64,000 nucleotides of DNA from a virus. Shown in pieces: positions 1-64,000 of this stretch. Within the stretch, counting starts at the first letter, position 1, and every line of letters begins with the position of its first letter. Location of the stretch: IMG/VR virus record IMGVR_UViG_3300029268_002499, positions 1-64,000 of that record; one strand, given 5' to 3'. The translations under genes and the position numbers were made by a program. The notes under the pieces were generated by a model. The model had not been told where the DNA came from and searched no databases. It saw only the letters and a program-made list of their open reading frames with translations.

Positions 1-864
1 TTAATCTATTGTTTTCATAGCCGAGATTATTTTTGTCCTAACCAAAGGTAAATGTGAAATTGAGCATATTATTTCGGAAGGAAAAACTGCTTCTTGATAA
101 CAAACTTTCCAACCAACATTTAAACCAAATGCTTTTTTGAATCCCTGCTCAAAACACCAATGAAAAAAATAATAAGGTTTTCTAAAACATCTAGAATCAT
201 TATTGAAATATAAATATATTGCACCAATATACCAGCTTAAAATATTTTTAAATTCAGTATCATTATATGTAGTTGTTGGTTTTACATATTTTTCAAGAAT
301 AGCTTTAATTTCATCAAAAGTTAGTGTACTATTTTTCTCACCATTCTTAAAAAGATATTTTCCAATCTCATATCCATCTTTAACAGAAATTCTAGCATTT
401 AGCATAATATTAAAAACATATGAATAATACAAACCAATTTCGTGTGCAAACATTGTAATAAATCTAGAAGATTTATTGCTAGCAAAATAATGTACAAATT
501 CATGAACTGTAGTTTCACCAATTTCTTGATTTGAAACTATTCCCAACGCAGTTGCATTATTATCCATCAAAAAATAGATTTGATTTCTTTTTGGTGCATA
601 GAAAGCAAGAGTATAAGTTGCGTGTCTTACCAAATTTCTAACAATAAAATATTTAAATAAACTTTTTGTACCAAAACAAGGGGTTATTGTTTCTTTTTCA
701 ATTAAAGATTCAATATTCTCAACATAAGGAGACATTGTACTTTCTCTAAAACCTTGTATAAATTTTGCTTTCAATTTATCAGATGTATATAGGGGCATTC
801 CTTCTATTGTTCCGATTGATTTTAAGCCAACTGGTGAAACCCAAACTTCGTTAATTTTTTCCAT
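1..864 (-). CDS. Putative zinc metalloprotease-like protein (HExxH)
   Basis: 287 aa; the TAA stop is the first three bases of the window, so the gene is complete. The only clear motif is HEFVH at residues 121-125, the HExxH zinc site of gluzincin-type peptidases, preceded by a helix-like stretch (EIGETTV). No signal peptide or membrane segment is seen. The start ATG at 862-864 has a TAGGAG ribosome site and follows the terminase stop by a few bases, so the two are probably co-transcribed. A role in virion maturation is suggested only by the neighbours. A third zinc ligand was not assigned, and the HExxH could be fortuitous. Confidence 0.5.
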   Translation of the reverse strand: MEKINEVWVSPVGLKSIGTIEGMPLYTSDKLKAKFIQGFRESTMSPYVENIESLIEKETITPCFGTKSLFKYFIVRNLVRHATYTLAFYAPKRNQIYFLMDNNATALGIVSNQEIGETTVHEFVHYFASNKSSRFITMFAHEIGLYYSYVFNIMLNARISVKDGYEIGKYLFKNGEKNSTLTFDEIKAILEKYVKPTTTYNDTEFKNILSWYIGAIYLYFNNDSRCFRKPYYFFHWCFEQGFKKAFGLNVGWKVCYQEAVFPSEIICSISHLPLVRTKIISAMKTID

Positions 865-868
865 GAAA

Positions 869-2587
869 TTAACTCCTATAATATTCTAGGGTATTTACAA
901 AATTATTTGTGAAACTATCTGTTTCTTTTTTTGCTCTTTTTAAAACTCTTGCATTTAGATCAGCCATATCAGATTCAAATTTGTCTGTATCCATAAGATC
1001 TTCTTCATCTGCATCAGCTTTATATTTAGCAAAAATATTTTTATCTGATGCATTCATCATAAGAATGTTTCTTAATTCTTCATTAATTTTTCCATCAGCT
1101 GCACTTAACATTAAAGGTGGGTCGTATTTTCTAACATAACAACAAAATGCTAAACTTAAAGCAATATCATCATTACATCCTGAATCAGCTTCAACTTTTC
1201 CACTTGGTTTTGTTATTAATCCAACTAATTCTAAAGCAAGTCTTTTTGATTTTACCATTTGTGGGTATTGAGTTACATATGAATATAATGAATCTATCAT
1301 CAATGGTCTTGTTTTTAAATCAGTTGTAATTCCTCTAACCATTGTATTTTCACTTTTTCTATATTTATAGAGCATTGAACCATATGGGCTTCTATCTAAA
1401 TATTCTGCAATTTGATTTCCCAATGAATTATTTTCAGGAACAACAACACCAGGATACAATGCACAAGCATATTCAGCAACTTTACAGAAATCGGTAACTG
1501 GAAGTTTTCCTCTATATTCCCACATTTGATCTAATGTTTCATAATCCCATATGGTTATTGCTGACATATCAGTGCCATATTCTGAGGCTGTATCAATTCC
1601 AATAATATAATTTTTTCCAGAAATAGGTTTTTCAAAAGTCCAGCATTCACCATTAAATAGTTTTTTCACTTCTACTATTTTTGTATTTTTAGTATATTCC
1701 TGTAATATTGTACAAGTATTTTCATCGAAGAAAGATCCTTCAATTGAAACAAATCTGAGATCCAATTCTTGCCCAATCTTTTTATCATCATTATCGAACT
1801 GTTCACACATTTGTTTAAACCAAAATGGGTCATCAGCTAGTTCAGGAATATCTTTCCAATAATATACAAAGCTTGAAAAACTTCCTTGTGTTCTATTTTC
1901 ATCTTTTTCAATATTTAATGCATTACTGTATTTATTGAAAAAGAACTTTCCCATTCCAACTGTTCGATTTGGTGTGCTAACAATTGCTATTCCATAAGGA
2001 ATATTAAGTTTTCTAGCATTTTTCTGTGCTGTTGAAACTGCTGGAATAATTGCAGTATAAGCTTCATCAAGTTTGTCAATAAATGCTGCCTCATCAATAA
2101 TAAGCCAGGATAATGTTCTTCCTCTCAATGTTTTTGAAGGAGCTTTTGGATCTACAGTATTTGCAGTAACAGAACTACCATTTGTCAATTCAAAATATTG
2201 TTCACTTGCTTTTCTGAATCCTATACCTGCTGCTCCTTTTGGAGGTTTTAACCATGTTGGAAGTTTTTCTATCATTCCTCTAATTATTCTTGCAAATCTT
2301 GTAGATTCTCTTCCATCTTTAGATATAACACCAATATGTATATTTTCATGAAATACATCTAGCCATGTACAAAGAGCTTGTATGACAGTGCTCAATCCAG
2401 TCTGTCTAGATTTTAAAGCAACTAGGAAATGGTCTTCTAATAGTTTTGTTATATATTCTTTCTGCTTATTATAGAGTTTAAATAATACCTCTTCGCCGGG
2501 AAGTTCAATTAGAATATAATGTTCAATGAAGTATATAGGATCCTTCTTACACCGAACGTATTCTGCAATTTGTTCTTCTCTTGTCAT
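869..2587 (-). CDS. terL: Terminase large subunit (ATPase and nuclease)
   Basis: 572 aa, T4 gp17-like DNA packaging motor that cuts concatemers and pumps DNA into the prohead. The ATPase domain has a Walker A variant SRQTGLST (60-67), Walker B with catalytic Glu LIIDEAA (162-168) and coupling motif VSTPN (203-207). The RNase H-fold nuclease shows IGIDTA (Asp332), Glu385 in VVPENNS and Asp474 in NDDIALS, the usual acidic triad. Length fits the family (about 550-610 aa). No intron interrupts it. Start ATG has a GAGG site. It lies in a (-) block with a hub-like gene and a metalloprotease-like gene. Confidence 0.96.
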   Translation of the reverse strand: MTREEQIAEYVRCKKDPIYFIEHYILIELPGEEVLFKLYNKQKEYITKLLEDHFLVALKSRQTGLSTVIQALCTWLDVFHENIHIGVISKDGRESTRFARIIRGMIEKLPTWLKPPKGAAGIGFRKASEQYFELTNGSSVTANTVDPKAPSKTLRGRTLSWLIIDEAAFIDKLDEAYTAIIPAVSTAQKNARKLNIPYGIAIVSTPNRTVGMGKFFFNKYSNALNIEKDENRTQGSFSSFVYYWKDIPELADDPFWFKQMCEQFDNDDKKIGQELDLRFVSIEGSFFDENTCTILQEYTKNTKIVEVKKLFNGECWTFEKPISGKNYIIGIDTASEYGTDMSAITIWDYETLDQMWEYRGKLPVTDFCKVAEYACALYPGVVVPENNSLGNQIAEYLDRSPYGSMLYKYRKSENTMVRGITTDLKTRPLMIDSLYSYVTQYPQMVKSKRLALELVGLITKPSGKVEADSGCNDDIALSLAFCCYVRKYDPPLMLSAADGKINEELRNILMMNASDKNIFAKYKADADEEDLMDTDKFESDMADLNARVLKRAKKETDSFTNNFVNTLEYYRS

Positions 2588-2599
2588 TTCTTTTGCCTC

Positions 2600-3859
2600 T
2601 TAAATGGTTTTGTTGGTTCTGCAAAGAATTATATTTGCAGTTGGTTTCCAGTTTCCTTCTGGTTTTGTTAATGAAATATCTGAAGCTTTTAAAATGTATT
2701 TTCCAGAATAATCAGTGTAATCAATTGTCATTGGATCAAATTTAACAGTTTCCCCTACTTTCATTAAATTCATTAGGGGGAGATTTCTTTCTAACCTAAT
2801 ATTTATAGTTGACATTAATGCTACCTGTCTAGCTAATCTTGCGGTTGCTGCATAATTATTACTTCCATCAGAACTTCCAAGAAATGTATTCTTATAACTT
2901 ACTCTATTTTCTACCATTGGATTATAATCAATATTTTTGTTTGAAGATATTAATCCATATTTTTGGCATACCTCATTGGTGTTGAGTTCATAATTAGAAA
3001 ACAATGAGTTTAGAGGTTTGTATATATAAACATTTTTCATTGCTTTGGCTGCAAATACTGTATTCCCATGATATTTTGAAACAATATCTGTATAACAATA
3101 GAAGTTTTTTCCATCCATACACTTTTTGATTATGTTTTCATTTTCTGTTGAATCAACTGCAAGCTGATAAATTGTAAATGTTTGACTTTTATTCATTCTC
3201 CCTGAAAGATTTGATACATACAATATATTATCATGAGAGCAAAATCCCAAATTACAAGCACCATTAAAAATACCATATAGATCATCTAAAAATTGAATAG
3301 ATTTGTATAGTGTTGTTGGAGGAATCAAAACTTGTGGAATTACTTCAGTATTTAAATTTTCTGTATCAAGAACAAGTGTAGATTGTGAATTATCTTTAAC
3401 TAGTTTTTCCAATATTTCTTTGATTGTTTTTCCAATAAAAACATCATTAACTGTTGCAGATATTGTTTCAAAAGATTTCTTTGGAACAGTTGTAAATTGA
3501 TATTCTCTTTTTTCTCTTGTCTTATTTATAGCTTGTTCTTTTGTAACACCAAATGTTGATGCAGATGTTAACGATACAAGTTCAAGATTAAATTCATCAA
3601 TAACAGATGCTTTATATGCGTCAACAGTTTCATTTCCTTTATATTGAATAGTTATCATTATTGATTCTTTATCATAAATTCTTTCACGAATAATATCTGT
3701 CGGATCCAAAAGTAGACTAATGACGACTGTCGGATAAGCATTTACTACATTAGAAATTATACGAAGTGACTTTAAATCAGCTGTATAATCTAGTTTCGCA
3801 ATTTTAACAAGAACTTTGAATCCAGTAGTTTGGACTAAAACAGCTTCTTTTTCTGGCAT
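2600..3859 (-). CDS. Putative baseplate hub/tail structural protein
   Basis: 419 aa. The N-terminal half resembles gp27/late-control-D hub proteins: a beta-rich start followed by conserved-looking segments such as PPTTLYKSIQFLDDLYG (about 217-233) that recall the ligand-rich hub domain. The C-terminus has VGETVKFDP and DYSGKYIL, similar to hub loops. It sits directly upstream of terminase on the same strand (13-base gap). Assignment is by general resemblance only; another virion protein is possible. It is divergent from the gene at 3985, with a TATATATATTAATT motif between them. Confidence 0.4.
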   Translation of the reverse strand: MPEKEAVLVQTTGFKVLVKIAKLDYTADLKSLRIISNVVNAYPTVVISLLLDPTDIIRERIYDKESIMITIQYKGNETVDAYKASVIDEFNLELVSLTSASTFGVTKEQAINKTREKREYQFTTVPKKSFETISATVNDVFIGKTIKEILEKLVKDNSQSTLVLDTENLNTEVIPQVLIPPTTLYKSIQFLDDLYGIFNGACNLGFCSHDNILYVSNLSGRMNKSQTFTIYQLAVDSTENENIIKKCMDGKNFYCYTDIVSKYHGNTVFAAKAMKNVYIYKPLNSLFSNYELNTNEVCQKYGLISSNKNIDYNPMVENRVSYKNTFLGSSDGSNNYAATARLARQVALMSTINIRLERNLPLMNLMKVGETVKFDPMTIDYTDYSGKYILKASDISLTKPEGNWKPTANIILCRTNKTI

Positions 3860-3915
3860 ATGCTAAATCATTCCTTGTTTTTATTTTTGTTCTGAAATTT
3901 AATTACCGACTACGT

Positions 3916-3929
3916 TATATATATTAATT
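3916..3929 (+). promoter_or_regulatory. Phage promoter motif TATATATATTAATT
   Basis: Exact copy of the 14-base motif in the divergent gap between the hub-like gene (-) and the gene at 3985 (+). TTTGAGAATAA follows, as at other copies. The forward copy is about 55 bases from either start region; the central TATATATA is palindromic and could serve both sides. Confidence 0.6.
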
Positions 3930-3984
3930 TTTGAGAATAAATAGATTAGATTTTATTTTTTAAAAAATGGAGGAAAAGGTAAGA

Positions 3985-4281
3985 ATGAAGAACTTGAAAG
4001 ATTGTAAGGGATTTTATGTAATTAATTCTCAGGAGGTATTTGAATGTTTCTTGAAGCTTCATGGGTGGGATCAAGAAAACTTCAAGAAAAGATCTGGGTT
4101 AGATTTCGAAAAAGTTAGAAATTGGTATTTTCACCTTCCAAAAGAACCTGAAGAACAGGTATTTGAGGAAGCAAAAGCAAAAAAAATAAACACCAACGGA
4201 AATTTGCTAGCACTTTTTCATAAAAATTTTTCAAAAGAAAAAGTTTATGATTACTACAAGTTGTATATAAAGGAAGCCTAA
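3985..4281 (+). CDS. Hypothetical protein
   Basis: 98 aa, no recognised family. An in-frame ATG at 3967 exists, but the GGAGGA sequence at 3969-3974 is best read as the ribosome site for the ATG at 3985, so the shorter start is chosen. The protein is acidic/basic mixed, without Cys pairs or membrane segments. First gene after the promoter motif at 3916; its stop overlaps an intrinsic terminator. Confidence 0.7.
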   Translation: MKNLKDCKGFYVINSQEVFECFLKLHGWDQENFKKRSGLDFEKVRNWYFHLPKEPEEQVFEEAKAKKINTNGNLLALFHKNFSKEKVYDYYKLYIKEA

Positions 4282-4295
4282 CCGCTTCCTTTTTA
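4270..4295 (+). terminator. Intrinsic terminator
   Basis: AAGGAAGC/GCTTCCTT, an 8-bp perfect stem with a 6-base loop, followed by T residues. The stop codon of the upstream gene lies in the loop. Confidence 0.8.
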
Positions 4296-4327
4296 ATTTC
4301 AACAACAAAAAATGAAAGGAGATAGTC

Positions 4328-5323
4328 ATGGAAGACATTGAAGATCAAAGAAGACAAGAATTAATTATAGAAAGGTATCCTCGTTATAGAAAAATTCGTG
4401 ATGAGGAAAAAAAGAACGAATTTGAACATAAACACTTAACAGAAAAAGATATTTATGAAATAAATCAGCAATTATGCATAGAATTTGGGTTTGGGAAAGA
4501 TTCAATAAAGATAAATGAGTTATGCTGTGAAAAGGATCTTTCAAAATTTAATAATGTTCTTGAATGGACAATCTATAACCATGAAGATCAAATAAGATTA
4601 CAAGCTGAAGATGGAATGACATTAGAGCCATTTGAATTTCACAGATGGGCTTGTCCTGGTGATTGGTTTAGATTTATCGAGAATAAAAAAATGACATACG
4701 GAACAATGTATAATTTGTTTTGGTATGTTTATAACAGAGCTGTTGAGGATGTTCATGATTATGTGAATGAAAAGATTCCATATGACATAAAATGGAAAAA
4801 AACACCACACGATATAGATGAAAATGGAAAACCAATTACGTTCAGCGTAAATTTAAAAACAGTGACAAAAACAAAGGGAATGGAAAAGGTTGTTGATGAA
4901 ATAAATTATAGAGTAATGAATTTAGAAAATGATATTTGGTTTTACGAAATTCTAAATAAATGTAAATCTCTAGAATCTTTCACAGGTTATAGAATTAATT
5001 ATGATAACGAATCTGGGGCATCTAAGGAATATGATCCATCTTCTGATTTTATATTCTGTAGTGCTGACGCTGCTAGAAGTGTTTCATTTACAAATTTTTT
5101 AGATGATTTTGAAAAAATTCAAAAAGATCCAGATAAATTAATGAATATAATTGATTATGCAAAAGATTATGTAAAAAACGAATTTGAAAAAGTCTACAAT
5201 AAAGTGTTACAAGAATTTGAACAAGGAGAGTTGATTTTAACTCATAATAAGAAAAAAAGAAAAATTCTTGGGCACACAGAATTTTTTGAGGATTTAAAGG
5301 ACATTTACGATGGAGAAGACTAA
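4328..5323 (+). CDS. Hypothetical protein
   Basis: 331 aa, not recognised. Charged and probably soluble, with an Arg/Glu-rich N-terminus and a predicted alpha-helical C-terminus (about 240-331). It has scattered Cys (CCEKD near 57) but no clear zinc pairs. AAAGGAGA precedes the ATG. The 3' end overlaps the next gene by 14 bases, so the two are translationally coupled. Confidence 0.75.
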   Translation: MEDIEDQRRQELIIERYPRYRKIRDEEKKNEFEHKHLTEKDIYEINQQLCIEFGFGKDSIKINELCCEKDLSKFNNVLEWTIYNHEDQIRLQAEDGMTLEPFEFHRWACPGDWFRFIENKKMTYGTMYNLFWYVYNRAVEDVHDYVNEKIPYDIKWKKTPHDIDENGKPITFSVNLKTVTKTKGMEKVVDEINYRVMNLENDIWFYEILNKCKSLESFTGYRINYDNESGASKEYDPSSDFIFCSADAARSVSFTNFLDDFEKIQKDPDKLMNIIDYAKDYVKNEFEKVYNKVLQEFEQGELILTHNKKKRKILGHTEFFEDLKDIYDGED

Positions 5324-5561
5324 AAAAAGAAATTTACCAATCAATGTTGTTGTATCCATAACTTGCGATATTTGCAAAGACTCTTTTAAGAATGAAATTA
5401 CATCAGTTGATGACATATGTAAATTTCAAGAAACAATAAGAATAAGGAAAGAGTGTGGTTATGGAAGTATTTTTGGTGATGGAAATTACATCTCTATCGA
5501 TATTTGCGAAACATGTTTTAAAAAATTATTTGAAAAATACATTAGGAGGGATTATGAATGA
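5310..5561 (+). CDS. Small zinc-binding protein
   Basis: 83 aa. Two Cys pairs, CDIC (about 16-19) and CETC (about 66-69), form a probable treble-clef or ribbon zinc site. Overlaps the preceding gene by 14 bases and the following start by 8 (ATGAATGA), typical of this tightly packed run. Function unknown. Confidence 0.7.
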   Translation: MEKTKKRNLPINVVVSITCDICKDSFKNEITSVDDICKFQETIRIRKECGYGSIFGDGNYISIDICETCFKKLFEKYIRRDYE

Positions 5562-6021
5562 AGAATTCGTTTTAACTGTATGTGCTCCAATTGATGAAAA
5601 CAACTATAGGGGTGTTTCATTTTGTAGTGGATTCGGTCTGAAAATAGGAAGATTTGATAGCACGAAAAACCATAATGAACAATCTTATCGAACAAAAGAT
5701 ATTTCAGCTCCTAATTTATTTATGTTGTGTAGGAAGCATAGGGAAGAAAATGCAGAATTGAGGTTTACCCCAGATCTTCCATATGGAAATTTTAATATTT
5801 TGCAAGAAAAAGATTTTATAATGATTAGTATAATGAAAGAAGGACTAACTATATACACTCTTTCAGTAGACGCTGTGTCAGAAATTTCAAAAATTACATA
5901 TGATCAACTTGAGAACTCAGTTGGTAAAACTAAAACAAAAGATGTAAATGATATTGTAAGAGAGGTTTCCAATAAAATTAGTGATATTTTGTTTGAAAAA
6001 TTGCCTGCAAAGGAGGTTTAA
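5554..6021 (+). CDS. Hypothetical protein
   Basis: 155 aa. The frame is open from 5455, but the ATG at 5554 follows a good AGGAGGG site and is chosen. No recognised domain; central beta-rich region, helical C-terminus. Two bases separate its stop from the ligase start, so it is likely in one operon with it. Confidence 0.75.
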   Translation: MNEEFVLTVCAPIDENNYRGVSFCSGFGLKIGRFDSTKNHNEQSYRTKDISAPNLFMLCRKHREENAELRFTPDLPYGNFNILQEKDFIMISIMKEGLTIYTLSVDAVSEISKITYDQLENSVGKTKTKDVNDIVREVSNKISDILFEKLPAKEV

Positions 6022-6023
6022 AA

Positions 6024-7313
6024 ATGAGAGTTATTTTTCAGGAACTCGAACAATTTATAAATGAAGCAAATGAAACGAATTCAACGCTTGATAAGATCAA
6101 AGTTCTTTCAAAATATAAAGAATTAAAACCTATATTTGTTTGGATATATGATACAATTAATTATCAGTTTGGTGTTACATCTGCAAATGTAAAGAAAAAC
6201 AAAAATCTCGGGGTTTCTAATTTTAGTGAAACTAATATAATTAATGTGTTATCACAGTTATCTTCAAGACAATACACTGGGCATGCCGCATTAATGTTAG
6301 TAAATTCATTAATTGAAAAAAATCCTGAACATGAAGAGCTGATTTATAATATTATCGATAGAAATTTGAAAACAAGAATCGGTGTCGAAATAATAAATAA
6401 GGTCTGGCCAGGATTGATTCCTGTTTTTGATGTTGCTCTTGCTGTTTCACAAGAAGATGCTGGGGAAATCGATTTTACTAATAATAAATATTACGCATCA
6501 AGAAAATGTGATGGTGTGAGATGTTTAGCATTGGTGAACGAAGGAGAAACCAAATTATTTTCAAGACAGGGAAAAGAATTTGAAACTCTCAACAATTTAA
6601 AGAAAGCAATAAACGAATCAAAAGCTATAAGTACATATGTTCTTGATGGGGAAGTATGTCTAGTCGATAATCAAGGAAATGAAAATTTCCAAGGTGTAAT
6701 GAAGGAGATAAGAAGAAAAAATCATAATATTGAAAAACCAGTTTATATGGTTTTTGATATTTTAAATCTTGAATGTTTTTTGAAAGGATATTTTGAATTG
6801 TCATTTGAAGAAAGATTGAAAAATCTACATCAACTTATTAAAGAGAATGAGAACATAAGAATTCTCGAACAAGTATTAATAACAAGCAATCCTGAACTTT
6901 TGGTAATGGTTGAAAAAGCGAGAGCCCTCGGTTGGGAAGGACTAATTTTAAGAAAAGCATCAAGTCCGTATGAAGGAAAAAGATCTAAAAACATGATTAA
7001 AATTAAAGACTTCAAAGATGCTGAGTTTGTTGTTAAAGATCTTGAATTTGGAAACATCCGATATATCCTCAATGGAAAAGAAGTTGAAGAAAAAATGTTA
7101 AGTAATGTTTTTATTGAATACAAGGAAAATCTTGTCGGGGTTGGAAGCGGATTTTCAATAGATCAAAGAAAAAGAGCCTATCATGAACCAGAATTCCTTC
7201 TTGGAAAACTGATAACTGTTTCCTATTTCAATGAAAGTATTAATGAGCATGGAAAATATTCATTGAGATTTCCAACAGTAAAGGCGATTCATGGAGAAAA
7301 AAGAGAAATCTAA
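6024..7313 (+). CDS. ATP-dependent DNA ligase
   Basis: 429 aa. Seals nicks in DNA through a ligase-AMP intermediate. Motif I is KCDG at 161-164 (Lys161 adenylated); the adenylation domain continues with motif III VLDGEV (about 206-211), motif IV EGLILRK (about 304-310) and motif V IKIKDF. An N-terminal helical DNA-binding region (1-140) precedes it and an OB-like domain follows. Slightly shorter than T4 ligase (487 aa). It could act with the separate 3'-phosphoesterase at 51971-52420 in end repair; that link is inference. GGAGG site upstream; followed by a stem-loop. Confidence 0.93.
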   Translation: MRVIFQELEQFINEANETNSTLDKIKVLSKYKELKPIFVWIYDTINYQFGVTSANVKKNKNLGVSNFSETNIINVLSQLSSRQYTGHAALMLVNSLIEKNPEHEELIYNIIDRNLKTRIGVEIINKVWPGLIPVFDVALAVSQEDAGEIDFTNNKYYASRKCDGVRCLALVNEGETKLFSRQGKEFETLNNLKKAINESKAISTYVLDGEVCLVDNQGNENFQGVMKEIRRKNHNIEKPVYMVFDILNLECFLKGYFELSFEERLKNLHQLIKENENIRILEQVLITSNPELLVMVEKARALGWEGLILRKASSPYEGKRSKNMIKIKDFKDAEFVVKDLEFGNIRYILNGKEVEEKMLSNVFIEYKENLVGVGSGFSIDQRKRAYHEPEFLLGKLITVSYFNESINEHGKYSLRFPTVKAIHGEKREI

Positions 7314-7322
7314 ATTTAGTAT

Positions 7323-7350
7323 AAGTGGTAAACTATCTTGTTTACCACTT
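7323..7350 (+). terminator. Stem-loop, likely terminator
   Basis: AAGTGGTAAAC/GTTTACCACTT, 11-bp perfect stem with a 6-base loop just after the ligase stop. The T-tract is weak (TTATAATAA), so it may attenuate or protect the 3' end rather than fully terminate. Confidence 0.55.
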
Positions 7351-7367
7351 TATAATAAGGAGGAATT

Positions 7368-7475
7368 ATGGATGAATTGTGGATGTGGTTAAGAATAATT
7401 TTCTTAATCGCTTTTTTTGGGGTGTGTATAAATGGATACCTTAAATGGAAGAAAGGAGAATACAATGAACATTAA
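7368..7475 (+). CDS. Small single-pass membrane protein
   Basis: 35 aa, with an AAGGAGG site 6 bases before the ATG. One hydrophobic helix, LRIIFLIAFFGVCI, follows an acidic N-terminus and precedes a basic KWKKG. The C-terminus overlaps the next gene's start. Too short for family assignment. Confidence 0.6.
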   Translation: MDELWMWLRIIFLIAFFGVCINGYLKWKKGEYNEH

Positions 7476-7863
7476 TGATTTACCTGAAAAAGTTTTGATT
7501 GTTGAAAAAAGAAAAGATGGTTGGGGAACTGATATTCGAGCAAGATTTATTTGCGGATGTACAGATTCTGGATGTGATGTTCATATAGACTTTGAATATA
7601 ATATTGAAGACAAAACTCTAATTCTTATGTTTTATAAAAAATTAAAATGGCATGAGTCGTATATGACAGAAAAAAACACATTTTTCGAAAGATTATCCGA
7701 TAGGTTGTCAGAGTACAAGGAGAGATTTATCGTGGCATGTAGGGTTCTGTTTACGGGGTATATAGACGTTGAAAGCGATATTTTAATACATGGGGAAAAA
7801 GATATTAATTCGTTTATTGAACTTTTGACTCAATGTAAAGATTGGTGCCAAAAAGAGGATTAA
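7465..7863 (+). CDS. Hypothetical protein
   Basis: 132 aa, starting at the ATG 7465 after GAAAGGAGA; an in-frame ATG at 7432 lacks a ribosome site. Contains ICGCTDSGCDVHIDF (about 24-38), a Cys cluster that may bind metal, then a mixed alpha/beta region. Not recognised. Confidence 0.7.
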   Translation: MNINDLPEKVLIVEKRKDGWGTDIRARFICGCTDSGCDVHIDFEYNIEDKTLILMFYKKLKWHESYMTEKNTFFERLSDRLSEYKERFIVACRVLFTGYIDVESDILIHGEKDINSFIELLTQCKDWCQKED

Positions 7864-7866
7864 TTT

Positions 7867-8061
7867 ATGCAAACTGAGAGTGGAGAGTTCTGGTGTGATT
7901 TTTGCAAAGATGGTTGTTGCCTTGATCATTGGGTAATTTGCCCAAATTGTATGACAAGAATGCAAACTGAAAATTGGCAAGCAAAAAGAATAATAGAAGA
8001 ATTAGAGGAAAAAATCAGAAAACTCGGGGAGGAAATTAAAAATGAAAATAGTAATCAATAA
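7867..8061 (+). CDS. Zinc-ribbon protein
   Basis: 64 aa. CDFC (10-13) and CPNC (27-30) give a four-Cys ribbon, followed by a charged coiled-coil-like C-terminus (IIEELEEKIRKLGEEI). The end overlaps the next gene by 20 bases. Function unknown. Confidence 0.65.
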   Translation: MQTESGEFWCDFCKDGCCLDHWVICPNCMTRMQTENWQAKRIIEELEEKIRKLGEEIKNENSNQ

Positions 8062-8476
8062 TAGCTATGGCGGCTTTGGTCTTTCAAAAAAGGCAATATT
8101 AAAATATTTGGAGTTGTGTGAAATAACACCATATTTCTACAAAAGAGATTCAGATACGCCAAGATCTTTTTATGCGAAGATAACATCAGAAGAATATCTA
8201 AATAATAATAGACTACGAAAGTCAGTTATTATTTTAAAAAAAGATCTCGGTGATAACTTTTTATGGGAGCCTGAAATAAATAAACAATACTTTTCAGATG
8301 ATGATATAGAAAGAACAGACGAAAATCTTATAAAAGTTATTGAACTTCTTGGTCAACAAGCTAATGGAAAATTCGCAAGTCTTAAAATAGTGGAAATCCC
8401 GGAGGATGTGGATTGGGAAATAACGGAAAACGATGGAATGGAGCAAGTATCTGAAAAACACAGATCTTGGTATTGA
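8042..8476 (+). CDS. Conserved phage protein (MKIVINxxYGGFGLS family)
   Basis: 144 aa. The N-terminus KIVINNSYGGFGLSKKA and the C-terminal block SLKIVEIPEDVDWEI match a conserved hypothetical family that I recall from many phages and some bacteria. No enzymatic motif is established for it. The central part is acidic. Translationally coupled to the zinc-ribbon gene upstream. Confidence 0.75.
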   Translation: MKIVINNSYGGFGLSKKAILKYLELCEITPYFYKRDSDTPRSFYAKITSEEYLNNNRLRKSVIILKKDLGDNFLWEPEINKQYFSDDDIERTDENLIKVIELLGQQANGKFASLKIVEIPEDVDWEITENDGMEQVSEKHRSWY

Positions 8477-8493
8477 AAATAAAGGAGGATAAA

Positions 8494-8739
8494 ATGGTTG
8501 TTCTAAATGGCGAAGACCTTTCTTTTAATATATATTGCCACGAATGTGGAAAATATATTGAAACTAAGAAATATATTACTGACTTAAAACCTTTTCAAAA
8601 AATATCTGGAGCTAGATATTGCTCTTCTGAATGTAAAGCATTTCATACTGACAAGGAATGGTTTGTAAACAATGAATATAAAAAACTAGTATTGGATAAT
8701 ACTGTGGCTATTAAAAAAACAATTGGAGGTAAAAAATGA
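8494..8739 (+). CDS. Zinc-finger-like protein
   Basis: 81 aa; ATG 8494 follows AAAGGAGG. CHEC (about 14-17) and CSSEC (about 43-47) suggest a small zinc site. The TGA stop overlaps the next ATG (ATGA). Confidence 0.65.
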   Translation: MVVLNGEDLSFNIYCHECGKYIETKKYITDLKPFQKISGARYCSSECKAFHTDKEWFVNNEYKKLVLDNTVAIKKTIGGKK

Positions 8740-9116
8740 TCAGTTCGTGGACGATTTATGGGCTTATTGTGTTAGGTAACTTTGGATTTTTGGTTGGGCT
8801 CACAGCTGTATTGCTCACATTTGGATTGATAATTGTTTCTGGTTATTATATTATGGAAACAACTTCTGATTATTCAAATAAAGATGATCTTAAAATAATA
8901 AAACCTATTATGAAAAAACTAGTAGCAGCAGTGGTTGTATTATGGTTATTGACTGCTTTGTGGCCTTCAACAAAAGAAATGGCAGCTATTTATCTAATTC
9001 CTAAAATAGCCAACAACGAGCATGTTCAAAAGATTCCTGATAAAGCATTGACTGTCCTAAATAAATATTTAGATGAGTGGATTAAAGATCAAGTCTTTGA
9101 TAAAAAGGAGAAATAA
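8736..9116 (+). CDS. Membrane protein, three hydrophobic segments
   Basis: 126 aa. Hydrophobic segments at about 7-21, 23-40 (GLTAVLLTFGLIIVSGYYI) and 66-82 (LVAAVVVLWLLTALWP), with a charged C-terminal tail to residue 126. Similar small membrane proteins are common in large phages, but the family is not identified. It could affect the host membrane; nothing shows holin activity. Confidence 0.7.
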   Translation: MISSWTIYGLIVLGNFGFLVGLTAVLLTFGLIIVSGYYIMETTSDYSNKDDLKIIKPIMKKLVAAVVVLWLLTALWPSTKEMAAIYLIPKIANNEHVQKIPDKALTVLNKYLDEWIKDQVFDKKEK

Positions 9117-9117
9117 T

Positions 9118-9369
9118 ATGGATCCCCAAACACATCAAACATTTGGTCTTATACAACAACAAATAGAAACATTAGAAGAAAAAGTAGAAAAAATGCAAGA
9201 TATCATTGATGATCTAGTAAAAACAATGGTTGAGGTAAACAATGGTATGCATATTTTACAGAATTTTGCAGAAAGCATGTTGTTATTGTTGCCTAGTATA
9301 GATAGGAGAATTAACAGACTGGATGATAAATTAAAGGAAAAGGGTAATGGCCCTTGGGGAGATCATTAA
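9118..9369 (+). CDS. Coiled-coil protein
   Basis: 83 aa from the ATG after AAAAAGGAGAA; an in-frame ATG further upstream lies in the previous gene. Heptad-like pattern at about 9-45 (QQQIETLEEKVEKMQDIIDD) and again near the C-terminus. Not recognised. Confidence 0.65.
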   Translation: MDPQTHQTFGLIQQQIETLEEKVEKMQDIIDDLVKTMVEVNNGMHILQNFAESMLLLLPSIDRRINRLDDKLKEKGNGPWGDH

Positions 9370-9370
9370 T

Positions 9371-9919
9371 ATGAATATAGACAATAAGATTAATTTAGAG
9401 CAAATTACAGAAAATAAATATATAATAGAATATATTGAAGAATGTGGTGCTTGCAAAGCAACTGGTTTATATCAAGGTTTTGCAGAAAGTGGTGGCGCAG
9501 CAGTTGTTTGCAGTAGATGCAAAGGAACTGGAAAAGTAAAGGTAAAACAAGGCATAACAATATTCATAGAAAGAAAAGACAAAAAAGGAATAAAAAGAGT
9601 TTATTCTAATGCTGGAGGTTATGGTATTACAGACAAAGATATAAAAACAGACGAGGGCAAAGTTATTCATTTTTCACAATATGGTGTTGAATATGATTTG
9701 TGGAAACAGGGGGAAGAACCAAAACCTATCGAAGAATTAATATGCCCATACTTAGAAACAAATCAAAATATGCAAGATAGTAACCATTTTGCCCATGATT
9801 TATACAGAAATTTTTGTAACAATAATACAAATTTAGGAAATAGAATAACTGAATGTAAACTTTATGGAATTAAAGATAAATGTTGGAAAATATATTGGGA
9901 ATTAAAAAGGAGAAAATAA
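9371..9919 (+). CDS. DnaJ-type zinc-finger protein
   Basis: 182 aa; ATG 9371 is set by GGGGAG at 9356-9361. The N-terminal part has CGACKATG (about 24-31) and CSRCKGTGK (about 47-55), two CxxCxGxG-like repeats as in the cysteine-rich domain of DnaJ, but only two repeats and no J domain. A second Cys-rich region is at the C-terminus (CPYLE, CNNN, CKLYG, CWKIYW). Possibly a protein- or RNA-binding adaptor; function unknown. Confidence 0.65.
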   Translation: MNIDNKINLEQITENKYIIEYIEECGACKATGLYQGFAESGGAAVVCSRCKGTGKVKVKQGITIFIERKDKKGIKRVYSNAGGYGITDKDIKTDEGKVIHFSQYGVEYDLWKQGEEPKPIEELICPYLETNQNMQDSNHFAHDLYRNFCNNNTNLGNRITECKLYGIKDKCWKIYWELKRRK

Positions 9920-10081
9920 ATGGAAAATAAAAAGTACATTATTGATTATGACTCAATGGTTATTTTTAATACCATTGAAGCAGTTAACGAAATGATCGCT
10001 CCTAAAGGAATTAAGATAATTATTGCAGATGAGGAGCATGATGGGGCTGAGGCTATTTACTTAGAAGAGATAGGAGAATAA
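9920..10081 (+). CDS. Small hypothetical protein
   Basis: 53 aa, begins at the base after the previous stop, with AAAAGGAGA as ribosome site. Acidic C-terminus (ADEEHDGAEAIYLEE). Not recognised. Confidence 0.6.
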   Translation: MENKKYIIDYDSMVIFNTIEAVNEMIAPKGIKIIIADEEHDGAEAIYLEEIGE

Positions 10082-10082
10082 T

Positions 10083-10328
10083 ATGTTTTGCAAAAAAGAA
10101 AAAAATGAACCTAGTATTAAAGTTAGTTATATAATAGAAAAAAATGGATTAAATCAATATCGTATAGTTAAAAAATTTAGTAATAGCGGTAGAAATTATT
10201 ATGTAGGAGAACATAAAACATTAAGTGATTATTCAAGTACAGCTAAAATGTTTTCTACATTAGAAGAAGCTGAAGATGAAATAAAATCTTATGCATGGGA
10301 AATAGTTAAAAAAATAGAAGGAGAATAA
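10083..10328 (+). CDS. Hypothetical protein
   Basis: 81 aa, starts one base after the preceding stop with a TAGGAGA site. The pattern QYRIVKKFSN...EEAEDEI suggests a short beta-sheet plus helix fold. No family recognised. Confidence 0.65.
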   Translation: MFCKKEKNEPSIKVSYIIEKNGLNQYRIVKKFSNSGRNYYVGEHKTLSDYSSTAKMFSTLEEAEDEIKSYAWEIVKKIEGE

Positions 10329-10330
10329 AA

Positions 10331-10714
10331 ATGTATAGCAAAATATTTAAGGTTTGGAGAAATCAGTCAGAATCAGATAAAGCATTTCGAGTAGAGTTTG
10401 AAGCTCAATGTTCTTCTTATGAAGCAGATGTACTTTCATACTACATAGGTAAAGCAATATCTTTCTTGTCGAGAGATTGGAGTTCTCTACTTAAAGAGAT
10501 ATCAAAAGAGGAACCAATACAAAAACAAGAAAGAAAAACAGAAGTTTTATTTAAACTATTTTCACGAGATGAATTCGTTGGTTATGAAAAATGGGATTGT
10601 AATTGGCGATATTGGAGTTATAGTCAACCAGGCCCTTTTGGTGCTAGACCTTGGAGCGGAGGATATATTCCACATGACTCAAAAATATTGATAGATAAAA
10701 TTGAAGGAGAATGA
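10331..10714 (+). CDS. Hypothetical protein
   Basis: 127 aa, GAAGGAGA site. Trp/Tyr-rich segment EKWDCNWRYWSYSQPGPFGA (about 83-102) is striking but unassigned. Stop overlaps the downstream ATGA. Confidence 0.65.
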   Translation: MYSKIFKVWRNQSESDKAFRVEFEAQCSSYEADVLSYYIGKAISFLSRDWSSLLKEISKEEPIQKQERKTEVLFKLFSRDEFVGYEKWDCNWRYWSYSQPGPFGARPWSGGYIPHDSKILIDKIEGE

Positions 10715-10716
10715 AA

Positions 10717-11199
10717 ATGAATAACCTAGAAATAATTTCATTAATTGGAATTGTTATAATTGCTATTAATCTGGGGTTGATTTATTTTGCTGTAAGGGAA
10801 CACACACAACTTAAGAAAATTAACAAGATACATACGGAAGCGTTGAGGGATAACATATCCCTAGAAAATAAGGCAGATGATCTCAATAGAAAATTAAAAA
10901 CAATTGAGGATAAAGAAAAAGAAGAGAAAAAAGTTAAAATAAACGATTTGAAAATTGGAGATTCTATTATTGTCAAAAGTGCAACACCTAATAGCTTTTA
11001 CGGTTATGGCATTACACACACTTTTTGTTTTGAAGGATTTGAAATAAGAGAAATAAGTCCAAGCAAACAATATATAAGACTTTATACAAATGAAAATAAA
11101 GAAGTTTGGAGGACTTTTGAATCATTGAATATTATGGAAGTTATTAAAAAGAAAGAACCATTTGTAGGAACTACCGGATGTTTTATAGAGGAAAGATAA
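10717..11199 (+). CDS. Single-pass membrane protein
   Basis: 160 aa. Start chosen at the second ATG of GGAGAATGAAAATG because the first is only 1-2 bases from the ribosome site. N-terminal membrane helix EIISLIGIVIIAINLGLIYF (about 4-23), then a basic/acidic coiled coil (about 45-75) and a soluble C-terminal beta domain (about 78-150) with IGDSIIVKSA, perhaps SH3-like. Function unknown. Confidence 0.65.
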   Translation: MNNLEIISLIGIVIIAINLGLIYFAVREHTQLKKINKIHTEALRDNISLENKADDLNRKLKTIEDKEKEEKKVKINDLKIGDSIIVKSATPNSFYGYGITHTFCFEGFEIREISPSKQYIRLYTNENKEVWRTFESLNIMEVIKKKEPFVGTTGCFIEER

Positions 11200-11211
11200 G
11201 AAGGAGAATCT

Positions 11212-11784
11212 ATGAAATGTAAAGATTGCCCAAATGACTTAGGATACAGATCAGGAATGCATTGGCCTCCTTATGTGGCAACCTGTGGATTAGGTAAAAA
11301 TCAAGTGATATCAAAAAAAGGAGAACTATATAATAGAAAGTGTAAACGAAATTATATAGCAAAATTAGTTCTTCCTAAAGATGTTGATTCTGATACAACA
11401 ACAATGACTCTTCCTCCTTATGAAGGAGATAAGAAATTTACAGCTGTAATTGATAATATTGAGGAAATCACCAAGTTTAGAATTCCTTTAGCAACAAAAG
11501 GAGAGTATATGGCGGATGAAGATAAAATAAGGGATGACTACAAAAAAGAAACAAAAGAGGATGCTTATTGTTCATATAATGATGATGGTGGAAATTTTAC
11601 TGATGATTATGTTCATTGGTTAGAGGATTCAGTTATAAATAAGAATGAAGAATTAAAACAGAAAAATGATTTGTTGGAAGAGATAAAAAAACATATAAAT
11701 ACTTATTTTAAAACAGCTAAATCAATAAGTGCTATAGACATCCTGAAAAAAATAGAACAGCAAATGATTTTGTTACAATTATAA
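11212..11784 (+). CDS. Cys-containing hypothetical protein
   Basis: 190 aa. The N-terminus has CKDC (3-6), C22 and C39, a possible zinc site; the middle is acidic and the C-terminus helical. AGAAGGAGA site. No family recognised. Confidence 0.65.
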   Translation: MKCKDCPNDLGYRSGMHWPPYVATCGLGKNQVISKKGELYNRKCKRNYIAKLVLPKDVDSDTTTMTLPPYEGDKKFTAVIDNIEEITKFRIPLATKGEYMADEDKIRDDYKKETKEDAYCSYNDDGGNFTDDYVHWLEDSVINKNEELKQKNDLLEEIKKHINTYFKTAKSISAIDILKKIEQQMILLQL

Positions 11785-11796
11785 AGGAGAAATAAA

Positions 11797-12000
11797 ATGG
11801 ATGGGTATGAACTATTGGGAGAAGATAAAATTCCAAGATGCTGTGGTTCATGTAAATTTATACGATATAGAGGACCTGACCATTATCATAAATTTGTAGA
11901 TCCTCTACCTTTTTGCAAGAAAGAAGAAGAACTTATCTGTATTTTTGGTCTTTGTCTAAAATACAAACCGAGTAAATTAATTTTTATAAAAGGAGAATGA
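11797..12000 (+). CDS. Small Cys/His-rich protein
   Basis: 67 aa with CCGSC (about 15-19), HYHKF and two later Cys (FGLCLKY), probably a zinc-binding mini-domain. Stop overlaps the next start region (GGAGAATGAAAATG). Confidence 0.6.
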   Translation: MDGYELLGEDKIPRCCGSCKFIRYRGPDHYHKFVDPLPFCKKEEELICIFGLCLKYKPSKLIFIKGE

Positions 12001-12002
12001 AA

Positions 12003-12518
12003 ATGAAAAGGGAACTAGAAGATCAACTAAAAGAAAAATATCCAAAAACATTTAAAATTTTAAATATTGGTCGCAAAGAAGATGCTCCATTTTGGGGAAT
12101 ACAAACTTGGGGATTTGAATGTGCAGATGGTTGGTTTGACATAATAAATCGACTGTGTGAAAAAATTGAACCAATTATTGAACAACAGGAAAATCCTGAT
12201 GATTATTATGTTGAACAAGTGAAAGAAAAGTTCGCTGGTTTAAGATTTTACATGAGTCTTCACGATGAAAAAATTGAAGAGTGTATAAGACAAGCAGAAG
12301 AAGAATCGTTTAAAACTTGTGAATATTGTGGAAACCCTGGTGTGGTAAGAAGGGATGGGTGGTTAAAAACTATGTGTGATGCTTGTTATAAAGAAGATCA
12401 AGAACGAAAAATAAAAGATTCAATTGAATGGGTTGAAAAACAGCTCGAGGATAAAAGTCTTACTCCTGTGAAAAAAGATAAATTGTTAGAACAACTAAAA
12501 AAATTAAAAGGAGAATAA
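12003..12518 (+). CDS. Conserved phage protein with zinc finger
   Basis: 171 aa, from the second ATG after the ribosome site. It matches a family I recall in many phages: an N-terminal helix, W/G-rich GFECADGWFDIINRLC (about 39-54), the signature VKEKFAGLRFYM (about 76-87), and CEYCGNP plus CDACY (zinc finger, about 108-134). C-terminal coiled coil. No activity known. Confidence 0.75.
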   Translation: MKRELEDQLKEKYPKTFKILNIGRKEDAPFWGIQTWGFECADGWFDIINRLCEKIEPIIEQQENPDDYYVEQVKEKFAGLRFYMSLHDEKIEECIRQAEEESFKTCEYCGNPGVVRRDGWLKTMCDACYKEDQERKIKDSIEWVEKQLEDKSLTPVKKDKLLEQLKKLKGE

Positions 12519-12519
12519 A

Positions 12520-12858
12520 ATGGGGAAAATTACACTTGCATTTTATGTCCAAAATCAGGGGGATGGATCTGCTTCAGTAAGATTCTATGAATCTGAAGAA
12601 GTAGCTAAATTTGCAGAAGAATTTGATAATTTAGCATATGATTCAGGATGGGCCGAAAGCAGTGTTGATACAATTACACTGGAAGGGGATAACATAAAAG
12701 TTAGTGATGAAGACAGAAAATATATTCAATCAAAAGCTGACCTAATTGAAGAAATAAAAAGAGATTTAGATAGTGATTGGATAGAGGAAGATGTTGTAGA
12801 TCAAATAAAAGAATTATTGAAAGAACTTGAAGGAGACTCCACTGAGGAGGGCATGTGA
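12520..12858 (+). CDS. Acidic hypothetical protein
   Basis: 112 aa, strongly acidic, mixed alpha/beta (TLAFYVQNQGDGSASVRFY at the N-terminus). Acidic small proteins of this kind are sometimes inhibitors or DNA mimics, but nothing specific supports that here. One base after the preceding stop. Confidence 0.65.
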   Translation: MGKITLAFYVQNQGDGSASVRFYESEEVAKFAEEFDNLAYDSGWAESSVDTITLEGDNIKVSDEDRKYIQSKADLIEEIKRDLDSDWIEEDVVDQIKELLKELEGDSTEEGM

Positions 12859-13046
12859 AACAAGAAATGAATGGTAAGATAAAACATGCTTTTTGCCCAA
12901 AGTGCAAAAGTGATAATATGTATTATGAAGATCCCGTAATTAAAGAGGACAAACTTTATTATTATTTCGAGTGCAACGATTGTGGGCAGACAGGTAAAGA
13001 GTGGTATAAAATAGCATTTTTAGCAGTTACATTTGATGGTGAGTAA
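12855..13046 (+). CDS. Zinc-ribbon protein (GTG start)
   Basis: 63 aa from a GTG at 12855 next to GAGGAGG; an ATG at 12867 is an alternative. CPKCKSDNM (14-22) and CNDCGQTG (41-48) form a classical zinc ribbon. Overlaps the previous gene by 4 bases. Confidence 0.65.
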   Translation: MKQEMNGKIKHAFCPKCKSDNMYYEDPVIKEDKLYYYFECNDCGQTGKEWYKIAFLAVTFDGE

Positions 13047-13068
13047 ACAAAAATAAATAGGAGGATAT

Positions 13069-13467
13069 ATGTTAGTAAAGTATAGTTCAAATAACTCAGG
13101 TGGACATTGGTGGCTAGGAGATCAGGATTGGATGAATCTTGAAAAAGCGGGCTGGAAGGTAGGATGGATTAAAGATGAGAGTGGTGATAATAGGAGAAAA
13201 CACAAACCAGATAAGAATGGAGAATATCGTTGGTTAGGGGCTCTTGCTACAGATGCATCAAAAGAGTTTAATTCCATAAAAGAAGCATTAGAAGAATTTG
13301 AAAGAATAACTGACCAAAGGGTATCAGATGAAGGATGTAACTGTTGTGGGGCCCCTCACAGTTTCAACTGGGATGGTGGTTATATAAGTGGAAGTGATTG
13401 TTTGAGTTATTTATATGATGAAGTCCCAGGATCATTGAGGGAGGCTTGTGAAAGATTAAATAAATAG
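13069..13467 (+). CDS. Conserved phage protein (SNNSGGxWWL family)
   Basis: 132 aa. The N-terminal YSSNNSGGHWWLGDQDW (5-21) is typical of a conserved phage hypothetical family. GCNCCGAPH (about 93-101) is a likely zinc or structural Cys cluster. Role unknown. TAGGAGG site. Confidence 0.7.
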   Translation: MLVKYSSNNSGGHWWLGDQDWMNLEKAGWKVGWIKDESGDNRRKHKPDKNGEYRWLGALATDASKEFNSIKEALEEFERITDQRVSDEGCNCCGAPHSFNWDGGYISGSDCLSYLYDEVPGSLREACERLNK

Positions 13468-13475
13468 GAGGACAT

Positions 13476-13691
13476 ATGAAGGAATTAATATGGAAAAAAA
13501 TTCCAAATAAAAATGTTCGTCTTATTTGGAAACACCCAAAATGTTCTCGTAAGAACTGTCAACACTTTAAAGATGTAATTGATGTTCCACCAACATTTTT
13601 TGAAAATTCTGGAACACCAATATGTCCTGAATGTGGTGATGATTATGAATATTTGAGAACTGAAATACTCTCAGGGGGAAAAAATGGCTAG
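13476..13691 (+). CDS. Conserved zinc-finger phage protein
   Basis: 71 aa. CSRKNCQHF (23-31) and CPECGDD (51-57) with WKHPKC match a small conserved phage family with a C-x4-C...CxxC zinc site. Overlaps the next ATG by 8 bases. Function unknown. Confidence 0.7.
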   Translation: MKELIWKKIPNKNVRLIWKHPKCSRKNCQHFKDVIDVPPTFFENSGTPICPECGDDYEYLRTEILSGGKNG

Positions 13692-13929
13692 ACCAAAAAG
13701 AAAGATTTTTTACTCTTTGGGAGGATTTAGAGGGAAAGATAGTGAGTTGCCAGATATTCTTAAAGACGAAAAACTACGAGCAATGTTTAAAAATGTAAGA
13801 ACAAAAAAGCAGGCATTGAAAAAACTTAAATACATTCCAACAGATTCTTTTATTGTAAGGCTTGTCACCAAAGGAGAAGACAGTTATATAAAGAATGTTT
13901 GGAAAGGAACTAAAAAAATTGAACATTAG
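13684..13929 (+). CDS. Basic hypothetical protein
   Basis: 81 aa, Lys/Arg-rich (MARPKRKIFY at the start), likely nucleic-acid binding by charge only. Last gene of the 3985-13929 run. GGGGGAAAA site. Confidence 0.6.
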   Translation: MARPKRKIFYSLGGFRGKDSELPDILKDEKLRAMFKNVRTKKQALKKLKYIPTDSFIVRLVTKGEDSYIKNVWKGTKKIEH

Positions 13930-13949
13930 TTTTTTGAAAACGATTGAGT

Positions 13950-13963
13950 TATATATATTAATT
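13950..13963 (+). promoter_or_regulatory. Phage promoter motif TATATATATTAATT
   Basis: Exact copy 41 bases before the ATG at 14004; followed by TATGAAATGAAG. Opens a new (+) transcription unit after the preceding operon. Confidence 0.6.
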
Positions 13964-14003
13964 TATGAAATGAAGAGATGATTATTTTTTAAAAGGAGTA
14001 AAT

Positions 14004-14366
14004 ATGGAACACATACAAGAAATGGCAAGGTTGGGAAGTATTAAAAATATTGAAATCTGGGTTTATCATGAAAATTTAATGAATCCTTCATTTCATATTA
14101 AAACAAAGACTTACGAAATTGTTCTGCAAATTAAAGATTTTAAAATCTTAGAATGGAAATACAGAATTTCGGGACAAAAAAATATATCCACTTCTGATAA
14201 ATTAATTATTTACAAATTTTTAACAGAGAAGCATCGTAAGTTTGCCACCACAAATTGGCAAGTGCTTTTGATTTATTGGAATGATAGTAATTTGGAAAAT
14301 CAATTATCAGAAGATACAAAAATTCCTTCATTGAAAGAATTTTTGAATATCAAAGACAAAAAGTAA
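14004..14366 (+). CDS. Hypothetical protein
   Basis: 120 aa, AAAAGGAG site, monocistronic unit between a promoter motif and a strong terminator. Mixed alpha/beta; not recognised. Being immediately promoter-proximal suggests it is well expressed. Confidence 0.7.
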   Translation: MEHIQEMARLGSIKNIEIWVYHENLMNPSFHIKTKTYEIVLQIKDFKILEWKYRISGQKNISTSDKLIIYKFLTEKHRKFATTNWQVLLIYWNDSNLENQLSEDTKIPSLKEFLNIKDKK

Positions 14367-14399
14367 GGGAGAATATTTATATTCTCCCATTATTTTTAT
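14367..14399 (+). terminator. Intrinsic terminator
   Basis: GGGAGAATA/TATTCTCCC, 9-bp stem with TTTA loop, then ATTATTTTTATT. Begins at the base after the stop codon. Confidence 0.8.
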
Positions 14400-14423
14400 T
14401 TTAAAAAATAAAAGGAGGTGAAA

Positions 14424-15470
14424 ATGAAAACAGGAGAATTGAAAAAAATAACAACTGATACATATGAAATAAGACATTGGTTAGAAACTGGTTATGAAGA
14501 GTTAGAAGGAATAAATGGAAATCCAGATCCATTTATATTAGAGTTTCCTTCTTTATTAGATATTGGAATAATGGGTAAATGTAATAATAATTGTAAATTC
14601 TGTTATCAAGGAGATAATTATGACGAACACATGTCTCTTGATAATTTCAAAAAAATAATAGATGAATGTAAAGATTTTACAAATCAAATTGCTGCTGGAG
14701 GAAAAGGAGACCCAAACAAACATCCAAATTTTAAAGAGATCCTTGAATATTCTGTTAAAAATAAAGTTACACCAAATTATACGACATCAGGAATTGATTT
14801 GACTGATGAAGAAGTTGAAATAACTAAAAAATACGTTGGTGCCACAGCAGTCAGTATGCACTCAAAAGATTATACTTTCAATGCGCTTAACAAGTTTATT
14901 GATGCAGGAGTAAAAACAAACATTCATTTTGTTTTATCAAAAGAAACATACACTGATGCTTTAAGAATAGCAATTGGTGGAAATCCATGGAATGATAAAA
15001 TAGATTTAAATAAAATTAATGGAATTGTTTTTCTTCTTTTTAAAAAACAAGGTCGTGGAAAAAATTTAGAAAACTTTTCATTGAATAAAGAAGAATTAAA
15101 ATTATTTTTGAATCTTTTTATTATTCATGACGCATTTAGACAACATACTTGTATGTTAGGTCTCGACCCTTGTTTAGTTAATGTTATGAAAAGACTAAAT
15201 ATTAAGTTTACTTCTGAGCAAGAAATGTGTGTTGATACTTGTGAAGGTGCAAGAATGGGAGGATATATTTCTCCTGATATGAAATTTGCACCGTGTTCAT
15301 TTGGAGGAAAAGAAAGAGGTCAATCAATAATTGATTCAACTATAAGAGAAATATGGAACGATGGAAAAGAAGTTGTTGACTTCAGAGATAAATTAATAAA
15401 GGATCCATATTGTTGTCCATATGATTTAATAGATATTGGAGGTGAAAATGACACACAAATGGATGTCTGA
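14424..15470 (+). CDS. Radical SAM enzyme with SPASM-like C-terminus
   Basis: 348 aa from the ATG after AAAGGAGGTG. The 4Fe-4S/AdoMet motif is CNNNCKFC (Cys53, 57, 60). The following EIIxxG-like region, NQIAAGGKGDPNKHP (about 94-108), fits the AdoMet-binding barrel. The C-terminus has several Cys (CVDTCEGARMGG, APCSFGG, CCPYD), as in SPASM/twitch domains that hold extra clusters and often act on peptides. Substrate unknown; candidate peptide targets include neighbouring NVTNSSS proteins, but that is speculation. Unusual in a phage. Confidence 0.88.
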   Translation: MKTGELKKITTDTYEIRHWLETGYEELEGINGNPDPFILEFPSLLDIGIMGKCNNNCKFCYQGDNYDEHMSLDNFKKIIDECKDFTNQIAAGGKGDPNKHPNFKEILEYSVKNKVTPNYTTSGIDLTDEEVEITKKYVGATAVSMHSKDYTFNALNKFIDAGVKTNIHFVLSKETYTDALRIAIGGNPWNDKIDLNKINGIVFLLFKKQGRGKNLENFSLNKEELKLFLNLFIIHDAFRQHTCMLGLDPCLVNVMKRLNIKFTSEQEMCVDTCEGARMGGYISPDMKFAPCSFGGKERGQSIIDSTIREIWNDGKEVVDFRDKLIKDPYCCPYDLIDIGGENDTQMDV

Positions 15471-15654
15471 TTTATGTCATGAATTATTTGCTATTGTTAG
15501 TGGTTCTGTTGGTGTTGGGGGATCTATTGAAGAAACTGTTGATATAATGATTGATGCTATAAAAGAAGATCTAAAGACACTTTCTTTCTTAGAAATAATA
15601 AAACTATTTATTTATAGTTTAAAACACAAAGTTTTGAATAAAATTGGAGGTTAA
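15448..15654 (+). CDS. Hypothetical protein
   Basis: 68 aa, ATG inside the end of the radical SAM gene with GGAGGTG ribosome site. Hydrophobic helices (IVSGSVGVGGSIEETVDIMI; LEIIKLFIYSLKH). Not recognised; the coupling suggests a partner of the radical SAM enzyme. Confidence 0.6.
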   Translation: MTHKWMSDLCHELFAIVSGSVGVGGSIEETVDIMIDAIKEDLKTLSFLEIIKLFIYSLKHKVLNKIGG

Positions 15655-15656
15655 TA

Positions 15657-16187
15657 ATGCCCAGCTACTTAATTTCAGATTGTCATTTCGGCCATAAAAA
15701 CATCATGTTATACGAAAAGAGACCCTTTGAAACAATCGAAGAGATGGATTCACATATTATAAAATGCTGGAATAACAAAGTAAATAAACATGACACAGTA
15801 TATTTTCTTGGTGATGTTTCTTTTTATGGAAAAGAAAAAACACGAGAAATAATAAATTCATTAAATGGAAGAAAATTTTTGATTATGGGGAATCACGATC
15901 GTGCTCATTCAATGATTTGGTGGAAAGATGCTGGATTTGAATGGGTTTCAAAATGGCCAATACTTTTTAAAAAATGGTACATTCTTTCGCATGAACCAAT
16001 TTATTTAAATGAGAATATGCCCTACGTCAATGTTCATGGTCATATTCATAGTAAAAAATATACATCACCACAATATATAAATATATCAGTTGAACAAATA
16101 AATTATACACCAGTAGATTTTGAAGCAATACGTTTTCCTGAAGAACCAATTGACCCAGAAATTGCTGAAGACGGTGAAATTCAATAA
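15657..16187 (+). CDS. Calcineurin-like metallophosphoesterase
   Basis: 176 aa with all family motifs in order: SDCHFGH (7-13, Asp8 and His10), GDVSF (about 52-56), GNHDRA (about 77-82), SHEPIY (about 115-120) and HGHIHS (about 128-133). These hold a dinuclear metal centre. It is a single-domain phosphoesterase of the size seen in many phages; substrate unknown (cyclic nucleotides, nucleotides or RNA ends are possible). GGAGG site. Confidence 0.9.
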   Translation: MPSYLISDCHFGHKNIMLYEKRPFETIEEMDSHIIKCWNNKVNKHDTVYFLGDVSFYGKEKTREIINSLNGRKFLIMGNHDRAHSMIWWKDAGFEWVSKWPILFKKWYILSHEPIYLNENMPYVNVHGHIHSKKYTSPQYINISVEQINYTPVDFEAIRFPEEPIDPEIAEDGEIQ

Positions 16188-16201
16188 AAAAGGAGAAAAT
16201 C

Positions 16202-16990
16202 ATGGGATTAGACGTTTACTTATACAAATTTGAAAATTTTGAAAAAACAATGGAACTTGAAGAAGAATTCTCTTCAGAATCAACCGAAATGCGGAAAAAA
16301 AATACAAATGGAAAATCATATAGTAAATTAACAGAAGATGAAAAAAATATACTTTCTAAAAATAGTAAAGAATTGAGAGATGCAATATTTTGTGGGGCTC
16401 CATTGATGGAAAGTATTGAAATTGATTCATCATTATATCCAGAGCATCTATTTAAAATTGGTTATTTTCGAAGCAGCTACAACTCAGGAGGAATCAATTC
16501 AGTATTGAGAAGAACTATTGGAAAAGATCTTTATGATATTTTTCAACCAGATCTACAGGATGAATATTATATAAGACCTGATTGGAATAAAGCATTAACC
16601 ATAGCAACACAAATAAAAGAAGAGTTTGAACAACATGTTCATCGTTGTCCATTCGATGTTATAAGTGAATCTTTTCGATACGTTTCTAAAGAAATAAATT
16701 CTGACAAAGAAGCTTTGGAAGTATTCATGAAAGAATATGAAGACACTAAAAAAAGAGTATTTGATAACTATAGCAATAGCAATGGAACTTTTTATTTAGG
16801 AGAAAATTTTCTAAAAGTTAGAGGAGTAATAACTGCAAAAAATAAATTGGGGGATTGTTGTTATATTATTTATGAAAAACCATCAGAAGAGTATTGGATA
16901 AAAGAGGCACTAGAAATAGTGATAGAAACAATAAACTACGTTCTTTCACAACCTGATAAATATCAATATAGACTGGGTTGGAGCAGTTAA
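16202..16990 (+). CDS. Conserved phage protein (MGLDVYLYKF family)
   Basis: 262 aa. Start MGLDVYLYKFENF and the block KIGYFRSSYNSGGINSVLRR (about 88-107) match a conserved hypothetical family seen in phages and bacteria. Probably a mixed alpha/beta enzyme-like fold, but no catalytic motif is known. AAAAAGGAG site. Confidence 0.7.
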   Translation: MGLDVYLYKFENFEKTMELEEEFSSESTEMRKKNTNGKSYSKLTEDEKNILSKNSKELRDAIFCGAPLMESIEIDSSLYPEHLFKIGYFRSSYNSGGINSVLRRTIGKDLYDIFQPDLQDEYYIRPDWNKALTIATQIKEEFEQHVHRCPFDVISESFRYVSKEINSDKEALEVFMKEYEDTKKRVFDNYSNSNGTFYLGENFLKVRGVITAKNKLGDCCYIIYEKPSEEYWIKEALEIVIETINYVLSQPDKYQYRLGWSS

Positions 16991-17000
16991 GGAGATTATC

Positions 17001-17360
17001 ATGGGTGATAGATCAAATATTGTTGTTACGGGATTTGGTGATAAACTTGGTCAAAGAATTTATTTGTATGGGCATTGGATGGGAATGAACCATGTAAAAA
17101 TCTTGAAGGAATCTCTATTAAGAGGAAGAGATAGATGGAATGACCCATCATATTTAACTAGAATAATTTTCAGTGAAATGATTAAAAATGATGTAATGGG
17201 GACAACAGGATATGGAATTTCACCTGAGATTATGGATAATGAACATCCATTACTTATTGTCAATGTTGAAATACAAACTGTGACACTTGAAGATTATAAA
17301 ATTATTTCTTTTGAAGATTTTATAAAAAATGGATTTCCAGAAGAATATAAGGAGGAGTAA
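17001..17360 (+). CDS. Conserved phage protein (MGDRxNI family)
   Basis: 119 aa. MGDRSNIVVTG, LYGHWMG and RGRDRWNDPSYLTRIIFSEM (about 41-60), and GTTGYGIS belong to a conserved hypothetical family common in phages. Function unknown. AAGGAGA site. Confidence 0.75.
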   Translation: MGDRSNIVVTGFGDKLGQRIYLYGHWMGMNHVKILKESLLRGRDRWNDPSYLTRIIFSEMIKNDVMGTTGYGISPEIMDNEHPLLIVNVEIQTVTLEDYKIISFEDFIKNGFPEEYKEE

Positions 17361-17362
17361 TC

Positions 17363-17602
17363 ATGGAAGACAAAACAGATTTTGATGGAAATGAGCTGAT
17401 ACCATTTGTGATAATAATTCGTGACAATGTTGTAGACGAAATGATTAGATGTCATAATTCTGCCGAGGCTGAAACTATTTTTATTGAGCAGGTAAAACTT
17501 CATACAGGAACAAATGATCAAACACAAGAGTATATTGATATGATACTTGATGATGGGTGTGAATCTTTTGATGATGGATCCGTATGCATTTCTTGGGCAT
17601 AA
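17363..17602 (+). CDS. Conserved small phage protein
   Basis: 79 aa, acidic, with the pattern FVIIIRDNVVDEMIRCHNSA (about 15-34) found in a small phage family. Follows the previous gene by two bases with an AAGGAGGAG site. Function unknown. Confidence 0.65.
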   Translation: MEDKTDFDGNELIPFVIIIRDNVVDEMIRCHNSAEAETIFIEQVKLHTGTNDQTQEYIDMILDDGCESFDDGSVCISWA

Positions 17603-17612
17603 GGAGGTTTGT

Positions 17613-18134
17613 ATGAAGATACGAATGTCGAATGTAACAAATAGTTCATCAAGTTCTTTTCTGGTTGCTTGGCCAAAGAGAATTAATAAAAAATCAAGAA
17701 AAACGGTAATTGAGTTCATTGAACCAGAGAAAGTTGATACAATTTTAAATGATTCTACCAAAGGAATAAAAATTAAATATACACCTAGAACAATTGAAAG
17801 AATAACTAATATTTTTCTCAGAACTGGTGGATGGTTAGATGAAATACCAGAAGAACTAAAAAGTTTATTGGATGAAGAAACAAAAATTATTAATGATAAT
17901 GTATTGTGGAATAAGCATTTTGCAAAATATTCAGTATCTAGTGAAAGATATAAAGAATATAAAAAAGATTGGGTTAGTTTTAGAAAAAAATTAGCCGAAG
18001 CTTTCATTAAAAAGACAGAAGGAATGTGGTTATATTCTTATGAATATAGTGATAATGATGGTGAATTTTATGCAGATATGGAACATGGGAGAACATTTTA
18101 TGAACTTGTGTATATACAATTAAGTCATCATTAA
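17613..18134 (+). CDS. NVTNSSSSSF-motif protein
   Basis: 173 aa, started at the ATG after AAGGAGGT. The N-terminus MKIRMSNVTNSSSSSFLVAW carries the Asn-Val-Thr-Asn-Ser-rich motif shared with genes at 18154, 37631 and, loosely, 38223. The rest (about 20-173) is unrelated between paralogs and unassigned. The motif is widespread in phage and bacterial hypotheticals, and its role is unknown to me. Confidence 0.75.
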   Translation: MKIRMSNVTNSSSSSFLVAWPKRINKKSRKTVIEFIEPEKVDTILNDSTKGIKIKYTPRTIERITNIFLRTGGWLDEIPEELKSLLDEETKIINDNVLWNKHFAKYSVSSERYKEYKKDWVSFRKKLAEAFIKKTEGMWLYSYEYSDNDGEFYADMEHGRTFYELVYIQLSHH

Positions 18135-18153
18135 AATAAAAAGGAGATAGCTT

Positions 18154-18711
18154 ATGAAAATAAGAGTGTCAAATGTAACAAACAGTTCAAGCGCCAGTTT
18201 CTTTTTAACTGTTGAAACTGTCTATTCAGATATGGCAGAATTTAAAAAAGGATGGGAAAAATTTATATTAGAATGTTTAGATAATGAATTTTCTGAAAAA
18301 AATGAAAACTATATTGTAAGGGAAACACAAAATATAGGTATTAAACATATTGGGCAAAATATATTCAGATTAGATTCACACACTTCAATGCTTAATGACA
18401 TTGTATCAGATCTTCCAAAACCTTTCTTAAGAATCTTACTTGATGTAAACAGAGAAGTAGCACTTTCAAAATATGGAATAAAAACAGCAAAATTGGAAGT
18501 CTTCGAAGATAATGGATCTATTGATGATTACAACAGATATCCAATGGAGGAAGAACGGGAAAAGGAATTAAAGAAACATTTGGGAGAGGTCATTAAAAGA
18601 ATTAAAAAAGAAGATATTAGTGCTGAAAAACGATGGAAAAAACTTATGGAAGGTATTAATAGAGATAATGTAAAAAGTACCTCAGAAACATATTCGAATG
18701 AGGAGGATTAA
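18154..18711 (+). CDS. NVTNSSSASF-motif protein
   Basis: 185 aa. N-terminus MKIRVSNVTNSSSASFFLTV, almost identical to the preceding gene over 17 residues, then divergent. The C-terminus (about 130-185) is charged and helical. Tandem duplication of the 5' end or shared module is suggested. AAAAAGGAGA site. Confidence 0.75.
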   Translation: MKIRVSNVTNSSSASFFLTVETVYSDMAEFKKGWEKFILECLDNEFSEKNENYIVRETQNIGIKHIGQNIFRLDSHTSMLNDIVSDLPKPFLRILLDVNREVALSKYGIKTAKLEVFEDNGSIDDYNRYPMEEEREKELKKHLGEVIKRIKKEDISAEKRWKKLMEGINRDNVKSTSETYSNEED

Positions 18712-18713
18712 AA

Positions 18714-18914
18714 ATGTCTGTGTATTACAATGCAATAGAACTTGGATTTAACATTTTTATGGTTATTGCATGTTTAGCTTGTATTATTATATCGTCTTTC
18801 CACTGGTCAGATAAATACAAAGAAAAAAATAGTTTCGAAAAAGCTATTTTTTATCTGATGTGGGCTACCTTGCTCATTAGTATTTTAAGATCGTGGAATA
18901 TAAGTAATAATTAA
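18714..18914 (+). CDS. Small two-pass membrane protein
   Basis: 66 aa, with helices at about 8-27 (FNIFMVIACLACIIISSFHW) and 44-61 (IFYLMWATLLISILRSW), and a charged loop between. Not recognised; holin-like size but no supporting context. Confidence 0.6.
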   Translation: MSVYYNAIELGFNIFMVIACLACIIISSFHWSDKYKEKNSFEKAIFYLMWATLLISILRSWNISNN

Positions 18915-18925
18915 AAGGAGAAAAA

Positions 18926-19600
18926 ATGAAAAAAAATAAAGAAGAAAATGATGTACCTGAGTTTAATGAAAATGAAGGATTACATTCTGATTGCACTTAT
19001 GCTAAGGGATTAAATTGTGATTGCGTTGGTGTTAAAGGATTTATTGGAACAAAAACCCCTGTTAGTAATTCCTACGAAGGAACTACAGGTGTTAAGTGTG
19101 ATCCTGGTGTTGCACAAGGGTTAAGTTGTAATTGTGGTGGTGATAAAGGTGATGAAGGATGGAAAGGAAAATATAAAATGGAAAAAGTAGAAAGAATGGG
19201 AATGGATGATAGCAAAGTAGCGACAAGATTATTGGAAAAAAATTGGAGTCCGCTTTTGGTCCGCAAGTACCAATTACGCGGCTGGCCTCTTTTTTTAGGA
19301 ATCATAACGGATTGTAGCATATCGTCTCTCGATACGTTATTTTATAAAGTTGTTGACGAAGCAGAAAAATTAGGAATGTTCGATCAAGATTTACAAAATA
19401 TTAGAAATTTTGTAGGATTTTTATCAGACAAAGTAATTGAACATTTCGATTCAATGAAACGAGGATCTGTCGAGGGGGTAGCAATAATGTGGTACGTTGA
19501 TAAATGCGCTGTGGCTAGTTCACTATTTGGAGATCATATGGTACATAAAGCGTGTAGGGACGAATTCTACTTTATAATCGGCATGTTACCTCACATATAG
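18926..19600 (+). CDS. Protein with Gly/Cys-rich collagen-like N-terminus
   Basis: 224 aa. Residues about 17-78 are rich in Gly with spaced Cys (GLNCDCVGVKGFIGTK, GLSCNCGGDKGDEGWKG), weakly like collagen Gly-Xaa-Yaa repeats; residues 85-224 form a compact helical domain without a recognised family. It resembles the collagen-like tail at 33676 in style. Virion surface or adhesin role is possible. AAAAGGAGA site. Confidence 0.65.
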   Translation: MKKNKEENDVPEFNENEGLHSDCTYAKGLNCDCVGVKGFIGTKTPVSNSYEGTTGVKCDPGVAQGLSCNCGGDKGDEGWKGKYKMEKVERMGMDDSKVATRLLEKNWSPLLVRKYQLRGWPLFLGIITDCSISSLDTLFYKVVDEAEKLGMFDQDLQNIRNFVGFLSDKVIEHFDSMKRGSVEGVAIMWYVDKCAVASSLFGDHMVHKACRDEFYFIIGMLPHI

Positions 19601-19621
19601 ATTGTTTTATAATATCTCGAG

Positions 19622-19667
19622 ATGATCTTCTACTAAACTAGAACAAAATATAAAAGTAGGAGATCAT
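19622..19667 (+). promoter_or_regulatory. Hairpin sequestering the endonuclease ribosome site
   Basis: ATGATCTTCTAC (19622-19633) pairs with GTAGGAGATCAT (19656-19667): 12 bp with one G-U, loop of 22 bases containing AGAACAAAA. The ribosome site TAGGAG (19657-19662) lies inside the 3' arm, 11 bases before the ATG at 19673. Hiding the site would silence translation from read-through transcripts, as known for T4 I-TevI. A second such hairpin precedes the HNH gene at 25065. Confidence 0.75.
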
Positions 19668-19672
19668 TTAAA

Positions 19673-21118
19673 ATGAGTCTATGTGATTATGGTTGTGGTC
19701 AAGAAGGAATTTACAAGATTGGAAATAGATTATGTTGTTCTAAATCTTATAATTCCTGTCCTGCCAAAAAAGTTAGAAAAATTGTACCTAGAGAAAAACC
19801 AGAGGTTTGTGACTACGGATGCGGGCAAGAACCAAAATTTAGATTTGCCAATGATAAGTGGTGTTGTTCTGCATCGCAAAATGCGTGTCCATCTAAAGCA
19901 AAAAGATGTGCAGAAGCATCTTTTGGAAAAAGAGGGGATGGACACGCAAAACCTTTTGGCACAATCGAATTATGTTCTTTTGGTTGTGGAAAAATTGCTG
20001 AATTTAAATACAAAAGTGGGCAGTATTGCTGTTTAGATGACTGGCATAGATGCCCAGGACAACATGAGAATATATCAAAAAGAACAACTATTATTTGGTC
20101 TGACAAACAAAGAAGAAAAAATTTAAGCGACCTCAGAAAAAAGAATAAAAAAGTTCCTAAACCTATAGCTCTTTCTGAAGATACAGAATATAAATGTAAA
20201 TATTGTGGGGAAAAAGCTAAATTTTTATTTAAAACTCATATGTTATATAGCTGTTCAGATCGCATTGAAAGGTGTCCAGTCGTCAGAGAAGATGCATCAA
20301 AAAAGAATAAAATAAGATGGGAAGCCCCAGAATTTAGAGAAATGATGTCTGGAAGAGAGTGTTCTGAGGAAACAAGAAATAAGATAAGTAAATCTCAAAT
20401 TGGAAAAACAATATCAGAAGAGACTAAAAGAAAGATTGCTCTTACGAGAAAGGGAAAATCTTTAGAAGAATGGTTAGGAAGTAAAGAAAAAGCAGATGCC
20501 TATAGATTAAAAAAATCTTTACTTATGAAAGGTAAAACTTTTAAAGATAGATTTGGTGAAGAACGTGCTAAAGAAATAATAAAGAAAACCTCAGACAAAT
20601 TAAAAGGAAGAACTCACACACTAGAAACTAGAAAAAAGATGTCTATAAAGAAAAAGGAGCACTGGAAAGACCCAAATGTTACTTACAATCAAAAAGAATG
20701 GCGAGAGATGAAAGGAAGGAATACATCTCAACGATTGTTAGATCCAGAATATTGTAAAATGATGCAACAAGCTTTACATATGAAACCTAATAAACCCGAA
20801 ACTTTATTGATAAATCTTTTTAAAGATCTAAATCTTGACTTTAAATATGTTGGTGATTTTTCAGTTATAATTAATGGTAAAAATCCAGACTTTATAGATG
20901 AAGAAAAGAGCCTCATCATTGAGTTTTTCGGCGATTATTGGCATGGAGAAAAATATAGAAATGATGGAATTAGTAATGAAACTCATGAACAACAGCGTAT
21001 CGAACACTTCCAGCAGCAAGGTTACGAATGCCTCATAATTTGGGAGACAGACCTACAAGAAAACCTACAAGAAACAGTTAACAAGATTCTCGAATTTAGT
21101 TGTAATACTCAATTATAA
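19673..21118 (+). CDS. Homing endonuclease, Vsr-like fold with NUMOD3
   Basis: 481 aa. Four N-terminal Cys modules of the form CDYGCGxE...CC...CP (about 3-30, 44-72, 100-130, 172-200) are followed by two NUMOD3 DNA-binding motifs (SEETRNKISKSQIGKTIS, SEETKRKIALTRKGKS, about 240-265) and a further helical copy (about 320-335). The C-terminal nuclease resembles Vsr/EDxHD enzymes: NPDFIDEEKSLIIEFFGDYW (about 405-424), Glu/His pairs and CLIIWETDL. It cuts DNA at intronless sites to spread itself. Translation is likely gated by the hairpin upstream. Confidence 0.85.
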   Translation: MSLCDYGCGQEGIYKIGNRLCCSKSYNSCPAKKVRKIVPREKPEVCDYGCGQEPKFRFANDKWCCSASQNACPSKAKRCAEASFGKRGDGHAKPFGTIELCSFGCGKIAEFKYKSGQYCCLDDWHRCPGQHENISKRTTIIWSDKQRRKNLSDLRKKNKKVPKPIALSEDTEYKCKYCGEKAKFLFKTHMLYSCSDRIERCPVVREDASKKNKIRWEAPEFREMMSGRECSEETRNKISKSQIGKTISEETKRKIALTRKGKSLEEWLGSKEKADAYRLKKSLLMKGKTFKDRFGEERAKEIIKKTSDKLKGRTHTLETRKKMSIKKKEHWKDPNVTYNQKEWREMKGRNTSQRLLDPEYCKMMQQALHMKPNKPETLLINLFKDLNLDFKYVGDFSVIINGKNPDFIDEEKSLIIEFFGDYWHGEKYRNDGISNETHEQQRIEHFQQQGYECLIIWETDLQENLQETVNKILEFSCNTQL

Positions 21119-21142
21119 ATAATTTAACAAAAGGAGAACAGT

Positions 21143-21319
21143 ATGAAACATGCATCATTTACAAAACCGTTATCAATTTCATTCACACAAGAGGTTTTTA
21201 AACAGATTAAAGATATTACTGACCAACAGAGAATTTCAATGGCTGAATGGGTAAGGTATGCTTGTGAAAAGGCACTTAATGAAACAGAAAATGAAAAGAT
21301 TCCTGCATCAGAAAATTAA
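21143..21319 (+). CDS. Ribbon-helix-helix DNA-binding protein
   Basis: 58 aa. LSISFTQEVFKQIKDITDQQ (10-29) and RISMAEWVRYACEKAL fit the Arc/MetJ/CopG ribbon-helix-helix pattern: a beta strand, then two helices with a turn (ISMAEW). Probably a dimeric transcriptional regulator. AAAGGAGAACAGT site. Followed closely by a methyltransferase. Confidence 0.7.
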   Translation: MKHASFTKPLSISFTQEVFKQIKDITDQQRISMAEWVRYACEKALNETENEKIPASEN

Positions 21320-21325
21320 AATTTT

Positions 21326-21829
21326 ATGTTCACCGAAACGGAAATATTACAAGCAAATAAAACATGTTCATGCGGGTGTGTTATAAAAAATTCAATTGTT
21401 CCTAAATGGATTATGGAAAATATTCCAAGGGATAAATCAATTTTAGATTTTGGTGCAGGAAAACAAGCATACCATGCGAGAAATCTTACAAAAGAAGGAT
21501 TCACAAAAGTAGACGCACATGAATTTGGAAAAAACTCAAGAAAAAGAATACACACAACAAAAGCATTAGAAAAAGAATATGATGTTGTTTATGCGAGCAA
21601 TGTTCTCAATGTTCAAACAAGTAAAGAAATGATGCGGGGAACATTACAACTTATTAAAGATGTAACTTCTGTAAACGGTGTATTTGTATTTAATTATCCA
21701 AAGTCACCAAGAAAAAATGATCTTATTTTAGCAGAAGTTTTGGAAATTGTTAAAGAATTTTTTACAACAATCGAATATGATGGAAATGGGATATTTATTT
21801 CAAAAAAAAGTGAAGGAGAAAAGGTATGA
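21326..21829 (+). CDS. Class I SAM-dependent methyltransferase
   Basis: 167 aa. Motif I ILDFGAGKQAYHARN (about 39-53), an acidic residue after the second strand (VDAHEFG, about 62-68) and a YDVVYASNVLN motif (about 85-95) describe the Rossmann-fold AdoMet site. Small, lacking an obvious target domain, so substrate is unknown. No strong ribosome site; probably coupled to the RHH gene six bases upstream. Ends overlap the next gene. Confidence 0.75.
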   Translation: MFTETEILQANKTCSCGCVIKNSIVPKWIMENIPRDKSILDFGAGKQAYHARNLTKEGFTKVDAHEFGKNSRKRIHTTKALEKEYDVVYASNVLNVQTSKEMMRGTLQLIKDVTSVNGVFVFNYPKSPRKNDLILAEVLEIVKEFFTTIEYDGNGIFISKKSEGEKV

Positions 21830-22227
21830 ACAAAGGGGAAGATGGCGCCAGAAAGTTTTACTATTATTTTCGTGATGAAGTAATGAGACCATTAATTACA
21901 GTTTGTTTACTCGAAGATGATAGTAAATTTTACAGAGGTATTGCTATATGCTCACCACGAGATTTTCCAAAAAAATCTGAAGGTAGAAATATAGCACTTG
22001 GAAGAGCAAGACAAGCACAGAAAAAAGGAAAAACAGACATCAATAGTATTGTTACAAGAGATGAAACAATGTTTGTTCTTAGCCAAGTTGATAATTTAGA
22101 AAACTTTCCATTTGAAGAAGTAACAGATGAATATACAGTTACTTATAAAAGTGCATTCGATGTAAAATTAACACCTTTTGAAAAAGTGTTAATGATGAAA
22201 CCAGTAAAGTGTGAAAAAGGAGAATAG
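21826..22227 (+). CDS. Hypothetical protein
   Basis: 133 aa. KFYRGIAICSPRDFPKKSEG (about 38-57) followed by an Arg/Lys-rich helix (NIALGRARQAQKKGK) is reminiscent of small nucleic-acid-binding proteins. Not recognised. ATG overlaps the methyltransferase stop. Confidence 0.65.
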   Translation: MNKGEDGARKFYYYFRDEVMRPLITVCLLEDDSKFYRGIAICSPRDFPKKSEGRNIALGRARQAQKKGKTDINSIVTRDETMFVLSQVDNLENFPFEEVTDEYTVTYKSAFDVKLTPFEKVLMMKPVKCEKGE

Positions 22228-22229
22228 TT

Positions 22230-23150
22230 ATGCCAAGTACATTTGAAACATTTAGAACAAGATGTTTAGCTGCGGGAATGGTTTATGAAGATAATGTTGG
22301 ATTATATATAGATAGATACAGTTGTGTAAAATATAAAGAAGCACAAACAATAAATGGAGCTGAACCACTTCCTCTTTTGGCAGTTTATACAAAAAGTGTA
22401 GGCGGGCAACAATATAATTATGCAGGTGTTGTTTCTCTTGAATACAATTTTGTTGGAAATGAATCATTGGTCGATTCAATAACAAGATCAATAACTGACA
22501 TTGGTTCATCCGTTCTAGATGAAAATCCAACACTGAATGGAACTTTAACAGGAATGATTAATGAAATTGTTTTGAGAGACACAAATGAAATTGCTAATGT
22601 TGGTGATATTTATCCACATGTTACATTGATTAATTCATATAATGGAACAAGACAGGCTGAAGTTTCATTTGGAATTACAATGATTGATGCCTCAACGGGA
22701 TCAAGACATAACATGACATTCAGACAAACATTTGGAATGTTTAAACAAATTCATGTTGCAAATGCAAGAACAAGTTTAAATTATACAATGGAAAATACTG
22801 TTAAAAGTATTAATGAAAATATTGCTGACTTTATCAAGGTAAATACAGAGACAAAAATAGATGAGAGAACTTTGTTGTCTACTCTTGATTTGGTTGAAAA
22901 GGTTGGAAAGAAAAGAAGGGATGAAGTTTCTAATTATATAAAGAATCTTGCAGCTGCTGCCCCAGGAAGAGAAACAACGTCTTGGGATTTGTTTTTAGCA
23001 ATTTCAAAATTTTCATCTGTTGAAAAGAATTTGAATGCTAAAATAGTTCTTGAGGATATTGTTGAAAGAATTATGGTTCTCCCAGCAAAAATGATTAATT
23101 CATTACAAACGATTAATTCCGAGCCGACTCTAAGCCAAAGAGCGGCCTAG
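22230..23150 (+). CDS. Possible DUF932-like protein
   Basis: 306 aa. VGDIYPHVTLINSYNGTR (about 124-141) and TSWDLFLAISKFSS (about 250-263) resemble DUF932 proteins, a large phage and plasmid family of unclear role sometimes linked to anti-restriction. Similarity judged by eye only. Ends before a bidirectional terminator. Confidence 0.5.
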   Translation: MPSTFETFRTRCLAAGMVYEDNVGLYIDRYSCVKYKEAQTINGAEPLPLLAVYTKSVGGQQYNYAGVVSLEYNFVGNESLVDSITRSITDIGSSVLDENPTLNGTLTGMINEIVLRDTNEIANVGDIYPHVTLINSYNGTRQAEVSFGITMIDASTGSRHNMTFRQTFGMFKQIHVANARTSLNYTMENTVKSINENIADFIKVNTETKIDERTLLSTLDLVEKVGKKRRDEVSNYIKNLAAAAPGRETTSWDLFLAISKFSSVEKNLNAKIVLEDIVERIMVLPAKMINSLQTINSEPTLSQRAA

Positions 23151-23181
23151 TTCATTTATCCTCCTCCTTGTAATACGTGGT

Positions 23182-23206
23182 GCCAGGTGCACGTTAAACA
23201 CCTGGC
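23182..23206. terminator. Hairpin between convergent genes
   Basis: GCCAGGTG/CACCTGGC, 8-bp stem, 9-base loop, between the (+) DUF932-like gene and the (-) Ala-rich gene. The adjacent T/A runs are short, so termination strength is uncertain. Confidence 0.6.
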
Positions 23207-23692
23207 TTATTGATTATTTTGTGTTGGTTTTTCTGTCATTTTTCTTTCTGCATATCCAAGTGCGGTATTTTTAGCCATTCCTGTTGCCATATTTTTAGCA
23301 GCCTGAACAGGTTGTGATGTTGTAACTTTATTTACCATTCCTGAATTTTTTATTTGCCCCATTCTTTTAGCAGCTCCAGATGTAACAGCATCAACTCTTT
23401 GTTTTGCAGCTTGAGCAGCTGCGGTATTTCTTAATGCAGTTACTTTGTTTGCTGCTGCTTGTGCCATTCTAGATTTTTGTATATTTGCTGCAACTTGAGC
23501 AGCCCCAGTTCTAATTTGGTTTGCTCCACCTATAACTCTTTTACCAACACCAGTTTGACCAGCTCTTGTAATCGCATTCATGGCTTGCCCAGCATATCTT
23601 CCAGCAAAATTTGCAATTGGCTGAATAAATTCATGAAGAGCCATTTCGCCTTCTAGATAAAGAAGATAATTTTCAATTATTGTTTTTTTCAT
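23207..23692 (-). CDS. Ala-rich basic virion-like protein with N-terminal leader
   Basis: 161 aa, very rich in Ala, Gln and Lys (RMAQAAANKVTALRNTAAA), helical, pI basic, which suggests a DNA-associated internal head protein. Its N-terminus MKKTIIENYLLYLEGE resembles that of the proteins at 26254 and 29378 (YLxYLxEG). T4 internal proteins use such short leaders for capsid targeting, cleaved after Glu. Inference only. Lone (-) gene between (+) blocks. Confidence 0.6.
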   Translation of the reverse strand: MKKTIIENYLLYLEGEMALHEFIQPIANFAGRYAGQAMNAITRAGQTGVGKRVIGGANQIRTGAAQVAANIQKSRMAQAAANKVTALRNTAAAQAAKQRVDAVTSGAAKRMGQIKNSGMVNKVTTSQPVQAAKNMATGMAKNTALGYAERKMTEKPTQNNQ

Positions 23693-23741
23693 GATATCCT
23701 CATCTTTTACTTTTTGTTCTCATTTTAGATGTTCATTCTCC

Positions 23742-23755
23742 TATATATATTAATT
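23742..23755 (+). promoter_or_regulatory. Phage promoter motif TATATATATTAATT
   Basis: Exact copy in the divergent gap 23693-23808, 53 bases before the ATG at 23809 and 49 from the (-) gene start. Followed by TGTGAGAAAG. Confidence 0.6.
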
Positions 23756-23808
23756 TGTGAGAAAGAAGTGATATGTTCTTTTTTAAAAAATATAGGGAGG
23801 TTTATTTT

Positions 23809-24711
23809 ATGAAAGAATTAGAGGAGATGAAAGATCATGATTTATCTGTGGATCTATCGCTATCAGTTTATATAATATATGCGATATATGAGTGGGGGGA
23901 ACTATCGCAAAAAATGATGAATTTGAAGATTTTTCGGCATGAAGATCACAGAAAGATCAATCCAGTTAGCACAAGATTATTTTTTGAATGGAGGTATGGG
24001 CATATTCCTAAAATATTTGAAAAATTTACGAGTGATATGATCTCCACAATTTTTTCATCAATACATGGAAAATTAAAAAAGAAAAATTTGGCTAAAGCCT
24101 TTGGAATTCCTGACTCAGATATAACAAGGGGAAATTTCTATGCATTTCATCCTGAATTCTACAATATGCCAATATCACAAATTTTTAAAATAGTTTTTCC
24201 TAGAACATCATACGCCGATCCTAATTTGGGATGTCTCGAAAATGAACAATTTAATGAAAAAAATAGAATTTATCGAGATGAAAAAATAATGATCACAGAT
24301 TTTGAATCTATCCCCCCCTGGAGGCGGAGGACAGAACCCCTTCCAGAAGAAGTTATTTCTTCCTCCAGAAATCGAACAAATAAAAAGTCTAACAAACTGC
24401 ACGAAATAGAAGTTGCTCCACCAGTAGTCCCTGTTCTTCCTGAATTACCCAAAAATGGGAATTCTTCTGCTAATGAGATGATTCCAATTAGTTCATTAGG
24501 TTCTGAAAAATACGTAGAGGAGTTTCGGTCGGAACAAAATAAGTTTCGCCCTAAACCTTTGGTAACATCAACACCAACGGTTTTGGATAACTTCGAAGCG
24601 GTTCTTCATACTCTTACAAAAAATAAATACAGGGTAAAAAGATTCCTATTAACAACAGCGACAGCAGAATTTTTTCTGAAAGACTCTAAGAAGGAGAGAA
24701 CAGATGATTGA
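23809..24711 (+). CDS. Hypothetical protein
   Basis: 300 aa, start set by GGGAGG at 23796-23801; an earlier in-frame ATG at 23773 has no ribosome site. N-terminal helical domain (about 10-160) and a Pro/Ser-rich linker (PPWRRRTEPLPEEV, then PPVVPVLPELP about 185-215), then a short C-terminal domain. Not recognised. Confidence 0.7.
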   Translation: MKELEEMKDHDLSVDLSLSVYIIYAIYEWGELSQKMMNLKIFRHEDHRKINPVSTRLFFEWRYGHIPKIFEKFTSDMISTIFSSIHGKLKKKNLAKAFGIPDSDITRGNFYAFHPEFYNMPISQIFKIVFPRTSYADPNLGCLENEQFNEKNRIYRDEKIMITDFESIPPWRRRTEPLPEEVISSSRNRTNKKSNKLHEIEVAPPVVPVLPELPKNGNSSANEMIPISSLGSEKYVEEFRSEQNKFRPKPLVTSTPTVLDNFEAVLHTLTKNKYRVKRFLLTTATAEFFLKDSKKERTDD

Positions 24712-24994
24712 AAATTTAAAAGCAGAAATCGTCAGGATGATTAAAAAAGAAGACATGTTTGATATCCTGGTGACATCAGAGGAGGGGAAGGGAAGCCATT
24801 GCGTATACTGTCCAATCTGCTCATATACGGATATACTACTTGTAGGAAAAAAAACAATGGAAAATGGGGAAATCGTAAAATCAGTTCTCCATTACCATGT
24901 TCCAAAGAATGGTGAAGAGTATACTGTATGTAGATGTGGTGTAAAATCCATTCTAATAGATCCAAAATTAGTAATTCCGGAACAATATAGATAA
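24704..24994 (+). CDS. Zinc-binding hypothetical protein
   Basis: 96 aa. HCVYCPICSY (about 26-35) and VCRCGVK (about 76-82) give a four-Cys zinc ribbon. Overlaps the preceding stop; AAGGAGA site. Function unknown. Confidence 0.65.
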   Translation: MIENLKAEIVRMIKKEDMFDILVTSEEGKGSHCVYCPICSYTDILLVGKKTMENGEIVKSVLHYHVPKNGEEYTVCRCGVKSILIDPKLVIPEQYR

Positions 24995-25008
24995 ATACTG
25001 CGGGTTAG

Positions 25009-25063
25009 ACATTTGGACTTCATTTTTAAATAGAACAAATATTTAAAAATGGAGTTCAAATGT
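25009..25063 (+). promoter_or_regulatory. Long hairpin sequestering the HNH gene ribosome site
   Basis: Arms 25009-25031 and 25041-25063 form 23 continuous base pairs (two G-U), with the 9-base loop AGAACAAAT. The ribosome site GGAG (25051-25054) is buried in the 3' arm, 10 bases before the ATG at 25065. Same arrangement and AGAACAAA loop as the hairpin at 19622, upstream of an unrelated nuclease type. Strong sequence evidence for translational gating. Confidence 0.85.
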
Positions 25064-25064
25064 T

Positions 25065-25985
25065 ATGATATGCGATTATGGATGTGGAAGAGAAGCAAAA
25101 TATACATTCAAAAATGGAAAGTATTGTTGTGAAAGTTGGGTTTCATATTGTCCAAAACAAAAAGAAAAAAATAAAAAAGGACAAGTTAAAAGATATTCAC
25201 TTGATCCGAAAACAAGAAAAAATAAAATTGGAAATTGTGAATATTGTAACAAAGAACATGATGGAACTTATGCGAGTGGAAGATTTTGTTCTAAGAAATG
25301 TGCAAGAAAATATTCATCTAATATACACAGAGAAATGATAAATGAAAAAGTCTCTGCAACTTTAAGAAATGAGAAGTATAACAAAGAAAAACACATCTAC
25401 AATTTAACATGCTTATGTTGCGAAAATTCATTTCAAAAAGAAATACATATTTCATCATACGAGCAAAAAAGATTTATTGCGATATGTGATAAATGTAAAA
25501 AAACAGCAAGGGAAACTGATTTAGATAATTTAGCTTTCAGATTTTGGTTAAAATTTAAGAAACAACAAAGAACTGTTGATGAAAAAATAAATAAACTTTC
25601 TTGGGATGAATTACCACATGCAAGAAAAAGAAAAAAAGTTCTTGAAGAACAAAACTACAAATGTAGTACATGTGGAATTGAAGAATGGAATGGTAAATTA
25701 ATAACTCTTAGCCTCCATCATAAAGATGGAAATAATAAAAATAATAGTAGAGAAAATCTTCAATTCTTATGCCCAAATTGTCATACACAAACTGAGACAT
25801 ATGGTATAAAAAGTTTAATAAAAAGGAACCCTTCTGCTGTTGGAAAAAAACAAGTTTCAGATGAAGATTTATTAAAATATCTTCTTGAAAGTAAAAGTAT
25901 TATTGCTGGGGTTCGTAAGGCAGGAATAACAGATACAAGAAGAGCAAAAAGATTGCTTAATAAATATTTTTCATTAAATAAATGA
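25065..25985 (+). CDS. HNH homing endonuclease
   Basis: 306 aa. N-terminal module CDYGCGREAKYTF...CC...CPKQ (about 3-30) matches the repeats of the protein at 19673. The HNH nuclease is near 203-245: CSTCGIEEWNG, LSLHHKDGNNKNNSRENL and LCPNCHTQ, with His227/His228 in the core. A helical C-terminus (about 265-306) probably binds DNA. tRNA-Met starts at the base after its stop, as if inserted next to a tRNA gene. Confidence 0.9.
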   Translation: MICDYGCGREAKYTFKNGKYCCESWVSYCPKQKEKNKKGQVKRYSLDPKTRKNKIGNCEYCNKEHDGTYASGRFCSKKCARKYSSNIHREMINEKVSATLRNEKYNKEKHIYNLTCLCCENSFQKEIHISSYEQKRFIAICDKCKKTARETDLDNLAFRFWLKFKKQQRTVDEKINKLSWDELPHARKRKKVLEEQNYKCSTCGIEEWNGKLITLSLHHKDGNNKNNSRENLQFLCPNCHTQTETYGIKSLIKRNPSAVGKKQVSDEDLLKYLLESKSIIAGVRKAGITDTRRAKRLLNKYFSLNK

Positions 25986-26059
25986 TGCGCGATGGTGTAA
26001 CAGAAACACGATGGTCTCATAAGCCATAACTCCCAGTGCAACTCTGGGTTGCGCAACCA
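25986..26059 (+). tRNA. tRNA-Met (CAT)
   Basis: Acceptor TGCGCGA/TTGCGCA, anticodon arm ATGGT-CTCATAA-GCCAT (CAT), T-arm CCCAG-TGCAACT-CTGGG, encoded CCA at 26057-26059. The D-loop (TAACAGAAA) lacks a GG pair. Could instead be Ile2 if C34 is modified to lysidine. Confidence 0.85.
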
Positions 26060-26062
26060 ATA

Positions 26063-26150
26063 TTTGATGGGAGTCGAACACCATCAAATGCAGATCACCA
26101 GACAGGTCTGTGTACCTCCTGAATGTCGGCGGGGTAGCCGTTGTCTGGAA
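26063..26150 (+). ncRNA. Structured RNA element, copy 1
   Basis: P1 hairpin TTTGATGG/CCATCAAA (26063-26070/26081-26088); P2 CCAGACA/TGTCTGG (26098-26104/26142-26148) enclosing P3 CGGC-GGGGTA-GCCG (26127-26140). A second copy at 26788 keeps all three helices with compensatory changes. It lies between tRNA-Met and the gene at 26254. No known riboswitch family recognised. Confidence 0.7.
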
Positions 26151-26253
26151 CTCAAAACAATACTTTTCCTTGCTAGGGATTAATCAACAAAATGTAACAA
26201 ATAATAAAGATGATATGTTGTATCTTCTTTACTAAAAATAGCGAGGATTAAAA

Positions 26254-26784
26254 ATGAAAAAAGAAAAATTGGTCGATGGGTATCTGGTTTATCTAAAAGA
26301 AGATGAACCTAAGTATGGTTTTTTTAGAGGAATTCACAAAGCAGTCAAGAGTTTTGGAAATGCCGCAGGAACCGCTGGGGAGACAATGGATCGGGGGCAA
26401 GCTGGAATGGCAGAATTAAACAAAAAAATTGATGCAGTAGTTGCAAAAATGCCTGAAATCAGAAAATATCTACAGTGGATAGGGATAGGTGTTGTATCAA
26501 TTATTGGGTTAGCAGTTTTTTTGAAGATTGTAAAAGCCGTTGTTCTTAATTCAAGAAAATGCTATAGAGTTTGTAAAACAAAGTCCAACGATTCACTAAG
26601 TAAAATATGCATGTTGAATTGCAAAATTATGATTGCAAAACAAACAATTGCGGCATTAAAACAAGCTTGTGCATCAAGTAAAAATCCTGAAAAATGCAAA
26701 GCTAAAACTGAAAAGAAAATTGCGGCTCTCGAGAAAAAGATTGCAGAACTGCAAAAGAAAGTTTCATATTATAAAGTAAATTAA
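26254..26784 (+). CDS. Membrane protein with leader and C-terminal coiled coil
   Basis: 176 aa. N-terminus MKKEKLVDGYLVYLKEDEPK shares the YLxYL leader pattern. One hydrophobic segment at about 70-95 (YLQWIGIGVVSIIGLAVFLK), Cys-containing linker (CYRVCK, CMLNC, CASSKNPEKCK) and a basic coiled coil (KKIAALEKKIAELQKKV). GCGAGGA site. Could be a virion or membrane-associated protein; function unknown. Confidence 0.65.
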   Translation: MKKEKLVDGYLVYLKEDEPKYGFFRGIHKAVKSFGNAAGTAGETMDRGQAGMAELNKKIDAVVAKMPEIRKYLQWIGIGVVSIIGLAVFLKIVKAVVLNSRKCYRVCKTKSNDSLSKICMLNCKIMIAKQTIAALKQACASSKNPEKCKAKTEKKIAALEKKIAELQKKVSYYKVN

Positions 26785-26787
26785 GTA

Positions 26788-26883
26788 TTTGATGAGTTCA
26801 CCCCCTCATCAAATGCAGACCACCAGATAGGTCTGTCAGCCTCCTTTTTATTTTTAATCCGGTGGGGTAGCCGTTGTCTGGAA
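26788..26883 (+). ncRNA. Structured RNA element, copy 2
   Basis: Same architecture as the element at 26063: P1 TTTGATGAG/CTCATCAAA (26788-26796/26805-26813), P2 CCAGATA/TGTCTGG (26823-26829/26875-26881, one G-U) and P3 CGGT-GGGGTA-GCCG (26860-26873). The conserved single-stranded GGGGTA and the AAATGCAGA-CACCAGA join are kept. Ends 30 bases before the TTG start at 26914, so it may act in cis on that gene. Confidence 0.7.
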
Positions 26884-26913
26884 TCCAAATTTTTGTTTGA
26901 AAGGAGAAACACA

Positions 26914-27279
26914 TTGCCCAAAGAAGGAGATGTTGTTTTAATTTATAGGGATAATAGACCAATGACATTTGCCGAAATTCATGAGATAACATCAAACGAG
27001 AAAAAGAATTGGTGGAATGTAGATTTTATTGGTTTGTCGTTACCTCTAACAAAATTCACATGGATTTTAAGAATGGAACAGTTAGACGGTGAAGATTTCA
27101 CAATGGGAGGAACCCCAGTAAAAATAACTTCTTTAGAGAAGTTATTAAATGTACAAGATAAAAAAACTAAAGTTCTTGAAATACCAAAAAAGAAACAGGA
27201 AATAAAGAAGATGGGAAAGGTGATTCAATTAAGACCAAAAAAAGATGAACCACCAGAAGATGAACCATTAATTGCTTAA
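26914..27279 (+). CDS. Hypothetical protein (TTG start)
   Basis: 121 aa, TTG at 26914 after AAAGGAGAAACACA; a TTG at 26893 is also in frame but unsupported. N-terminal beta domain with KEGDVVLIYRD and WWNVDFIGLSL, C-terminal Lys/Pro-rich tail (KPKKDEPPEDEP-like). Not recognised. Confidence 0.6.
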   Translation: MPKEGDVVLIYRDNRPMTFAEIHEITSNEKKNWWNVDFIGLSLPLTKFTWILRMEQLDGEDFTMGGTPVKITSLEKLLNVQDKKTKVLEIPKKKQEIKKMGKVIQLRPKKDEPPEDEPLIA

Positions 27280-27286
27280 AGGTTAT

Positions 27287-27360
27287 TGGGAAATAGTTCA
27301 ACAGCAGAACTCTGGCCTTTGACGCCAGCAATCTAGGGGCAGAACCTAGTTTCCCTGCCA
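27287..27360 (+). tRNA. tRNA-Gln (TTG)
   Basis: Acceptor TGGGAAA/TTTCCCT with a U1-U72 mismatch, D-stem GTTC/GAAC, anticodon arm CTGGC-CTTTGAC-GCCAG (TTG), discriminator G and encoded CCA at 27358-27360, all as expected for Gln. The T-loop GGCAGAA departs from the usual TTCGAAT. Confidence 0.75.
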
Positions 27361-27370
27361 ACAAAATTTC

Positions 27371-27537
27371 TTGCGCTGCCTGTGAGTGGCCACCTGAAAA
27401 TTACCAGACGATGGATAAAAGCAGCCACTTGACTCCATCGTCTGTACTACGTCAGGGAGATTACCGTTTCGTAATGTCGGTCGAATAGAATGAGTGACTA
27501 TGAATCCAACCATTCTATAAAAGTCTCTGGGCAGCAA
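27371..27537 (+). ncRNA. Structured RNA with pseudoknot
   Basis: Closing helix TTG-GCTGCC/GGCAGC-CAA (27371-27380/27530-27537); 11-bp hairpin CAGACGATGGA/TCCATCGTCTG (27405-27415/27434-27444) whose loop segment GCCACT (27424-27429) can pair with AGTGGC (27385-27390), giving an H-type pseudoknot; hairpin ATTAC/GTAAT (27460-27475); hairpin TAGAATG/CATTCTA (27486-27517). No ORF covers it. Looks like a compact independent RNA of about 167 nt; no family recognised. Confidence 0.6.
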
Positions 27538-27563
27538 CTTTAAAAATAAAAAGGAGAGTGAAA

Positions 27564-27848
27564 ATGCTAGGAGCTTTAGCGATTATATGCACCACAATAG
27601 TTTTATTATTATTGATTTCTTGGGGTATTATGTATGCTACTCTGAATAAATGTAAACATAAATATAATCCACCAGAAAATGGAATTCAAAAATGTATAAA
27701 TTGTGGTGTTATACGTTATGATGAGTGTAACCATTCATGGAAAAGTATTGATGCTATAACTATAGGACCTACTATGGTTAATACTATACAATGTAAAAAT
27801 TGTGGGGAAATCGTATATAGGACATTTAATTCACTAAAAGGAGAATAA
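27564..27848 (+). CDS. Membrane-anchored zinc-ribbon protein
   Basis: 94 aa from the ATG after AAGGAGAGTG. N-terminal membrane helix LGALAIICTTIVLLLLISW (2-20), then C-x-H-type and CxxC pairs (KCKHKY, CINCG, CNHSW, CKNCGE) forming two zinc knuckles. Topology suggests a cytoplasmic zinc domain. Function unknown. Confidence 0.65.
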   Translation: MLGALAIICTTIVLLLLISWGIMYATLNKCKHKYNPPENGIQKCINCGVIRYDECNHSWKSIDAITIGPTMVNTIQCKNCGEIVYRTFNSLKGE

Positions 27849-27850
27849 TT

Positions 27851-28057
27851 ATGGGTTTCTTGAATATGTTTGGAGGAAAACCAGGTTATGTTTGTATTCG
27901 CTCTAAAAAAGATCCTCGGTGGAATTATGGGGAAAGGGTGGAGTCTCTAGTTGTTATGGCGGGTATACATCCTGTAATAACCGAAAAGATTGAAGAGCTA
28001 AAAAAATTCTATGGAGAACAGCCAGAGGATTTGGAATACAGTTGCATGAAAGATTAG
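27851..28057 (+). CDS. Hypothetical protein
   Basis: 68 aa, starts two bases after the previous stop with AAAGGAGA. No recognised motif. Followed by a stem-loop. Confidence 0.6.
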   Translation: MGFLNMFGGKPGYVCIRSKKDPRWNYGERVESLVVMAGIHPVITEKIEELKKFYGEQPEDLEYSCMKD

Positions 28058-28069
28058 AAGTACACCATT

Positions 28070-28092
28070 CCCCTTATCATAAAAATAAGGGG
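28070..28092 (+). terminator. Stem-loop, likely terminator
   Basis: CCCCTTAT/ATAAGGGG, 8 bp with a 7-base loop, followed by GGATTTAAAAAG. T-tract weak. Confidence 0.5.
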
Positions 28093-28129
28093 GATTTAAA
28101 AAGACTACAAATACAAAGGAGAATAAATA

Positions 28130-28324
28130 ATGATACAGAATATACAAGAACTTGCTTCAGAAGTTGCAAAAAGAGAAGGAAAAGAGTGTGAAGTAATAAT
28201 TGGAAATGTTAGGGAAGTTTTAGCAATTATAAGCGATATGATTCATGAAGATCCGCATGTCGCTACAATTTTGGAAGAAAATGGTTTCAGAAGGGAGAAA
28301 GAAAAATCTATAGAACCAAAGTAA
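28130..28324 (+). CDS. Hypothetical protein
   Basis: 64 aa, helical, AAAGGAGA site. Directly precedes two tRNA genes. Not recognised. Confidence 0.6.
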   Translation: MIQNIQELASEVAKREGKECEVIIGNVREVLAIISDMIHEDPHVATILEENGFRREKEKSIEPK

Positions 28325-28328
28325 TTAT

Positions 28329-28399
28329 GCGGGGATAGCTCAACGATAGAGCCCACAGATTGTACTGTGGAGATTCCTGTTAAACTCAGGATCCCCACT
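28329..28399 (+). tRNA. tRNA, probably Thr (TGT), with expanded anticodon loop
   Basis: Acceptor GCGGGGA/TCCCCAC (one C-A mismatch), D-stem GCTC/GAGC, T-arm TCCTG-TTAAACT-CAGGA. The anticodon arm CCACA-GATTGTAC-TGTGG has an 8-nt loop (or 6-nt with a 6-bp stem), one base longer than normal; TGT is the likeliest anticodon. No CCA is encoded. May be an unusual or decaying tRNA. Confidence 0.55.
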
Positions 28400-28405
28400 A
28401 AAAAT

Positions 28406-28480
28406 ACTCCTGTAATCTAACGGTTAGGATATCAGACCTTCAATCTGAGTATAGCAGTTCGATTCTGCTCGGGAGTGCCA
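28406..28480 (+). tRNA. tRNA-Glu (TTC)
   Basis: Acceptor ACTCCTG/CGGGAGT, D-loop AACGGTTAGGA typical of Glu tRNAs, anticodon arm TCAGA-CCTTCAA-TCTGA (TTC), T-loop TTCGATT, discriminator G and encoded CCA. Position 33 reads C instead of the usual T. Confidence 0.8.
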
Positions 28481-28553
28481 ATATTCCAAACACAGTAACA
28501 GATTTATTCATTTGTGTTAGGTGAATTCAACTACAAAAACGAAAGGAGAAATT

Positions 28554-29159
28554 ATGAGTAAAGTGATTTTTGAAATACAAGTAGAAATTGATGAGAAGTG
28601 CAGTATGAAAAAACATTATAGACCATATATCTGGGAAGATAGAAATTTATTGAGGGGGAAATGGTATAAACTGAAAGGAAAGAATAAATCTATAATGGTA
28701 ACATCTTTAGAAACCTCAGATGTCGGTGTGCTTTTAATAAATGGTATTTCATCTAAAAGTTTTCTAAAGAACTATATTTGGGATAATGAAGATTTAAATG
28801 CGCCACATATATGTGGTATTGAAGTGGAAATTCCTGGGCCATCTTTAGATGATTTATACTCAAAAAGACAGCAATATATTTTTAATAAAATAATAGAATT
28901 GAATGTTTCAAAATTAAAGAAAGAATATAATGATATAGAAAGTTGTCTAGCAGATATTTCTTCCCATCAAGCATTTTGGACTACGAGAGAGCAAATTTTT
29001 GATTCTGTGACCTCTTTTGATGATAGAATATCTTTTAGTACTTTGTATAATGATCTAGTGTTTTTAGAAAGCTGTGGTTTGATAAAAAGTAAAAAACTAT
29101 GTGGGCCTAAAAATAAAACTGGATATTTCGTTACAACATTTAAAATGGTTGATGAATAA
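28554..29159 (+). CDS. Hypothetical protein with winged-helix-like C-terminus
   Basis: 201 aa, ATG after GAAAGGAGA. N-terminal beta-rich domain (about 1-95). C-terminal part (about 105-200) reads as helix-turn-helix plus wing: TREQIFDSVTSFDDRISFST then NDLVFLESCGLIKSKK and GYFVTTFKM. This may make it a DNA-binding regulator; not confirmed. Confidence 0.6.
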   Translation: MSKVIFEIQVEIDEKCSMKKHYRPYIWEDRNLLRGKWYKLKGKNKSIMVTSLETSDVGVLLINGISSKSFLKNYIWDNEDLNAPHICGIEVEIPGPSLDDLYSKRQQYIFNKIIELNVSKLKKEYNDIESCLADISSHQAFWTTREQIFDSVTSFDDRISFSTLYNDLVFLESCGLIKSKKLCGPKNKTGYFVTTFKMVDE

Positions 29160-29187
29160 TTCATCACTAGTACAATTTAAAAAATAT

Positions 29188-29266
29188 GGTGTGTTCGCCT
29201 AGTCTGGCCTATGGCACATGACTGTCTATCATGATTTCAGGAGTTCGAATCTCCTACACACCGCCA
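29188..29266 (+). tRNA. tRNA-Asp (GTC)
   Basis: Acceptor GGTGTGT/ACACACC (7 bp), anticodon arm CATGA-CTGTCTA-TCATG (GTC), T-arm AGGAG-TTCGAAT-CTCCT, discriminator G, encoded CCA at the end. Confidence 0.9.
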
Positions 29267-29272
29267 AAATAT

Positions 29273-29348
29273 TCACCCTTAGCTCAGTTGGTAGAGCGAA
29301 TGACTGTTAATCATTAGGTCCCTAGTTCGAGCCTAGGAGGGTGAGCCA
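29273..29348 (+). tRNA. tRNA-Asn (GTT)
   Basis: Acceptor TCACCCT/AGGGTGA, D-arm with AGCTCAGTTGGTAGAGC, anticodon arm AATGA-CTGTTAA-TCATT (GTT), T-arm CCTAG-TTCGAGC-CTAGG, encoded CCA. Textbook tRNA six bases after tRNA-Asp. Confidence 0.95.
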
Positions 29349-29377
29349 AAATTAAACTTAAAAGAGGATCTATAAAA

Positions 29378-29638
29378 ATGAGTCTTTTACAAAAGTATTT
29401 AAAATTATTAACTGAAGGATACAAGCAAAGTACCATTAGAAGAACAAGACAAAATAAAATTAATTCATCGACTGGAACTATTGCTGTATCAATGGCCAGA
29501 GAAAAGAATGACTCTCTTTATCGCAGAATGATTATGTACAAGAAACTATACATCATGGCCAAAAAACAACTAGAGAGAAAATATCGTTCAAAGTCTACAC
29601 AAAGAGCGAGAAAGTTAGCATCAGGAACAAGAAAATAA
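29378..29638 (+). CDS. Small basic protein with YL leader
   Basis: 86 aa, strongly basic (RKYRSKSTQRARKLASGTRK at the C-terminus). N-terminus MSLLQKYLKLLTEGYKQ contains L-x-E-G, like T4 prohead-protease sites and like the leaders at 23692 and 26254. Candidate internal head protein that binds DNA. AGAGGA site. Confidence 0.6.
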   Translation: MSLLQKYLKLLTEGYKQSTIRRTRQNKINSSTGTIAVSMAREKNDSLYRRMIMYKKLYIMAKKQLERKYRSKSTQRARKLASGTRK

Positions 29639-29659
29639 ATGTACAGAAGGAGGTGAATT

Positions 29660-29824
29660 ATGGATTTTAAAGAATTAACAGCACAAGATATTCTTAGAGT
29701 TCTAGTTAAGCAACAATTCTATGAATTTTATGAAGGACCTTTTGTAAAATATATAGAAGGTGAACCTGATGCAAAAACCAAAGAAGAAATTTTGAAAGAG
29801 ATCGAATCTCTTTTTAATTTTTAA
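29660..29824 (+). CDS. Small hypothetical protein
   Basis: 54 aa, GAAGGAGGTG site, acidic helical C-terminus. Not recognised. Confidence 0.6.
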   Translation: MDFKELTAQDILRVLVKQQFYEFYEGPFVKYIEGEPDAKTKEEILKEIESLFNF

Positions 29825-29839
29825 ATTTGGAGGTGAATT

Positions 29840-30370
29840 GTGAAACTAGCGATTGTTGATGGAATTGAAGCGAGCCCATGTTTAGGATGCGGATATTGCT
29901 GTCTTCAGGCACAATGTGGATTATCCGTAAGAGTTCATACTTATAAAGAAATATGTCCATCTTTATACTGGGGTGAAGCACGAAAAAGGCATTTATGCAG
30001 AGCAGTTGAAGGAGATTTGATAGTAACCAATGGAAAAGAATTATCTATTGGTGAAGGTTGTTGCAGTCCTCTAAATTCCTGGAGAAAAGAAATCAAAAAT
30101 AGAATTCCAGAAAAACTCGCGTACGTAAATTCTAAAAATATAAACAAAATCAATTTCGATAAATTTTTTCAAGAGTTTGTATTTATTCTTGGAAAACAGT
30201 GGCTATCAGGAGATGTTGTGGCATTAACTTTAGCAGCTTATAAAAGAAGCATTATCGAAAAATTCGGAATATCTGATAGAGACGCATCTCAATTATGCAA
30301 AAGAATTCATCACATAATGAGAGAACAACAATCTTCTTTTGTGAAAGGATTCATTGGTGAAATAGATTAA
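29840..30370 (+). CDS. YkgJ-like Cys-cluster protein (GTG start)
   Basis: 176 aa, GTG after GGAGGTGAATT. CLGCGYCCLQAQC (about 14-26), later CPSLYW, HLCRAVEG and GEGCCSPLNSWR resemble the Zn/Fe-chelating CxxxCxxC cluster of YkgJ-type proteins. C-terminal helical region (about 105-176). Ligand and function unknown; resemblance is partial. Confidence 0.55.
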   Translation: MKLAIVDGIEASPCLGCGYCCLQAQCGLSVRVHTYKEICPSLYWGEARKRHLCRAVEGDLIVTNGKELSIGEGCCSPLNSWRKEIKNRIPEKLAYVNSKNINKINFDKFFQEFVFILGKQWLSGDVVALTLAAYKRSIIEKFGISDRDASQLCKRIHHIMREQQSSFVKGFIGEID

Positions 30371-30375
30371 ATTAT

Positions 30376-30449
30376 GGCACTGGGTGGGAGGTCGCGCGAA
30401 CAGTACCCAATCAAACTTTGGAATACTTCGAGCCCATCTGGTGCCGCCA
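30376..30449 (+). ncRNA. tRNA-like RNA ending in GCCA
   Basis: GGCACTGGGTGGG (30376-30388) can pair with CCCATCTGGTGCC (30433-30445) over 13 bp with three wobbles, followed by G and CCA, as in a tRNA 3' end. Inside, CCAA-TCAAACT-TTGG is an anticodon-arm-like hairpin. No proper T-arm is found, so it is either a degenerate tRNA or a tRNA-like structure. It sits 14 bases before tRNA-Pro. Confidence 0.4.
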
Positions 30450-30463
30450 AATAATTATATTAT

Positions 30464-30537
30464 CTAGCTGTAGCTGAGGAGATTAGCACGCGGTTTGGGG
30501 CCGTGAGACGCTGGTGCGATTCCAGCCAGCTGGACCA
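30464..30537 (+). tRNA. tRNA-Pro (TGG)
   Basis: Acceptor CTAGCTG/CAGCTGG, anticodon arm CGCGG-TTTGGGG-CCGTG (TGG), T-arm GCTGG-TGCGATT-CCAGC, discriminator A, encoded CCA. Confidence 0.9.
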
Positions 30538-30562
30538 TCAAATCTTTTTAAAAGGAGAAAAA

Positions 30563-30901
30563 ATGATAACGTGGAAATGTAAAGATTGTGAATTTAAGTG
30601 TACTCTAGTCTCTGGTAGTGCCTCATCCTCTCCTATATCATGCCCATACAACTATAGTAATTCAGATTGGATGTGCACTGAGGTTTTAGATGATATGCTA
30701 AATCCCATAAGAGAAGTAATTGATTCTAAATATAAAATAAAATGGGGGGACAAATTTTTTGATGAATTTACTGTCGAAGTTTTTGGGGTTCCAGTTGAGC
30801 AACATTTAAATTTTTATAGAATAACAAGAGAAGCAAGAGAGAAACTAAAACCAAAATTTGAAAATAATATATTGTATATATTTTTAGATGTTCCTAAATA
30901 A
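30563..30901 (+). CDS. Zinc-binding hypothetical protein
   Basis: 112 aa, ATG after AAAAGGAGA. CKDCEFKC (4-11), CPYNY and C39 suggest a zinc site at the N-terminus; the rest is mixed alpha/beta. Not recognised. Confidence 0.65.
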   Translation: MITWKCKDCEFKCTLVSGSASSSPISCPYNYSNSDWMCTEVLDDMLNPIREVIDSKYKIKWGDKFFDEFTVEVFGVPVEQHLNFYRITREAREKLKPKFENNILYIFLDVPK

Positions 30902-30919
30902 AAAATGAAGGAGAATAAC

Positions 30920-31264
30920 ATGGAAGAAACAATCGAAAAGAGGGGGGCGTTTTTAGAGAGCCTACAAAGAAATAACAAACAGATCCGGTTAGATCGAGCT
31001 CAAGCAATTGGAGATGACACACAACTGGGATACAAAAGGGCAGTTGAAGATCTTGAATTGAGTATTAAAAAGATGAGGAGAGAGCAAGAAAACATGCTAG
31101 ACCTAAGTCCTACTAACGCTCAGAGTCTTGTATTGGCGAGTGATTTCGATTCTAATGCTTATATAGCAAAAGATATCGAAATCGGAGTCAAAATCAGGAA
31201 TGCTGAAATTAAACTAGAAATTGCAAAAGCGAGGTATGGTTATCTCTTTGGAAAGGAGGTTTAA
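30920..31264 (+). CDS. Coiled-coil hypothetical protein
   Basis: 114 aa, ATG after GAAGGAGA. Charged helices throughout (KRAVEDLELSIKKMRREQEN about 44-63). Overlaps nothing; two bases separate its stop from the VWA gene start, so possibly a functional partner. Confidence 0.65.
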   Translation: MEETIEKRGAFLESLQRNNKQIRLDRAQAIGDDTQLGYKRAVEDLELSIKKMRREQENMLDLSPTNAQSLVLASDFDSNAYIAKDIEIGVKIRNAEIKLEIAKARYGYLFGKEV

Positions 31265-31265
31265 T

Positions 31266-32162
31266 ATGGGGCATGGCGGATATTCATCGACGTGGGACAA
31301 CTCAAAAGGTTCTTATTCTTATGATTCTAGTATTAGAGATTTAAGAGCAAAGGACAGAGGATTCTATACAAAAAGTAGAACAGAAATATTTAACTCAAAA
31401 AACATCAACAGTTCAATGAACCCTTATGGGGTGCAGATAAGAGAATCAAGAGATTCTATAGAACACCCAAACTCAGTTCCAATAATTATTGGTATTGACG
31501 TAACTGGATCCATGGGATCTGTTCCTCATTATCTAGTAAAAGAGGGACTCCCAAAGATAATGGAAAAGATTATTCTAAATGGAATATTAGACCCTCAAGT
31601 TTTGTTTGTAGCAATCGGAGATCATGAATGTGATAATAGCCCACTTCAGATAGGGCAATTTGAATCTTCTGACTCTTCTCTTGACAAATGGCTAACGGAT
31701 ACCTGGTTAGAAGGTGGCGGGGGAGGAAATGCTGGTGAGTCTTATTTATTGGCGTGGTATTTTGCAGCAAATCACACTGCAATAGACAGTCTTGAAAAAA
31801 GAGGAAGAAAAGGATTTTTATTCACAATTGGGGATGAACCAGTTCTTTCAGAAATTCCATCATCTGCGCTGAAAGGAATAATGGGCATCGATCAGCCTCA
31901 AAGTTATACAGCGCAACAGTTATATGAAAAAGCGAAAGAAAAATATCACGTTTATCATATTCATATAAAAGAAACTTCTTCTGGAAGTAGACAAAGAGTG
32001 ATAGATGAATGGAAACAGTTGCTTTCAGATAATTTGTTGGTTGCAAATAGACACACAGAAGTTTCTGGAATTATTTCAGAAATTATTTTAAAAGAAAAGG
32101 ATTCAATTGTTTCTGGTATTTCTACCCCTTCAATTCATGATTCTGTAGAGGAAATGTTGTAG
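31266..32162 (+). CDS. VWA-domain protein
   Basis: 298 aa, ATG after AAAGGAGGT. MIDAS-like motif GIDVTGSMGS (76-85: Asp78, Thr80, Ser82) starts a von Willebrand A fold that binds a metal ion and a partner. Later conserved blocks are GDHECD (about 117-122), a glycine stretch GGGGGNAGES and GDEPVL. Proteins of this type are found in large phages with no defined role; scaffolding or substrate recognition is plausible. Confidence 0.8.
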   Translation: MGHGGYSSTWDNSKGSYSYDSSIRDLRAKDRGFYTKSRTEIFNSKNINSSMNPYGVQIRESRDSIEHPNSVPIIIGIDVTGSMGSVPHYLVKEGLPKIMEKIILNGILDPQVLFVAIGDHECDNSPLQIGQFESSDSSLDKWLTDTWLEGGGGGNAGESYLLAWYFAANHTAIDSLEKRGRKGFLFTIGDEPVLSEIPSSALKGIMGIDQPQSYTAQQLYEKAKEKYHVYHIHIKETSSGSRQRVIDEWKQLLSDNLLVANRHTEVSGIISEIILKEKDSIVSGISTPSIHDSVEEML

Positions 32163-32170
32163 GAGTTAAA

Positions 32171-33298
32171 ATGAAAACAGCAGTTATTGGGCTAGGATTT
32201 GGAGACGAAGGAAAGGGCAGAGTCGTAGATTGGCTCTGCTCTTATCGGCCCGATTCTTTAGTGGTAAGATTTTCAGGAGGATCTAATGCAAGTCATAAAG
32301 TTTATAAACCAGATGGTTCTGGATTTCATGCTTTTTCAAATTTAGGAAGCGGAACATTCAGAGGATGCCCAACCTACTGGTCAGAGTTTTGTACTTTCGA
32401 TCCTGCCGATTTATTGTTTGAGGCCGAATACATCAAAAAAGCAGGAGTTGAAAATTTTAAACTCTATGTGAATTTAGATTGTCCAGTTGTTACCACATGG
32501 GATAAAAGATACAACAAGATTCAAAATGATATGACTTTTCATGGGAGTTGCGGTGTCGGTCTAGGAGCTACTCATGAAAGAGAAGAAAATCATTATTCTC
32601 TTAGGGTGAGAGATTTATTTTATTATGATCTGAGATCACAAAAAGTAACAGAAATTATAAAATATTATAAATCTAAAGGAATCAAAGCAACCCTAGAAGA
32701 GATCGAACTATTCTTCATTTGTGTAGAGAAATCTAAAGAATTATTCACACCAGTTGAAAGCATCCCTCAATCTGTTAATTATCTATTTGAAGGATCACAA
32801 GGATTAATGTTGGATCAAAATTATGGTGTTTTTCCACATGTAACAAGAAGCAATACAGGAACACAAAACATCATTAAAATGGGATTTGATATGAATTCCT
32901 TCTTTCATGATAGGTGTTTTCTTGTCACTAGAGCATACCACACTCGACATGGAAATGGATATCACCCAACCGACCATATTCCGCATAATATTAAAGAGAA
33001 TCCCTATGAACAAAATGTAGAAAATTATCAGGGAAAGTTTAGAAGGGGATTACTTGATGTAAGTTTGTTGAAATACGCAATTGAAAAAGATAAGATTTTA
33101 AAAGGTAATCAGTGTGATATGTCAATTGTTATAACATGTCTCGATTTGATAGAAAATGAATGGAGATTTGTTGAGAATGGGGTAATTGTAAATTGTTTAG
33201 ATGAATATGAATTTCTAACAAAGATTAAAAAATTACTACCCTATCCTATAGCGGTTAGTCGTACACCTTATGGGAAAATCGAAATATTTACACTCTAA
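32171..33298 (+). CDS. purA: Adenylosuccinate synthetase family (PurA or PurZ-like)
   Basis: 375 aa. P-loop GFGDEGKGR (9-17, with Asp12), catalytic-acid region GGSNASHKV (His42), IMP-like loop GSCGVGLGATHE, EGSQGLMLDQNYG, TRSNTGTQN, aspartate loop GKFRRGLLD and C-terminal VSRTPYGK. The family joins Asp to a purine nucleotide (IMP in PurA, dGMP in phage PurZ for 2-aminoadenine DNA). Length is short for bacterial PurA (about 430) and close to PurZ/archaeal forms (about 340-370). Asp12, which I recall as usually lost in PurZ, is retained, so the substrate is uncertain. No MazZ or DatZ seen nearby. Confidence 0.9.
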   Translation: MKTAVIGLGFGDEGKGRVVDWLCSYRPDSLVVRFSGGSNASHKVYKPDGSGFHAFSNLGSGTFRGCPTYWSEFCTFDPADLLFEAEYIKKAGVENFKLYVNLDCPVVTTWDKRYNKIQNDMTFHGSCGVGLGATHEREENHYSLRVRDLFYYDLRSQKVTEIIKYYKSKGIKATLEEIELFFICVEKSKELFTPVESIPQSVNYLFEGSQGLMLDQNYGVFPHVTRSNTGTQNIIKMGFDMNSFFHDRCFLVTRAYHTRHGNGYHPTDHIPHNIKENPYEQNVENYQGKFRRGLLDVSLLKYAIEKDKILKGNQCDMSIVITCLDLIENEWRFVENGVIVNCLDEYEFLTKIKKLLPYPIAVSRTPYGKIEIFTL

Positions 33299-33396
33299 AT
33301 CATTTAAGTAAATCACATTTATATGTAAGAGAAAAAACAATGGGGTAATGTAAAAAGAAAAATGATATTGGTTCAAATAAATCATTAACAAATTGT

Positions 33397-33430
33397 ACCG
33401 GTTATATTTTATATAGCCGGTCTTTTTCTT
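33397..33430 (+). terminator. Intrinsic terminator
   Basis: ACCGG/CCGGT closed by a partly paired AT-rich top, followed by TCTTTTTCTTT. It closes the PurA-like transcription unit; the 170-base gap before 33470 shows nothing else. Confidence 0.65.
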
Positions 33431-33469
33431 TGTAAAAAACAAATATAAAAAATTAGAAGGAGAAAAGCT

Positions 33470-33679
33470 ATGCCGTTGTTCGAAGTCGCTGTAATTCAAG
33501 ATCCAACCGTAAGAGAAAGGGAAGATGGGGAATTGGAAAAATTGATCTATGGTCCAGAGACCGTGATCGCTGCAAGTGAACAGGCTGCAGGAATGGAAGT
33601 GTACACAAAAGCTGTAAAGATTGAAAATATTGAAAATTTTGATCCGAAAAGATTTAAAATTTTAGTTCGCCCTTTTTAA
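33470..33679 (+). CDS. Conserved small phage protein ending VRPF, frameshift donor
   Basis: 69 aa. MPLFEVAVIQDPTVRE at the start and KILVRPF at the end match a small conserved family from phages (and cyanophages), function unknown. AGAAGGAGAA site. The last sense codons and stop are CGC CCT TTT TAA; C-CCT-TTT is a canonical X-XXY-YYZ heptamer, so a minority of ribosomes may shift -1 and continue into the collagen-like frame at 33676. Confidence 0.85.
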   Translation: MPLFEVAVIQDPTVREREDGELEKLIYGPETVIAASEQAAGMEVYTKAVKIENIENFDPKRFKILVRPF

Positions 33680-33732
33680 GTAGCCTTTCCAACAGTTCTT
33701 ACTGGTCTATTGGATTTATAAAACGGAAAGGC
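33670..33732 (+). promoter_or_regulatory. Candidate -1 programmed frameshift signal
   Basis: Slippery heptamer C-CCT-TTT at 33670-33676 directly before the TAA, a 6-base spacer, then an 8-bp stem GCCTTTCC (33683-33690)/GGAAAGGC (33725-33732) with a 34-base loop that contains a smaller CAGT-TCTT-ACTG hairpin. Heptamer, spacer length and downstream stem are the classical layout. A -1 shift enters an open frame that has no upstream start codon. Confidence 0.6.
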
Positions 33733-33993
33733 ACACAACCAAATTCTTATTGTCATACGAGAGCTATTTCTGGTTTTTCTGGTTATAGCGGAATTTCTGG
33801 TTATATCGGATATTCTGGAAAACCACAAATGATGATCTATAATGGGTCTACAGGATCTACTGGTCCCAATGGCCCTTGTGGGGAATCTGGAGAATCTGGA
33901 ACGACAGGAAGATTGGTTGGAAAGGCGAGAGAAGTTTCTATTGTAGAAAAGACAAGCAAAAAAAGGAGTAAAAGTTTTTCAGTAAATAACTGA
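33676..33993 (+). CDS. Collagen-like extension, reached by -1 frameshift
   Basis: About 105 codons open in the -1 frame, blocked by a stop about 20 bases upstream and lacking ATG/GTG until the middle. The product reads LSSLSNSSYW... then SGFSGYSGISGYIGYSG, GSTGSTGPNGPCGESGESG and a basic tail ending KSFSVNN. Gly every third residue over about 45 residues resembles collagen-like phage fibres. It is interpreted as the C-terminal part of the gene at 33470; alternatively a gene with a non-standard start or a pseudogene. Confidence 0.5.
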   Translation, partial: LSSLSNSSYWSIGFIKRKGTQPNSYCHTRAISGFSGYSGISGYIGYSGKPQMMIYNGSTGSTGPNGPCGESGESGTTGRLVGKAREVSIVEKTSKKRSKSFSVNN

Positions 33994-33998
33994 AAAAC
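33974..33998 (+). terminator. Stem-loop at the end of the collagen-like frame
   Basis: GTTTTTCAGT/ACTGAAAAAC, 10-bp perfect stem, 5-base loop, containing the TGA stop. A second hairpin, ACCGGCC/GGCCGGT, follows. Confidence 0.5.
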
Positions 33999-34003
33999 AT
34001 AGA

Positions 34004-34058
34004 ACCGGCCACGCCTCTATTTTTGTAGTTTAAATATGCGCACCACGGCCGGTCTTTA
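34004..34058 (+). terminator. Intrinsic terminator
   Basis: ACCGGCC (34004-34010) pairs with GGCCGGT (34047-34053), followed by CTTTAT. Strong GC stem with a long loop, preceding the gene at 34082. Confidence 0.55.
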
Positions 34059-34081
34059 TAAAAATAACATAGGAGGTGATT

Positions 34082-34393
34082 GTGAATACTGAACCACAAG
34101 ATGTTTACACAACTGAAAAAAGAACAGTTAGAAGTAAAAGAATAACACCGTCAAATGAACCATGCCCTAAATGTGCGAGTATGAGAGCAGATAGAAAGTT
34201 ATATTTTAAGGGGAATAAAGTCGAAAGAGAATATGGCGATTGTTTTAATAAATTCATAAATATGATTTTAAAATATTCAGAATTTTTTATAAAAGATACT
34301 GATTCATACAGTGATCGTAATATAGCAAAAGAGTGCATAGTAAGTAAATGCAAATGTTGTGGATATATGTGGCCAACTAAACCACTAAGTTGA
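34082..34393 (+). CDS. Zinc-binding hypothetical protein (GTG start)
   Basis: 103 aa, GTG after AGGAGG. CPKCASM (about 24-30) and CKCCGYMW (about 90-97) form a split zinc site around a helical middle. Not recognised. Confidence 0.65.
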   Translation: MNTEPQDVYTTEKRTVRSKRITPSNEPCPKCASMRADRKLYFKGNKVEREYGDCFNKFINMILKYSEFFIKDTDSYSDRNIAKECIVSKCKCCGYMWPTKPLS

Positions 34394-34455
34394 ATTTTTG
34401 GTCGGATGTTTATAAAATGTTTTATAATAAATATTAAAAAGTAAAAGGAGTTAGT

Positions 34456-34881
34456 ATGGACAGAAGTAGAATTTCTATAACACGTCATGTAGGGAAATTG
34501 TGGGGGGATATTCCTTCAAGTTTTGTCAAGTGGGCCATTGAAGAAGCTAAAAATTTTAAGGGGTTTACACTTGAAAAACTAATAGAGGAATATGAAAAAA
34601 GGGAATTGAAAACTATTAAAATGGAAGTTTTGGAAAAAACAGAAAAAGCATTAGCTCTTTCAAAACTAAACAAAGAACAAACAGTAAATCCTGAGCAAGA
34701 GCAAGAGGAAACTGTTGAAAAGAAAATGATTTTTGAATACGATCCTGATCAACTTAAACTTTTTAGAAAAAAGATTTTGGGCAAACAAAGAGGAAATGCT
34801 GTTATAAAAGAAGGCATCAAATATGCATTCAATGAGCTTGAAGAATATATAAAAGAAAACTCAAAACTAATAGAAATTTAA
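34456..34881 (+). CDS. Hypothetical helical protein
   Basis: 141 aa, AAAAGGAG site. Charged, helical with an acidic Glu/Gln stretch (PEQEQEETVEKK about 78-89). Not recognised. Confidence 0.65.
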   Translation: MDRSRISITRHVGKLWGDIPSSFVKWAIEEAKNFKGFTLEKLIEEYEKRELKTIKMEVLEKTEKALALSKLNKEQTVNPEQEQEETVEKKMIFEYDPDQLKLFRKKILGKQRGNAVIKEGIKYAFNELEEYIKENSKLIEI

Positions 34882-34894
34882 AAGGAGAAAATCT

Positions 34895-34918
34895 ATGAAA
34901 AACAAACCATTTACTTAA
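34895..34918 (+). CDS. Seven-residue leader peptide
   Basis: MKNKPFT with a full ribosome site AAAGGAGAA four bases upstream. Its stop region forms the hairpin CTTAAGTA/TACTTAAG (34914-34921/34931-34938), which partly covers the AAGGAGG site of the gene at 34951. This layout fits a translational attenuator, but a chance ORF cannot be excluded. Confidence 0.4.
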   Translation: MKNKPFT

Positions 34919-34950
34919 GTAACTAAAAACTACTTAAGGAGGTATTTACA

Positions 34951-35232
34951 ATGTCTAGATCTCGTAAAAAGATCTGTGGTGGAGGAATTTGCTGTGGATC
35001 AAATCATGAATGGTCCAAAGCAGAACACAGGAGAGAACGCAGAACTGCTAAACAACTTATTCTGTCGTTTATGGATGAAACACTTATTCCTCATCCAAAG
35101 TATTGGGGGGATCCGTGGTTGTCACCTAGCGATGGAAAAAGTGTTTGGTGGTGGCCTTGGATGTTAAAAACGGATTCTTTCAAAAACAATCCTGAAAAGA
35201 TTAAATGTTACATGAAAAGTATCAGAAAGTAA
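34951..35232 (+). CDS. Conserved phage protein (MSRSRKK family)
   Basis: 93 aa. MSRSRKKICGG at the start and an Arg-rich helix (EHRRERRTAKQL about 25-36) match small basic proteins with SRSRKK starts found in many phages. Trp-rich middle (WWWPWM). Function unknown. Confidence 0.7.
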   Translation: MSRSRKKICGGGICCGSNHEWSKAEHRRERRTAKQLILSFMDETLIPHPKYWGDPWLSPSDGKSVWWWPWMLKTDSFKNNPEKIKCYMKSIRK

Positions 35233-35241
35233 ATATCTCAT

Positions 35242-35351
35242 CCACCAAGAGTGGAAGGAGTTGGGTCTTCCCTAGAGAGTAGACCTTGTTTTTAGCTGAT
35301 CTGCCATGTGCAGAAACAGTTACAGGATCGTCATTCGTGGCGATCCCAGCT
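35242..35351 (+). ncRNA. Structured intergenic RNA
   Basis: CCAC/GTGG or the competing GGAAG/CTTCC (35253-35271), then AGCTG/CAGCT (35294-35351) enclosing CTGC/GCAG (35301-35313) and GGATCG/CGATCC (35325-35346). No coding frame; immediately precedes tRNA-Ile. May be a tRNA precursor leader or small RNA. Confidence 0.4.
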
Positions 35352-35353
35352 TT

Positions 35354-35425
35354 ACCCGAATAGTTCAATAGTAGAACCTTCCGCTGATAATGGAAAAACG
35401 GCAGGTGCGAATCCTCCTTCGGGTA
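35354..35425 (+). tRNA. tRNA-Ile (GAT)
   Basis: Acceptor ACCCGAA/TTCGGGT, D-stem GTTC/GAAC, anticodon arm TTCCG-CTGATAA-TGGAA (GAT), T-arm with one mismatch. No encoded CCA. Confidence 0.85.
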
Positions 35426-35450
35426 AATATCAAAATTCATAGGAGATTTT

Positions 35451-35735
35451 ATGGAATTAGATGGTTCATTAAATATTGAAAAGATTGGTGAGATAAATTT
35501 TACAATTGAACTTGATCAATTTTATGAGAAAGCAGAAAGAACAACAATGGATCATCCTGGATTTCCAGAATCTGTAACATGGGATGGATATACAATAATT
35601 GGTTTAACTGATTATCCAAATATTTTCAAAGATGTTGATATTCTTATGAAAGAAGCTTTTGGAAATGATGAAATTCGTAAAGAGATTGAATCAGAAATGC
35701 TTAGAATAATCAAAGAAACTGAAGATTTTGATTAA
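35451..35735 (+). CDS. Hypothetical acidic protein
   Basis: 94 aa, TAGGAGA site, right after tRNA-Ile. Acidic, mixed alpha/beta. Not recognised. Confidence 0.65.
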   Translation: MELDGSLNIEKIGEINFTIELDQFYEKAERTTMDHPGFPESVTWDGYTIIGLTDYPNIFKDVDILMKEAFGNDEIRKEIESEMLRIIKETEDFD

Positions 35736-35764
35736 TTATAACAAAATATTAAAGGGAGAGATTT

Positions 35765-36055
35765 ATGAAAAAAATAGTTATCATAATGTTTTTAATAATT
35801 ATGTTTCTATTAACAACAACATCAGTTTTAATCGCGTCACCAATTTTTAAAATAGATGCATCTTCTTCGTTTAAAGAATTTGAAATAAAAGAATTGCAAA
35901 TTCAAATAGATCGATATAATTCTTATCATCAAATAGATTTTCGGCAAAAACCAACAAATGCTCCTGCCCCAGTTCCAGAACCAGCAACAATAATTTTATT
36001 GGGTTCAGGAATTATTTTCGTTGGAACTATGGTTCGAAGAAAACCAAAAGGCTGA
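35765..36055 (+). CDS. Secreted PEP-CTERM-domain protein
   Basis: 96 aa. N-terminal signal peptide (MKKIVIIMFLIIMFLLTTTS). C-terminus has PVPEPATIILLGSGII, a transmembrane stretch and RRKPKG: the PEP-CTERM sorting signal recognised by exosortase in Gram-negative bacteria. The middle (about 28-70) is short and unassigned. The protein would be handed to the host's exosortase system. AAGGGAGAG site; stop overlaps the next gene's start region. Confidence 0.85.
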   Translation: MKKIVIIMFLIIMFLLTTTSVLIASPIFKIDASSSFKEFEIKELQIQIDRYNSYHQIDFRQKPTNAPAPVPEPATIILLGSGIIFVGTMVRRKPKG

Positions 36056-36059
36056 TGAG

Positions 36060-36317
36060 ATGCCTATCTTAGAGATATGGATGATTATTATTGGTGCTTC
36101 ATTGGCTTTTTCAAGTGTTCCACAGATTTTAAAAATAGTTAGAGAAAGAGAATCAAAAAGTGTTTCTATTCCATCATGGATAATAATTAGTCATGCAAAT
36201 TTCTGGTGGCTTTGTTATGCAGTTGTTATAAAAAGTGTAAGTTTATTTGTAACAAATATGTTGTCATTGGGTATATCACTAATAACAATTATTGTAATTA
36301 TGAGATATAGAGAATAA
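36060..36317 (+). CDS. SemiSWEET-like PQ-loop membrane protein
   Basis: 85 aa, three membrane helices: about 4-22 with ASLAFSSVPQILKIV (PQ motif), 34-52 (IPSWIIISHANFWWLCYAVV) and 58-80. PQ dipeptide and the NFWWLCY/TNMLSL spacing fit SemiSWEET/MtN3 sugar transporters, which work as dimers. Its ATG at 36060 lies four bases past the PEP-CTERM stop (TGATGAGATG). An upstream in-frame ATG at 36021 lies in the previous gene and is ignored. Confidence 0.7.
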   Translation: MPILEIWMIIIGASLAFSSVPQILKIVRERESKSVSIPSWIIISHANFWWLCYAVVIKSVSLFVTNMLSLGISLITIIVIMRYRE

Positions 36318-36342
36318 ATTTATACTTTCATTATTTTAGAGT

Positions 36343-36509
36343 ATCTATGAGATAAGCCACACACCGGGATGTCGATGAAGCTGAGGCTCGGGGGTGGAGA
36401 CTTGTGTGAAACTATCAAAATGGATACGATGAGGATTCGGGAGTTATAATCCTCGATTGAGAATCGGCGCCGATAAACTCAATTAAAAGAGATGTGTTGA
36501 GCAAGCATC
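36343..36509 (+). ncRNA. Structured intergenic region
   Basis: ATCT/AGAT (36343-36353), CACAC/GTGTG (36358-36408), GAGGATT/AATCCTC (36431-36454), nested ATTGAG/CTCAAT (36456-36483) with palindrome ATCGGCGCCGAT (36463-36474), and GATG/CATC (36491-36509). No coding frame in 36318-36555. Several helices in series suggest an RNA; no family recognised. Confidence 0.4.
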
Positions 36510-36555
36510 TTACCTCCCAAAAATTTTTATAAAATAAAGGTCAAAGGCGGTTAAT

Positions 36556-37032
36556 ATGATTAAGGCTGCATATACAGGAACGTTTGATCCTTTCACAAAA
36601 GGGCATTCCGATATTCTAAGAAGAGCTTCTGGAATTTTTGATGAAGTTCTTGTTGGGGTTTTAAATAATGCAAATAAGAATTCTATGTTCACAATTTCAG
36701 AACGTGTTGATATAGTTGAACATTATTTTATAGATCTTCCAGAAAATATAAGCGTCAAAGGATATGACGGAACTTCTTTTAACTTTGTTGCTGAAAATAA
36801 TGCTAATGTGATAATTAGAGGAATACGAGGAACATTAGATCTTGATATGGAAATGCAATATGCAATTATGAACAAAAAATATGCCGGACTTGAAACCATA
36901 TTACTTTTTAGTGATCTTGAAAAATCAATAATAAGTTCAACATTAATAAAAACACTTTTCAAATCTGGCGTAAATATTCTCGAATTTGTAAATGAGTATA
37001 CATACTTAAAAATGAAGGAGAAATTACAATGA
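36556..37032 (+). CDS. coaD: Phosphopantetheine adenylyltransferase (CoaD-like)
   Basis: 158 aa. GTFDPFTKGHSDILRRA (8-24) contains the TxGH nucleotidyl-transferase motif, IRGIRGTLDLDME (about 87-99) the RGLR signature and SDLEKSIISSTLIK (about 121-134) the ISSxLIR substrate loop. CoaD adds AMP to 4'-phosphopantetheine in CoA synthesis. HldC or GCT-type transferases lack these last two motifs. Why a phage would encode CoaD is unclear; raising CoA or a related cofactor is possible. Confidence 0.85.
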   Translation: MIKAAYTGTFDPFTKGHSDILRRASGIFDEVLVGVLNNANKNSMFTISERVDIVEHYFIDLPENISVKGYDGTSFNFVAENNANVIIRGIRGTLDLDMEMQYAIMNKKYAGLETILLFSDLEKSIISSTLIKTLFKSGVNILEFVNEYTYLKMKEKLQ

Positions 37033-37634
37033 TAGACTTTCATGAAGATATAAAATATACACAAATGTTTCTTGGTTTTTGTGGTTTCTACAAAGCAAAG
37101 GTTGATGGAATATGGGGGCCTAAAACGAATAAAGCAATGATTGAGTTTGAGATGCTAACTGAACATATAAAAGATGGTCATTCATTGGTAACTGATTTAA
37201 GATCTGAAAATTGTATATGTAGTCTTCACCCCAATGCACAACTTCTTGCTAGAGATTTTTTATTAAAGTGTGAAGATTTCCCAAATTTTAAAGTAAAAAT
37301 AATCAGCGGATTAAGAAGTTACAGGGAACAAAGTATTTTATATGCAAAAGGAAGAACTACATCAGGAATTATAGTAACTAATTCTAAAGCTGGTCAATCA
37401 TATCATAACTTTGGTGTAGCTTTTGATTGTGGGATTTTTTCTAAAAATGGTACTTATTTAAGTGATGATGAATACTACAAAGAAATCGCAGAGAAAATAA
37501 AAGATATAATGCAAATAGATTGGGGTGGTGATTGGGAAACATTTAAAGATTCCCCTCATTATCAGTTGATTAATTTACCATCAGTAACAAAAATACGAAA
37601 ACTATTTGAAAGTGGAAAGGAGTTAATTATATGA
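37029..37634 (+). CDS. Endolysin: peptidoglycan-binding plus M15 peptidase
   Basis: 201 aa. N-terminal PG_binding_1-type repeat (about 5-45, YTQMFLGFCGFYKAKVDGIW) followed by a VanY/CwlK-like M15 zinc peptidase (about 85-185) with SGLRSYREQSIL, SYHNFGVAFDCG (His and Asp zinc ligands) and SPHYQL (third ligand). Cuts peptide cross-links of the cell wall for lysis. Overlaps the CoaD-like gene by four bases. No signal peptide. Confidence 0.92.
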   Translation: MIDFHEDIKYTQMFLGFCGFYKAKVDGIWGPKTNKAMIEFEMLTEHIKDGHSLVTDLRSENCICSLHPNAQLLARDFLLKCEDFPNFKVKIISGLRSYREQSILYAKGRTTSGIIVTNSKAGQSYHNFGVAFDCGIFSKNGTYLSDDEYYKEIAEKIKDIMQIDWGGDWETFKDSPHYQLINLPSVTKIRKLFESGKELII

Positions 37635-37987
37635 AGATAAAAGTGTGTAACGTTACGAATAGTAGTTCATGTAGTTTTTTATTAATTGGAAAAAGAGTTA
37701 CCATTGAAGAAGCAAAAGAAAAAAAATTTAAAAACTGTGTTTTTTATAATGGTGAATATATTGTTGATGTAGAGGAAATTATCGAAGATGAAGTACATGA
37801 CGTAGAAAAATATATTAATATACATAGTTATGATGAAAATTCATTATATGAATCTTTGTTTGTTGAGCATATTTTTTCTGATGATGAGCCTATGAAAGAA
37901 GTTATATCTTTATATGATTTAGTAAAAGGTTTATCTGAAGAAGAATTGAAAAAATTTAAATTGATAACTGGAATAGCTATGTGTTAA
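37631..37987 (+). CDS. NVTNSSSCSF-motif protein
   Basis: 118 aa. N-terminus MKIKVCNVTNSSSCSFLLIG matches the paralogs at 17613 and 18154; the remainder (TIEEAKEKKF..., acidic, helical) is unrelated. AAAGGAG site; overlaps the endolysin stop by four bases. Confidence 0.75.
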   Translation: MKIKVCNVTNSSSCSFLLIGKRVTIEEAKEKKFKNCVFYNGEYIVDVEEIIEDEVHDVEKYINIHSYDENSLYESLFVEHIFSDDEPMKEVISLYDLVKGLSEEELKKFKLITGIAMC

Positions 37988-37997
37988 GGAACCATAA

Positions 37998-38222
37998 ATG
38001 CGCGTTTTAAAAATTGATATGGAAATAGAAACATGCAACGAATGCGTTTATTGCAGATTGACATCACCATCTCATCCTGCATTAGACGTATTTTTTTGTT
38101 CATATGAAAAATCTTTTTCTTCCGAAACATCCCAGCCTTTAATCGCAAGAATATCAACTACAGCAGTCCCCCACATGCCTACACCTTCCTGGTGCCCACT
38201 ACCAAATAAAAGGAGGATATAA
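37998..38222 (+). CDS. Conserved Cys-rich small phage protein
   Basis: 74 aa. CNECVYC (about 13-19), FCSYEK and WCPL resemble a conserved small phage/bacterial family with a CxxCxxC...C...WCPL pattern, likely a zinc site. Two in-frame alternative starts exist (ATG at 37998 preferred). Confidence 0.65.
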   Translation: MRVLKIDMEIETCNECVYCRLTSPSHPALDVFFCSYEKSFSSETSQPLIARISTTAVPHMPTPSWCPLPNKRRI

Positions 38223-38615
38223 ATGACTCTACATGCAAGTAATATAGTAAATACTTCAGGAATGTCATATTTAGTTTCATATGACAAGAAAAAAGAAAAT
38301 CTTTCTGTTTTATTTTTAGACTTTTTTGTGGATTTTATTGAAAAAAAAGGAAACGTTTTTTTAAATCAAGACTATGAAATAATTGAGAACATTTCTGAGC
38401 ATTATGAAGAATGTTTAAAAGAAGAAGAACTCTTCGAACACAAAGATAGACAGTACATAGAATACTTGATAGATAAAATCAATCTATGTAAGAAAGAACA
38501 AAAAAAAGGAAAAACTGTTATAAAAATAGTGGTTAGTAATGGAGACGAAATTGTTTCAGCTATCTTAGAAAAAGGAAATAAATTAAAAGAGATTAAACTT
38601 ATAGAAGGAGATTAA
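38223..38615 (+). CDS. Divergent NVTNSSS-like protein
   Basis: 130 aa. MTLHASNIVNTSGMSYLVSY at the start is a loose copy of the NVTNSSSxSF motif; remaining sequence differs. Stop of the previous gene ends at the base before the ATG. AAAGGAGG site. Confidence 0.6.
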   Translation: MTLHASNIVNTSGMSYLVSYDKKKENLSVLFLDFFVDFIEKKGNVFLNQDYEIIENISEHYEECLKEEELFEHKDRQYIEYLIDKINLCKKEQKKGKTVIKIVVSNGDEIVSAILEKGNKLKEIKLIEGD

Positions 38616-38616
38616 T

Positions 38617-39630
38617 ATGAGTTACATTGAAAGTCAAAAGTTAAAAGAAATTCTTTGTAAAATGAATAAGCTTAAAGTTTTAGTCATTGGTGATTTAATG
38701 TTAGACGAATATATCTGGGGAAAAGTTGAAAGAATTTCCCCAGAAGCTCCAGTTCCAATTGTTGATGTTGTGAAAGAAGAAATAAAGTTGGGAGGCGCAG
38801 GAAACGTTGTTAGAAACTTAGCAAGTTTAGGATGCACAGTTTACATTGGTTCTGTTATTGGTATTGATGATGCTGGTGATAAAGTTAGAAAACTTTTGAG
38901 AAAAGAAAAAACAAATCTAAAATTTTTAATGAATGATGATCGAAGACAAACAACTGTTAAAACAAGACTGATGGCACATACACAACAACTTGTAAGAATT
39001 GATAGAGAAGACAAATACGCAATTGATAAAAATCAAAGAGATCATATTCTCTATACGTTGGGGGAAGAAGAAAAAAATATTGATGCAATAGTTATTTCAG
39101 ACTACAACAAAGGTGTTGTTAATGCCAAATTAATAAGTGAAATTATTAAATTCACAAAAGATGGGCGTAGAATTCCAATAATTGCTGATCCAAAGAAAAA
39201 CTTCTTGAATTACAAAGGAGTTGATATTTTAACTCCTAATTTGAAGGAACTAGGTTTATATAGTGGAAACATAGTTGAGTCAGAAATTGATGTTGTTGAG
39301 ACTTCACGAAAAGTTATTGAATCCTCAGAATTAAAAGCTATCCTTGTTACAAAAGGACCTCAAGGAATGAGTTTAATTGCTAAAGATTTTGCATATGATA
39401 TTCCAACATTTGCTCAAGAAGTTTACGATGTTACAGGAGCTGGTGATACTGTGATTGCATGTTTTACATTGGCACTGTTATCAGGAGCTTCAACATACGA
39501 GGCAGCATTAATATCAAACGTAGCTGCTGGAATTGTTGTAGGTGAAGTTGGTGCAGCAGTTGTCACACAAGAAGAACTATTGAAGAAATGTATTGGTATA
39601 ATTAGTATTGAAGGAAAAAAAGATGAATGA
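38617..39630 (+). CDS. hldA: Heptose-7-phosphate kinase (HldA/RfaE1-like)
   Basis: 337 aa, PfkB/ribokinase fold. GDLMLDEYIWGKVERISPEA (25-44) and VPIVDV match HldE/RfaE1 N-terminal domains, LGGAGNVVRNLASLG is the sugar-binding region and VTGAGDTVIACF (about 271-282) holds the anion hole and catalytic Asp. Phosphorylates D-glycero-beta-D-manno-heptose 7-phosphate on the ADP-heptose route. No fused adenylyltransferase. HldD lies at 60213. Confidence 0.9.
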   Translation: MSYIESQKLKEILCKMNKLKVLVIGDLMLDEYIWGKVERISPEAPVPIVDVVKEEIKLGGAGNVVRNLASLGCTVYIGSVIGIDDAGDKVRKLLRKEKTNLKFLMNDDRRQTTVKTRLMAHTQQLVRIDREDKYAIDKNQRDHILYTLGEEEKNIDAIVISDYNKGVVNAKLISEIIKFTKDGRRIPIIADPKKNFLNYKGVDILTPNLKELGLYSGNIVESEIDVVETSRKVIESSELKAILVTKGPQGMSLIAKDFAYDIPTFAQEVYDVTGAGDTVIACFTLALLSGASTYEAALISNVAAGIVVGEVGAAVVTQEELLKKCIGIISIEGKKDE

Positions 39631-40111
39631 AATTCTAATAGTAGCCCCACACATTGATGATGAGGTTATTTCATCTTTTGAGATTTTAGAAACAAAAGTA
39701 TTAACAACAATTATATATACAGATTGTGAAGATTGGTCTGATGTTAGAAGAAGCGAAATTGAAAAAATACGGGGTATATTCAATATAAAAAATATTCTTT
39801 TTTTCAGTGATCTCACCAATTATTATGTAGATTTTATGACAAAAATAAAATATACTTATTATTTTCCAGATCCAATATATGAAACTCATCCTGAACATAG
39901 AAAACAGGGATATATTGGGGAACAAATGTTTAGAGATGGAAAAGATGTAGTATTTTACAACACAACAATGACAGCACCATATATACATAAAGTTAAAAAT
40001 TGGCAACGAAAGAAAGAAATTTTAAATAAATTATACCCAAGTCAGAAAAGTTTATGGGAATACGAACATAAGTATTTTCTGTGGGAAGGAAGATGTAAAT
40101 ATCTTCCATAA
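39623..40111 (+). CDS. PIG-L/LmbE-type deacetylase
   Basis: 162 aa, ATG overlapping the kinase stop. VAPHIDDEVISS (6-17) is the AHPDDE zinc motif of N-acetylglucosaminyl deacetylases; ETHPEHRKQG (about 92-101) supplies the second His motif. The family removes acetyl groups from GlcNAc conjugates. Shorter than typical (220-280 aa), so fold completeness is unproven. Sits in the sugar cassette. Confidence 0.8.
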   Translation: MNEILIVAPHIDDEVISSFEILETKVLTTIIYTDCEDWSDVRRSEIEKIRGIFNIKNILFFSDLTNYYVDFMTKIKYTYYFPDPIYETHPEHRKQGYIGEQMFRDGKDVVFYNTTMTAPYIHKVKNWQRKKEILNKLYPSQKSLWEYEHKYFLWEGRCKYLP

Positions 40112-40122
40112 CAGATATAGGT

Positions 40123-40136
40123 TATATATATTAATT
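40123..40136 (+). promoter_or_regulatory. Phage promoter motif TATATATATTAATT
   Basis: Exact copy 26 bases before the ATG at 40162; the 50-base gap after the deacetylase gene carries only this motif and the ribosome site. Confidence 0.6.
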
Positions 40137-40161
40137 TATAAGTAAAATAAAAGAGGAGAAA

Positions 40162-40563
40162 ATGGACAAAAAAATTTTAGATTCATTTAAGCTTGAATTT
40201 TTTAAGGAAATAAAGGAATACAAAAGAGTTGAGGAAAAGATTAGGGATCCAAGGTGTACAAAATTTACACTGACTGATGGCAAAACAAAATACGCCATTG
40301 TCGGGGCACTTCCATTAAAAGGTGTAGGAGTAAACATGATTCTCGCTGTACACCAAGATCATGATGGAAATGGTATTTTGAAAGATGCTTCAGATCTGTT
40401 GATAAAAAAATATAAAACCACAATCATTGTTGATGTCGAAAAAACATCTCCTGAAATCCAAAAATATTTGAATGCAGGATTTGTTAAAGATGATACGGAA
40501 ATAAGAAAAAATCAAATAAGATTGGTGAAAGAGAAAGGAGGCTCTTGTGAAAAAGAAAGTTAA
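40162..40563 (+). CDS. GNAT-like acyltransferase
   Basis: 133 aa. ILAVHQDHDGNGILKDASDL (about 58-77) resembles the acetyl-CoA pyrophosphate loop (Q/RxxGxG/A) of GNAT enzymes, followed by an NAGF segment (about 112-115). Arrangement agrees but several consensus residues differ. AGAGGAG site. Confidence 0.5.
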   Translation: MDKKILDSFKLEFFKEIKEYKRVEEKIRDPRCTKFTLTDGKTKYAIVGALPLKGVGVNMILAVHQDHDGNGILKDASDLLIKKYKTTIIVDVEKTSPEIQKYLNAGFVKDDTEIRKNQIRLVKEKGGSCEKES

Positions 40564-40846
40564 AGAGATAACGATCTTTGTTTTATTAATATCTTTTATG
40601 TTGTTATCAGAGGCATGCTCAACTGTTAAAAAAGCTTTCAATCCAGATCCTGGATTAAAAGCTAAAGTTGAGAATGTTCTTCTTAAAAAAAATTATTACG
40701 TTATTGTAACTAATAAGGGAACATTTATATGTGGAAATTGTGATTATGTTATACATAGTCAGAAATACTATAGATTTTACTTAGAAGGAAATAAAGTTAT
40801 AAAAATGGAAATAATTAAGGAAACAAAAAAATCAAAAAGGAGTTAA
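40547..40846 (+). CDS. Small lipoprotein (GTG start)
   Basis: 99 aa. KKKVKEITIFVLLISFMLLS then EAC: a lipoprotein signal peptide with lipobox LSEAC (Cys at about residue 25). Mature domain has CGNCDY zinc/disulfide pair and a basic tail. Would be exported and anchored. Overlaps the previous gene by 17 bases; GGAGG site. Confidence 0.75.
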   Translation: MKKKVKEITIFVLLISFMLLSEACSTVKKAFNPDPGLKAKVENVLLKKNYYVIVTNKGTFICGNCDYVIHSQKYYRFYLEGNKVIKMEIIKETKKSKRS

Positions 40847-40847
40847 A

Positions 40848-41084
40848 ATGAAAGCATTTTTTGGATTGTCATTAATTTTTGGGGGAATTATTCTTGGGGT
40901 GTATGTTGGTGTGTGGGTTATGTTTGTTGGTGGAATTGTTCAATGTATTGAACAAGTAAGAGCAGAAAATATGCAAGCAACAATTCTGGCATATGGTATC
41001 CTCAAAATAATATCTGCTGGATTTATTGGGTGGGGAACTGCTATTCTTTTAGTTATTCCAGGTGTTGCAGTATTGAAAAAATGA
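40848..41084 (+). CDS. Conserved small two-helix membrane protein
   Basis: 78 aa. Helices at about 3-30 (SLIFGGIILGVYVGVWVMFV) and 48-74 (ILKIISAGFIGWGTAILLVI) match a small conserved membrane family that I recall in phages and bacteria. Not a defined holin. AAAAGGAG site. Confidence 0.75.
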   Translation: MKAFFGLSLIFGGIILGVYVGVWVMFVGGIVQCIEQVRAENMQATILAYGILKIISAGFIGWGTAILLVIPGVAVLKK

Positions 41085-41093
41085 GGAGAATAT

Positions 41094-41420
41094 ATGAGAA
41101 TGTGGAATGTTCCGACAAAAATGATGTGTAGACAACATCTATTGGGAGAGCATCTAGAAACACATATGTTTCACTCATCAATTCTTCAAGGTAGAAAGAT
41201 TACAGGATTTATAACAAATGGTCTTGTTGAAACTGACAAGATCAAAGAAAGACATGATGCGCTTGTTGAAGAAATGATTTCTCGAGGGTATAACCATAAG
41301 ACTCCTATGGAAGAAAACAATTTTCCTCAACAAGGTCGGGTTGATATTTCTAAAAACATTAACATATTAATAAATAAATGTGTTAATTGTAAAGAAAGAC
41401 ATATAAGGCTTGTGCAATAA
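41094..41420 (+). CDS. Pyrimidine-dimer glycosylase family protein (DenV-like)
   Basis: 108 aa. MRMWNVPTKMMCRQHLLGEH (1-20), an ILQGRKI turn and ERHDALVEEMISRGYNHKTP (about 53-72) match the T4 endonuclease V-type (Pyr_excise) family that cleaves UV-damaged DNA. The T4 enzyme uses Thr2 as nucleophile after Met removal; here residue 2 is Arg, so the glycosylase mechanism may differ or a DNA-binding role has replaced it. Confidence 0.65.
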   Translation: MRMWNVPTKMMCRQHLLGEHLETHMFHSSILQGRKITGFITNGLVETDKIKERHDALVEEMISRGYNHKTPMEENNFPQQGRVDISKNINILINKCVNCKERHIRLVQ

Positions 41421-41434
41421 GCCTTATTTTTTTT
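41403..41434 (+). terminator. Intrinsic terminator
   Basis: ATAAGGCTT/AAGCCTTAT, 9-bp stem, 7-base loop, followed by TTTTTTTT. Overlaps the end of the DenV-like gene. Confidence 0.85.
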
Positions 41435-41464
41435 ATAAATTTTATTTAAGAAAAGGAGAATAGT

Positions 41465-42058
41465 GTGTATATAATTGATCTTGACCCTATGTTTTTTAAA
41501 CTTTTTAAAAAGGTCGGTGCTTCCTATACTGGAAATATGACACAAGGAGATGATATTTCTGCTCTCCTTTCATTAACAAATGCATTTAGACCAAAAAGAT
41601 TTTTAGAAATTGGTGTAAACCTCGGGCATACCGCAAAACAGATTCTTCAATACTCTCCATTCATTGAAACATATATTGGTGTTGATATTCCCTTTGATCA
41701 AAAAGAAAAAACTTTAGGAGATCAAAGTAAGGAAGTTCCAGAAACCGCAGGAATTGTATGTACAGACAAAAGATTAACAACAATATTAAGACCTTATGGC
41801 GTTAAAAATATAGATCCAGCAGAAATAGGAACATTCGATTTTATTTTTATTGATGGGGATCACTCTGTAGAAGGAATAACTATTGATACCGAATTTTCAG
41901 AAAAAATATTGAATCCTGGGGGAGTAATTGTTTGGCATGATTATGTTTGTTTGCCACTTGTTTCAGCTTATTTAGATCTTTATAATGATACAAAATGTGA
42001 TAATCGTCTTTGGTGGATTAAAGGAACATCTTTAGCATTTAGAATTGGAACATTATAA
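41465..42058 (+). CDS. SAM-dependent methyltransferase (GTG start)
   Basis: 197 aa, GTG after [25 protein letters not shown] (about 42-57) is motif I, IGVDIPF motif II, and [15 protein letters not shown] (about 121-135) the metal/substrate region of class I (Methyltransf_24-like) enzymes. Located before a UDP-sugar decarboxylase, so a sugar O-methyltransferase is plausible. Confidence 0.85.
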
Positions 42059-42068
42059 GGAGAAATAT

Positions 42069-43019
42069 ATGGGAAAAAGAATTTTGGTAACTGGAGGATG
42101 TGGATTTTTAGGAAGTCATTTGTGTGAAAGATTATTAAATGAAGAGAATGAAGTAATTTGTTTAGATAATTTGATGACAAGTTCAAAGAATAATATTAGA
42201 CATTTATTAGACAATCACTATTTTGAATTTATAAGACATGATGTTACAGTTCCAATAAAATTAGAAGTTGACCAAATATACAATTTAGCTTGTCCTGCTT
42301 CTCCCATTCATTATCAGAAAGACCCAGTTAAAACAATCAGAACATCAGTTATGGGTGCTATAAACATGCTCGATTTAGCTAAAGAAACAGGAGCAAGAAT
42401 CCTTCAAACTTCAACATCAGAAGTATATGGTGATCCTATTGAACATCCCCAAAAAGAAACATATTGGGGGAATGTAAATCCTATTGGAATAAGAAGTTGT
42501 TACGATGAAGGAAAAAGAGTTGCAGAGACTTTGTTTTATGATTATAATAGAAACTGGAATGTTGATATAAGAGTTGTAAGAATATTCAATACTTATGGAC
42601 CAAGAATGCATCCAAATGATGGAAGAGTAGTTTCAAATTTTATTGTCCAGGCTCTAAAAGGAGAAGACCTAACAATTTATGGGGATGGAAAACAAACAAG
42701 ATGTTTTTGTTATGTTTCTGATACTGTTGATGGACTTATAAAAACTATGGAATCAGATTATATTTATCCAATAAATATAGGAAATCCTGATGAAAAGTCT
42801 ATAATATCATTTGCAAACATAATAATAGATTTAATAAATCCAAAACTTAAAATAAGTTGTAAAACACCACTTCCAAAAGATGATCCAATGCAAAGAATGC
42901 CAGATATAGATATTGCAGGAAAAGTTTTAAAATGGAAACCAAGAGTTGATTTAAGAATAGGTTTGAGATTAACAATAGAATATTTTGGAAATAAGTTAAG
43001 TAAAGGAGATATGAATTAA
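42069..43019 (+). CDS. UDP-glucuronate decarboxylase/UDP-xylose synthase-like
   Basis: 316 aa, extended [20 protein letters not shown] (8-24) binds [20 protein letters not shown] (about 66-82), [10 protein letters not shown] (catalytic Ser/Thr) and [11 protein letters not shown] (Tyr and Lys of YxxxK) follow closely the UXS family. Converts UDP-glucuronate to UDP-xylose. RB69-type phages use such an enzyme on the way to arabinosylated DNA. ATG after AAGGAGA. Confidence 0.9.
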
Positions 43020-43657
43020 TGTTCCTAAGTTTTAAAAGCAAAGGAATTGCAATAAAATATTTTTCTGATATGTTAAAAAAATATAATGCTGGAGATATAT
43101 TAGATTATGAAGACTTCAAAAAAGTTATGGAAATATTAGAAGTACATCCTTCTTATGAAGAAAAAATATCAGGAGGAGTAAAAAATATATTAATTTTATA
43201 TGATAAATATGGGCATAAGGGATTTAATATTGAGCAAGATAATGGAAATATTTTAAATTTTAGTTTTTATAGATGTATAAATGGAGCTTTAAAGAAAAAG
43301 GAACTATTCATTCAAGCAGCTAGACATTCAATAATGAATGATATAATTACATTTAAAAAAACTTATTTTTCTGAAAATAAAGATACAGAAAATAAAGTTA
43401 TATGCCCAATATCAAAAGACCTTGTTGGGTGGTATGAATGTCATGTAGATCACGAACATCCAAAATTTCATGAAATCGTAAGTATGTTCATTGAACAAAA
43501 AAATATTGATTTAGATAAAGTAGAATATGAAAATATTGTGAATGGGCAAGGAAATACCTTCTCCGACAAAAGATTCGAGAGCGAGTTTGTCGATTTCCAT
43601 AATGATGTTGCTAAATTAAGAATTTTAAAAGCTGAAACTAACATTAAATTAAAATAA
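43019..43657 (+). CDS. DUF3223 (DCL-like) protein with HNH-like Cys/His
   Basis: 212 aa. YNAGDILDYEDFKKVMEIL...HPSYEEKISGGVKNI (about 21-65) matches the DCL/DUF3223 domain; IQAARHSIMNDIITFKKTYF and CPISKDLVGWYECHVDHEHP (about 128-147) resemble the HNH-like tail seen in phage DUF3223 proteins. Putative nuclease. Start overlaps the UXS stop by one base. Confidence 0.7.
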   Translation: MFLSFKSKGIAIKYFSDMLKKYNAGDILDYEDFKKVMEILEVHPSYEEKISGGVKNILILYDKYGHKGFNIEQDNGNILNFSFYRCINGALKKKELFIQAARHSIMNDIITFKKTYFSENKDTENKVICPISKDLVGWYECHVDHEHPKFHEIVSMFIEQKNIDLDKVEYENIVNGQGNTFSDKRFESEFVDFHNDVAKLRILKAETNIKLK

Positions 43658-43668
43658 AGGAGAATTTT

Positions 43669-43863
43669 ATGAAACATTATAAAGAAATTACTGCATATCA
43701 TGTTATTTTTGAAACTGATTTGGAAAAGCTAGACGATAGAGTTAATAACTTAATAAGTAATTGTCTTTGTGAACCAGTTGGTGGATTAAGAATAACGGAT
43801 GATGGATTTTATCAAACACTGATTGAATATGAATGGTTTAGTGAAGAAGAATTTAACAAATAA
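43669..43863 (+). CDS. Hypothetical protein
   Basis: 64 aa, AAAGGAGA site. Mixed alpha/beta with acidic C-terminus. Not recognised. Confidence 0.6.
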   Translation: MKHYKEITAYHVIFETDLEKLDDRVNNLISNCLCEPVGGLRITDDGFYQTLIEYEWFSEEEFNK

Positions 43864-43882
43864 AATTATAAAGGAGAAATTT

Positions 43883-44143
43883 ATGATTACTTACAGTACA
43901 AATGATTTTTTGAAAGCAACCGTTGGAAAAGCGATTAGAAGAGCAAGTTGGGATAAATCACAAAAATTTATTGTAGATGGATTAGAAAAAAATGACAATG
44001 AAGGGGATTCAGTGTATATCTCAGGTAAACTATCTGACCGGGTGTGTCAATTTAGAATGGATACTGCCGATAATGAAGACATATGGGTCTTCTGTAATAC
44101 TGGAAATCCTGTTATATGCACAATGATGGTTAGTAAGGATTAA
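43883..44143 (+). CDS. Hypothetical protein
   Basis: 86 aa; ATG after AAAGGAGAA chosen over an earlier in-frame ATG at 43823 that lies within the previous gene. Contains AIRRASWDKSQKF, otherwise unassigned. Confidence 0.65.
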   Translation: MITYSTNDFLKATVGKAIRRASWDKSQKFIVDGLEKNDNEGDSVYISGKLSDRVCQFRMDTADNEDIWVFCNTGNPVICTMMVSKD

Positions 44144-44170
44144 TAAAATAATTGCTAAAAAGGAAATAAT

Positions 44171-45100
44171 ATGTCAAGAATAATATTCGTACCTCAGTTT
44201 CCAACACCTTTAAGATATCAAGAGTTTTTTTTCACTGAAATTCCTAATGAGTTATCGAAACATTATGACGAAGTTATTGTTTTAGGAAAAGGTGTTGCTC
44301 CTAGAGATGGTGTTGAATATGACAAGAAATTATTCTCACCAATAGATACAGCTTGTCAAGTCGAAATTTATCAGATGAGAGAGTATATGGCTCTAAAGTT
44401 GAAGGGTGATGATACTCTGCTGCATATGGATCTTTCATTCCCGGGACTTTTTCATAATATTCTTTATCATAAAAGACCAATGAACTGTTATTGTTATTGT
44501 CATGCTACAAGTCTTAATACTGGTGATTTATTTGAATGGGATAGAAATAGCAAATGGCATACAGAATTAGGTAATTCAAAACTTTATGACAGAATTTTTG
44601 TTGGAAGTAAATATCACGCAGATAAATTAAGATTAGCTAATACAGAAGTTGTTGGATTACCTATTCCTCCATTTCCAACTTTTAAAGAAGAAAAGATATA
44701 TGACATTATTTCAGTTGCCAGACCTAATCCTCAAAAAGTTGATGCTGAATTAGAGAATCATGTTAAAAAATTATTTGGTCCTATTGTAAGAAAAGAATGC
44801 AAAACATGGGAAGAATATTATAAGTTTTTATCTAGTGCAAAAATATTACTCATAAGTTCAATTGAGGATACATTCAATTATTCAATAATGGAAGCAATTT
44901 TAAACAATACAATTGTTCTTGCTCCAAACAGATGTTCATACCCAGAATTATTACCTAGTGAATATATTTATTATGATAGAACCAATTTAGATCTTAAAAT
45001 AAAATACTATTTAAATAATTATAAACTTGTTCCTGAACTTTTGTGTTTAGACATGTGTAAAAACTTTTACAATAATATTTCTAATATAATTAAGCAATAA
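44171..45100 (+). CDS. GT-B glycosyltransferase
   Basis: 309 aa. Two Rossmann-like halves; the C-terminal half has DIISVARPNPQKVDAELE (about 176-193), SSIEDTFNYSIMEAI (about 236-250) and LAPNRCSYPELLP, the E-x7-E region where GT4/GT1 enzymes bind the sugar nucleotide. It could attach a sugar made by the neighbouring UXS/heptose enzymes to DNA or virion protein. No membrane segment. Confidence 0.75.
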   Translation: MSRIIFVPQFPTPLRYQEFFFTEIPNELSKHYDEVIVLGKGVAPRDGVEYDKKLFSPIDTACQVEIYQMREYMALKLKGDDTLLHMDLSFPGLFHNILYHKRPMNCYCYCHATSLNTGDLFEWDRNSKWHTELGNSKLYDRIFVGSKYHADKLRLANTEVVGLPIPPFPTFKEEKIYDIISVARPNPQKVDAELENHVKKLFGPIVRKECKTWEEYYKFLSSAKILLISSIEDTFNYSIMEAILNNTIVLAPNRCSYPELLPSEYIYYDRTNLDLKIKYYLNNYKLVPELLCLDMCKNFYNNISNIIKQ

Positions 45101-45106
45101 AAAAAG

Positions 45107-45122
45107 GGCTTCTTTCGAAGCC
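45107..45122. terminator. Bidirectional terminator
   Basis: GGCTTC-TTTC-GAAGCC with A-run on the left and TCTTTT on the right, between the convergent GT (+) and 45143 (-) genes. Works for both strands. Confidence 0.8.
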
Positions 45123-45142
45123 TCTTTTGAACGACTTAAACT

Positions 45143-45418
45143 TTAAGCCTCCGGTTTCGGTTCCAGTTCCGGAGCAGCTTGTGATTTAAGCCTTACCACG
45201 GTATACGTCTTGTTTGCAGCGAGAGATAGTTCCGCTTCTTTGTTATCCCACGGAGTCAACTTCTTCTCAATTTTAAAAGAATTTTCTTTCCGCTTCAGAT
45301 ACAATACTGCTGCCTTGTCCACGCGCATCGTCAACAGCGACTTTGCAACTGTATCTTCAAAGATCTTCCTCTGCTCAAGTTCGTAAATCTTTTGTGTTTT
45401 CGTTTTGAATATTGCCAT
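45143..45418 (-). CDS. Hypothetical protein
   Basis: 91 aa, ATG set by AAGGAGG; an upstream in-frame extension to 45469 lacks a site. More GC-rich than neighbours, with Pro/Glu C-terminus (APELEPKPEA). Not recognised. Own promoter motif at 45486. Confidence 0.65.
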   Translation of the reverse strand: MAIFKTKTQKIYELEQRKIFEDTVAKSLLTMRVDKAAVLYLKRKENSFKIEKKLTPWDNKEAELSLAANKTYTVVRLKSQAAPELEPKPEA

Positions 45419-45485
45419 TTTATTCCTCCTTCTATCGTTGTTTTTTTTTGAAAGATAAAGATATGGCAATCCTCATTCTTTCATA

Positions 45486-45499
45486 AATCAATATATATA
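45486..45499 (-). promoter_or_regulatory. Promoter motif, variant (TATATATATTGATT on the - strand)
   Basis: One-base variant of the 14-mer, 68 bases upstream of the (-) gene at 45418. Confidence 0.55.
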
Positions 45500-45573
45500 A
45501 CGTTGTTTGTTTTAAATGGAAAGGAATATTATATTCCTATTATTATATATGTAGCAAATTTCAGCAAATAAAA

Positions 45574-45593
45574 AATGGGCATTTCTGCCCATT
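45574..45593 (-). terminator. Intrinsic terminator
   Basis: AATGGGCA-TTTC-TGCCCATT; on the (-) strand followed by a T-run. Ends the gene at 45598-45843. Confidence 0.75.
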
Positions 45594-45597
45594 CTAC

Positions 45598-45843
45598 TTA
45601 TAGTTCTGTTGTAACCTTTTTAGGTTCTTTCCATAATAGCTCAAACCAAACTTGAGACACAATTGTCACCAAAATAGTATACCCCAAAAAGTACCACTTG
45701 TATTTGCTTGCAATTCTAAACCAGAATGTGATGAACCTGGGGAGCCACTTTATAGCTGCAATTTTTCCATTTAGATCCCAAATATTAGATAGTGCCGCTC
45801 CCACTATACCGATGATACCACTAATTCTTAAAAACCAAATCAT
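45598..45843 (-). CDS. Small two-pass membrane protein
   Basis: 81 aa, ATG after AAGGAGA. Helices at about 1-20 (MIWFLRISGIIGIVGAALSN) and 47-66 (WYFLGYTILVTIVSQVWFEL), basic tail. Size and topology fit a holin or antiholin, but this is only size-based. Own promoter and terminator. Confidence 0.65.
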   Translation of the reverse strand: MIWFLRISGIIGIVGAALSNIWDLNGKIAAIKWLPRFITFWFRIASKYKWYFLGYTILVTIVSQVWFELLWKEPKKVTTEL

Positions 45844-45879
45844 GTCGTTGGTCTCCTTCACTGTTTTATTTTGTTCATC

Positions 45880-45893
45880 AATTAATATATATA
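45880..45893 (-). promoter_or_regulatory. Phage promoter motif (- strand)
   Basis: Exact TATATATATTAATT on the (-) strand, followed by GATGAAC, 37 bases before the gene at 45843. Confidence 0.6.
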
Positions 45894-45913
45894 ATAAACT
45901 TAGAAATAAAAAA

Positions 45914-45929
45914 GGGGCATCACTGCCCC
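45914..45929 (-). terminator. Intrinsic terminator
   Basis: GGGGCA-TCAC-TGCCCC with a T-run on the (-) strand (A-run at 45907-45913). Ends the 24-residue gene. Confidence 0.7.
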
Positions 45930-45937
45930 CTGCGGTA

Positions 45938-46012
45938 TTACTTCTTAAATTTAAAAAATACTGCACCACCGATTGCTCCGAGAACTAATGTAACAATAAG
46001 AAGTTTTTTCAT
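45938..46012 (-). CDS. 24-residue membrane peptide
   Basis: MKKLLIVTLVLGAIGGAVFF then KFKK: one helix flanked by Lys. AAGGAGG ribosome site, own promoter motif (46042) and terminator. Resembles small membrane toxins or holin-like peptides in size; function unknown. Confidence 0.6.
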   Translation of the reverse strand: MKKLLIVTLVLGAIGGAVFFKFKK

Positions 46013-46041
46013 GGCGTATCCTCCTTTTTCTTATTTGTATC

Positions 46042-46055
46042 AATTAATATATATA
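46042..46055 (-). promoter_or_regulatory. Phage promoter motif (- strand)
   Basis: Exact copy 30 bases before the ATG of the 24-residue peptide; forms a divergent pair with the (+) copy at 46086. Confidence 0.6.
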
Positions 46056-46085
46056 GAAAAAATTTTAATTAAAAACACGTCTTAC

Positions 46086-46099
46086 TATATATATTAATT
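46086..46099 (+). promoter_or_regulatory. Phage promoter motif
   Basis: Exact copy 53 bases before the ATG at 46152, followed by CTTGAATCAAGAG. Confidence 0.6.
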
Positions 46100-46151
46100 C
46101 TTGAATCAAGAGAAACATATTATTTATTTAAATCAAAAAGGAGGAGAAAGA

Positions 46152-46952
46152 ATGGAAAAGTTACTTGATGAGTTAATTGAGTTGCTTTCCAAAAACAAAG
46201 ACGGCTTGAGCATTCAAGTCATTTCATCATTGTTAAACCAACAGTGTTCGACAATAAAAAATTTAATTTGGAAGGTAAATGATCTGTCGGAAAAGGAAAT
46301 CTTCAAAGAAATAAAACTTAGAGGATTTCAAAATTTTTCTCTTGTATCATTAGATTTAGATGTTATAAAAGAAAAATTCAAAAAATTCGAACGTTGTATG
46401 GATTCGTACGAATTTTTGATTTTGAAATGTCTTAGAGTTTTCGATGAAGATGGTGCCCCATTGTGGCAACTTGAAAAAGAATTACATCAAGAAGGATTAT
46501 CAGCCGTCTGCATTCAAATGTTTTTGAAAAAAATTAAAGAATCAGCAGCAGGGATCTTCATCGAATATTCTCAAACGAAATGGAAAATATTGGATGACAC
46601 TACATCAATTGCTGAGATCATTGCATTATATGGGGCTCCTACAAAACCAGCATTGATGGAACCAGAACACAAAATAGATGATATAGCGAACCACGTTTTT
46701 GTAACAACATGCAGGGAATTGGCTGCAACAGTTGATACATACTACAAGAATAACGATGTTCAAGTATTTGAGTCAAAGGATTATTTCGTAAGCATATCAA
46801 AAAAAGGTAAAAATCCATTTGATGAGAAGACAACACAAGGTATATTGGTATTTGCGAGAGATATCGCAAGAGCGCTAGAAGACATTAGATGGAATGGTGG
46901 AGGGTGGAAACAACTTGAAAATCTATCAACAACAATCCAAAAGGAGGATTAA
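46152..46952 (+). CDS. Hypothetical protein
   Basis: 266 aa, ATG after AAGGAGGAG. Two helix-turn-helix-like regions (ISSLLNQQCSTIKNLIWKV about 23-41; WQLEKELHQEGLSAVCIQMF about 114-133) suggest DNA or RNA binding. First of three (+) genes with no recognised family. Confidence 0.65.
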   Translation: MEKLLDELIELLSKNKDGLSIQVISSLLNQQCSTIKNLIWKVNDLSEKEIFKEIKLRGFQNFSLVSLDLDVIKEKFKKFERCMDSYEFLILKCLRVFDEDGAPLWQLEKELHQEGLSAVCIQMFLKKIKESAAGIFIEYSQTKWKILDDTTSIAEIIALYGAPTKPALMEPEHKIDDIANHVFVTTCRELAATVDTYYKNNDVQVFESKDYFVSISKKGKNPFDEKTTQGILVFARDIARALEDIRWNGGGWKQLENLSTTIQKED

Positions 46953-47654
46953 GTGAGAACAAAAAAATCAATAGTCAAGAATAATGGAGAAAAAGTGAAA
47001 AACTTTAGAACCACAACGGACATCTTCAGAAAGATCATAGTGTTTCTACTAAGTCAAAAAACGGTTGAATCAGCAGAGATTTTTGAATCTGTTGGAGACA
47101 ACGAGAAATCAGCAGGAGCAATGTTGAATTTGATGGTTAAGTTTATTCCGGAGTTTATTAAGGTTGAAAAAATATCGAGTAGAAAAAATATATACACTTT
47201 GACTCCTGCTGGGCATCAAACTGATATTGAAGAAATGAGGGAGGTATACAGAAAGAGAAAATACGATTATAAGTTTAGTCGCAAAGGTAAACTCCCATCA
47301 TTGTTGAAAAGAATTACCCCTGCTCCTGGGATCTTTGTTAAAAATTCTGAAACAAACGCAGAAAAAGAAATAGAAAAAATTTCTACGGAAAAAGCTTCAG
47401 AAAGAATGGTTCTTTCGTATTTGAAAGAAATATTTGAAACAAAACCTGAAATTCTTTCAGAAACTTCTCAGGAAGAGGAATTCTCCATAGCCAGAAACTC
47501 CGATACGATGGTCTTGGGGTACCTTCAGAAACTTCTTGAAAGCTACAAGAAAAAAGAGATGTTGGAGATTTCTATCAAACCTGGAAATAGGGAAAAAATT
47601 TATTTCCTTAGAACAAAGGAAGGAAATAAATTAACCATCTCTTTTGGCGAATAG
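46953..47654 (+). CDS. Hypothetical protein, winged-helix-like (GTG start)
   Basis: 233 aa, GTG overlapping AAAAGGAGGATTAA. VFLLSQKTVESAEIFESVGD (about 30-49), LNLMVKFIPEFIKV and a wing-like NIYTLTPAGH fit a winged helix of MarR/ArsR type at the N-terminus. The C-terminus is charged. Possible regulator paired with the gene at 46152. Confidence 0.6.
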   Translation: MRTKKSIVKNNGEKVKNFRTTTDIFRKIIVFLLSQKTVESAEIFESVGDNEKSAGAMLNLMVKFIPEFIKVEKISSRKNIYTLTPAGHQTDIEEMREVYRKRKYDYKFSRKGKLPSLLKRITPAPGIFVKNSETNAEKEIEKISTEKASERMVLSYLKEIFETKPEILSETSQEEEFSIARNSDTMVLGYLQKLLESYKKKEMLEISIKPGNREKIYFLRTKEGNKLTISFGE

Positions 47655-47704
47655 AAAAGGAGGCCCACAAAAATAATAAAAAATAAGGGAGGTGAGTACA
47701 TTGT

Positions 47705-47863
47705 ATGACTATGGATAAAGTTTCTAAAAGAAACAAGAAAAAATTTACAAAGAAACAAATCGAAGCAATGAAAGAAGAAACCATAAAACAGAAAAACAAC
47801 AATATTAATAGCACTCCTAAAGGTGCTGTTTCAGATCCTAACATTGTTATAAAAAATATGTAA
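47705..47863 (+). CDS. Small basic hypothetical protein
   Basis: 52 aa, ATG after GGGAGGTGA. Lys-rich (SKRNKKKFTKKQ). Followed by a long non-coding stretch with hairpins. Confidence 0.55.
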   Translation: MTMDKVSKRNKKKFTKKQIEAMKEETIKQKNNNINSTPKGAVSDPNIVIKNM

Positions 47864-47879
47864 GAGGGGTTACTAGGCT

Positions 47880-48086
47880 GCATCCATGTCATAAGGCAAC
47901 ATGGATGCCAAAACCATTTTCATATGCAAAAGGATCTATATGGTGCATGAACATTATGTAACGATGGTTCCATTGGTAATAACAAAACAATTTGGCCGAA
48001 ACATATTTTCAAAAGGATACCTGATAAACTTCAAAATAATAATACCGTGAGAATTTCTAAGCGAGACTGGTAAACCAGTCCACTCG
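47880..48086 (+). other. Non-coding stretch with strong hairpins
   Basis: The 325 bases between 47863 and 48189 hold no gene. GCATCCATGT/ACATGGATGC (47880-47889/47899-47908, 10 bp) and GACTGG-TAAA-CCAGTC (48065-48080), the latter inside a GCGAG...CTCGG frame, stand out, with a TATATATATTGATT promoter at 48142 near the end. May be an untranslated RNA or a leader; no known family. Confidence 0.4.
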
Positions 48087-48141
48087 GAAACTTTTCTCTG
48101 CTCATTTTTTTGTAAAATATTTCAGTTTATAATAATCCTAT

Positions 48142-48155
48142 TATATATATTGATT
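48142..48155 (+). promoter_or_regulatory. Promoter motif, variant TATATATATTGATT
   Basis: One-base variant, followed by GATGAACAAAT, 34 bases before the ATG at 48189. Confidence 0.55.
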
Positions 48156-48188
48156 GATGAACAAATAAAAAATAATAGGAGAAATAAT

Positions 48189-48620
48189 ATGGGATTAATA
48201 TCAAAATCACTGGAAGGTATAGGGTTTGTACTTTATGCAGCAAAGTGTAATATAGCTGATAGTTTAAAAACGCCTGAGCAAAAACGTGCGGAAAAGGAAG
48301 CTTCTGATGCGTACTGGGCAGAGTATAAACTTCGGCAAAGTATGGAGCAGAGTAAGAGGGAAGAAAGAGAAGAATTGAGTCTAAAACAAGCAGAAATTGA
48401 AAAATCTAGAGAACAGATCAGAGAGACAGATCGACAAGACTTACTTAGAAAAATGGAAGTCTTGAATAAAAAGGTTGAACTTGTGAAGAGGGATGAGATA
48501 AGAGAAAAGGAAGAAGAGAAAAAAGAATTTGCAAGAATCATGGAAAAAACCTTCGGAAATAACTACAAAGATCTACCATGGATCAAAGAAATGGCAATCA
48601 AAAAAGGGATCTCCCTTTAA
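48189..48620 (+). CDS. Coiled-coil protein
   Basis: 143 aa, ATG after AGGAG. Short N-terminal hydrophobic region (about 1-25), then an unbroken charged helix (about 45-120, EELSLKQAEIEKSREQIRE). Typical filamentous or scaffolding shape; not recognised. Confidence 0.65.
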   Translation: MGLISKSLEGIGFVLYAAKCNIADSLKTPEQKRAEKEASDAYWAEYKLRQSMEQSKREEREELSLKQAEIEKSREQIRETDRQDLLRKMEVLNKKVELVKRDEIREKEEEKKEFARIMEKTFGNNYKDLPWIKEMAIKKGISL

Positions 48621-48624
48621 GATG

Positions 48625-48649
48625 AAGGAGAGTAATCTCTCCTTTTTTA
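48625..48649 (+). terminator. Intrinsic terminator
   Basis: AAGGAGAG-TAAT-CTCTCCTT, 8 bp, followed by TTTTTAT. Confidence 0.85.
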
Positions 48650-48662
48650 TAGTTTTTTTTGC

Positions 48663-48693
48663 AAAAAAAAAGGGAGAGCTAAAATGCTCTCCC
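48663..48693 (-). terminator. Intrinsic terminator for the sheath operon
   Basis: GGGAGAGC/GCTCTCCC, 8 bp, 6-base loop; on the (-) strand it is followed by a nine-T run. Ends the (-) structural operon 48711-52420. Confidence 0.85.
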
Positions 48694-48710
48694 CAAAGAT
48701 AAAAAGGAGG

Positions 48711-50759
48711 TTACTTTATGAAGAGGTTTATATCGATCTTTTCTACTACTCTTGTAGGCTGTAGCACAATGTTGACGTGGATAGTCTTTGTTTTTATTTC
48801 ATAAGGTGTTGCACCAACATCAACTGTGTAAGAATACAGACCACGTTTTGATTTAATAAGCTCAAGGAATGAAGTACAATCAGCTTTTATTTGATTCCAA
48901 GTTGTTGAATCATTCATCTCGAAGATATAATATCTGCAATATTGTTCAAGAGCTCTTTTAACATAAAGAACAAGCCTTACAATATTTATATCTTGTAGTG
49001 CTGATGGTTTTGTTTGTGTAGTTAAATTACCCCATACAACATAACCAGGAGCAAACTTAACAATTGGATTCAACTGTGCCAAATACAACTGATCTCTTTC
49101 ACCTTGTTTTGGATTATACCTTAAATTCCTAATTGATGCAATTGATGCTCTATTAAATCCTGCAACTGCGTACCAAATTTCTGCAACGAAATCATTTCTA
49201 GGAATAAGATAACTCATGTGATAAACAGGAGAAACCCAAATTTCTTTTCCAGTAAATGTGTCGTATATTTGGTTGTATTCCTCATAGAGAGCACAATACA
49301 TTGTATTGTATGTGTGATGATTCTTTCTTTCAACCAATGAATCGCTGCAAGTTTTATTGCTGCCATTATCAAGAATTGCAATACAATCTTCCCTTTCAAC
49401 AACCAAATCATGAATTGCAGTTTTAACGGATGTTTCATAGCCAGCATCAAATACAAGGTTGAAATAAACATTATCCGTATCGTACATGCTATTTTCATAA
49501 ATTACTGTTACAGCATCAGGATCTGATGTCGGAGAAAGAATTGGACTTATCAATTGCCCAACATAACCTTTTGCCAATGTCAACGAACCAATTGAAGAAA
49601 CAAACTGCCCTTGATTGTCAACCAATGATCCATCTGATCCCTTCTTCAAAGGAACAGGAATTTCAGATTCAAATTCTGGGCAATCAGAAACAAGAACTTT
49701 CGCTTTTTTGACAGAATAAGTTATAAATGGGTCAGTCCATCTAAATGCAGGAGTTTCCCCAGGATTATCCCAGAACCAACCAGGACTTCTTGATGTTAAC
49801 CTACTGTCATAAATATTAACTGTATTGTTGTCTAAATCAGAAGATTCCCCCAACCAACCATAAACTGTATTACCAAAACTATCTTTAGCAACAACAACAT
49901 ATGAACATTCTGCCGCTAAATCAGGTGTCTGCCAGTTGTAGAAATTCTGTTTGTCATCAATTAACATTGGTGAATAAGATGTTGAATCATTTGGAACAAC
50001 AGAAACATTTCCCATATTTTGGGCATATGCTTTTATAAGAAGATCATACCCTGATGTATACGGGGATGTTGGTTCGTCACCAACTGTCATGTCGCATTTT
50101 AAAATATTTGAATATGTGTTCAAAACATAAACAATCCAGATAGAATCACCAGAATCGTCAACTGCTGTTGGTTCAAAAGAAACAGAGAATGATTCAACAA
50201 TAACTTCATCACCATCAGATTGCTTTTCATAAATATCTAGATTATAAATTCCAGTTACCATTTGATTTGCATAAGGAGTCAATCTTATACCAATCTGGTT
50301 GTAATAATCGCCTCTGCCCATTGGATAAATAATAGCAAGAGGCAATGTTGGTCCTACTTGCTCAAGAGAAGAATTTAGATCATTTCTAGTCCTTCTGTCA
50401 GCTACCCACTGAACACCAATTGCTGCGTCACTTTCCCCAGTAACTACTTCAGCATAAATCAAAAGATTTGCATAAGCAGCATCATAGGGCATACAACGCA
50501 TAAAATACATTGCGTTTGCTTCACCAAGGAAATTATATGCCTCATAAAGTCCTTGCCCCCAAGTTTGCCCATACGTCAAAATATTTGGTTCCCCAAATTC
50601 CTTAACCAAATCGCTTCTTGAAGCAAGAAATACCATTTGGTTATCCCTACCCTTTTTCGACAATGCGCACAAAAATCCGATTGAAGATGGAACTGTTTGA
50701 ACATAACTAGAAAGATCGATTATCTTTGTGTACACGCCCGGTGATATGTTGTTTGCCAT
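48711..50759 (-). CDS. Contractile tail sheath protein
   Basis: 682 aa, about T4 gp18 length (659). N-terminus MANNISPGVYTKIIDLSSYV, SSIGFLCALSKKGRDNQMVF, then large variable middle; C-terminal conserved region (about 540-682) with SIRNLRYNPKQGERDQLYLA, VVWGNLTTQTKPSALQDINI and terminal VVEKIDINLFIK, matching sheath C-termini that hold the tail tube. Shows a myovirus tail. Multicistronic (-) unit with the genes at 50831, 51239 and 51971. Confidence 0.96.
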   Translation of the reverse strand: MANNISPGVYTKIIDLSSYVQTVPSSIGFLCALSKKGRDNQMVFLASRSDLVKEFGEPNILTYGQTWGQGLYEAYNFLGEANAMYFMRCMPYDAAYANLLIYAEVVTGESDAAIGVQWVADRRTRNDLNSSLEQVGPTLPLAIIYPMGRGDYYNQIGIRLTPYANQMVTGIYNLDIYEKQSDGDEVIVESFSVSFEPTAVDDSGDSIWIVYVLNTYSNILKCDMTVGDEPTSPYTSGYDLLIKAYAQNMGNVSVVPNDSTSYSPMLIDDKQNFYNWQTPDLAAECSYVVVAKDSFGNTVYGWLGESSDLDNNTVNIYDSRLTSRSPGWFWDNPGETPAFRWTDPFITYSVKKAKVLVSDCPEFESEIPVPLKKGSDGSLVDNQGQFVSSIGSLTLAKGYVGQLISPILSPTSDPDAVTVIYENSMYDTDNVYFNLVFDAGYETSVKTAIHDLVVEREDCIAILDNGSNKTCSDSLVERKNHHTYNTMYCALYEEYNQIYDTFTGKEIWVSPVYHMSYLIPRNDFVAEIWYAVAGFNRASIASIRNLRYNPKQGERDQLYLAQLNPIVKFAPGYVVWGNLTTQTKPSALQDINIVRLVLYVKRALEQYCRYYIFEMNDSTTWNQIKADCTSFLELIKSKRGLYSYTVDVGATPYEIKTKTIHVNIVLQPTRVVEKIDINLFIK

Positions 50760-50830
50760 TACTAAATTCCTCCAGGAATTTTTAAAGAATTCTCTAATTT
50801 TTTTATCTCTATTGCACGTTAGCCTTTTTT

Positions 50831-51118
50831 TTATACTCTAATTTTATAAAGCTCCGCTGGTGAAAACCCCTGAACTTGTTCAGGGGATGAAACCAGTAAA
50901 TCAGTAAAATTATAGAAGTTTTTAACGGTTTTAATGACCCCTGAACTTCTATCATAAACAGGTAGATTTCCTTCGAGGTTGTTATCAGAGGTTTTTAAAC
51001 TATGCACACTAGGGACTCGGTAGAGCCATATATCCTTGTTTAATGCATAATCACAGTTGCTACAGACTTGGAAAGCATCTGTAGGTGTGTATGTATTTCT
51101 CTCTGATAACTTCTGCAT
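50831..51118 (-). CDS. Hypothetical protein
   Basis: 95 aa, ATG preceded by AAGGGGC. CSNCDYALNKDIWLYR (about 19-34) suggests a small Cys motif. Lies between sheath and structural genes, so a tail protein is possible. It contains the perfect hairpin CCCCTGAA-CTTG-TTCAGGGG near its 3' end. Confidence 0.45.
   Translation of the reverse strand: MQKLSERNTYTPTDAFQVCSNCDYALNKDIWLYRVPSVHSLKTSDNNLEGNLPVYDRSSGVIKTVKNFYNFTDLLVSSPEQVQGFSPAELYKIRV
50867..50886. repeat. Hairpin with CTTG loop, copy 1
   Basis: CCCCTGAA-CTTG-TTCAGGGG, perfect 8-bp stem with a tetraloop, inside the 3' part of the gene at 50831. Similar to the hairpin at 51199. Confidence 0.6.
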
Positions 51119-51198
51119 ACATTAGCCCCTTATTGCTAATTTAAGCCCTCTAATCAACCTTTTGTGATAAATCACGTATTTGAGTATTACTACTCAAG

Positions 51199-51218
51199 CC
51201 CCTTAACTTGTTAAGGGG
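51199..51218. repeat. Hairpin with CTTG loop, copy 2
   Basis: CCCCTTAA-CTTG-TTAAGGGG, identical loop and framework with compensatory G-C to A-T changes. Preceded by TTGAGTA/TACTCAA and GTGAT/ATCAC hairpins, all in the gap 51119-51238. Confidence 0.6.
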
Positions 51219-51238
51219 TGGTTGACTATTTCTGTTAA

Positions 51239-51910
51239 TCAATAATAAATATTCCAAACAAAAATTATATTTCTAGATTCAATTTTTGGCATTGATGGGA
51301 AAGTGACTTTTGCATACATATTGAATCCTGTATTCAATCCACCTCCATTGCTAGGAGCTGTGAATAATGCAGCCTCATTAACAATATATCCATTGCAATC
51401 TTGGGCTGTCAATGTAATAGTTATTTGCGCAATTAAGTATGCATTATCATTATTTTCATCTTGAACAAAAATTGGATCGCTATCAAAAAGTTTCTTATAA
51501 CATCCACTACCAGCTCGAAAATCTCCATAATGAAGATCTTCATCTTCTGTTATAAAAGGAAATTCACTGTTCAAACTTATGTCATTATTTGTTGGTGAAA
51601 TCGGATCAAATGGATTTCCAACTGGGCACCCACCATATCCAACACCGAACCAGCACAACCAGTCTGATGAAAGAGGTAAAATACTAGTATTATCTATATT
51701 CATAGCTCTAGAAACAAGCCATTCTCTTCCAAGATAAACAACCAAATTGCTCTTTGATACAAGTTTTACATTTCCATTTTCATCTTCTTCATAAATTTCA
51801 ACATGCCCTTGTGGTTTACAATTATTTTCTTTTTGGCATGATCGGATAAGGTTTGCATCAAGAGCCTCACCATATTTTTCATTTACGATAATTTTGACTT
51901 CTTCTGACAT
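51239..51910 (-). CDS. Putative tail/virion structural protein
   Basis: 223 aa. SNLVVYLGREWLVSRAMNID (about 54-73), WFGVGYGGCPVGNPFDP, and YAKVTFPSMPKIESRNIIFV with terminal VWNIYY match a family of phage proteins found next to tail genes. Likely tail fibre or baseplate associated. It is beta-rich, no enzymatic motif. Confidence 0.65.
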   Translation of the reverse strand: MSEEVKIIVNEKYGEALDANLIRSCQKENNCKPQGHVEIYEEDENGNVKLVSKSNLVVYLGREWLVSRAMNIDNTSILPLSSDWLCWFGVGYGGCPVGNPFDPISPTNNDISLNSEFPFITEDEDLHYGDFRAGSGCYKKLFDSDPIFVQDENNDNAYLIAQITITLTAQDCNGYIVNEAALFTAPSNGGGLNTGFNMYAKVTFPSMPKIESRNIIFVWNIYY

Positions 51911-51970
51911 TTATAGCTTCCTCATAAAAGCAACCTTTAATTTTTAATTTGTTCTCTTTTTGAACAGGTA

Positions 51971-52420
51971 TCATTTTTGAATGATCTCTAGGTAATTTTC
52001 AAGAACACTTTGATCTTTTGCTTTAAAAAATTTGTAAACATTCTTTCTTTTTTGTTGTGTATTTCTTGAAACAATAGCCATATTTATGAAAAAATATTTT
52101 CCTTTGAGACGTTTTCCCTTAAAAACCACAGTCATACTAGCATTTGAGAATTTGATTATATCACATTTTCCAGAATCTAATTTTTTGATTGTTCCTGCGC
52201 CATATTCATTATCAGGAATAGTGCCTGTAAATAGAGCATTTTCGCGATTATGGTCAGATGTTCTAGTTATGTATTTAACGACACCTGGTTTATCCGAAGG
52301 AAATTCATTCATTGCAAAAGATGCCCAATTTTGGCTTGAAGGCATCTGAAATCTCAAGTCAAAATGAAGTCCTCGTTTTTTTGCTTTATGTTCAAATATT
52401 GCAAACTCACTCTTGGTCAT
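51971..52420 (-). CDS. DNA ligase D-type 3'-phosphoesterase domain
   Basis: 149 aa single domain. FEHKAKKRGLHFDLRFQM (about 9-26) with His11, His19 and Asp21, TSDHNRENALFTGTIPDNEY (about 54-73), GAGTIKKLDSG and LKGKYFFIN follow the LigD phosphoesterase (PE) domain, which trims 3' ribonucleotides and phosphates to give ends a ligase can seal. Found here without fused ligase or polymerase. The ligase at 6024 may be the partner. Confidence 0.88.
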   Translation of the reverse strand: MTKSEFAIFEHKAKKRGLHFDLRFQMPSSQNWASFAMNEFPSDKPGVVKYITRTSDHNRENALFTGTIPDNEYGAGTIKKLDSGKCDIIKFSNASMTVVFKGKRLKGKYFFINMAIVSRNTQQKRKNVYKFFKAKDQSVLENYLEIIQK

Positions 52421-52480
52421 TTAAAATCCTTCCAATCTCTTTTTATATTTTGTTCTGAACTATTTTAATAAACAAAATAC

Positions 52481-52496
52481 TATATATATAAATTAA
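52481..52496. promoter_or_regulatory. Promoter motif, weak variant
   Basis: TATATATATAAATTAA, shifted version in the divergent gap between the (-) phosphoesterase and the (+) gene at 52563. It may serve either or both sides. Confidence 0.4.
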
Positions 52497-52562
52497 CAAT
52501 AATGAAGAAACTGTGAAAGTTTTCGCCCGGGGAAACCCAGCAAATTTTTTGAGGAAAAAATT

Positions 52563-52700
52563 ATGAAAAAGAAAAAAGAAAAAACAAAAGTGCGTGATTG
52601 GATTGCTGTTCATGCGCATTTTCGAAAAATCTGGATCAAAAGGAATGATAAAAGGGTCATTCCCAGACAAAGAAAAAACGCCAACTCCGAGGAGCAGTAG
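52563..52700 (+). CDS. Small basic protein
   Basis: 45 aa, GAGGAAAAAATT site, nearly half Lys/Arg, with WIAVHAHFRKIW recalling small basic phage proteins with an HAH motif. An overlapping (-) frame is judged spurious. Confidence 0.55.
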   Translation: MKKKKEKTKVRDWIAVHAHFRKIWIKRNDKRVIPRQRKNANSEEQ

Positions 52701-52740
52701 TTTCACCTATTGTTCTACTGCTTCCATTGTTCCACTGAGG

Positions 52741-52774
52741 AGGGATACCAATTGCCCGGTATCCCTTCTCTTTC
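52741..52774 (+). terminator. Intrinsic terminator
   Basis: AGGGATACC/GGTATCCCT, 9-bp stem, followed by TCTCTTTCT. A further hairpin GCAGTAG/CTACTGC lies just upstream (52695-52721). Confidence 0.65.
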
Positions 52775-52806
52775 TATGTTTTATATTCCAAAAACTGGAG
52801 GTAAAT

Positions 52807-53298
52807 ATGGTAGAGGAACAAAGTTACAAAAGGTTTAATGCCATCAAATTTCCTGATGGTAAAATTGGAATTCCTGACTACAAACCTACAGGTTCCCATT
52901 TGTTAATTGTTGGGAATGAGGGGTGTATAAGGATGGATACAAATAGTGTAGTATGGACCAATGGCAAGAACATCAAAAAAGGTCCAGGAATTCAAACAGA
53001 CTACGTAAGGGGGGCGCTGTTTGAAACAAGGAAGAGAAGGAAAGCGTTTGGAATTTCGAAACAGGGAAAAGATGCATTAATAAGAATCCAATGTCCAATA
53101 GGAACAGATTTAAGCAATCTACAATTAAAATCAAAATATACAAAGATAACAACAGGAGATATTCAAATTTCATACTTTGTGTTAGAATCGGAGGTCGTTG
53201 GTTTGAAGACAGAAGAGAAATGCATTAGCATAATGAAGAAGTCATCGAGTTCGGAATCCTCACAAGTATTTTCAAAAGAGGAATACGACAGATTATAA
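52807..53298 (+). CDS. Hypothetical protein
   Basis: 163 aa, ATG after GGAGG. Basic middle region, Ser-rich end (SSSSESSQVF). Not recognised. Followed by a 9-bp terminator. Confidence 0.65.
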   Translation: MVEEQSYKRFNAIKFPDGKIGIPDYKPTGSHLLIVGNEGCIRMDTNSVVWTNGKNIKKGPGIQTDYVRGALFETRKRRKAFGISKQGKDALIRIQCPIGTDLSNLQLKSKYTKITTGDIQISYFVLESEVVGLKTEEKCISIMKKSSSSESSQVFSKEEYDRL

Positions 53299-53313
53299 AA
53301 CCCCTTGCAGGAC

Positions 53314-53336
53314 GTGGTGGGACAAAATCCCACCAC
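53314..53336 (+). terminator. Intrinsic terminator
   Basis: GTGGTGGGA-CAAAA-TCCCACCAC, 9 bp, followed by AACTTT. Confidence 0.65.
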
Positions 53337-53357
53337 AACTTTAAAAAAGGAGAATTT

Positions 53358-53777
53358 ATGAAAATATACAAAATAGAAAATGAAAACATTTTTTTAGTCG
53401 ACCAAAAGAAAAAAGACCGTTTTTATTTTACAATAAAAACAGAAGAAAAAGAATTAAGGAGTGTATGTGATGGTTGTTGCAAAAAATTTCAAACAGAAAC
53501 ATCTCTAGAATCTGACGATATTATAGATGTTGTGTGGAATCCAAACAAAAATCCATACATTCTTAACATCGAAGAAAAAATGAAAAAAACAATCATCAAA
53601 TCTATGAAAGATTATATACATTCTTTAATTACATCTGAGATAACAAAAGATGCATATTATGCTTTCAAACTTCATAAAATGTTTTCACCAATAAAAGACG
53701 GAACGTTATGCCCCACCTGCAAAGAAAAGGCATCTACACTCAAAAAGAAAATTGAATTGTACGATGCACATCTTTAA
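53358..53777 (+). CDS. Zinc-binding hypothetical protein
   Basis: 139 aa. CDGCCKKF (about 37-44) and CPTCKEK (about 118-124) form a probable zinc site with helical intervening segment. AAAGGAGAA site. Not recognised. Confidence 0.65.
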   Translation: MKIYKIENENIFLVDQKKKDRFYFTIKTEEKELRSVCDGCCKKFQTETSLESDDIIDVVWNPNKNPYILNIEEKMKKTIIKSMKDYIHSLITSEITKDAYYAFKLHKMFSPIKDGTLCPTCKEKASTLKKKIELYDAHL

Positions 53778-53787
53778 TAAAAAATAA

Positions 53788-53806
53788 GGGGGCATTGAAT
53801 GCCCCC
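53788..53806 (-). terminator. Intrinsic terminator
   Basis: GGGGGCAT-TGA-ATGCCCCC; (-) strand ends in TTATTTTTT. Closes the metallophosphoesterase gene; also adjacent to the (+) gene end. Confidence 0.7.
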
Positions 53807-53813
53807 AACAAAT

Positions 53814-55022
53814 TTACTTTCTTTCAAACAAAGGTTTTTCTATTTTTTTAACTTTAGGTTCAATTTTATGATGATAGTTTTTCCAATCATCTTCAATTTC
53901 ATCGAATACTTGGAATTTCGCCTCATAGTTATACAATAAACCATTACTTCCAAGACATGCACTGATGTAGTAACCACCGATAGTTGGGGTTAATCCTAGT
54001 CTCTTCAAGTAGTTTGTTGTTCCTTCGAAACATCCACATTGTGCCCCAAAAATACTTCCGAACATTGCTTGAACTTGTGTGTGTAAATGGCCTTGAAAGA
54101 CGAATCGAATACTTGGTTTTTCTTTGAATCCCCAAGCCATTTTTCTTAGTTCAACATACGATATTTGTTCAATATTTTTCTGGAGTTTGTAGGAATATGC
54201 ATATGGACAACCACCTGTTGGGTGAACCATTTTTGCATCAACATTATTTAATATTGGAACATCTGCATCATCAAATCCAATATAATGAAAATCTGATCTC
54301 TGATTTGCAATAGATTGAACAATATTATACCCACCATTTTTTATAAATGAATAATCATGATTTCCACCTAACATATACCATTCAAATCCTTCAGGTATAT
54401 TTGCCAAAACACTTTGAGCTTGTTCATCAGCTGTTACAGCATACAAATCATTTATTTGACCAGAATACACACCAACCCCAGCAACTACATCACCAGGAAC
54501 AAGAATATGTTTTATTCCTCTTTCTCTTGCAACCTCACAGAATTCTTTAAGTGCTGTTATTTGACAAGATTTAGAACCGAAATGAAGATCAGAAGCAACA
54601 GCAAATTTAACTTCAGTTGTACCTATTTGTGTTATTCTTTTTTCTGCAACTGGTGTAGACTTATTAATATAAACTTGGTGACCATCAGTTATTATTTCAG
54701 TTCCTAAACTCTTGTGATAATGAATTAGAGCTTCGATTGTTGCTGGAGTACAATTAAGAATGTTACACAAATGAATCAATTTAATACTTGAATTACTTTT
54801 TACAATCTTCAAAAAGGCTTCTTCGATATTGGAAACATCAACTTTTGAAACTTTTACATCTAACTTTCTTCTATACTTCCCCATGTAAGAATTAAAAGTT
54901 TTTCTATCTGCAGTATACCCTCTAAGTTTGGCCCCTGCATAAATTTCAGTTGGAGACTTCCCTTCCGACAATGACTTTAAAACGTACTCATTTACTTCTC
55001 TAGGATAATTGTAACGACTCAT
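53814..55022 (-). CDS. Metallophosphoesterase with N-terminal HTH region
   Basis: 402 aa; ATG 55022 after GAGGTG, with an in-frame GTG six bases upstream. N-terminal helical part (about 1-140) with helix-turn-helix-like segments. Calcineurin-type core: ASDLHFGS, PGDVVAG, GGNH-DYSF, VHPTGG, FQGHLHTQ in order. Phages carry such enzymes near DNA repair or recombination genes (SbcD/Mre11-like), but no nuclease partner is seen here. Substrate unknown. Confidence 0.85.
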   Translation of the reverse strand: MSRYNYPREVNEYVLKSLSEGKSPTEIYAGAKLRGYTADRKTFNSYMGKYRRKLDVKVSKVDVSNIEEAFLKIVKSNSSIKLIHLCNILNCTPATIEALIHYHKSLGTEIITDGHQVYINKSTPVAEKRITQIGTTEVKFAVASDLHFGSKSCQITALKEFCEVARERGIKHILVPGDVVAGVGVYSGQINDLYAVTADEQAQSVLANIPEGFEWYMLGGNHDYSFIKNGGYNIVQSIANQRSDFHYIGFDDADVPILNNVDAKMVHPTGGCPYAYSYKLQKNIEQISYVELRKMAWGFKEKPSIRFVFQGHLHTQVQAMFGSIFGAQCGCFEGTTNYLKRLGLTPTIGGYYISACLGSNGLLYNYEAKFQVFDEIEDDWKNYHHKIEPKVKKIEKPLFERK

Positions 55023-55112
55023 AAGCACACCTCACATTTCTGAATTTTTAATTTGTTATAATTGATAAAAAATAAATCCTGCTTACATAGTCGTTTTAAA
55101 ACAAGACAATCC

Positions 55113-55126
55113 TATATATATTAATT
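55113..55126 (+). promoter_or_regulatory. Phage promoter motif of the ubiquitin-like operon
   Basis: Exact TATATATATTAATT, followed by GTTGATAAAACG, 30 bases before the ATG at 55156. It is the only promoter-like motif before 55156-60190, so all five genes may be one transcript; the terminator is at 60197. Confidence 0.6.
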
Positions 55127-55155
55127 GTTGATAAAACGAAAGAAGGAGAACAACT

Positions 55156-55377
55156 ATGAAATTTATAAGATGTCTAACACATCGAAGAGAAGTAGTATAT
55201 CTGAAGATTTCAGAAATAATTAAAGTAGAGGAAGTAGAGGATGCTCCATTCAATTTCTATATCTCCATTAGAGATTCCTACAATGGAGCAGTTGAAGTTG
55301 TAGAGGCCTATCCTAGTTCGGATGTTATAAATTCTGCAAGGAAATTTGTGGAATATTTAGAAAAAGAAGAATCGTAA
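55156..55377 (+). CDS. Hypothetical protein
   Basis: 73 aa, AAGGAGAAC site. Small alpha/beta protein, first gene of the unit carrying the ubiquitin-like genes. Not recognised; a factor for the system is possible. Confidence 0.65.
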   Translation: MKFIRCLTHRREVVYLKISEIIKVEEVEDAPFNFYISIRDSYNGAVEVVEAYPSSDVINSARKFVEYLEKEES

Positions 55378-55434
55378 AGATTCTTTTTTAGAAAACAAAT
55401 ATTTTTATTTAAAACAAAAATTCAAGGAGGAAAT

Positions 55435-57894
55435 ATGAATCATGGTATTTATTTAGACAGAGACGATGGGTGTTTTATTGCCCAATTTGAAAGAATGGGT
55501 GATTCAGAATACAGACCAGTAAGAACAACTGGAAGAATTAATGCTTCAAATTTTTACAAAATTTTCAATCCATCAGCATTATCACTTTTACCTTTGAATT
55601 GCAGATTTGCAGATACTATTGGTGGTAATATGAGATTTGTAATTGAAAATCCTCCTCAATACAGAACTTTAAATTTTGAATGGATTTTTGATCATGAGTT
55701 AACAAGACTGAAAGAAAGTGGCGAAGACATCAAATATGGATACACAAGTGATTGGATAGCAAAGATTAAAGAAGAAAAAGTTTCCCTAAGACTTTATTTT
55801 CCTTATGTTATTTTTATTATTACTATTAGTAAGGGGGATTATGGAATAGGCGCAAATCTTATGATTTTTTACAACATTAAACCTTTGAGATCTTTTAATG
55901 ATCCATTAATTTATGCAAATCTTCCAAACATATTTGATACAGATATGGTATGTGCTGGAAATTCTTCCACTACTTGGAAGTCAAATGATATTCAGTCATC
56001 TCTTGAATCAATAGTTTCTTCATTCTGGACATCATCATTCAATCATGAAGCAAACAGCAGATTCAATATGTATTCTACATCTCCTATGACTATTTTAAGA
56101 TGGGCTGCGATGTCTAAAACAAATCCGAGTGGAATTTTTGATCCAAGTCTTTGGAAATTTTCTAGTAGAACACTCAACGATATTTTATTGTGTGATAATA
56201 TTTATCCAAATACTGCTTTTGACACAATATATGAAAGTGGAAAAACCGTTTTTTCTGGTCTTTTGACATCACAAACGAAAGCACATAATTATATTTTGCC
56301 AAATGGATCACATTGTCTAAAAATACTGAATGTTGGTGATAGAATTAAATTTAAAGGAAAAATATTTTATATTGAACAGTTTCCAATAAATTCAGATCAT
56401 GTTATGGTGAAAGATTCACTAGAAGGTAAAAAAACAAAAGAAGTTGGTTTGCATGATATAAGTTTGGAAGAAGCAGAACTTACATCAGCAGAACTTAATA
56501 CTTTTAATGGCAAAAAAATAGAAGTCAAAGCTGGTGATATTATCAAAGATGATCTTCAGTATATGCAAATTCTAGCGATATATAAAGATTTCTTTGGCAA
56601 CATTGAAATTTCAACAGATATGAAAACAATAGATATTACAAATTCTAAAGAAAAGGATCAAACTTTATATAAACTTATTGATTTATCAAAAGGAATTACT
56701 GTCGGAAGCAGAGTCATTGAACTTAATCCAACCTTCAGATTAGTTAATAGAATGACACATACAAATGGTTGCATCGGAATTTATACAATTTCTTCGTGTC
56801 ATCCAGAAAAATTTTCATGTAGATCTGGAAAAATTATTATTTCAATGTCTGATGGTAATGTATTTGATACGCAACATATTGCTTCAGGAACCATAGACAT
56901 AGTTGACACAAGTTCAATTGATGAACTTCCATTTATGAAAACATTACTTATTGGTGAGACAGTAGCAATTGGCCCAATGAATGTAGACTTTAACAACTAC
57001 AAAGTCTTTTTAAAAGAGTGGAAAAATTTAACAACAAAGGAAGTAAAAACTTTTAAGGATGGATATCAGGGAATAAATTATTTATTCCCAGAAGAAAGCA
57101 CTTCTTTACATATTCCGTCTCTCTTTGGAAAAGACATAAATTTCAAGGTAGGGGATACAGTTGCTTATGGAAGTAGTGAAAGTTATACACTAAAAATTAT
57201 TACTGGATTTTTAAAGAGTACTGATAATAGAACACTTTCTATCGGTCTCGCAGATACCATAGAAGGAACACCAGAATTCGAGCCTTATCTTTGTGACAAT
57301 GGATTTGTTGCACAAAAAAATAAATGCAATCTTTATGGTGTTTATGTAAAAGGCATGGAATTAATCAGAAAAATTGATTTATCTATGTTTGGAAGACATA
57401 TTAAGGTTGCGGTTTCAAAAATTCCTGGTCTTCCAAAAGGAACACAGTGTAAAATTATTGGTGAATTCACAGATTGTTTTGGTGAAATTCTTCTCCTTCA
57501 TAATGGATACACCATAAGAAAATCTGATATTGGAACACTTTTCAAATTGTTAGAGACAACCAGTAGGGAATATTATGAAATAACACCTACTCAATTGGGT
57601 GGGGAAATAAGAATTTCTGTAGGAGATAAATTCCAGCAGCGCTGGGCATCCACTAATTATGTTCTTCTGCCTAGCAGAAATGAAAGAGGTCGATATTTTT
57701 CAATACCCGGGCTTGATGGATATTGTGGTAATGAACACAGATTATCTCAGGCAAAAATTTCAGGGTTTGTATCTCCTAGAATTCAAAATCTTCCAGATCT
57801 TATTAAAAAGAGAAATATCTTATATCCTCCGGTAAGAAATAATTATCCAACACCAGAATCTTTTGGTTACTACTCAATTTATGAAAGGAGCTAA
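55435..57894 (+). CDS. E2-like (PRTRC-B type) protein with long beta-repeat tail
   Basis: 819 aa. N-terminal 1-215 resembles PRTRC system protein B, an E2-like fold: PYVIFIITISKG (123-134), YNIKPLRSFNDPLIYANLP (146-164), then MVCAGNSS (Cys173, aligned with the VCxG cysteine) and SSFWTSSFNH (195-204). Residues 260-819 hold several VGD-x-V/I-type segments (VGDRIKFKG, AGDIIKDD, IGETVAIG, VGDTVAYG, VGDKFQQ), suggesting tandem SH3-like barrels; not seen in usual PRTRC-B proteins. Two bases precede the JAMM gene. Confidence 0.65.
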   Translation: MNHGIYLDRDDGCFIAQFERMGDSEYRPVRTTGRINASNFYKIFNPSALSLLPLNCRFADTIGGNMRFVIENPPQYRTLNFEWIFDHELTRLKESGEDIKYGYTSDWIAKIKEEKVSLRLYFPYVIFIITISKGDYGIGANLMIFYNIKPLRSFNDPLIYANLPNIFDTDMVCAGNSSTTWKSNDIQSSLESIVSSFWTSSFNHEANSRFNMYSTSPMTILRWAAMSKTNPSGIFDPSLWKFSSRTLNDILLCDNIYPNTAFDTIYESGKTVFSGLLTSQTKAHNYILPNGSHCLKILNVGDRIKFKGKIFYIEQFPINSDHVMVKDSLEGKKTKEVGLHDISLEEAELTSAELNTFNGKKIEVKAGDIIKDDLQYMQILAIYKDFFGNIEISTDMKTIDITNSKEKDQTLYKLIDLSKGITVGSRVIELNPTFRLVNRMTHTNGCIGIYTISSCHPEKFSCRSGKIIISMSDGNVFDTQHIASGTIDIVDTSSIDELPFMKTLLIGETVAIGPMNVDFNNYKVFLKEWKNLTTKEVKTFKDGYQGINYLFPEESTSLHIPSLFGKDINFKVGDTVAYGSSESYTLKIITGFLKSTDNRTLSIGLADTIEGTPEFEPYLCDNGFVAQKNKCNLYGVYVKGMELIRKIDLSMFGRHIKVAVSKIPGLPKGTQCKIIGEFTDCFGEILLLHNGYTIRKSDIGTLFKLLETTSREYYEITPTQLGGEIRISVGDKFQQRWASTNYVLLPSRNERGRYFSIPGLDGYCGNEHRLSQAKISGFVSPRIQNLPDLIKKRNILYPPVRNNYPTPESFGYYSIYERS

Positions 57895-57896
57895 AA

Positions 57897-58988
57897 ATGT
57901 TTAAAGTATTTTTAAACGATGGTAAAAACGTGATGCCAAAAGATGATGTTTTTTACATTATTGGCAAAAAAGGTGTTTTTCTCAGAAAAAAACTTGGACT
58001 GGTTGATGCATTGGTTCCAGTTAAACAACTTTCTTTTCTTGAAGATGTTCAACCATTTGTAAATTTAATGTTACCAAAACTGAAAAAGAATATTGTTGGG
58101 CAGGTTGCTGGATTCTTCAGAGCAGTTTATAATGAATATAGATACGAGGCTGTTGTAATGATTTATTTGAATGAGGATCGAAAGAATTATACAATTCATG
58201 TTCCTCCTCAAAAAGTTACTGCTGCAAGTGCATCTTATATGAGAAATGCAGCATTTACAGACAAAACACTTGTTTGCTCAATTCATAGTCATGCCTCAAT
58301 GTCTGCATTTCATTCTGGAACTGACGTTGCTGATGAAGAATCTTTTGATGGGCTGCATGTTACTTTTGGAAATATGGATGAAGATCCACAAATGACTATT
58401 GCAGCAAGTGCAGCAGCCAATGGTGAAAGATGTATTGTTCTTCCTGAGCAATATCTTGATGTTAAATTGATAGGCGACGCTGCTGAAGAACCTGAAGTTG
58501 ACGAAACATCAACAAATTATCAAAAAAATAAGCATCTCGTAAAATATTATTTCAAAAAGACGCCAAGATACGAAATCCTTAGCAGACCATTTCCAAAAGA
58601 GTGGATGAATTTTGTTGAGGGAACGAAATGGACACCGAGTGTCTATTCATATGCACGTACAAATTGGTGGGATGAGCGTAGCTACAAAAAATCAAAAGGT
58701 TTACCATTTGATGAAGAGGTAAAAAGACCTTTTGTAATTACACCACAAACACCACGGGTTCCAAAAACAAAAGAGGTATTTGATCCATGCAAAGAATGTA
58801 TTTTTTCTGACAAAAAAGCAACATGCTATTGTGATGGGCATCCAAAGCTTGCCGCAGATGCAGAACTATCAATGACAAAAGATGAGTACACAAATCCTGA
58901 CTATTTAATTGGTAATGAAGATTTTACGAGGGAAGAACTATTAAAAATGTATGGATTTTCAGATGACGAAATATTAAAAGGATATTAA
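57897..58988 (+). CDS. JAMM/JAB1 isopeptidase (PRTRC-A type)
   Basis: 363 aa. Start MFKVFLNDGKNVMPKDDVFY and LGLVDALVPVKQL match PRTRC protein A. The JAMM metal site is complete: HSHASMSAFHSGTD (130-143: His130, His132, Ser140, Asp143), with Glu84 as likely upstream Glu. Such enzymes process Ubl precursors or remove Ubl from targets. C-terminus (about 240-363) includes CKECIFS...CYC, a zinc-like insert. AAAGGAG site. Confidence 0.9.
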   Translation: MFKVFLNDGKNVMPKDDVFYIIGKKGVFLRKKLGLVDALVPVKQLSFLEDVQPFVNLMLPKLKKNIVGQVAGFFRAVYNEYRYEAVVMIYLNEDRKNYTIHVPPQKVTAASASYMRNAAFTDKTLVCSIHSHASMSAFHSGTDVADEESFDGLHVTFGNMDEDPQMTIAASAAANGERCIVLPEQYLDVKLIGDAAEEPEVDETSTNYQKNKHLVKYYFKKTPRYEILSRPFPKEWMNFVEGTKWTPSVYSYARTNWWDERSYKKSKGLPFDEEVKRPFVITPQTPRVPKTKEVFDPCKECIFSDKKATCYCDGHPKLAADAELSMTKDEYTNPDYLIGNEDFTREELLKMYGFSDDEILKGY

Positions 58989-59004
58989 AAAGAAAGGGGG
59001 ATAC

Positions 59005-59691
59005 GTGGAGAAAATTAAAAACGTTTCAATCATTGGATTAGGAGGTGTAGGATCTATACTATCAAATTACGTTTCTAAGTTTCTTGAACACAAAAGGGAT
59101 TTTACAACAATTAAACTAGTTGACGGCGATGAATTTGAATTGAAGAATCTTGAAAGGCAAGAATTCACTGAGTTAGAGAACAAGGCTATTGCCAAAACGA
59201 AGGAGTTATCCTCAAAGTTCAAAAACTTACATTTTGAATCAATGCCAAATTTCATTGACGCCGAAAACACAAAAGACCTGGACTGTTCCGATATTATTTT
59301 TGTTTGTGTAGATAATCACCGTACACGGAAAATCATTGATGAATATGCACATTCTAGAGAGAATGTATGCATAATATCCGGCGGTAATGAATACACAGAT
59401 GGGAACGTCCAGATCTATATTAGAAAAGGCAGCAAGGACATGACTCCTTCTCTATCTGATTATCATCCAGAAATTGAGAATCCTGCAGATAAACATCCTG
59501 GTGAAATGTCTTGTGAGGAGTTAATGAACAGTGAGCCACAGCTATTATTTACTAATATGTCTGTAGCCACTATGATGCTTTGGTCTTTTTATAATCATTG
59601 CGTTATGGATAATCATGAAAAGTCCGAAGTTTATTTTGACATGGTTTCAATGAAAGCAGATTCAAAAGCAAGAAAAGTTAAAACATTGTAA
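59005..59691 (+). CDS. E1/ThiF-like adenylating enzyme (GTG start)
   Basis: 228 aa, GTG after AAAGGGGGA. Nucleotide site GLGGVG (11-16), acidic LVDGDEFELKNLERQ (38-52: Asp40/Asp42, Asn48, Arg51) and CVDNHRTRK (101-109) follow the ThiF/E1 family that adenylates the Ubl C-terminus. Cys170 (GEMSCEEL) is the candidate thiol acceptor. No zinc CxxC pairs, and shorter than ThiF (about 250). Follows the JAMM gene by 16 bases. Confidence 0.88.
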   Translation: MEKIKNVSIIGLGGVGSILSNYVSKFLEHKRDFTTIKLVDGDEFELKNLERQEFTELENKAIAKTKELSSKFKNLHFESMPNFIDAENTKDLDCSDIIFVCVDNHRTRKIIDEYAHSRENVCIISGGNEYTDGNVQIYIRKGSKDMTPSLSDYHPEIENPADKHPGEMSCEELMNSEPQLLFTNMSVATMMLWSFYNHCVMDNHEKSEVYFDMVSMKADSKARKVKTL

Positions 59692-59719
59692 AAACAAAAA
59701 AGTAAAAAGGAGAATAGTT

Positions 59720-60190
59720 ATGACATTTGTAAGAAGAGAATTAGCGGAAAAAAGCAAATCAGAGTTGAAGGACATTTGTGATGATCTTGGAATTTATTAC
59801 AGGGCAAAATCAACCAATGATTTTCTTGTCAATTTGATTCTTAACCATCAGGCTCTTGAAGAAGATGATGCATCAATGGATACATCAAATGATTCTGAGC
59901 CAAGTTCTGGATCCAGTGATTCAGTCTCTTACCTCAATGCAGGATTGGCAGCAGTTCGCGAAGAAGATGGTTCTGTCAATGCACTTATTTATGTAACATG
60001 TGGTGCATCAACAGGAAACTTCCCGATAGTTGGCAAATCAGTTGCAGCAGCAGGGGAACTTCTCAGGGAAGCTCTAAACATTGACATTTCTTCAACACCA
60101 ATTGTCAATGGTGCAAGGGTTTCATGGGATTACGTAGTAGAGGAAGGCGATTCACTAGAGTTCACAAAACCTTCTGGAAGAAAGGGATAA
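59720..60190 (+). CDS. Ubiquitin-like protein with N-terminal SAP-like helix
   Basis: 156 aa. Residues about 6-44 (SKSELKDICDDLGIYYRAKS) look like a SAP/HeH DNA-binding helix-extension-helix; a Ser/Asp-rich linker follows; residues about 73-156 form a beta-grasp fold with IVNGARVSWDYVV and GDSLEFTKP. The C-terminus ends SGRKG, one Gly rather than GG, as in ThiS/PRTRC-C-type Ubls. It is the presumed substrate of the adjacent E1, E2-like and JAMM proteins. AAAAAGGAGA site. Confidence 0.75.
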   Translation: MTFVRRELAEKSKSELKDICDDLGIYYRAKSTNDFLVNLILNHQALEEDDASMDTSNDSEPSSGSSDSVSYLNAGLAAVREEDGSVNALIYVTCGASTGNFPIVGKSVAAAGELLREALNIDISSTPIVNGARVSWDYVVEEGDSLEFTKPSGRKG

Positions 60191-60196
60191 TTATAA

Positions 60197-60214
60197 AGGG
60201 GGAGAAATCCCCCT
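60197..60214. terminator. Bidirectional terminator
   Basis: AGGGGG-AGAAAT-CCCCCT stem between the (+) Ubl operon and the (-) hldD-like gene; A/T runs short. Confidence 0.5.
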
Positions 60215-61187
60215 ATTCCCCAAGTGTTTTATTTTTTTTGCTTAAATAATTTATAACATAATCATCAACAGATTCTTCAATTGTCATCATTTCTTTATTA
60301 TAACCAGTATTTCTTAACTTCGATATATCTGCACATGTATAATTTTGATAATCAAAATTGTCGTGATCTATGAATTCAATCTTCTTTTCTTTATTCATAG
60401 ATTTACAAACACAATCGACAAGTTTATTAAAACTATTCGCAACACCTGTGCCAATATTGAAAAGCCCATTTGCATTTTCATTAAATATAAGAAACATTAT
60501 TATGTCAACAACATCCTTAATATAAATGAAGTCTCTTTGTTGTTCACCATCATTCACACCTTCTTTATTTGACTTGAAAACTGTTATATGTTCATCTTTC
60601 TGGAGTCTCTGGAAGGATTTATAGACGAGACCTGTCATATGATCCTTGTGGTATTCATTGGGTCCAAAAACATTGAAAAACTTGAGTCCTGTGACCTTAT
60701 TCACTATTTTTGTTTTTAACATCCATACATCAAATGAGTGTTTTGAATTAGCATATAAATTAAGAGGTTTTAATAATAACGTAGTATTGTCGTCATCACT
60801 AAATCCAAATTCTCCATCACCATATGTCGCAGCCGATGATGCATAAATAAATTTTATATCAAAACATGCACAGAATTTTGCAATAGATTTTGACGCATCA
60901 AAGTTTTCTCTTTTTATCAATTGTTCATCTGTAATATCTGTTGATGAGATTGCCCCCATATGAATTATATGACTAACTTTAGAAAAAATTCTAGATTCAT
61001 TTAAATTGCTCATGAACAGTTCTTTATCTATACATCCTTTAAATTTCAATCCTACTAAATTTTTAATCTTTTGACTAGTGATATTCTTCAAATTATCAAC
61101 AATTAAAATATCTTCATATCCTAATTTATTTAACCCCCATATTATCGCACTTCCAATAAATCCCAATCCACCAGTAACGATAATCAT
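60213..61187 (-). CDS. hldD: ADP-heptose 6-epimerase (HldD/RfaD-like)
   Basis: 324 aa, extended SDR. TGGLGFIGS (5-13) binds NADP; VDNLKNI, HMGAISSTD, YASSAATYGDGEFGF (Ser/Thr), LYANSKHSFD (YxxxK) and FFNVFGPNEYHKDHM follow HldD closely. Interconverts ADP-D,D- and L,D-heptose, an LPS precursor and innate immune signal. A kinase (hldA-like) is at 38617. Isomerase, phosphatase and adenylyltransferase of the path are not in the window. Confidence 0.93.
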   Translation of the reverse strand: MIIVTGGLGFIGSAIIWGLNKLGYEDILIVDNLKNITSQKIKNLVGLKFKGCIDKELFMSNLNESRIFSKVSHIIHMGAISSTDITDEQLIKRENFDASKSIAKFCACFDIKFIYASSAATYGDGEFGFSDDDNTTLLLKPLNLYANSKHSFDVWMLKTKIVNKVTGLKFFNVFGPNEYHKDHMTGLVYKSFQRLQKDEHITVFKSNKEGVNDGEQQRDFIYIKDVVDIIMFLIFNENANGLFNIGTGVANSFNKLVDCVCKSMNKEKKIEFIDHDNFDYQNYTCADISKLRNTGYNKEMMTIEESVDDYVINYLSKKNKTLGE

Positions 61188-61237
61188 TATTCTACCTCTC
61201 GGTGTAACAGTTATTTGTATTTTGTTCCTTAGTTTTC

Positions 61238-61251
61238 TATATATATTAATT
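61238..61251 (+). promoter_or_regulatory. Phage promoter motif
   Basis: Exact copy in the divergent gap between hldD (-) and the gene at 61289 (+), 38 bases before that start. Confidence 0.6.
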
Positions 61252-61288
61252 ATCAGAAATAAAGATCAACGAAGAAAGGAGAGAAAAA

Positions 61289-61603
61289 ATGCTTGCACTA
61301 ACTATGGTCCTGCAACAAAAGTTGTCTCATAGGTTGAATCAAAAGATGAGATTAGAGTTGAGGGTGGATTGCAGAGTTTGTGGCGAAAACATTGGTGAGG
61401 CGCCTCTATCCGAAAGGATGATAGAAAATGTTACACATCTGAGTCAGGGAGGATCTTTTACGGATATTTGCCCCAACTGTTTCACGCTTTGTGTTGGGGA
61501 CAACGAACAAGTAATTAAAGAATGGAACAGGATTGGGGAAGATCCTGTAGAACTTGTCAGGTTTGCAAAAAGACTAAAAGGAGAATATGATGAAGAAAGG
61601 TAA
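61289..61603 (+). CDS. Zinc-binding protein
   Basis: 104 aa, GAAAGGAGAG site. CRVCGENIGEAPLS (about 29-42) and CPNCFTLC (about 63-70) form a treble-clef-like zinc site. Not recognised. Confidence 0.7.
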   Translation: MLALTMVLQQKLSHRLNQKMRLELRVDCRVCGENIGEAPLSERMIENVTHLSQGGSFTDICPNCFTLCVGDNEQVIKEWNRIGEDPVELVRFAKRLKGEYDEER

Positions 61604-61862
61604 ATACATAGTTAAAATAGAAAAAGGAAATCTACAATCATTACTTACAGTGTTTGCCCCAACTGACAAACCAATTCCAGGAATGATTAAAGCTCTAGCC
61701 CCACACAGGCAAAGCTACGACGACAAAATGCTTATTCCTAGAAATCTAAGCAATCGAGACATCGTGGATTTGTTGTTCTTTGGTCAGGAGATATCAATCA
61801 ACCAATTAAATAGCGAAAAAATTGAAGTGGAAGTGTTTGACGATGAGGTAAACTTCCACTGA
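61587..61862 (+). CDS. Hypothetical protein
   Basis: 91 aa, overlaps the previous gene by 17 bases, AAAGGAGAAT site (ATGATG; the second ATG at 61590 is equally possible). Not recognised. Followed by a strong terminator. Confidence 0.65.
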   Translation: MMKKGKYIVKIEKGNLQSLLTVFAPTDKPIPGMIKALAPHRQSYDDKMLIPRNLSNRDIVDLLFFGQEISINQLNSEKIEVEVFDDEVNFH

Positions 61863-61868
61863 GCAATG

Positions 61869-61897
61869 AAAACAGATGGTTACACACATCTGTTTTT
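61869..61897 (+). terminator. Intrinsic terminator
   Basis: AAAACAGATG/CATCTGTTTT, 10-bp stem with 8-base loop and T-run. Confidence 0.8.
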
Positions 61898-61981
61898 GTC
61901 TAATATATTTTTTTTCTAAAAATAATACTAAGAAGAGATAATTTATTATCTCATACAATATATAGTATTAAATTGTGTAGT

Positions 61982-61995
61982 TATATATATTAATT
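61982..61995 (+). promoter_or_regulatory. Phage promoter motif
   Basis: Exact copy followed by ATTGAAGAAAG, 48 bases before the ATG at 62043. The 180-base gap holds the terminator at 61869 and this motif. Confidence 0.6.
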
Positions 61996-62042
61996 ATTGA
62001 AGAAAGGGGATTTATAAAATTTTATTTTAAGGGGGAAAAGAA

Positions 62043-62489
62043 ATGTTTAAAAATGTTGAAGAAGAAAAAAGAAAGTCGAAAAGAATTAAAACAAAAGATT
62101 TGTTTGGATTTTTTCAAACGGAGGATGGCAGATACGAATGTGAAATAATAGATATTTCAGAAGGGGGGCTTCGATTTAAAATTGCTTCTGGTAATATTTC
62201 AGAGCTTATTTCATTTTCAGAAAATCAAGTATTGGTTGATATATCCCCAATCAATGAAAATGGAAATTTTGCTTGGGGGTACGGATTAATAAGAGACTTC
62301 TTAGATCAGATATGCTCAATTGAATTTTATGCAGCTAACACTCAAAAAATAAAAGAGTTGATAGCTAAAGAAAGTTTAAAAGAGAAAATGAGAAATTCTA
62401 TAGAAGAATCAGTTAAATCATCCGCAGAAAGAAAAATGACTCGGAAAAAAGCTATACTTGAACTTGATAGGTTATTTTCACATTTATAG
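62043..62489 (+). CDS. PilZ domain protein (c-di-GMP receptor)
   Basis: 148 aa. Both ligand motifs are intact: RKSKR (10-14, RxxxR) and DISEGG (37-42, DxSxxG), in a beta-barrel order. C-terminal helix (about 105-148) with ELDRLF. PilZ proteins change shape on binding cyclic di-GMP, a host second messenger. Phage examples are rare in my knowledge. Promoter motif 48 bases upstream. Confidence 0.85.
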   Translation: MFKNVEEEKRKSKRIKTKDLFGFFQTEDGRYECEIIDISEGGLRFKIASGNISELISFSENQVLVDISPINENGNFAWGYGLIRDFLDQICSIEFYAANTQKIKELIAKESLKEKMRNSIEESVKSSAERKMTRKKAILELDRLFSHL

Positions 62490-62521
62490 AATGTTCATTT
62501 AATCAAAATAGGAGGATATAA

Positions 62522-62737
62522 ATGAAAAAAATGTCAAACATCTTTATCGCGGGAATGATTGTTATTTTCTTCGTGGCAGAAGAAGGCCCTAACGCAACAT
62601 TCAATGAATTTTGTTTATTATGGTGTATGAAAATTATTGTTGCAATTTTGGTAGGTGTATATTGTATCTACAAAGGATATATTTATATTCCAAATGGAGG
62701 AGAAAATGAGAAATTTGGTAAGTATAAGAAGAATTGA
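62522..62737 (+). CDS. Two-pass membrane protein
   Basis: 71 aa, ATG after AGGAGG. Helices at about 4-20 (MSNIFIAGMIVIFFVA) and 33-54 (LWCMKIIVAILVGVYCIYKG). Overlaps the RNA ligase start by about 32 bases. Not recognised. Confidence 0.65.
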   Translation: MKKMSNIFIAGMIVIFFVAEEGPNATFNEFCLLWCMKIIVAILVGVYCIYKGYIYIPNGGENEKFGKYKKN

Positions 62738-63740
62738 TGAAATAAGGCCAATTGTTGATGCAATGCATATAGAGTTAGCCATCATTGGAGGATGGCAGTG
62801 CTGCGTCGGTAAAGGAGAATTCAAACCAGGTGATTATGCAGTCTATTTCGAGATAGATTCATATTTACCAATTGAAGAAAGATTTGAATTTCTTCGAAAG
62901 TCCTGCTATCAAAAGATGGGGGGAGAAGAAGGATTCAGAGTTAAAACAAGAAAATTCAGAGGGGAAATTAGTCAAGGACTGATAATGGCTATTGATAAAT
63001 TTCCTGAGTTAAGAAAAGAAATGGACATAGAAGAAATTGGAGGAATAGATCTTGAAAAACTTTTGCGTGTAAAAAAATGGGAAGAACCTGTTCCATTTGA
63101 ATTATCTGGTGGCGTTAAGAATAAAAATCCATCTGATATTGCAAAAGCATCACAAGAAAGAATTCAAAATCTAATGAATTACTTTGAACTCTATAAAGAT
63201 GTTGAGTTTGAAGAAACTGAGAAGTTGGATGGAACATCTGCACTCATCTACAACAAAAAAGATCAATTTGGGGTGTGTGGGCATAACTGGGAATTCATAG
63301 AAAGCGACAACAATACTTTCTGGAAACTTGCGAAAGAATATGATCTTCCAAAAATATTGAAAGGGTTCAATGTTGCAATTCTAGCCGAGCTGTGTGGAGA
63401 GGGAATTCAAAAAAATAAACTGAACATAAAAGGACAAAAGATGTACATATTTGATTGTTGGGATATTCCGTCTCAGCAATACATGCGACCAGACGTTCGT
63501 ATGGAATTTCTTGAAGGAATTTATTCCTCTGGGATTGCGCATGTTCCTATAATTGGGGTAACTAAGATATTTAAAGAGTGCCCAAATATAGAATCTATGG
63601 TATTACGGGCAAATGGAAAATCTCTAATTAATGATAAGATAATTAGAGAGGGAATTGTTTTTAAATCAATGGAAAGGTTTAAAAGCGAAATTCCAAGTTT
63701 TAAAGTATTAAGCAATCAATATCTACTAAAAAATGAATAA
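62706..63740 (+). CDS. RNA ligase (DraRnl/Rnl5-like)
   Basis: 344 aa, ATG after GGAGGAGAA. N-terminal OB-like region (about 1-115), then an adenylation domain with Lys173 in EKLDGTS (172-178), motif III/IIIa GVCGHNWEFI, ELCGEGIQ, motif IV EGIVFKSM and motif V FKVLSNQYL at the C-terminus. It resembles the Deinococcus DraRnl family, which seals nicks in RNA-containing duplexes. Could repair tRNAs damaged by host anticodon nucleases. Confidence 0.88.
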   Translation: MRNLVSIRRIDEIRPIVDAMHIELAIIGGWQCCVGKGEFKPGDYAVYFEIDSYLPIEERFEFLRKSCYQKMGGEEGFRVKTRKFRGEISQGLIMAIDKFPELRKEMDIEEIGGIDLEKLLRVKKWEEPVPFELSGGVKNKNPSDIAKASQERIQNLMNYFELYKDVEFEETEKLDGTSALIYNKKDQFGVCGHNWEFIESDNNTFWKLAKEYDLPKILKGFNVAILAELCGEGIQKNKLNIKGQKMYIFDCWDIPSQQYMRPDVRMEFLEGIYSSGIAHVPIIGVTKIFKECPNIESMVLRANGKSLINDKIIREGIVFKSMERFKSEIPSFKVLSNQYLLKNE

Positions 63741-63756
63741 AAACGGGAGGATACAA

Positions 63757-64000
63757 TGAAAAAGATTATTGCAATTTTAGTTTTATCTTCAATTTTTGTA
63801 TCAGCACCAGTTCTGGCTTCATCAGTTGTAGTGTCCTGGAGCAAAAACTTAGAGACAGATTTAGTGGGATACAAGATTTATAGATCTACTGTATCCAAAA
63901 AGTACACAAAAGGAATGCCGATAGGAATTGTAACGGCACCGACTTTTACAGATTCATCAGTGTCCCAAAGAACAACCTATTATTATGTCGTTACGGCATT
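63757..64000 (+). CDS. Secreted FN3-like protein (3' end outside window)
   Basis: Partial, 81 codons visible. Signal peptide MKKIIAILVLSSIFVSAPVL with likely cleavage after LA, then a fibronectin III-like repeat: VVVSWSKNLETDLVGYKIYR and SVSQRTTYYYVVTA. GGGAGGA site. Likely exported surface or adhesion protein. Only the first domain is visible. Confidence 0.75.

Follow-up and report, generated by a model that had tools for sequence, protein, structure and literature searches.

Complete E1-E2-JAMM-Ubl cascades are known from bacteria, plasmids and ICEs, including as host anti-phage defences. The locus described here raises the question of whether a phage can carry such a ubiquitin-like (Ubl) conjugation system of its own. 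The window, i.e. the whole stretch of DNA analyzed, comprised 64,000 nucleotides (positions 1-64,000 of the IMG/VR record IMGVR_UViG_3300029268_002499, a 64.8-kb fragment). The features of the locus are listed below, with the basis of each in brackets.

Four adjacent genes and their protein families

55435-60190, + strand: four co-directional genes (ORF reading)
55424..55430, + strand: Shine-Dalgarno sequence AAGGAGG before the first gene (direct reading)
55435..57894, + strand: E2-like conjugating enzyme, 819 aa, with an N-terminal Prok-E2_D domain and a long beta-rich C-terminal extension (Pfam, profile-profile, BLAST)
55927..55953, + strand: E2 catalytic core N165 x7 C173, Asn codon 55927-55929, Cys codon 55951-55953 (conservation)
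56332..57639, + strand: beta-rich C-terminal extension of the E2, possibly SH3/Tudor-like repeats, limits inferred (weak Foldseek matches)
57897..58988, + strand: JAMM/JAB isopeptidase, PRTRC A-like, 363 aa (NCBIfam PRTRC_A, Pfam Prok-JAB)
58146..58325, + strand: JAMM active site, Glu84 58146-58148, His130 58284-58286, His132 58290-58292, Ser140 58314-58316, Asp143 58323-58325 (conservation)
58788..58841, + strand: C-terminal JAMM motif CKEC..CYCDGH, rich in Cys and possibly binding zinc (pattern scan)
59005..59691, + strand: ThiF/E1-like activating enzyme, 228 aa, GTG start (Pfam ThiF, PRTRC_ThiF)
59512..59514, + strand: codon of the E1 catalytic Cys170 (conservation)
59720..60190, + strand: Ubl modifier, 156 aa, with a SAP/Rho_N-like N-terminus (~1-50), an acidic/Ser linker and a beta-grasp (~73-156) (AlphaFold, Foldseek)
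60176..60187, + strand: C-terminal GRKG tail of the Ubl, predicted conjugation end Gly156 (alignment of Ubls)

By direct reading, the first ATG, that of the E2 gene, was preceded by AAGGAGG at a distance of 4 nt. The E2 stop and the JAMM start were separated by 2 nt. No RNA element was found in 52400-62600, and promoter matches did not exceed chance level. The original prediction of E2-like, JAMM, E1 and Ubl genes in series held, with the open reading frames as described. The residues it named (E2 Cys173, JAMM His130/His132/Asp143 and the E1 motifs) were all present and conserved across the phage homologues, and the JAMM site, which it called complete, was fuller than stated, with Glu84 and Ser140 as well.

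The 228-aa E1 matched ThiF of Pfam (E 1e-17) and PRTRC_ThiF of NCBIfam (E 3e-13), as well as ThiF/MoeB models. Cys170 was a cysteine in 68 out of 68 phage homologues, and no Pfam match to a rhodanese domain was observed in the protein. The 363-aa JAMM protein matched PRTRC_A of NCBIfam (E 1.2e-9) and, under the gathering score, Prok-JAB of Pfam (E 1.4e-4). Glu84, His130, His132, Ser140 and Asp143 were each retained in all 72 distinct phage homologues, and every PDB match of the JAMM clade profile was RPN11/PSMD14. C4-type cysteine motifs resembling the CKEC..CYCDGH motif were also detected by pattern scan at loci L006, L008, L015 and L029. An N-terminal extension was present, possibly equivalent to the N-terminal alpha+beta domain of type-6d JABs, in which an Arg and a Trp are invariant; no Arg or Trp exceeded 85% conservation in the 72 JAMMs.

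The E2 role proposed for the 819-aa protein was supported by a match to Prok-E2_D in Pfam (E 3.3e-6, above the gathering score), by profile-profile comparison, in which long E2s matched short phage and plasmid E2s including PRTRC B with 99.2% probability, and by the catalytic spacing. Asn165, Cys173 and the C-x-G motif were each found in 71/71 distinct phage homologues, with a spacing of 8 in 61 of the 71. The AlphaFold model of the full protein was weak (pLDDT 62), and no E2 fold was found by Foldseek with this model. Because the model is too weak to show the fold, the assignment rests on the two profile matches and the spacing and is inferred from sequence alone. A PDB search with the profile of the short phage E2s gave no match. 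In Foldseek, the C-terminal extension resembled SETDB1, 53BP1 Tudor and BAH domains only weakly (best E 9e-3, at low model confidence).

No family match was obtained with the 156-aa Ubl alone. Its homologues matched TGS, ThiS and SAP, the one at locus L022 with E-values of 1e-7 for TGS and 4e-6 for SAP. A helical SAP-like domain and a beta-grasp were predicted by AlphaFold (pLDDT 80.5), and the best Foldseek matches of the model, all with weak E-values, were NEDD8, SUMO, ubiquitin, ISG15, TGS and MoaD. The claim of a beta-grasp Ubl thus held; lack of this fold in the 156-aa protein, which would have refuted it, was checked for and is not what the model shows. K155 and G156 were invariant in 23 aligned Ubls, giving a -KG tail in place of -GG. 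The window Ubl consists of one unit whose last residue is the Gly, and therefore needs no maturation. In several phages the Ubl is a tandem poly-Ubl with 2-6 units joined at GxKG, and other relatives carry a tail of 1-11 residues past GxKG; these forms would call for a peptidase. Prok_Ub was matched in four and in six copies; Bacillus phage KLEB27-3 encodes a four-unit and locus L060 a six-unit poly-Ubl. The KLEB27-3 poly-Ubl gave 4 Pfam Prok_Ub matches (E 4e-27) and 4 PRTRC_C matches, the latter below the cut-off.

Conservation and distribution of the cassette

With five aligned phage JAMMs as the query, 80 loci were found in viral contigs. No match was obtained when these were scanned with the window JAMM alone, and the E1 alignment contained no stretch conserved enough to serve as a query. 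BLAST matches of the 819-aa E2 were found at 22 other loci. Among named phages, no near relative of the window was found by DNA-level search and no relative of its E2 by tblastn. E2, JAMM and E1 occurred together in 80 of the 86 loci examined, the window and its own copy counted in. A Ubl ending in GxKG was found beside 66/85 cassettes, compared to 1/85 on the opposite strand, and codon changes indicated purifying selection on all four genes. The cassette is not a chance arrangement: active sites are kept in 68-72 distinct homologues, the genes stay adjacent and are under purifying selection, and the tail is found at the expected place far more often than on the other strand.

The distribution was sporadic over distant large phages. 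Cassettes were present in the sequenced phages Bacillus KLEB27-3, Vibrio D69, Salmonella Arash and Acinetobacter ME3, and a terminase was found in 17 of 25 viral records. The families of the window include tail sheath, endolysin and PHROG terminase matches, the tail sheath gene lying ~5 kb upstream of the cassette. Homologous cassettes were also seen in some MAG contigs.

A putative conjugation cascade of the type-6d/PRTRC kind

The four genes are likely (a probability of roughly 0.82, which excludes the substrate) to form a self-contained system, encoded by the phage, for the conjugation and deconjugation of a Ubl, based on a type-6d/PRTRC core. The four families, their active sites, co-conservation and purifying selection are shown, by sequence; activity, direction and substrate are inferred from sequence alone. 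In the proposed cascade, the E1 would use ATP to adenylate the Ubl at its C-terminal Gly (-GRKG) and then take the Ubl on Cys170. The Ubl would next be handed to Cys173 of the E2, whose invariant Asn165 is predicted to occupy the position of the HPN Asn in classical E2s, and from there be moved to a lysine, or similar, of a substrate. No separate E3 was seen; the substrate may be chosen by the C-terminal extension of the E2, perhaps also by the SAP/Rho_N-like domain of the Ubl. Finally, the JAMM would trim Ubl precursors, such as the poly-Ubls and short tails of relatives, and take the tag off. Several points speak against the cascade reading: there are no biochemical data, the E2 model is weak and the short-E2 profile lacks a PDB match, the E2 histidine discussed below is usually Asn, the tail is -KG, and the window Ubl needs no maturation.

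Type-6d prokaryotic Ubl operons (Iyer et al. 2006, PMC1779556) and the PRTRC systems of plasmids are the nearest known kind. PRTRC A (JAB), B (E2), C (Ubl) and ThiF (E1) belong to the same four families as the phage proteins, as the original prediction had suggested. This resemblance held. On a Sphingomonas plasmid, HMMs built from the phage proteins alone recovered the proteins annotated as PRTRC A (2e-43), PRTRC B (6e-14) and PRTRC ThiF (3e-49); the PRTRC C of this plasmid terminates in GTKG, like the GxKG of the phage Ubls. The core features of type-6d are met by the window cassette, i.e. a complete JAB/JAMM, an adjacent ThiF E1 without rhodanese, a family-D E2 with conserved Cys, and a beta-grasp with C-terminal Gly. 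The phage E2s fail one feature, the absolutely conserved His after the Cys in type-6d. This residue is usually Asn, mostly in FN(x)D (N203-H204 in the window), and PRTRC B carries THP near this place. As to the largely alpha-helical conserved partner of type-6d, each phage group has additional conserved ORFs, which lacked an informative Pfam match; the window cassette itself contains none.

PRTRC ParB was found in the plasmid control but was absent from the window record, KLEB27-3, D69, Arash and ME3; the sole weak ParB-like match (1e-6, far below the cut-off) was in the record of locus L017. Protein E was present in the plasmid control and absent from all phage records searched. Protein F gave no match anywhere, the control included, leaving this model without a working control. 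None of the window proteins scored above the cut-off of NCBIfam PRTRC A, B, C or ThiF. The phage cassette further differs in being located on large phages, in the ~570-aa extension of the E2 and in the joining of the Ubl to a SAP-like domain. Because the complete phages searched lack both ParB and E, and Asn usually takes the place of the downstream His in the E2, the cassette is regarded as a phage variant of the type-6d/PRTRC conjugation core and not as PRTRC proper.

The ISG15-like anti-phage system BilABCD likewise consists of E1, E2, JAMM and Ubl, but it is host-encoded and directed against phages. Its Ubl has two units and is cut by the JAMM, its E1 is a fusion of inactive and active halves, and its E2 has a CEHH motif (PMC11354881). 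With the PADLOC models for BilA-D, the E2, JAMM and Ubl of the window gave no match and the E1 matched only BilD, weakly (E 0.06); the E1 also matched the CBASS E1-E2 model (2e-8). The ThiF-type E1 adenylation domain is shared with CBASS Cap2 (PMC10097602). Cap2 is an E1-E2 fusion that conjugates the cGAS itself, with no dedicated Ubl known. The TapI (Ubl) and TapK (JAB-NlpC) proteins of lambda/T1 tail assembly (PMC1779556) are phage-encoded, but lack E1 or E2. A JAMM on a mobile element is also seen in the Borg-encoded deSAMPylases, reported as removal enzymes; a full cascade is not described in the relevant passages (PMC12660748).

No description of a complete cassette in phages was found in the open-access literature searched, although a prior description is not excluded. 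A term search of jumbo-phage surveys, including one by the group that first surveyed ubiquitin systems in prokaryotes, gave no mention of such a system. If the reading is true, bacterial viruses too use ubiquitin-like tagging as a tool of their own, conserved and selected in many large phages, and the cassette bears on the origin of viral and cellular ubiquitin systems. The cultured phages KLEB27-3, D69, Arash and ME3 are testable cases.

Candidate substrates, rival readings and a second module

Genomic context suggests, as a best guess that is slightly more apt to be wrong than right, that the substrate belongs to the DNA- or transcription-associated machinery of the phage itself. In the sister clade of the window, the cassette is flanked by genes for the beta' and beta subunits of RNA polymerase and by an SbcC-like gene, several plasmids have a dnaX, dnaN or delta' gene near the pair, and the gut phage contig L005 has a DnaN-like clamp. 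The suggestion that virion or host proteins could be tagged is thus only one option; the context points at least equally to replication and transcription proteins, and both conjugation and targets are unproven.

Virion proteins remain a possible, though less likely, substrate of the same chemistry, with the tag controlling how tails or heads are assembled or how DNA is packaged, cf. the lambda tail Ubl/JAB pair. The nearby tail sheath gene, the terminase and tail genes adjoining the cassette in the Arash/Vibrio group and the annotation of gp246c and gp248c, which are the Arash E1 and E2, as 'structural protein' support this. However, the basis of that label is not stated, the Arash JAMM does not carry it, and the neighbors in the sister clade are not structural genes. 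It is unlikely that the tag is aimed at host proteins, so as to block defence or to redirect metabolism, which would mirror the bacterial anti-phage Ubl systems. The sporadic occurrence of the cassette and the use of similar enzymes by bacteria against phages (PMC10097602) favor it, but the strong conservation of active sites and gene set and the placing of plasmid homologues with replication genes speak against it.

A sulphur-carrier system (ThiS/MoaD-like) for nucleoside or cofactor synthesis, without protein conjugation, is very unlikely. It could explain the TGS/ThiS matches of the Ubl homologues and the ThiF/MoeB matches of the E1, but the Ubl comes almost without exception with a JAMM peptidase and an E2-family protein in which Asn and C-x-G are invariant, poly-Ubl precursors exist, and no sulphurtransferase was recognized among the neighbor families scanned. 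That the contig is plasmid or mis-binned bacterial DNA, as the plasmid location of true PRTRC systems and the MAG contigs might suggest, is all but excluded by the tail sheath, terminase and endolysin families of the window, and is refuted for the family by the four sequenced phages and the viral records with terminase.

Returning to the conjugation reading, a bolder form of it is that many large phages run their own Ubl tagging, the sister phages with two cascades, for control of viral replication or transcription and not for host defence. This is put forward tentatively, as it is less likely than not. The second cascade in the sister phages is itself probable, as inferred from their sequences; it was sought in the window fragment and not found. 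Module 1 of these phages is E2-JAMM-E1-SAP-Ubl. In module 2, present at loci L006 and L011, the E1 carries a tail ending in GAA/GGA that may be a fused Ubl, and its companion of ~110 aa has an HPN..C motif resembling the one in classical E2s.

Cassette genes and phage relatives

Four adjacent genes had been claimed for this region by the original prediction, and all four were found, on the plus strand, at the coordinates it gave:

55435-60190, + strand: cassette of E2 (819 aa), JAMM (363 aa), ThiF/E1 (228 aa) and Ubl (156 aa)

The genes are closely packed, with a good ribosome-binding site ahead of the first. In Pfam, the 819-aa protein scored over the gathering cut-off for Prok-E2_D, the 228-aa protein was a strong match to ThiF and the 363-aa protein fell slightly under the gathering cut-off for Prok-JAB. 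NCBIfam matches to PRTRC_B (0.003), PRTRC_A (1e-9) and PRTRC_ThiF (3e-13) were all below the curated cut-offs. The 156-aa protein alone gave no family match in Pfam or NCBIfam. The source record is a viral contig of 64,764 bases with family matches to tail sheath, terminase and endolysin.

Searching 50,697 records with the cassette proteins as queries identified only seven phages in eight records, ME3 being counted both in GenBank and in RefSeq: Bacillus phage KLEB27-3, Vibrio phages D69, D181 and D148, Salmonella phage Arash, Acinetobacter phage ME3 and one gut contig. A profile built on five JAMMs recovered 80 IMG/VR loci. With iterated HMMs, E2, JAMM and E1 were all present in 80 of 86 loci, a set that counts L001, the window's own copy, as well as the window itself. 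Cassette-bearing viral records are up to 277 kb in size, and a terminase was found in 17 of the 25 tested. Individual genes carry PRTRC A or ThiF tags in GenBank.

No account of a full conjugation cascade in phages, and no paper combining PRTRC, phage and ubiquitin-like, was found in the literature searched, coverage of which was partial. By term search, such a system is not mentioned in a 2021 jumbo-phage survey covering ME3 (PMC7824862) or in a 2026 review (PMC13282480).

Homologous cassettes were also present in MAG contigs of Patescibacteria, Chloroflexi, Planctomycetota (a 3.3-Mb contig) and others. Some of these may be phage contigs, and the direction of transfer is therefore undecided. 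The E2 is long in the cassettes on MAG contigs from Patescibacteria and other groups, and short in those from Chloroflexi and Planctomycetota (loci L095-L117). One MAG contig, from Woesearchaeota, combines the cassette with an apparent tail sheath.

In ME3 (L086:3736-6846) the JAMM gene is apparently split exactly at the HSH active-site motif by an insert of ~2 kb, carrying a group I intron (Rfam E 3e-20) along with a tRNA-Met and additional ORFs. In D69 (L003:8833-9819) the E1 frame is open throughout, yet lacks ATG, GTG or TTG ahead of the G-motif. Possible readings are a non-standard start codon and a frameshift out of the JAMM gene.

Active sites, modifier and known systems

The E2 cysteine (Cys173 in the window) and a preceding Asn were conserved in 71/71 distinct phage sequences, as was C-x-G, and the Asn-Cys spacing was exactly 8 in 61 of them. 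In classical E2s the Asn of HPN stands equally far from the Cys (N77-C85 in UBE2D). JAMM residues Glu84, His130, His132, Ser140 and Asp143 were invariant (72/72), as were Cys170 and Asp103 of E1 (68/68). Every PDB match of the clade JAMM profile was RPN11/PSMD14 (best E 0.002). In three pairs of relatives, pN/pS was below 0.7 for each gene, with values of about 0.15-0.42 in E1 and Ubl. The three enzymes are correlated in their pairwise distances (Spearman 0.46-0.59), with p-values inflated by non-independence.

AlphaFold modelling of the Ubl with 23 homologues as input gave a helical N-terminus (pLDDT >90) and a beta-beta-alpha-beta-beta C-terminus. Foldseek E-values were weak (best 0.05); the best PDB matches were overwhelmingly NEDD8, SUMO, ubiquitin, ISG15, TGS, MoaD and TtuB. 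The N-terminus resembles Rho_N/SAP-like domains at about 1-2 A. The tandem homologue of locus L022 matched Pfam TGS (1e-7), ThiS (7e-5) and SAP (4e-6). The tail -KG is common to all aligned Ubls. Allowing up to 12 extra residues after the motif, a GxKG-ending ORF lies beside JAMM in 66/85 loci when the coding strand is scanned, against 1/85 for the opposite strand; thirteen control motifs gave 1-10/85 on the coding strand.

Tandem Ubl units by phage or locus
Two units: L022, L037, L040, L054
Three units: D69, L035
Four units: KLEB27-3, L081
Six units: L060

The poly-Ubls of KLEB27-3 (4e-27, four stretches) and L060 (6e-30, six stretches) matched Pfam Prok_Ub. Judged from sequence alone, poly-Ubls would be the kind of substrate that a JAMM maturase requires.

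In Arash, a Ubl gene ending RRTGTKG (L004:97-304) is left out of the GenBank annotation, where gp251c covers the same stretch in a different frame. At L011:7052-7492 and L017:7126-7488, immediately ahead of the E2 gene, are additional SAP-like proteins that lack a Ubl and match the Ubl HMM weakly.

The original prediction had likened the set to the PRTRC cassette. On a Sphingomonas plasmid, the phage-trained HMMs recovered annotated PRTRC B (6e-14), A (2e-43) and ThiF (3e-49), and the PRTRC C of this plasmid ends in AVGTKG. By hhalign, the long E2s aligned with the combined set of PRTRC B and short E2s from phages at 99.2% probability, the alignment spanning the Cys. As defined by Iyer et al. 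2006 (PMC1779556), type 6d unites an E1 and a helical protein with a JAB that has an N-terminal domain, a small Ubl whose C-terminal residue is Gly, and an E2 in which a His lies downstream of the Cys. All three enzymes and the modifier occur in the phage cassette, without a clear counterpart of the helical protein; the E2 His is mostly Asn in phages. PRTRC E was absent from the phages searched, as was ParB apart from one weak ParB-like match; both were detected in the plasmid control. The phage cassette is therefore assigned as a variant of the type 6d core and not as PRTRC proper.

Proposed mechanism and substrate

It is inferred that E1 would load itself with Ubl and pass it to E2, which would modify substrates, while JAMM would serve in Ubl maturation and deconjugation. 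No E3 candidate was recognised. Weak structural matches of the E2 extension were Tudor/SH3-like, and this extension may make the substrate choice.

Genomic context gives divided hints on the substrate. In the window's sister clade, the cassette has genes for RNA polymerase beta' and beta on its downstream side and an SbcC-like gene on its upstream side. Several plasmid relatives have a dnaX, dnaN or delta' gene adjoining JAMM-E1 or a few genes away, and in gut phage contig L005 a DnaN-like clamp immediately follows E1. The DNA or transcription machinery is the favoured inference of three, at somewhat under even odds. Modification of virion proteins is possible and ranks second: in the Arash/Vibrio group the cassette adjoins terminase and tail genes, and a 'structural' label is attached to E1 and E2 of Arash, but the RNA polymerase and SbcC-like neighbours of the sister clade speak against it. 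Host proteins as the substrate rank last, slightly behind virion proteins, and are considered unlikely.

On plasmids L089, L090, L092 and L093 (Lysinibacillus, Chroococcidiopsis, Alkalihalophilus), the JAMM-E1 pair was observed near DNA polymerase III genes (dnaX, dnaN or delta') carried by the plasmids.

Probable second module and other genes

A second module, probably also for conjugation, was observed in sister phages and was not found in the window fragment:

L006:13287-14488, equivalents in L007-L029, downstream of module 1 (the cassette): E1 with ETGAA/GGA tail plus HPN..C protein

In 21 distinct sequences from sister phages, the additional E1 is divergent, with DCRD conserved and a C-terminal tail of the TGAA/GGA type that may be a fused Ubl. 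After it comes a protein of at least ~110 aa that has HPN, replaced by HPH in two sequences, and a Cys at a spacing much like that of classical E2. The HMM of this small protein matched 24 loci. Its top PDB match was an E2, but with an E-value of only 0.56, and the second cascade is therefore regarded as a lead only.

Elsewhere in the window, an adenylosuccinate synthetase-like gene was found at 32171-33298 (Pfam 2e-46), and a PHROG match was '2-aminooxy adenylosuccinate synthetase'; PurZ-like purine modification is a possible inference from this match, resting on sequence only. Heptose pathway genes lie at 60213-61187 and elsewhere, two window proteins matching the NCBIfam heptose epimerase and one a heptose kinase domain. 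ARAGORN identified seven tRNA genes, one of which (28329-28399) has an unresolved two-base anticodon.
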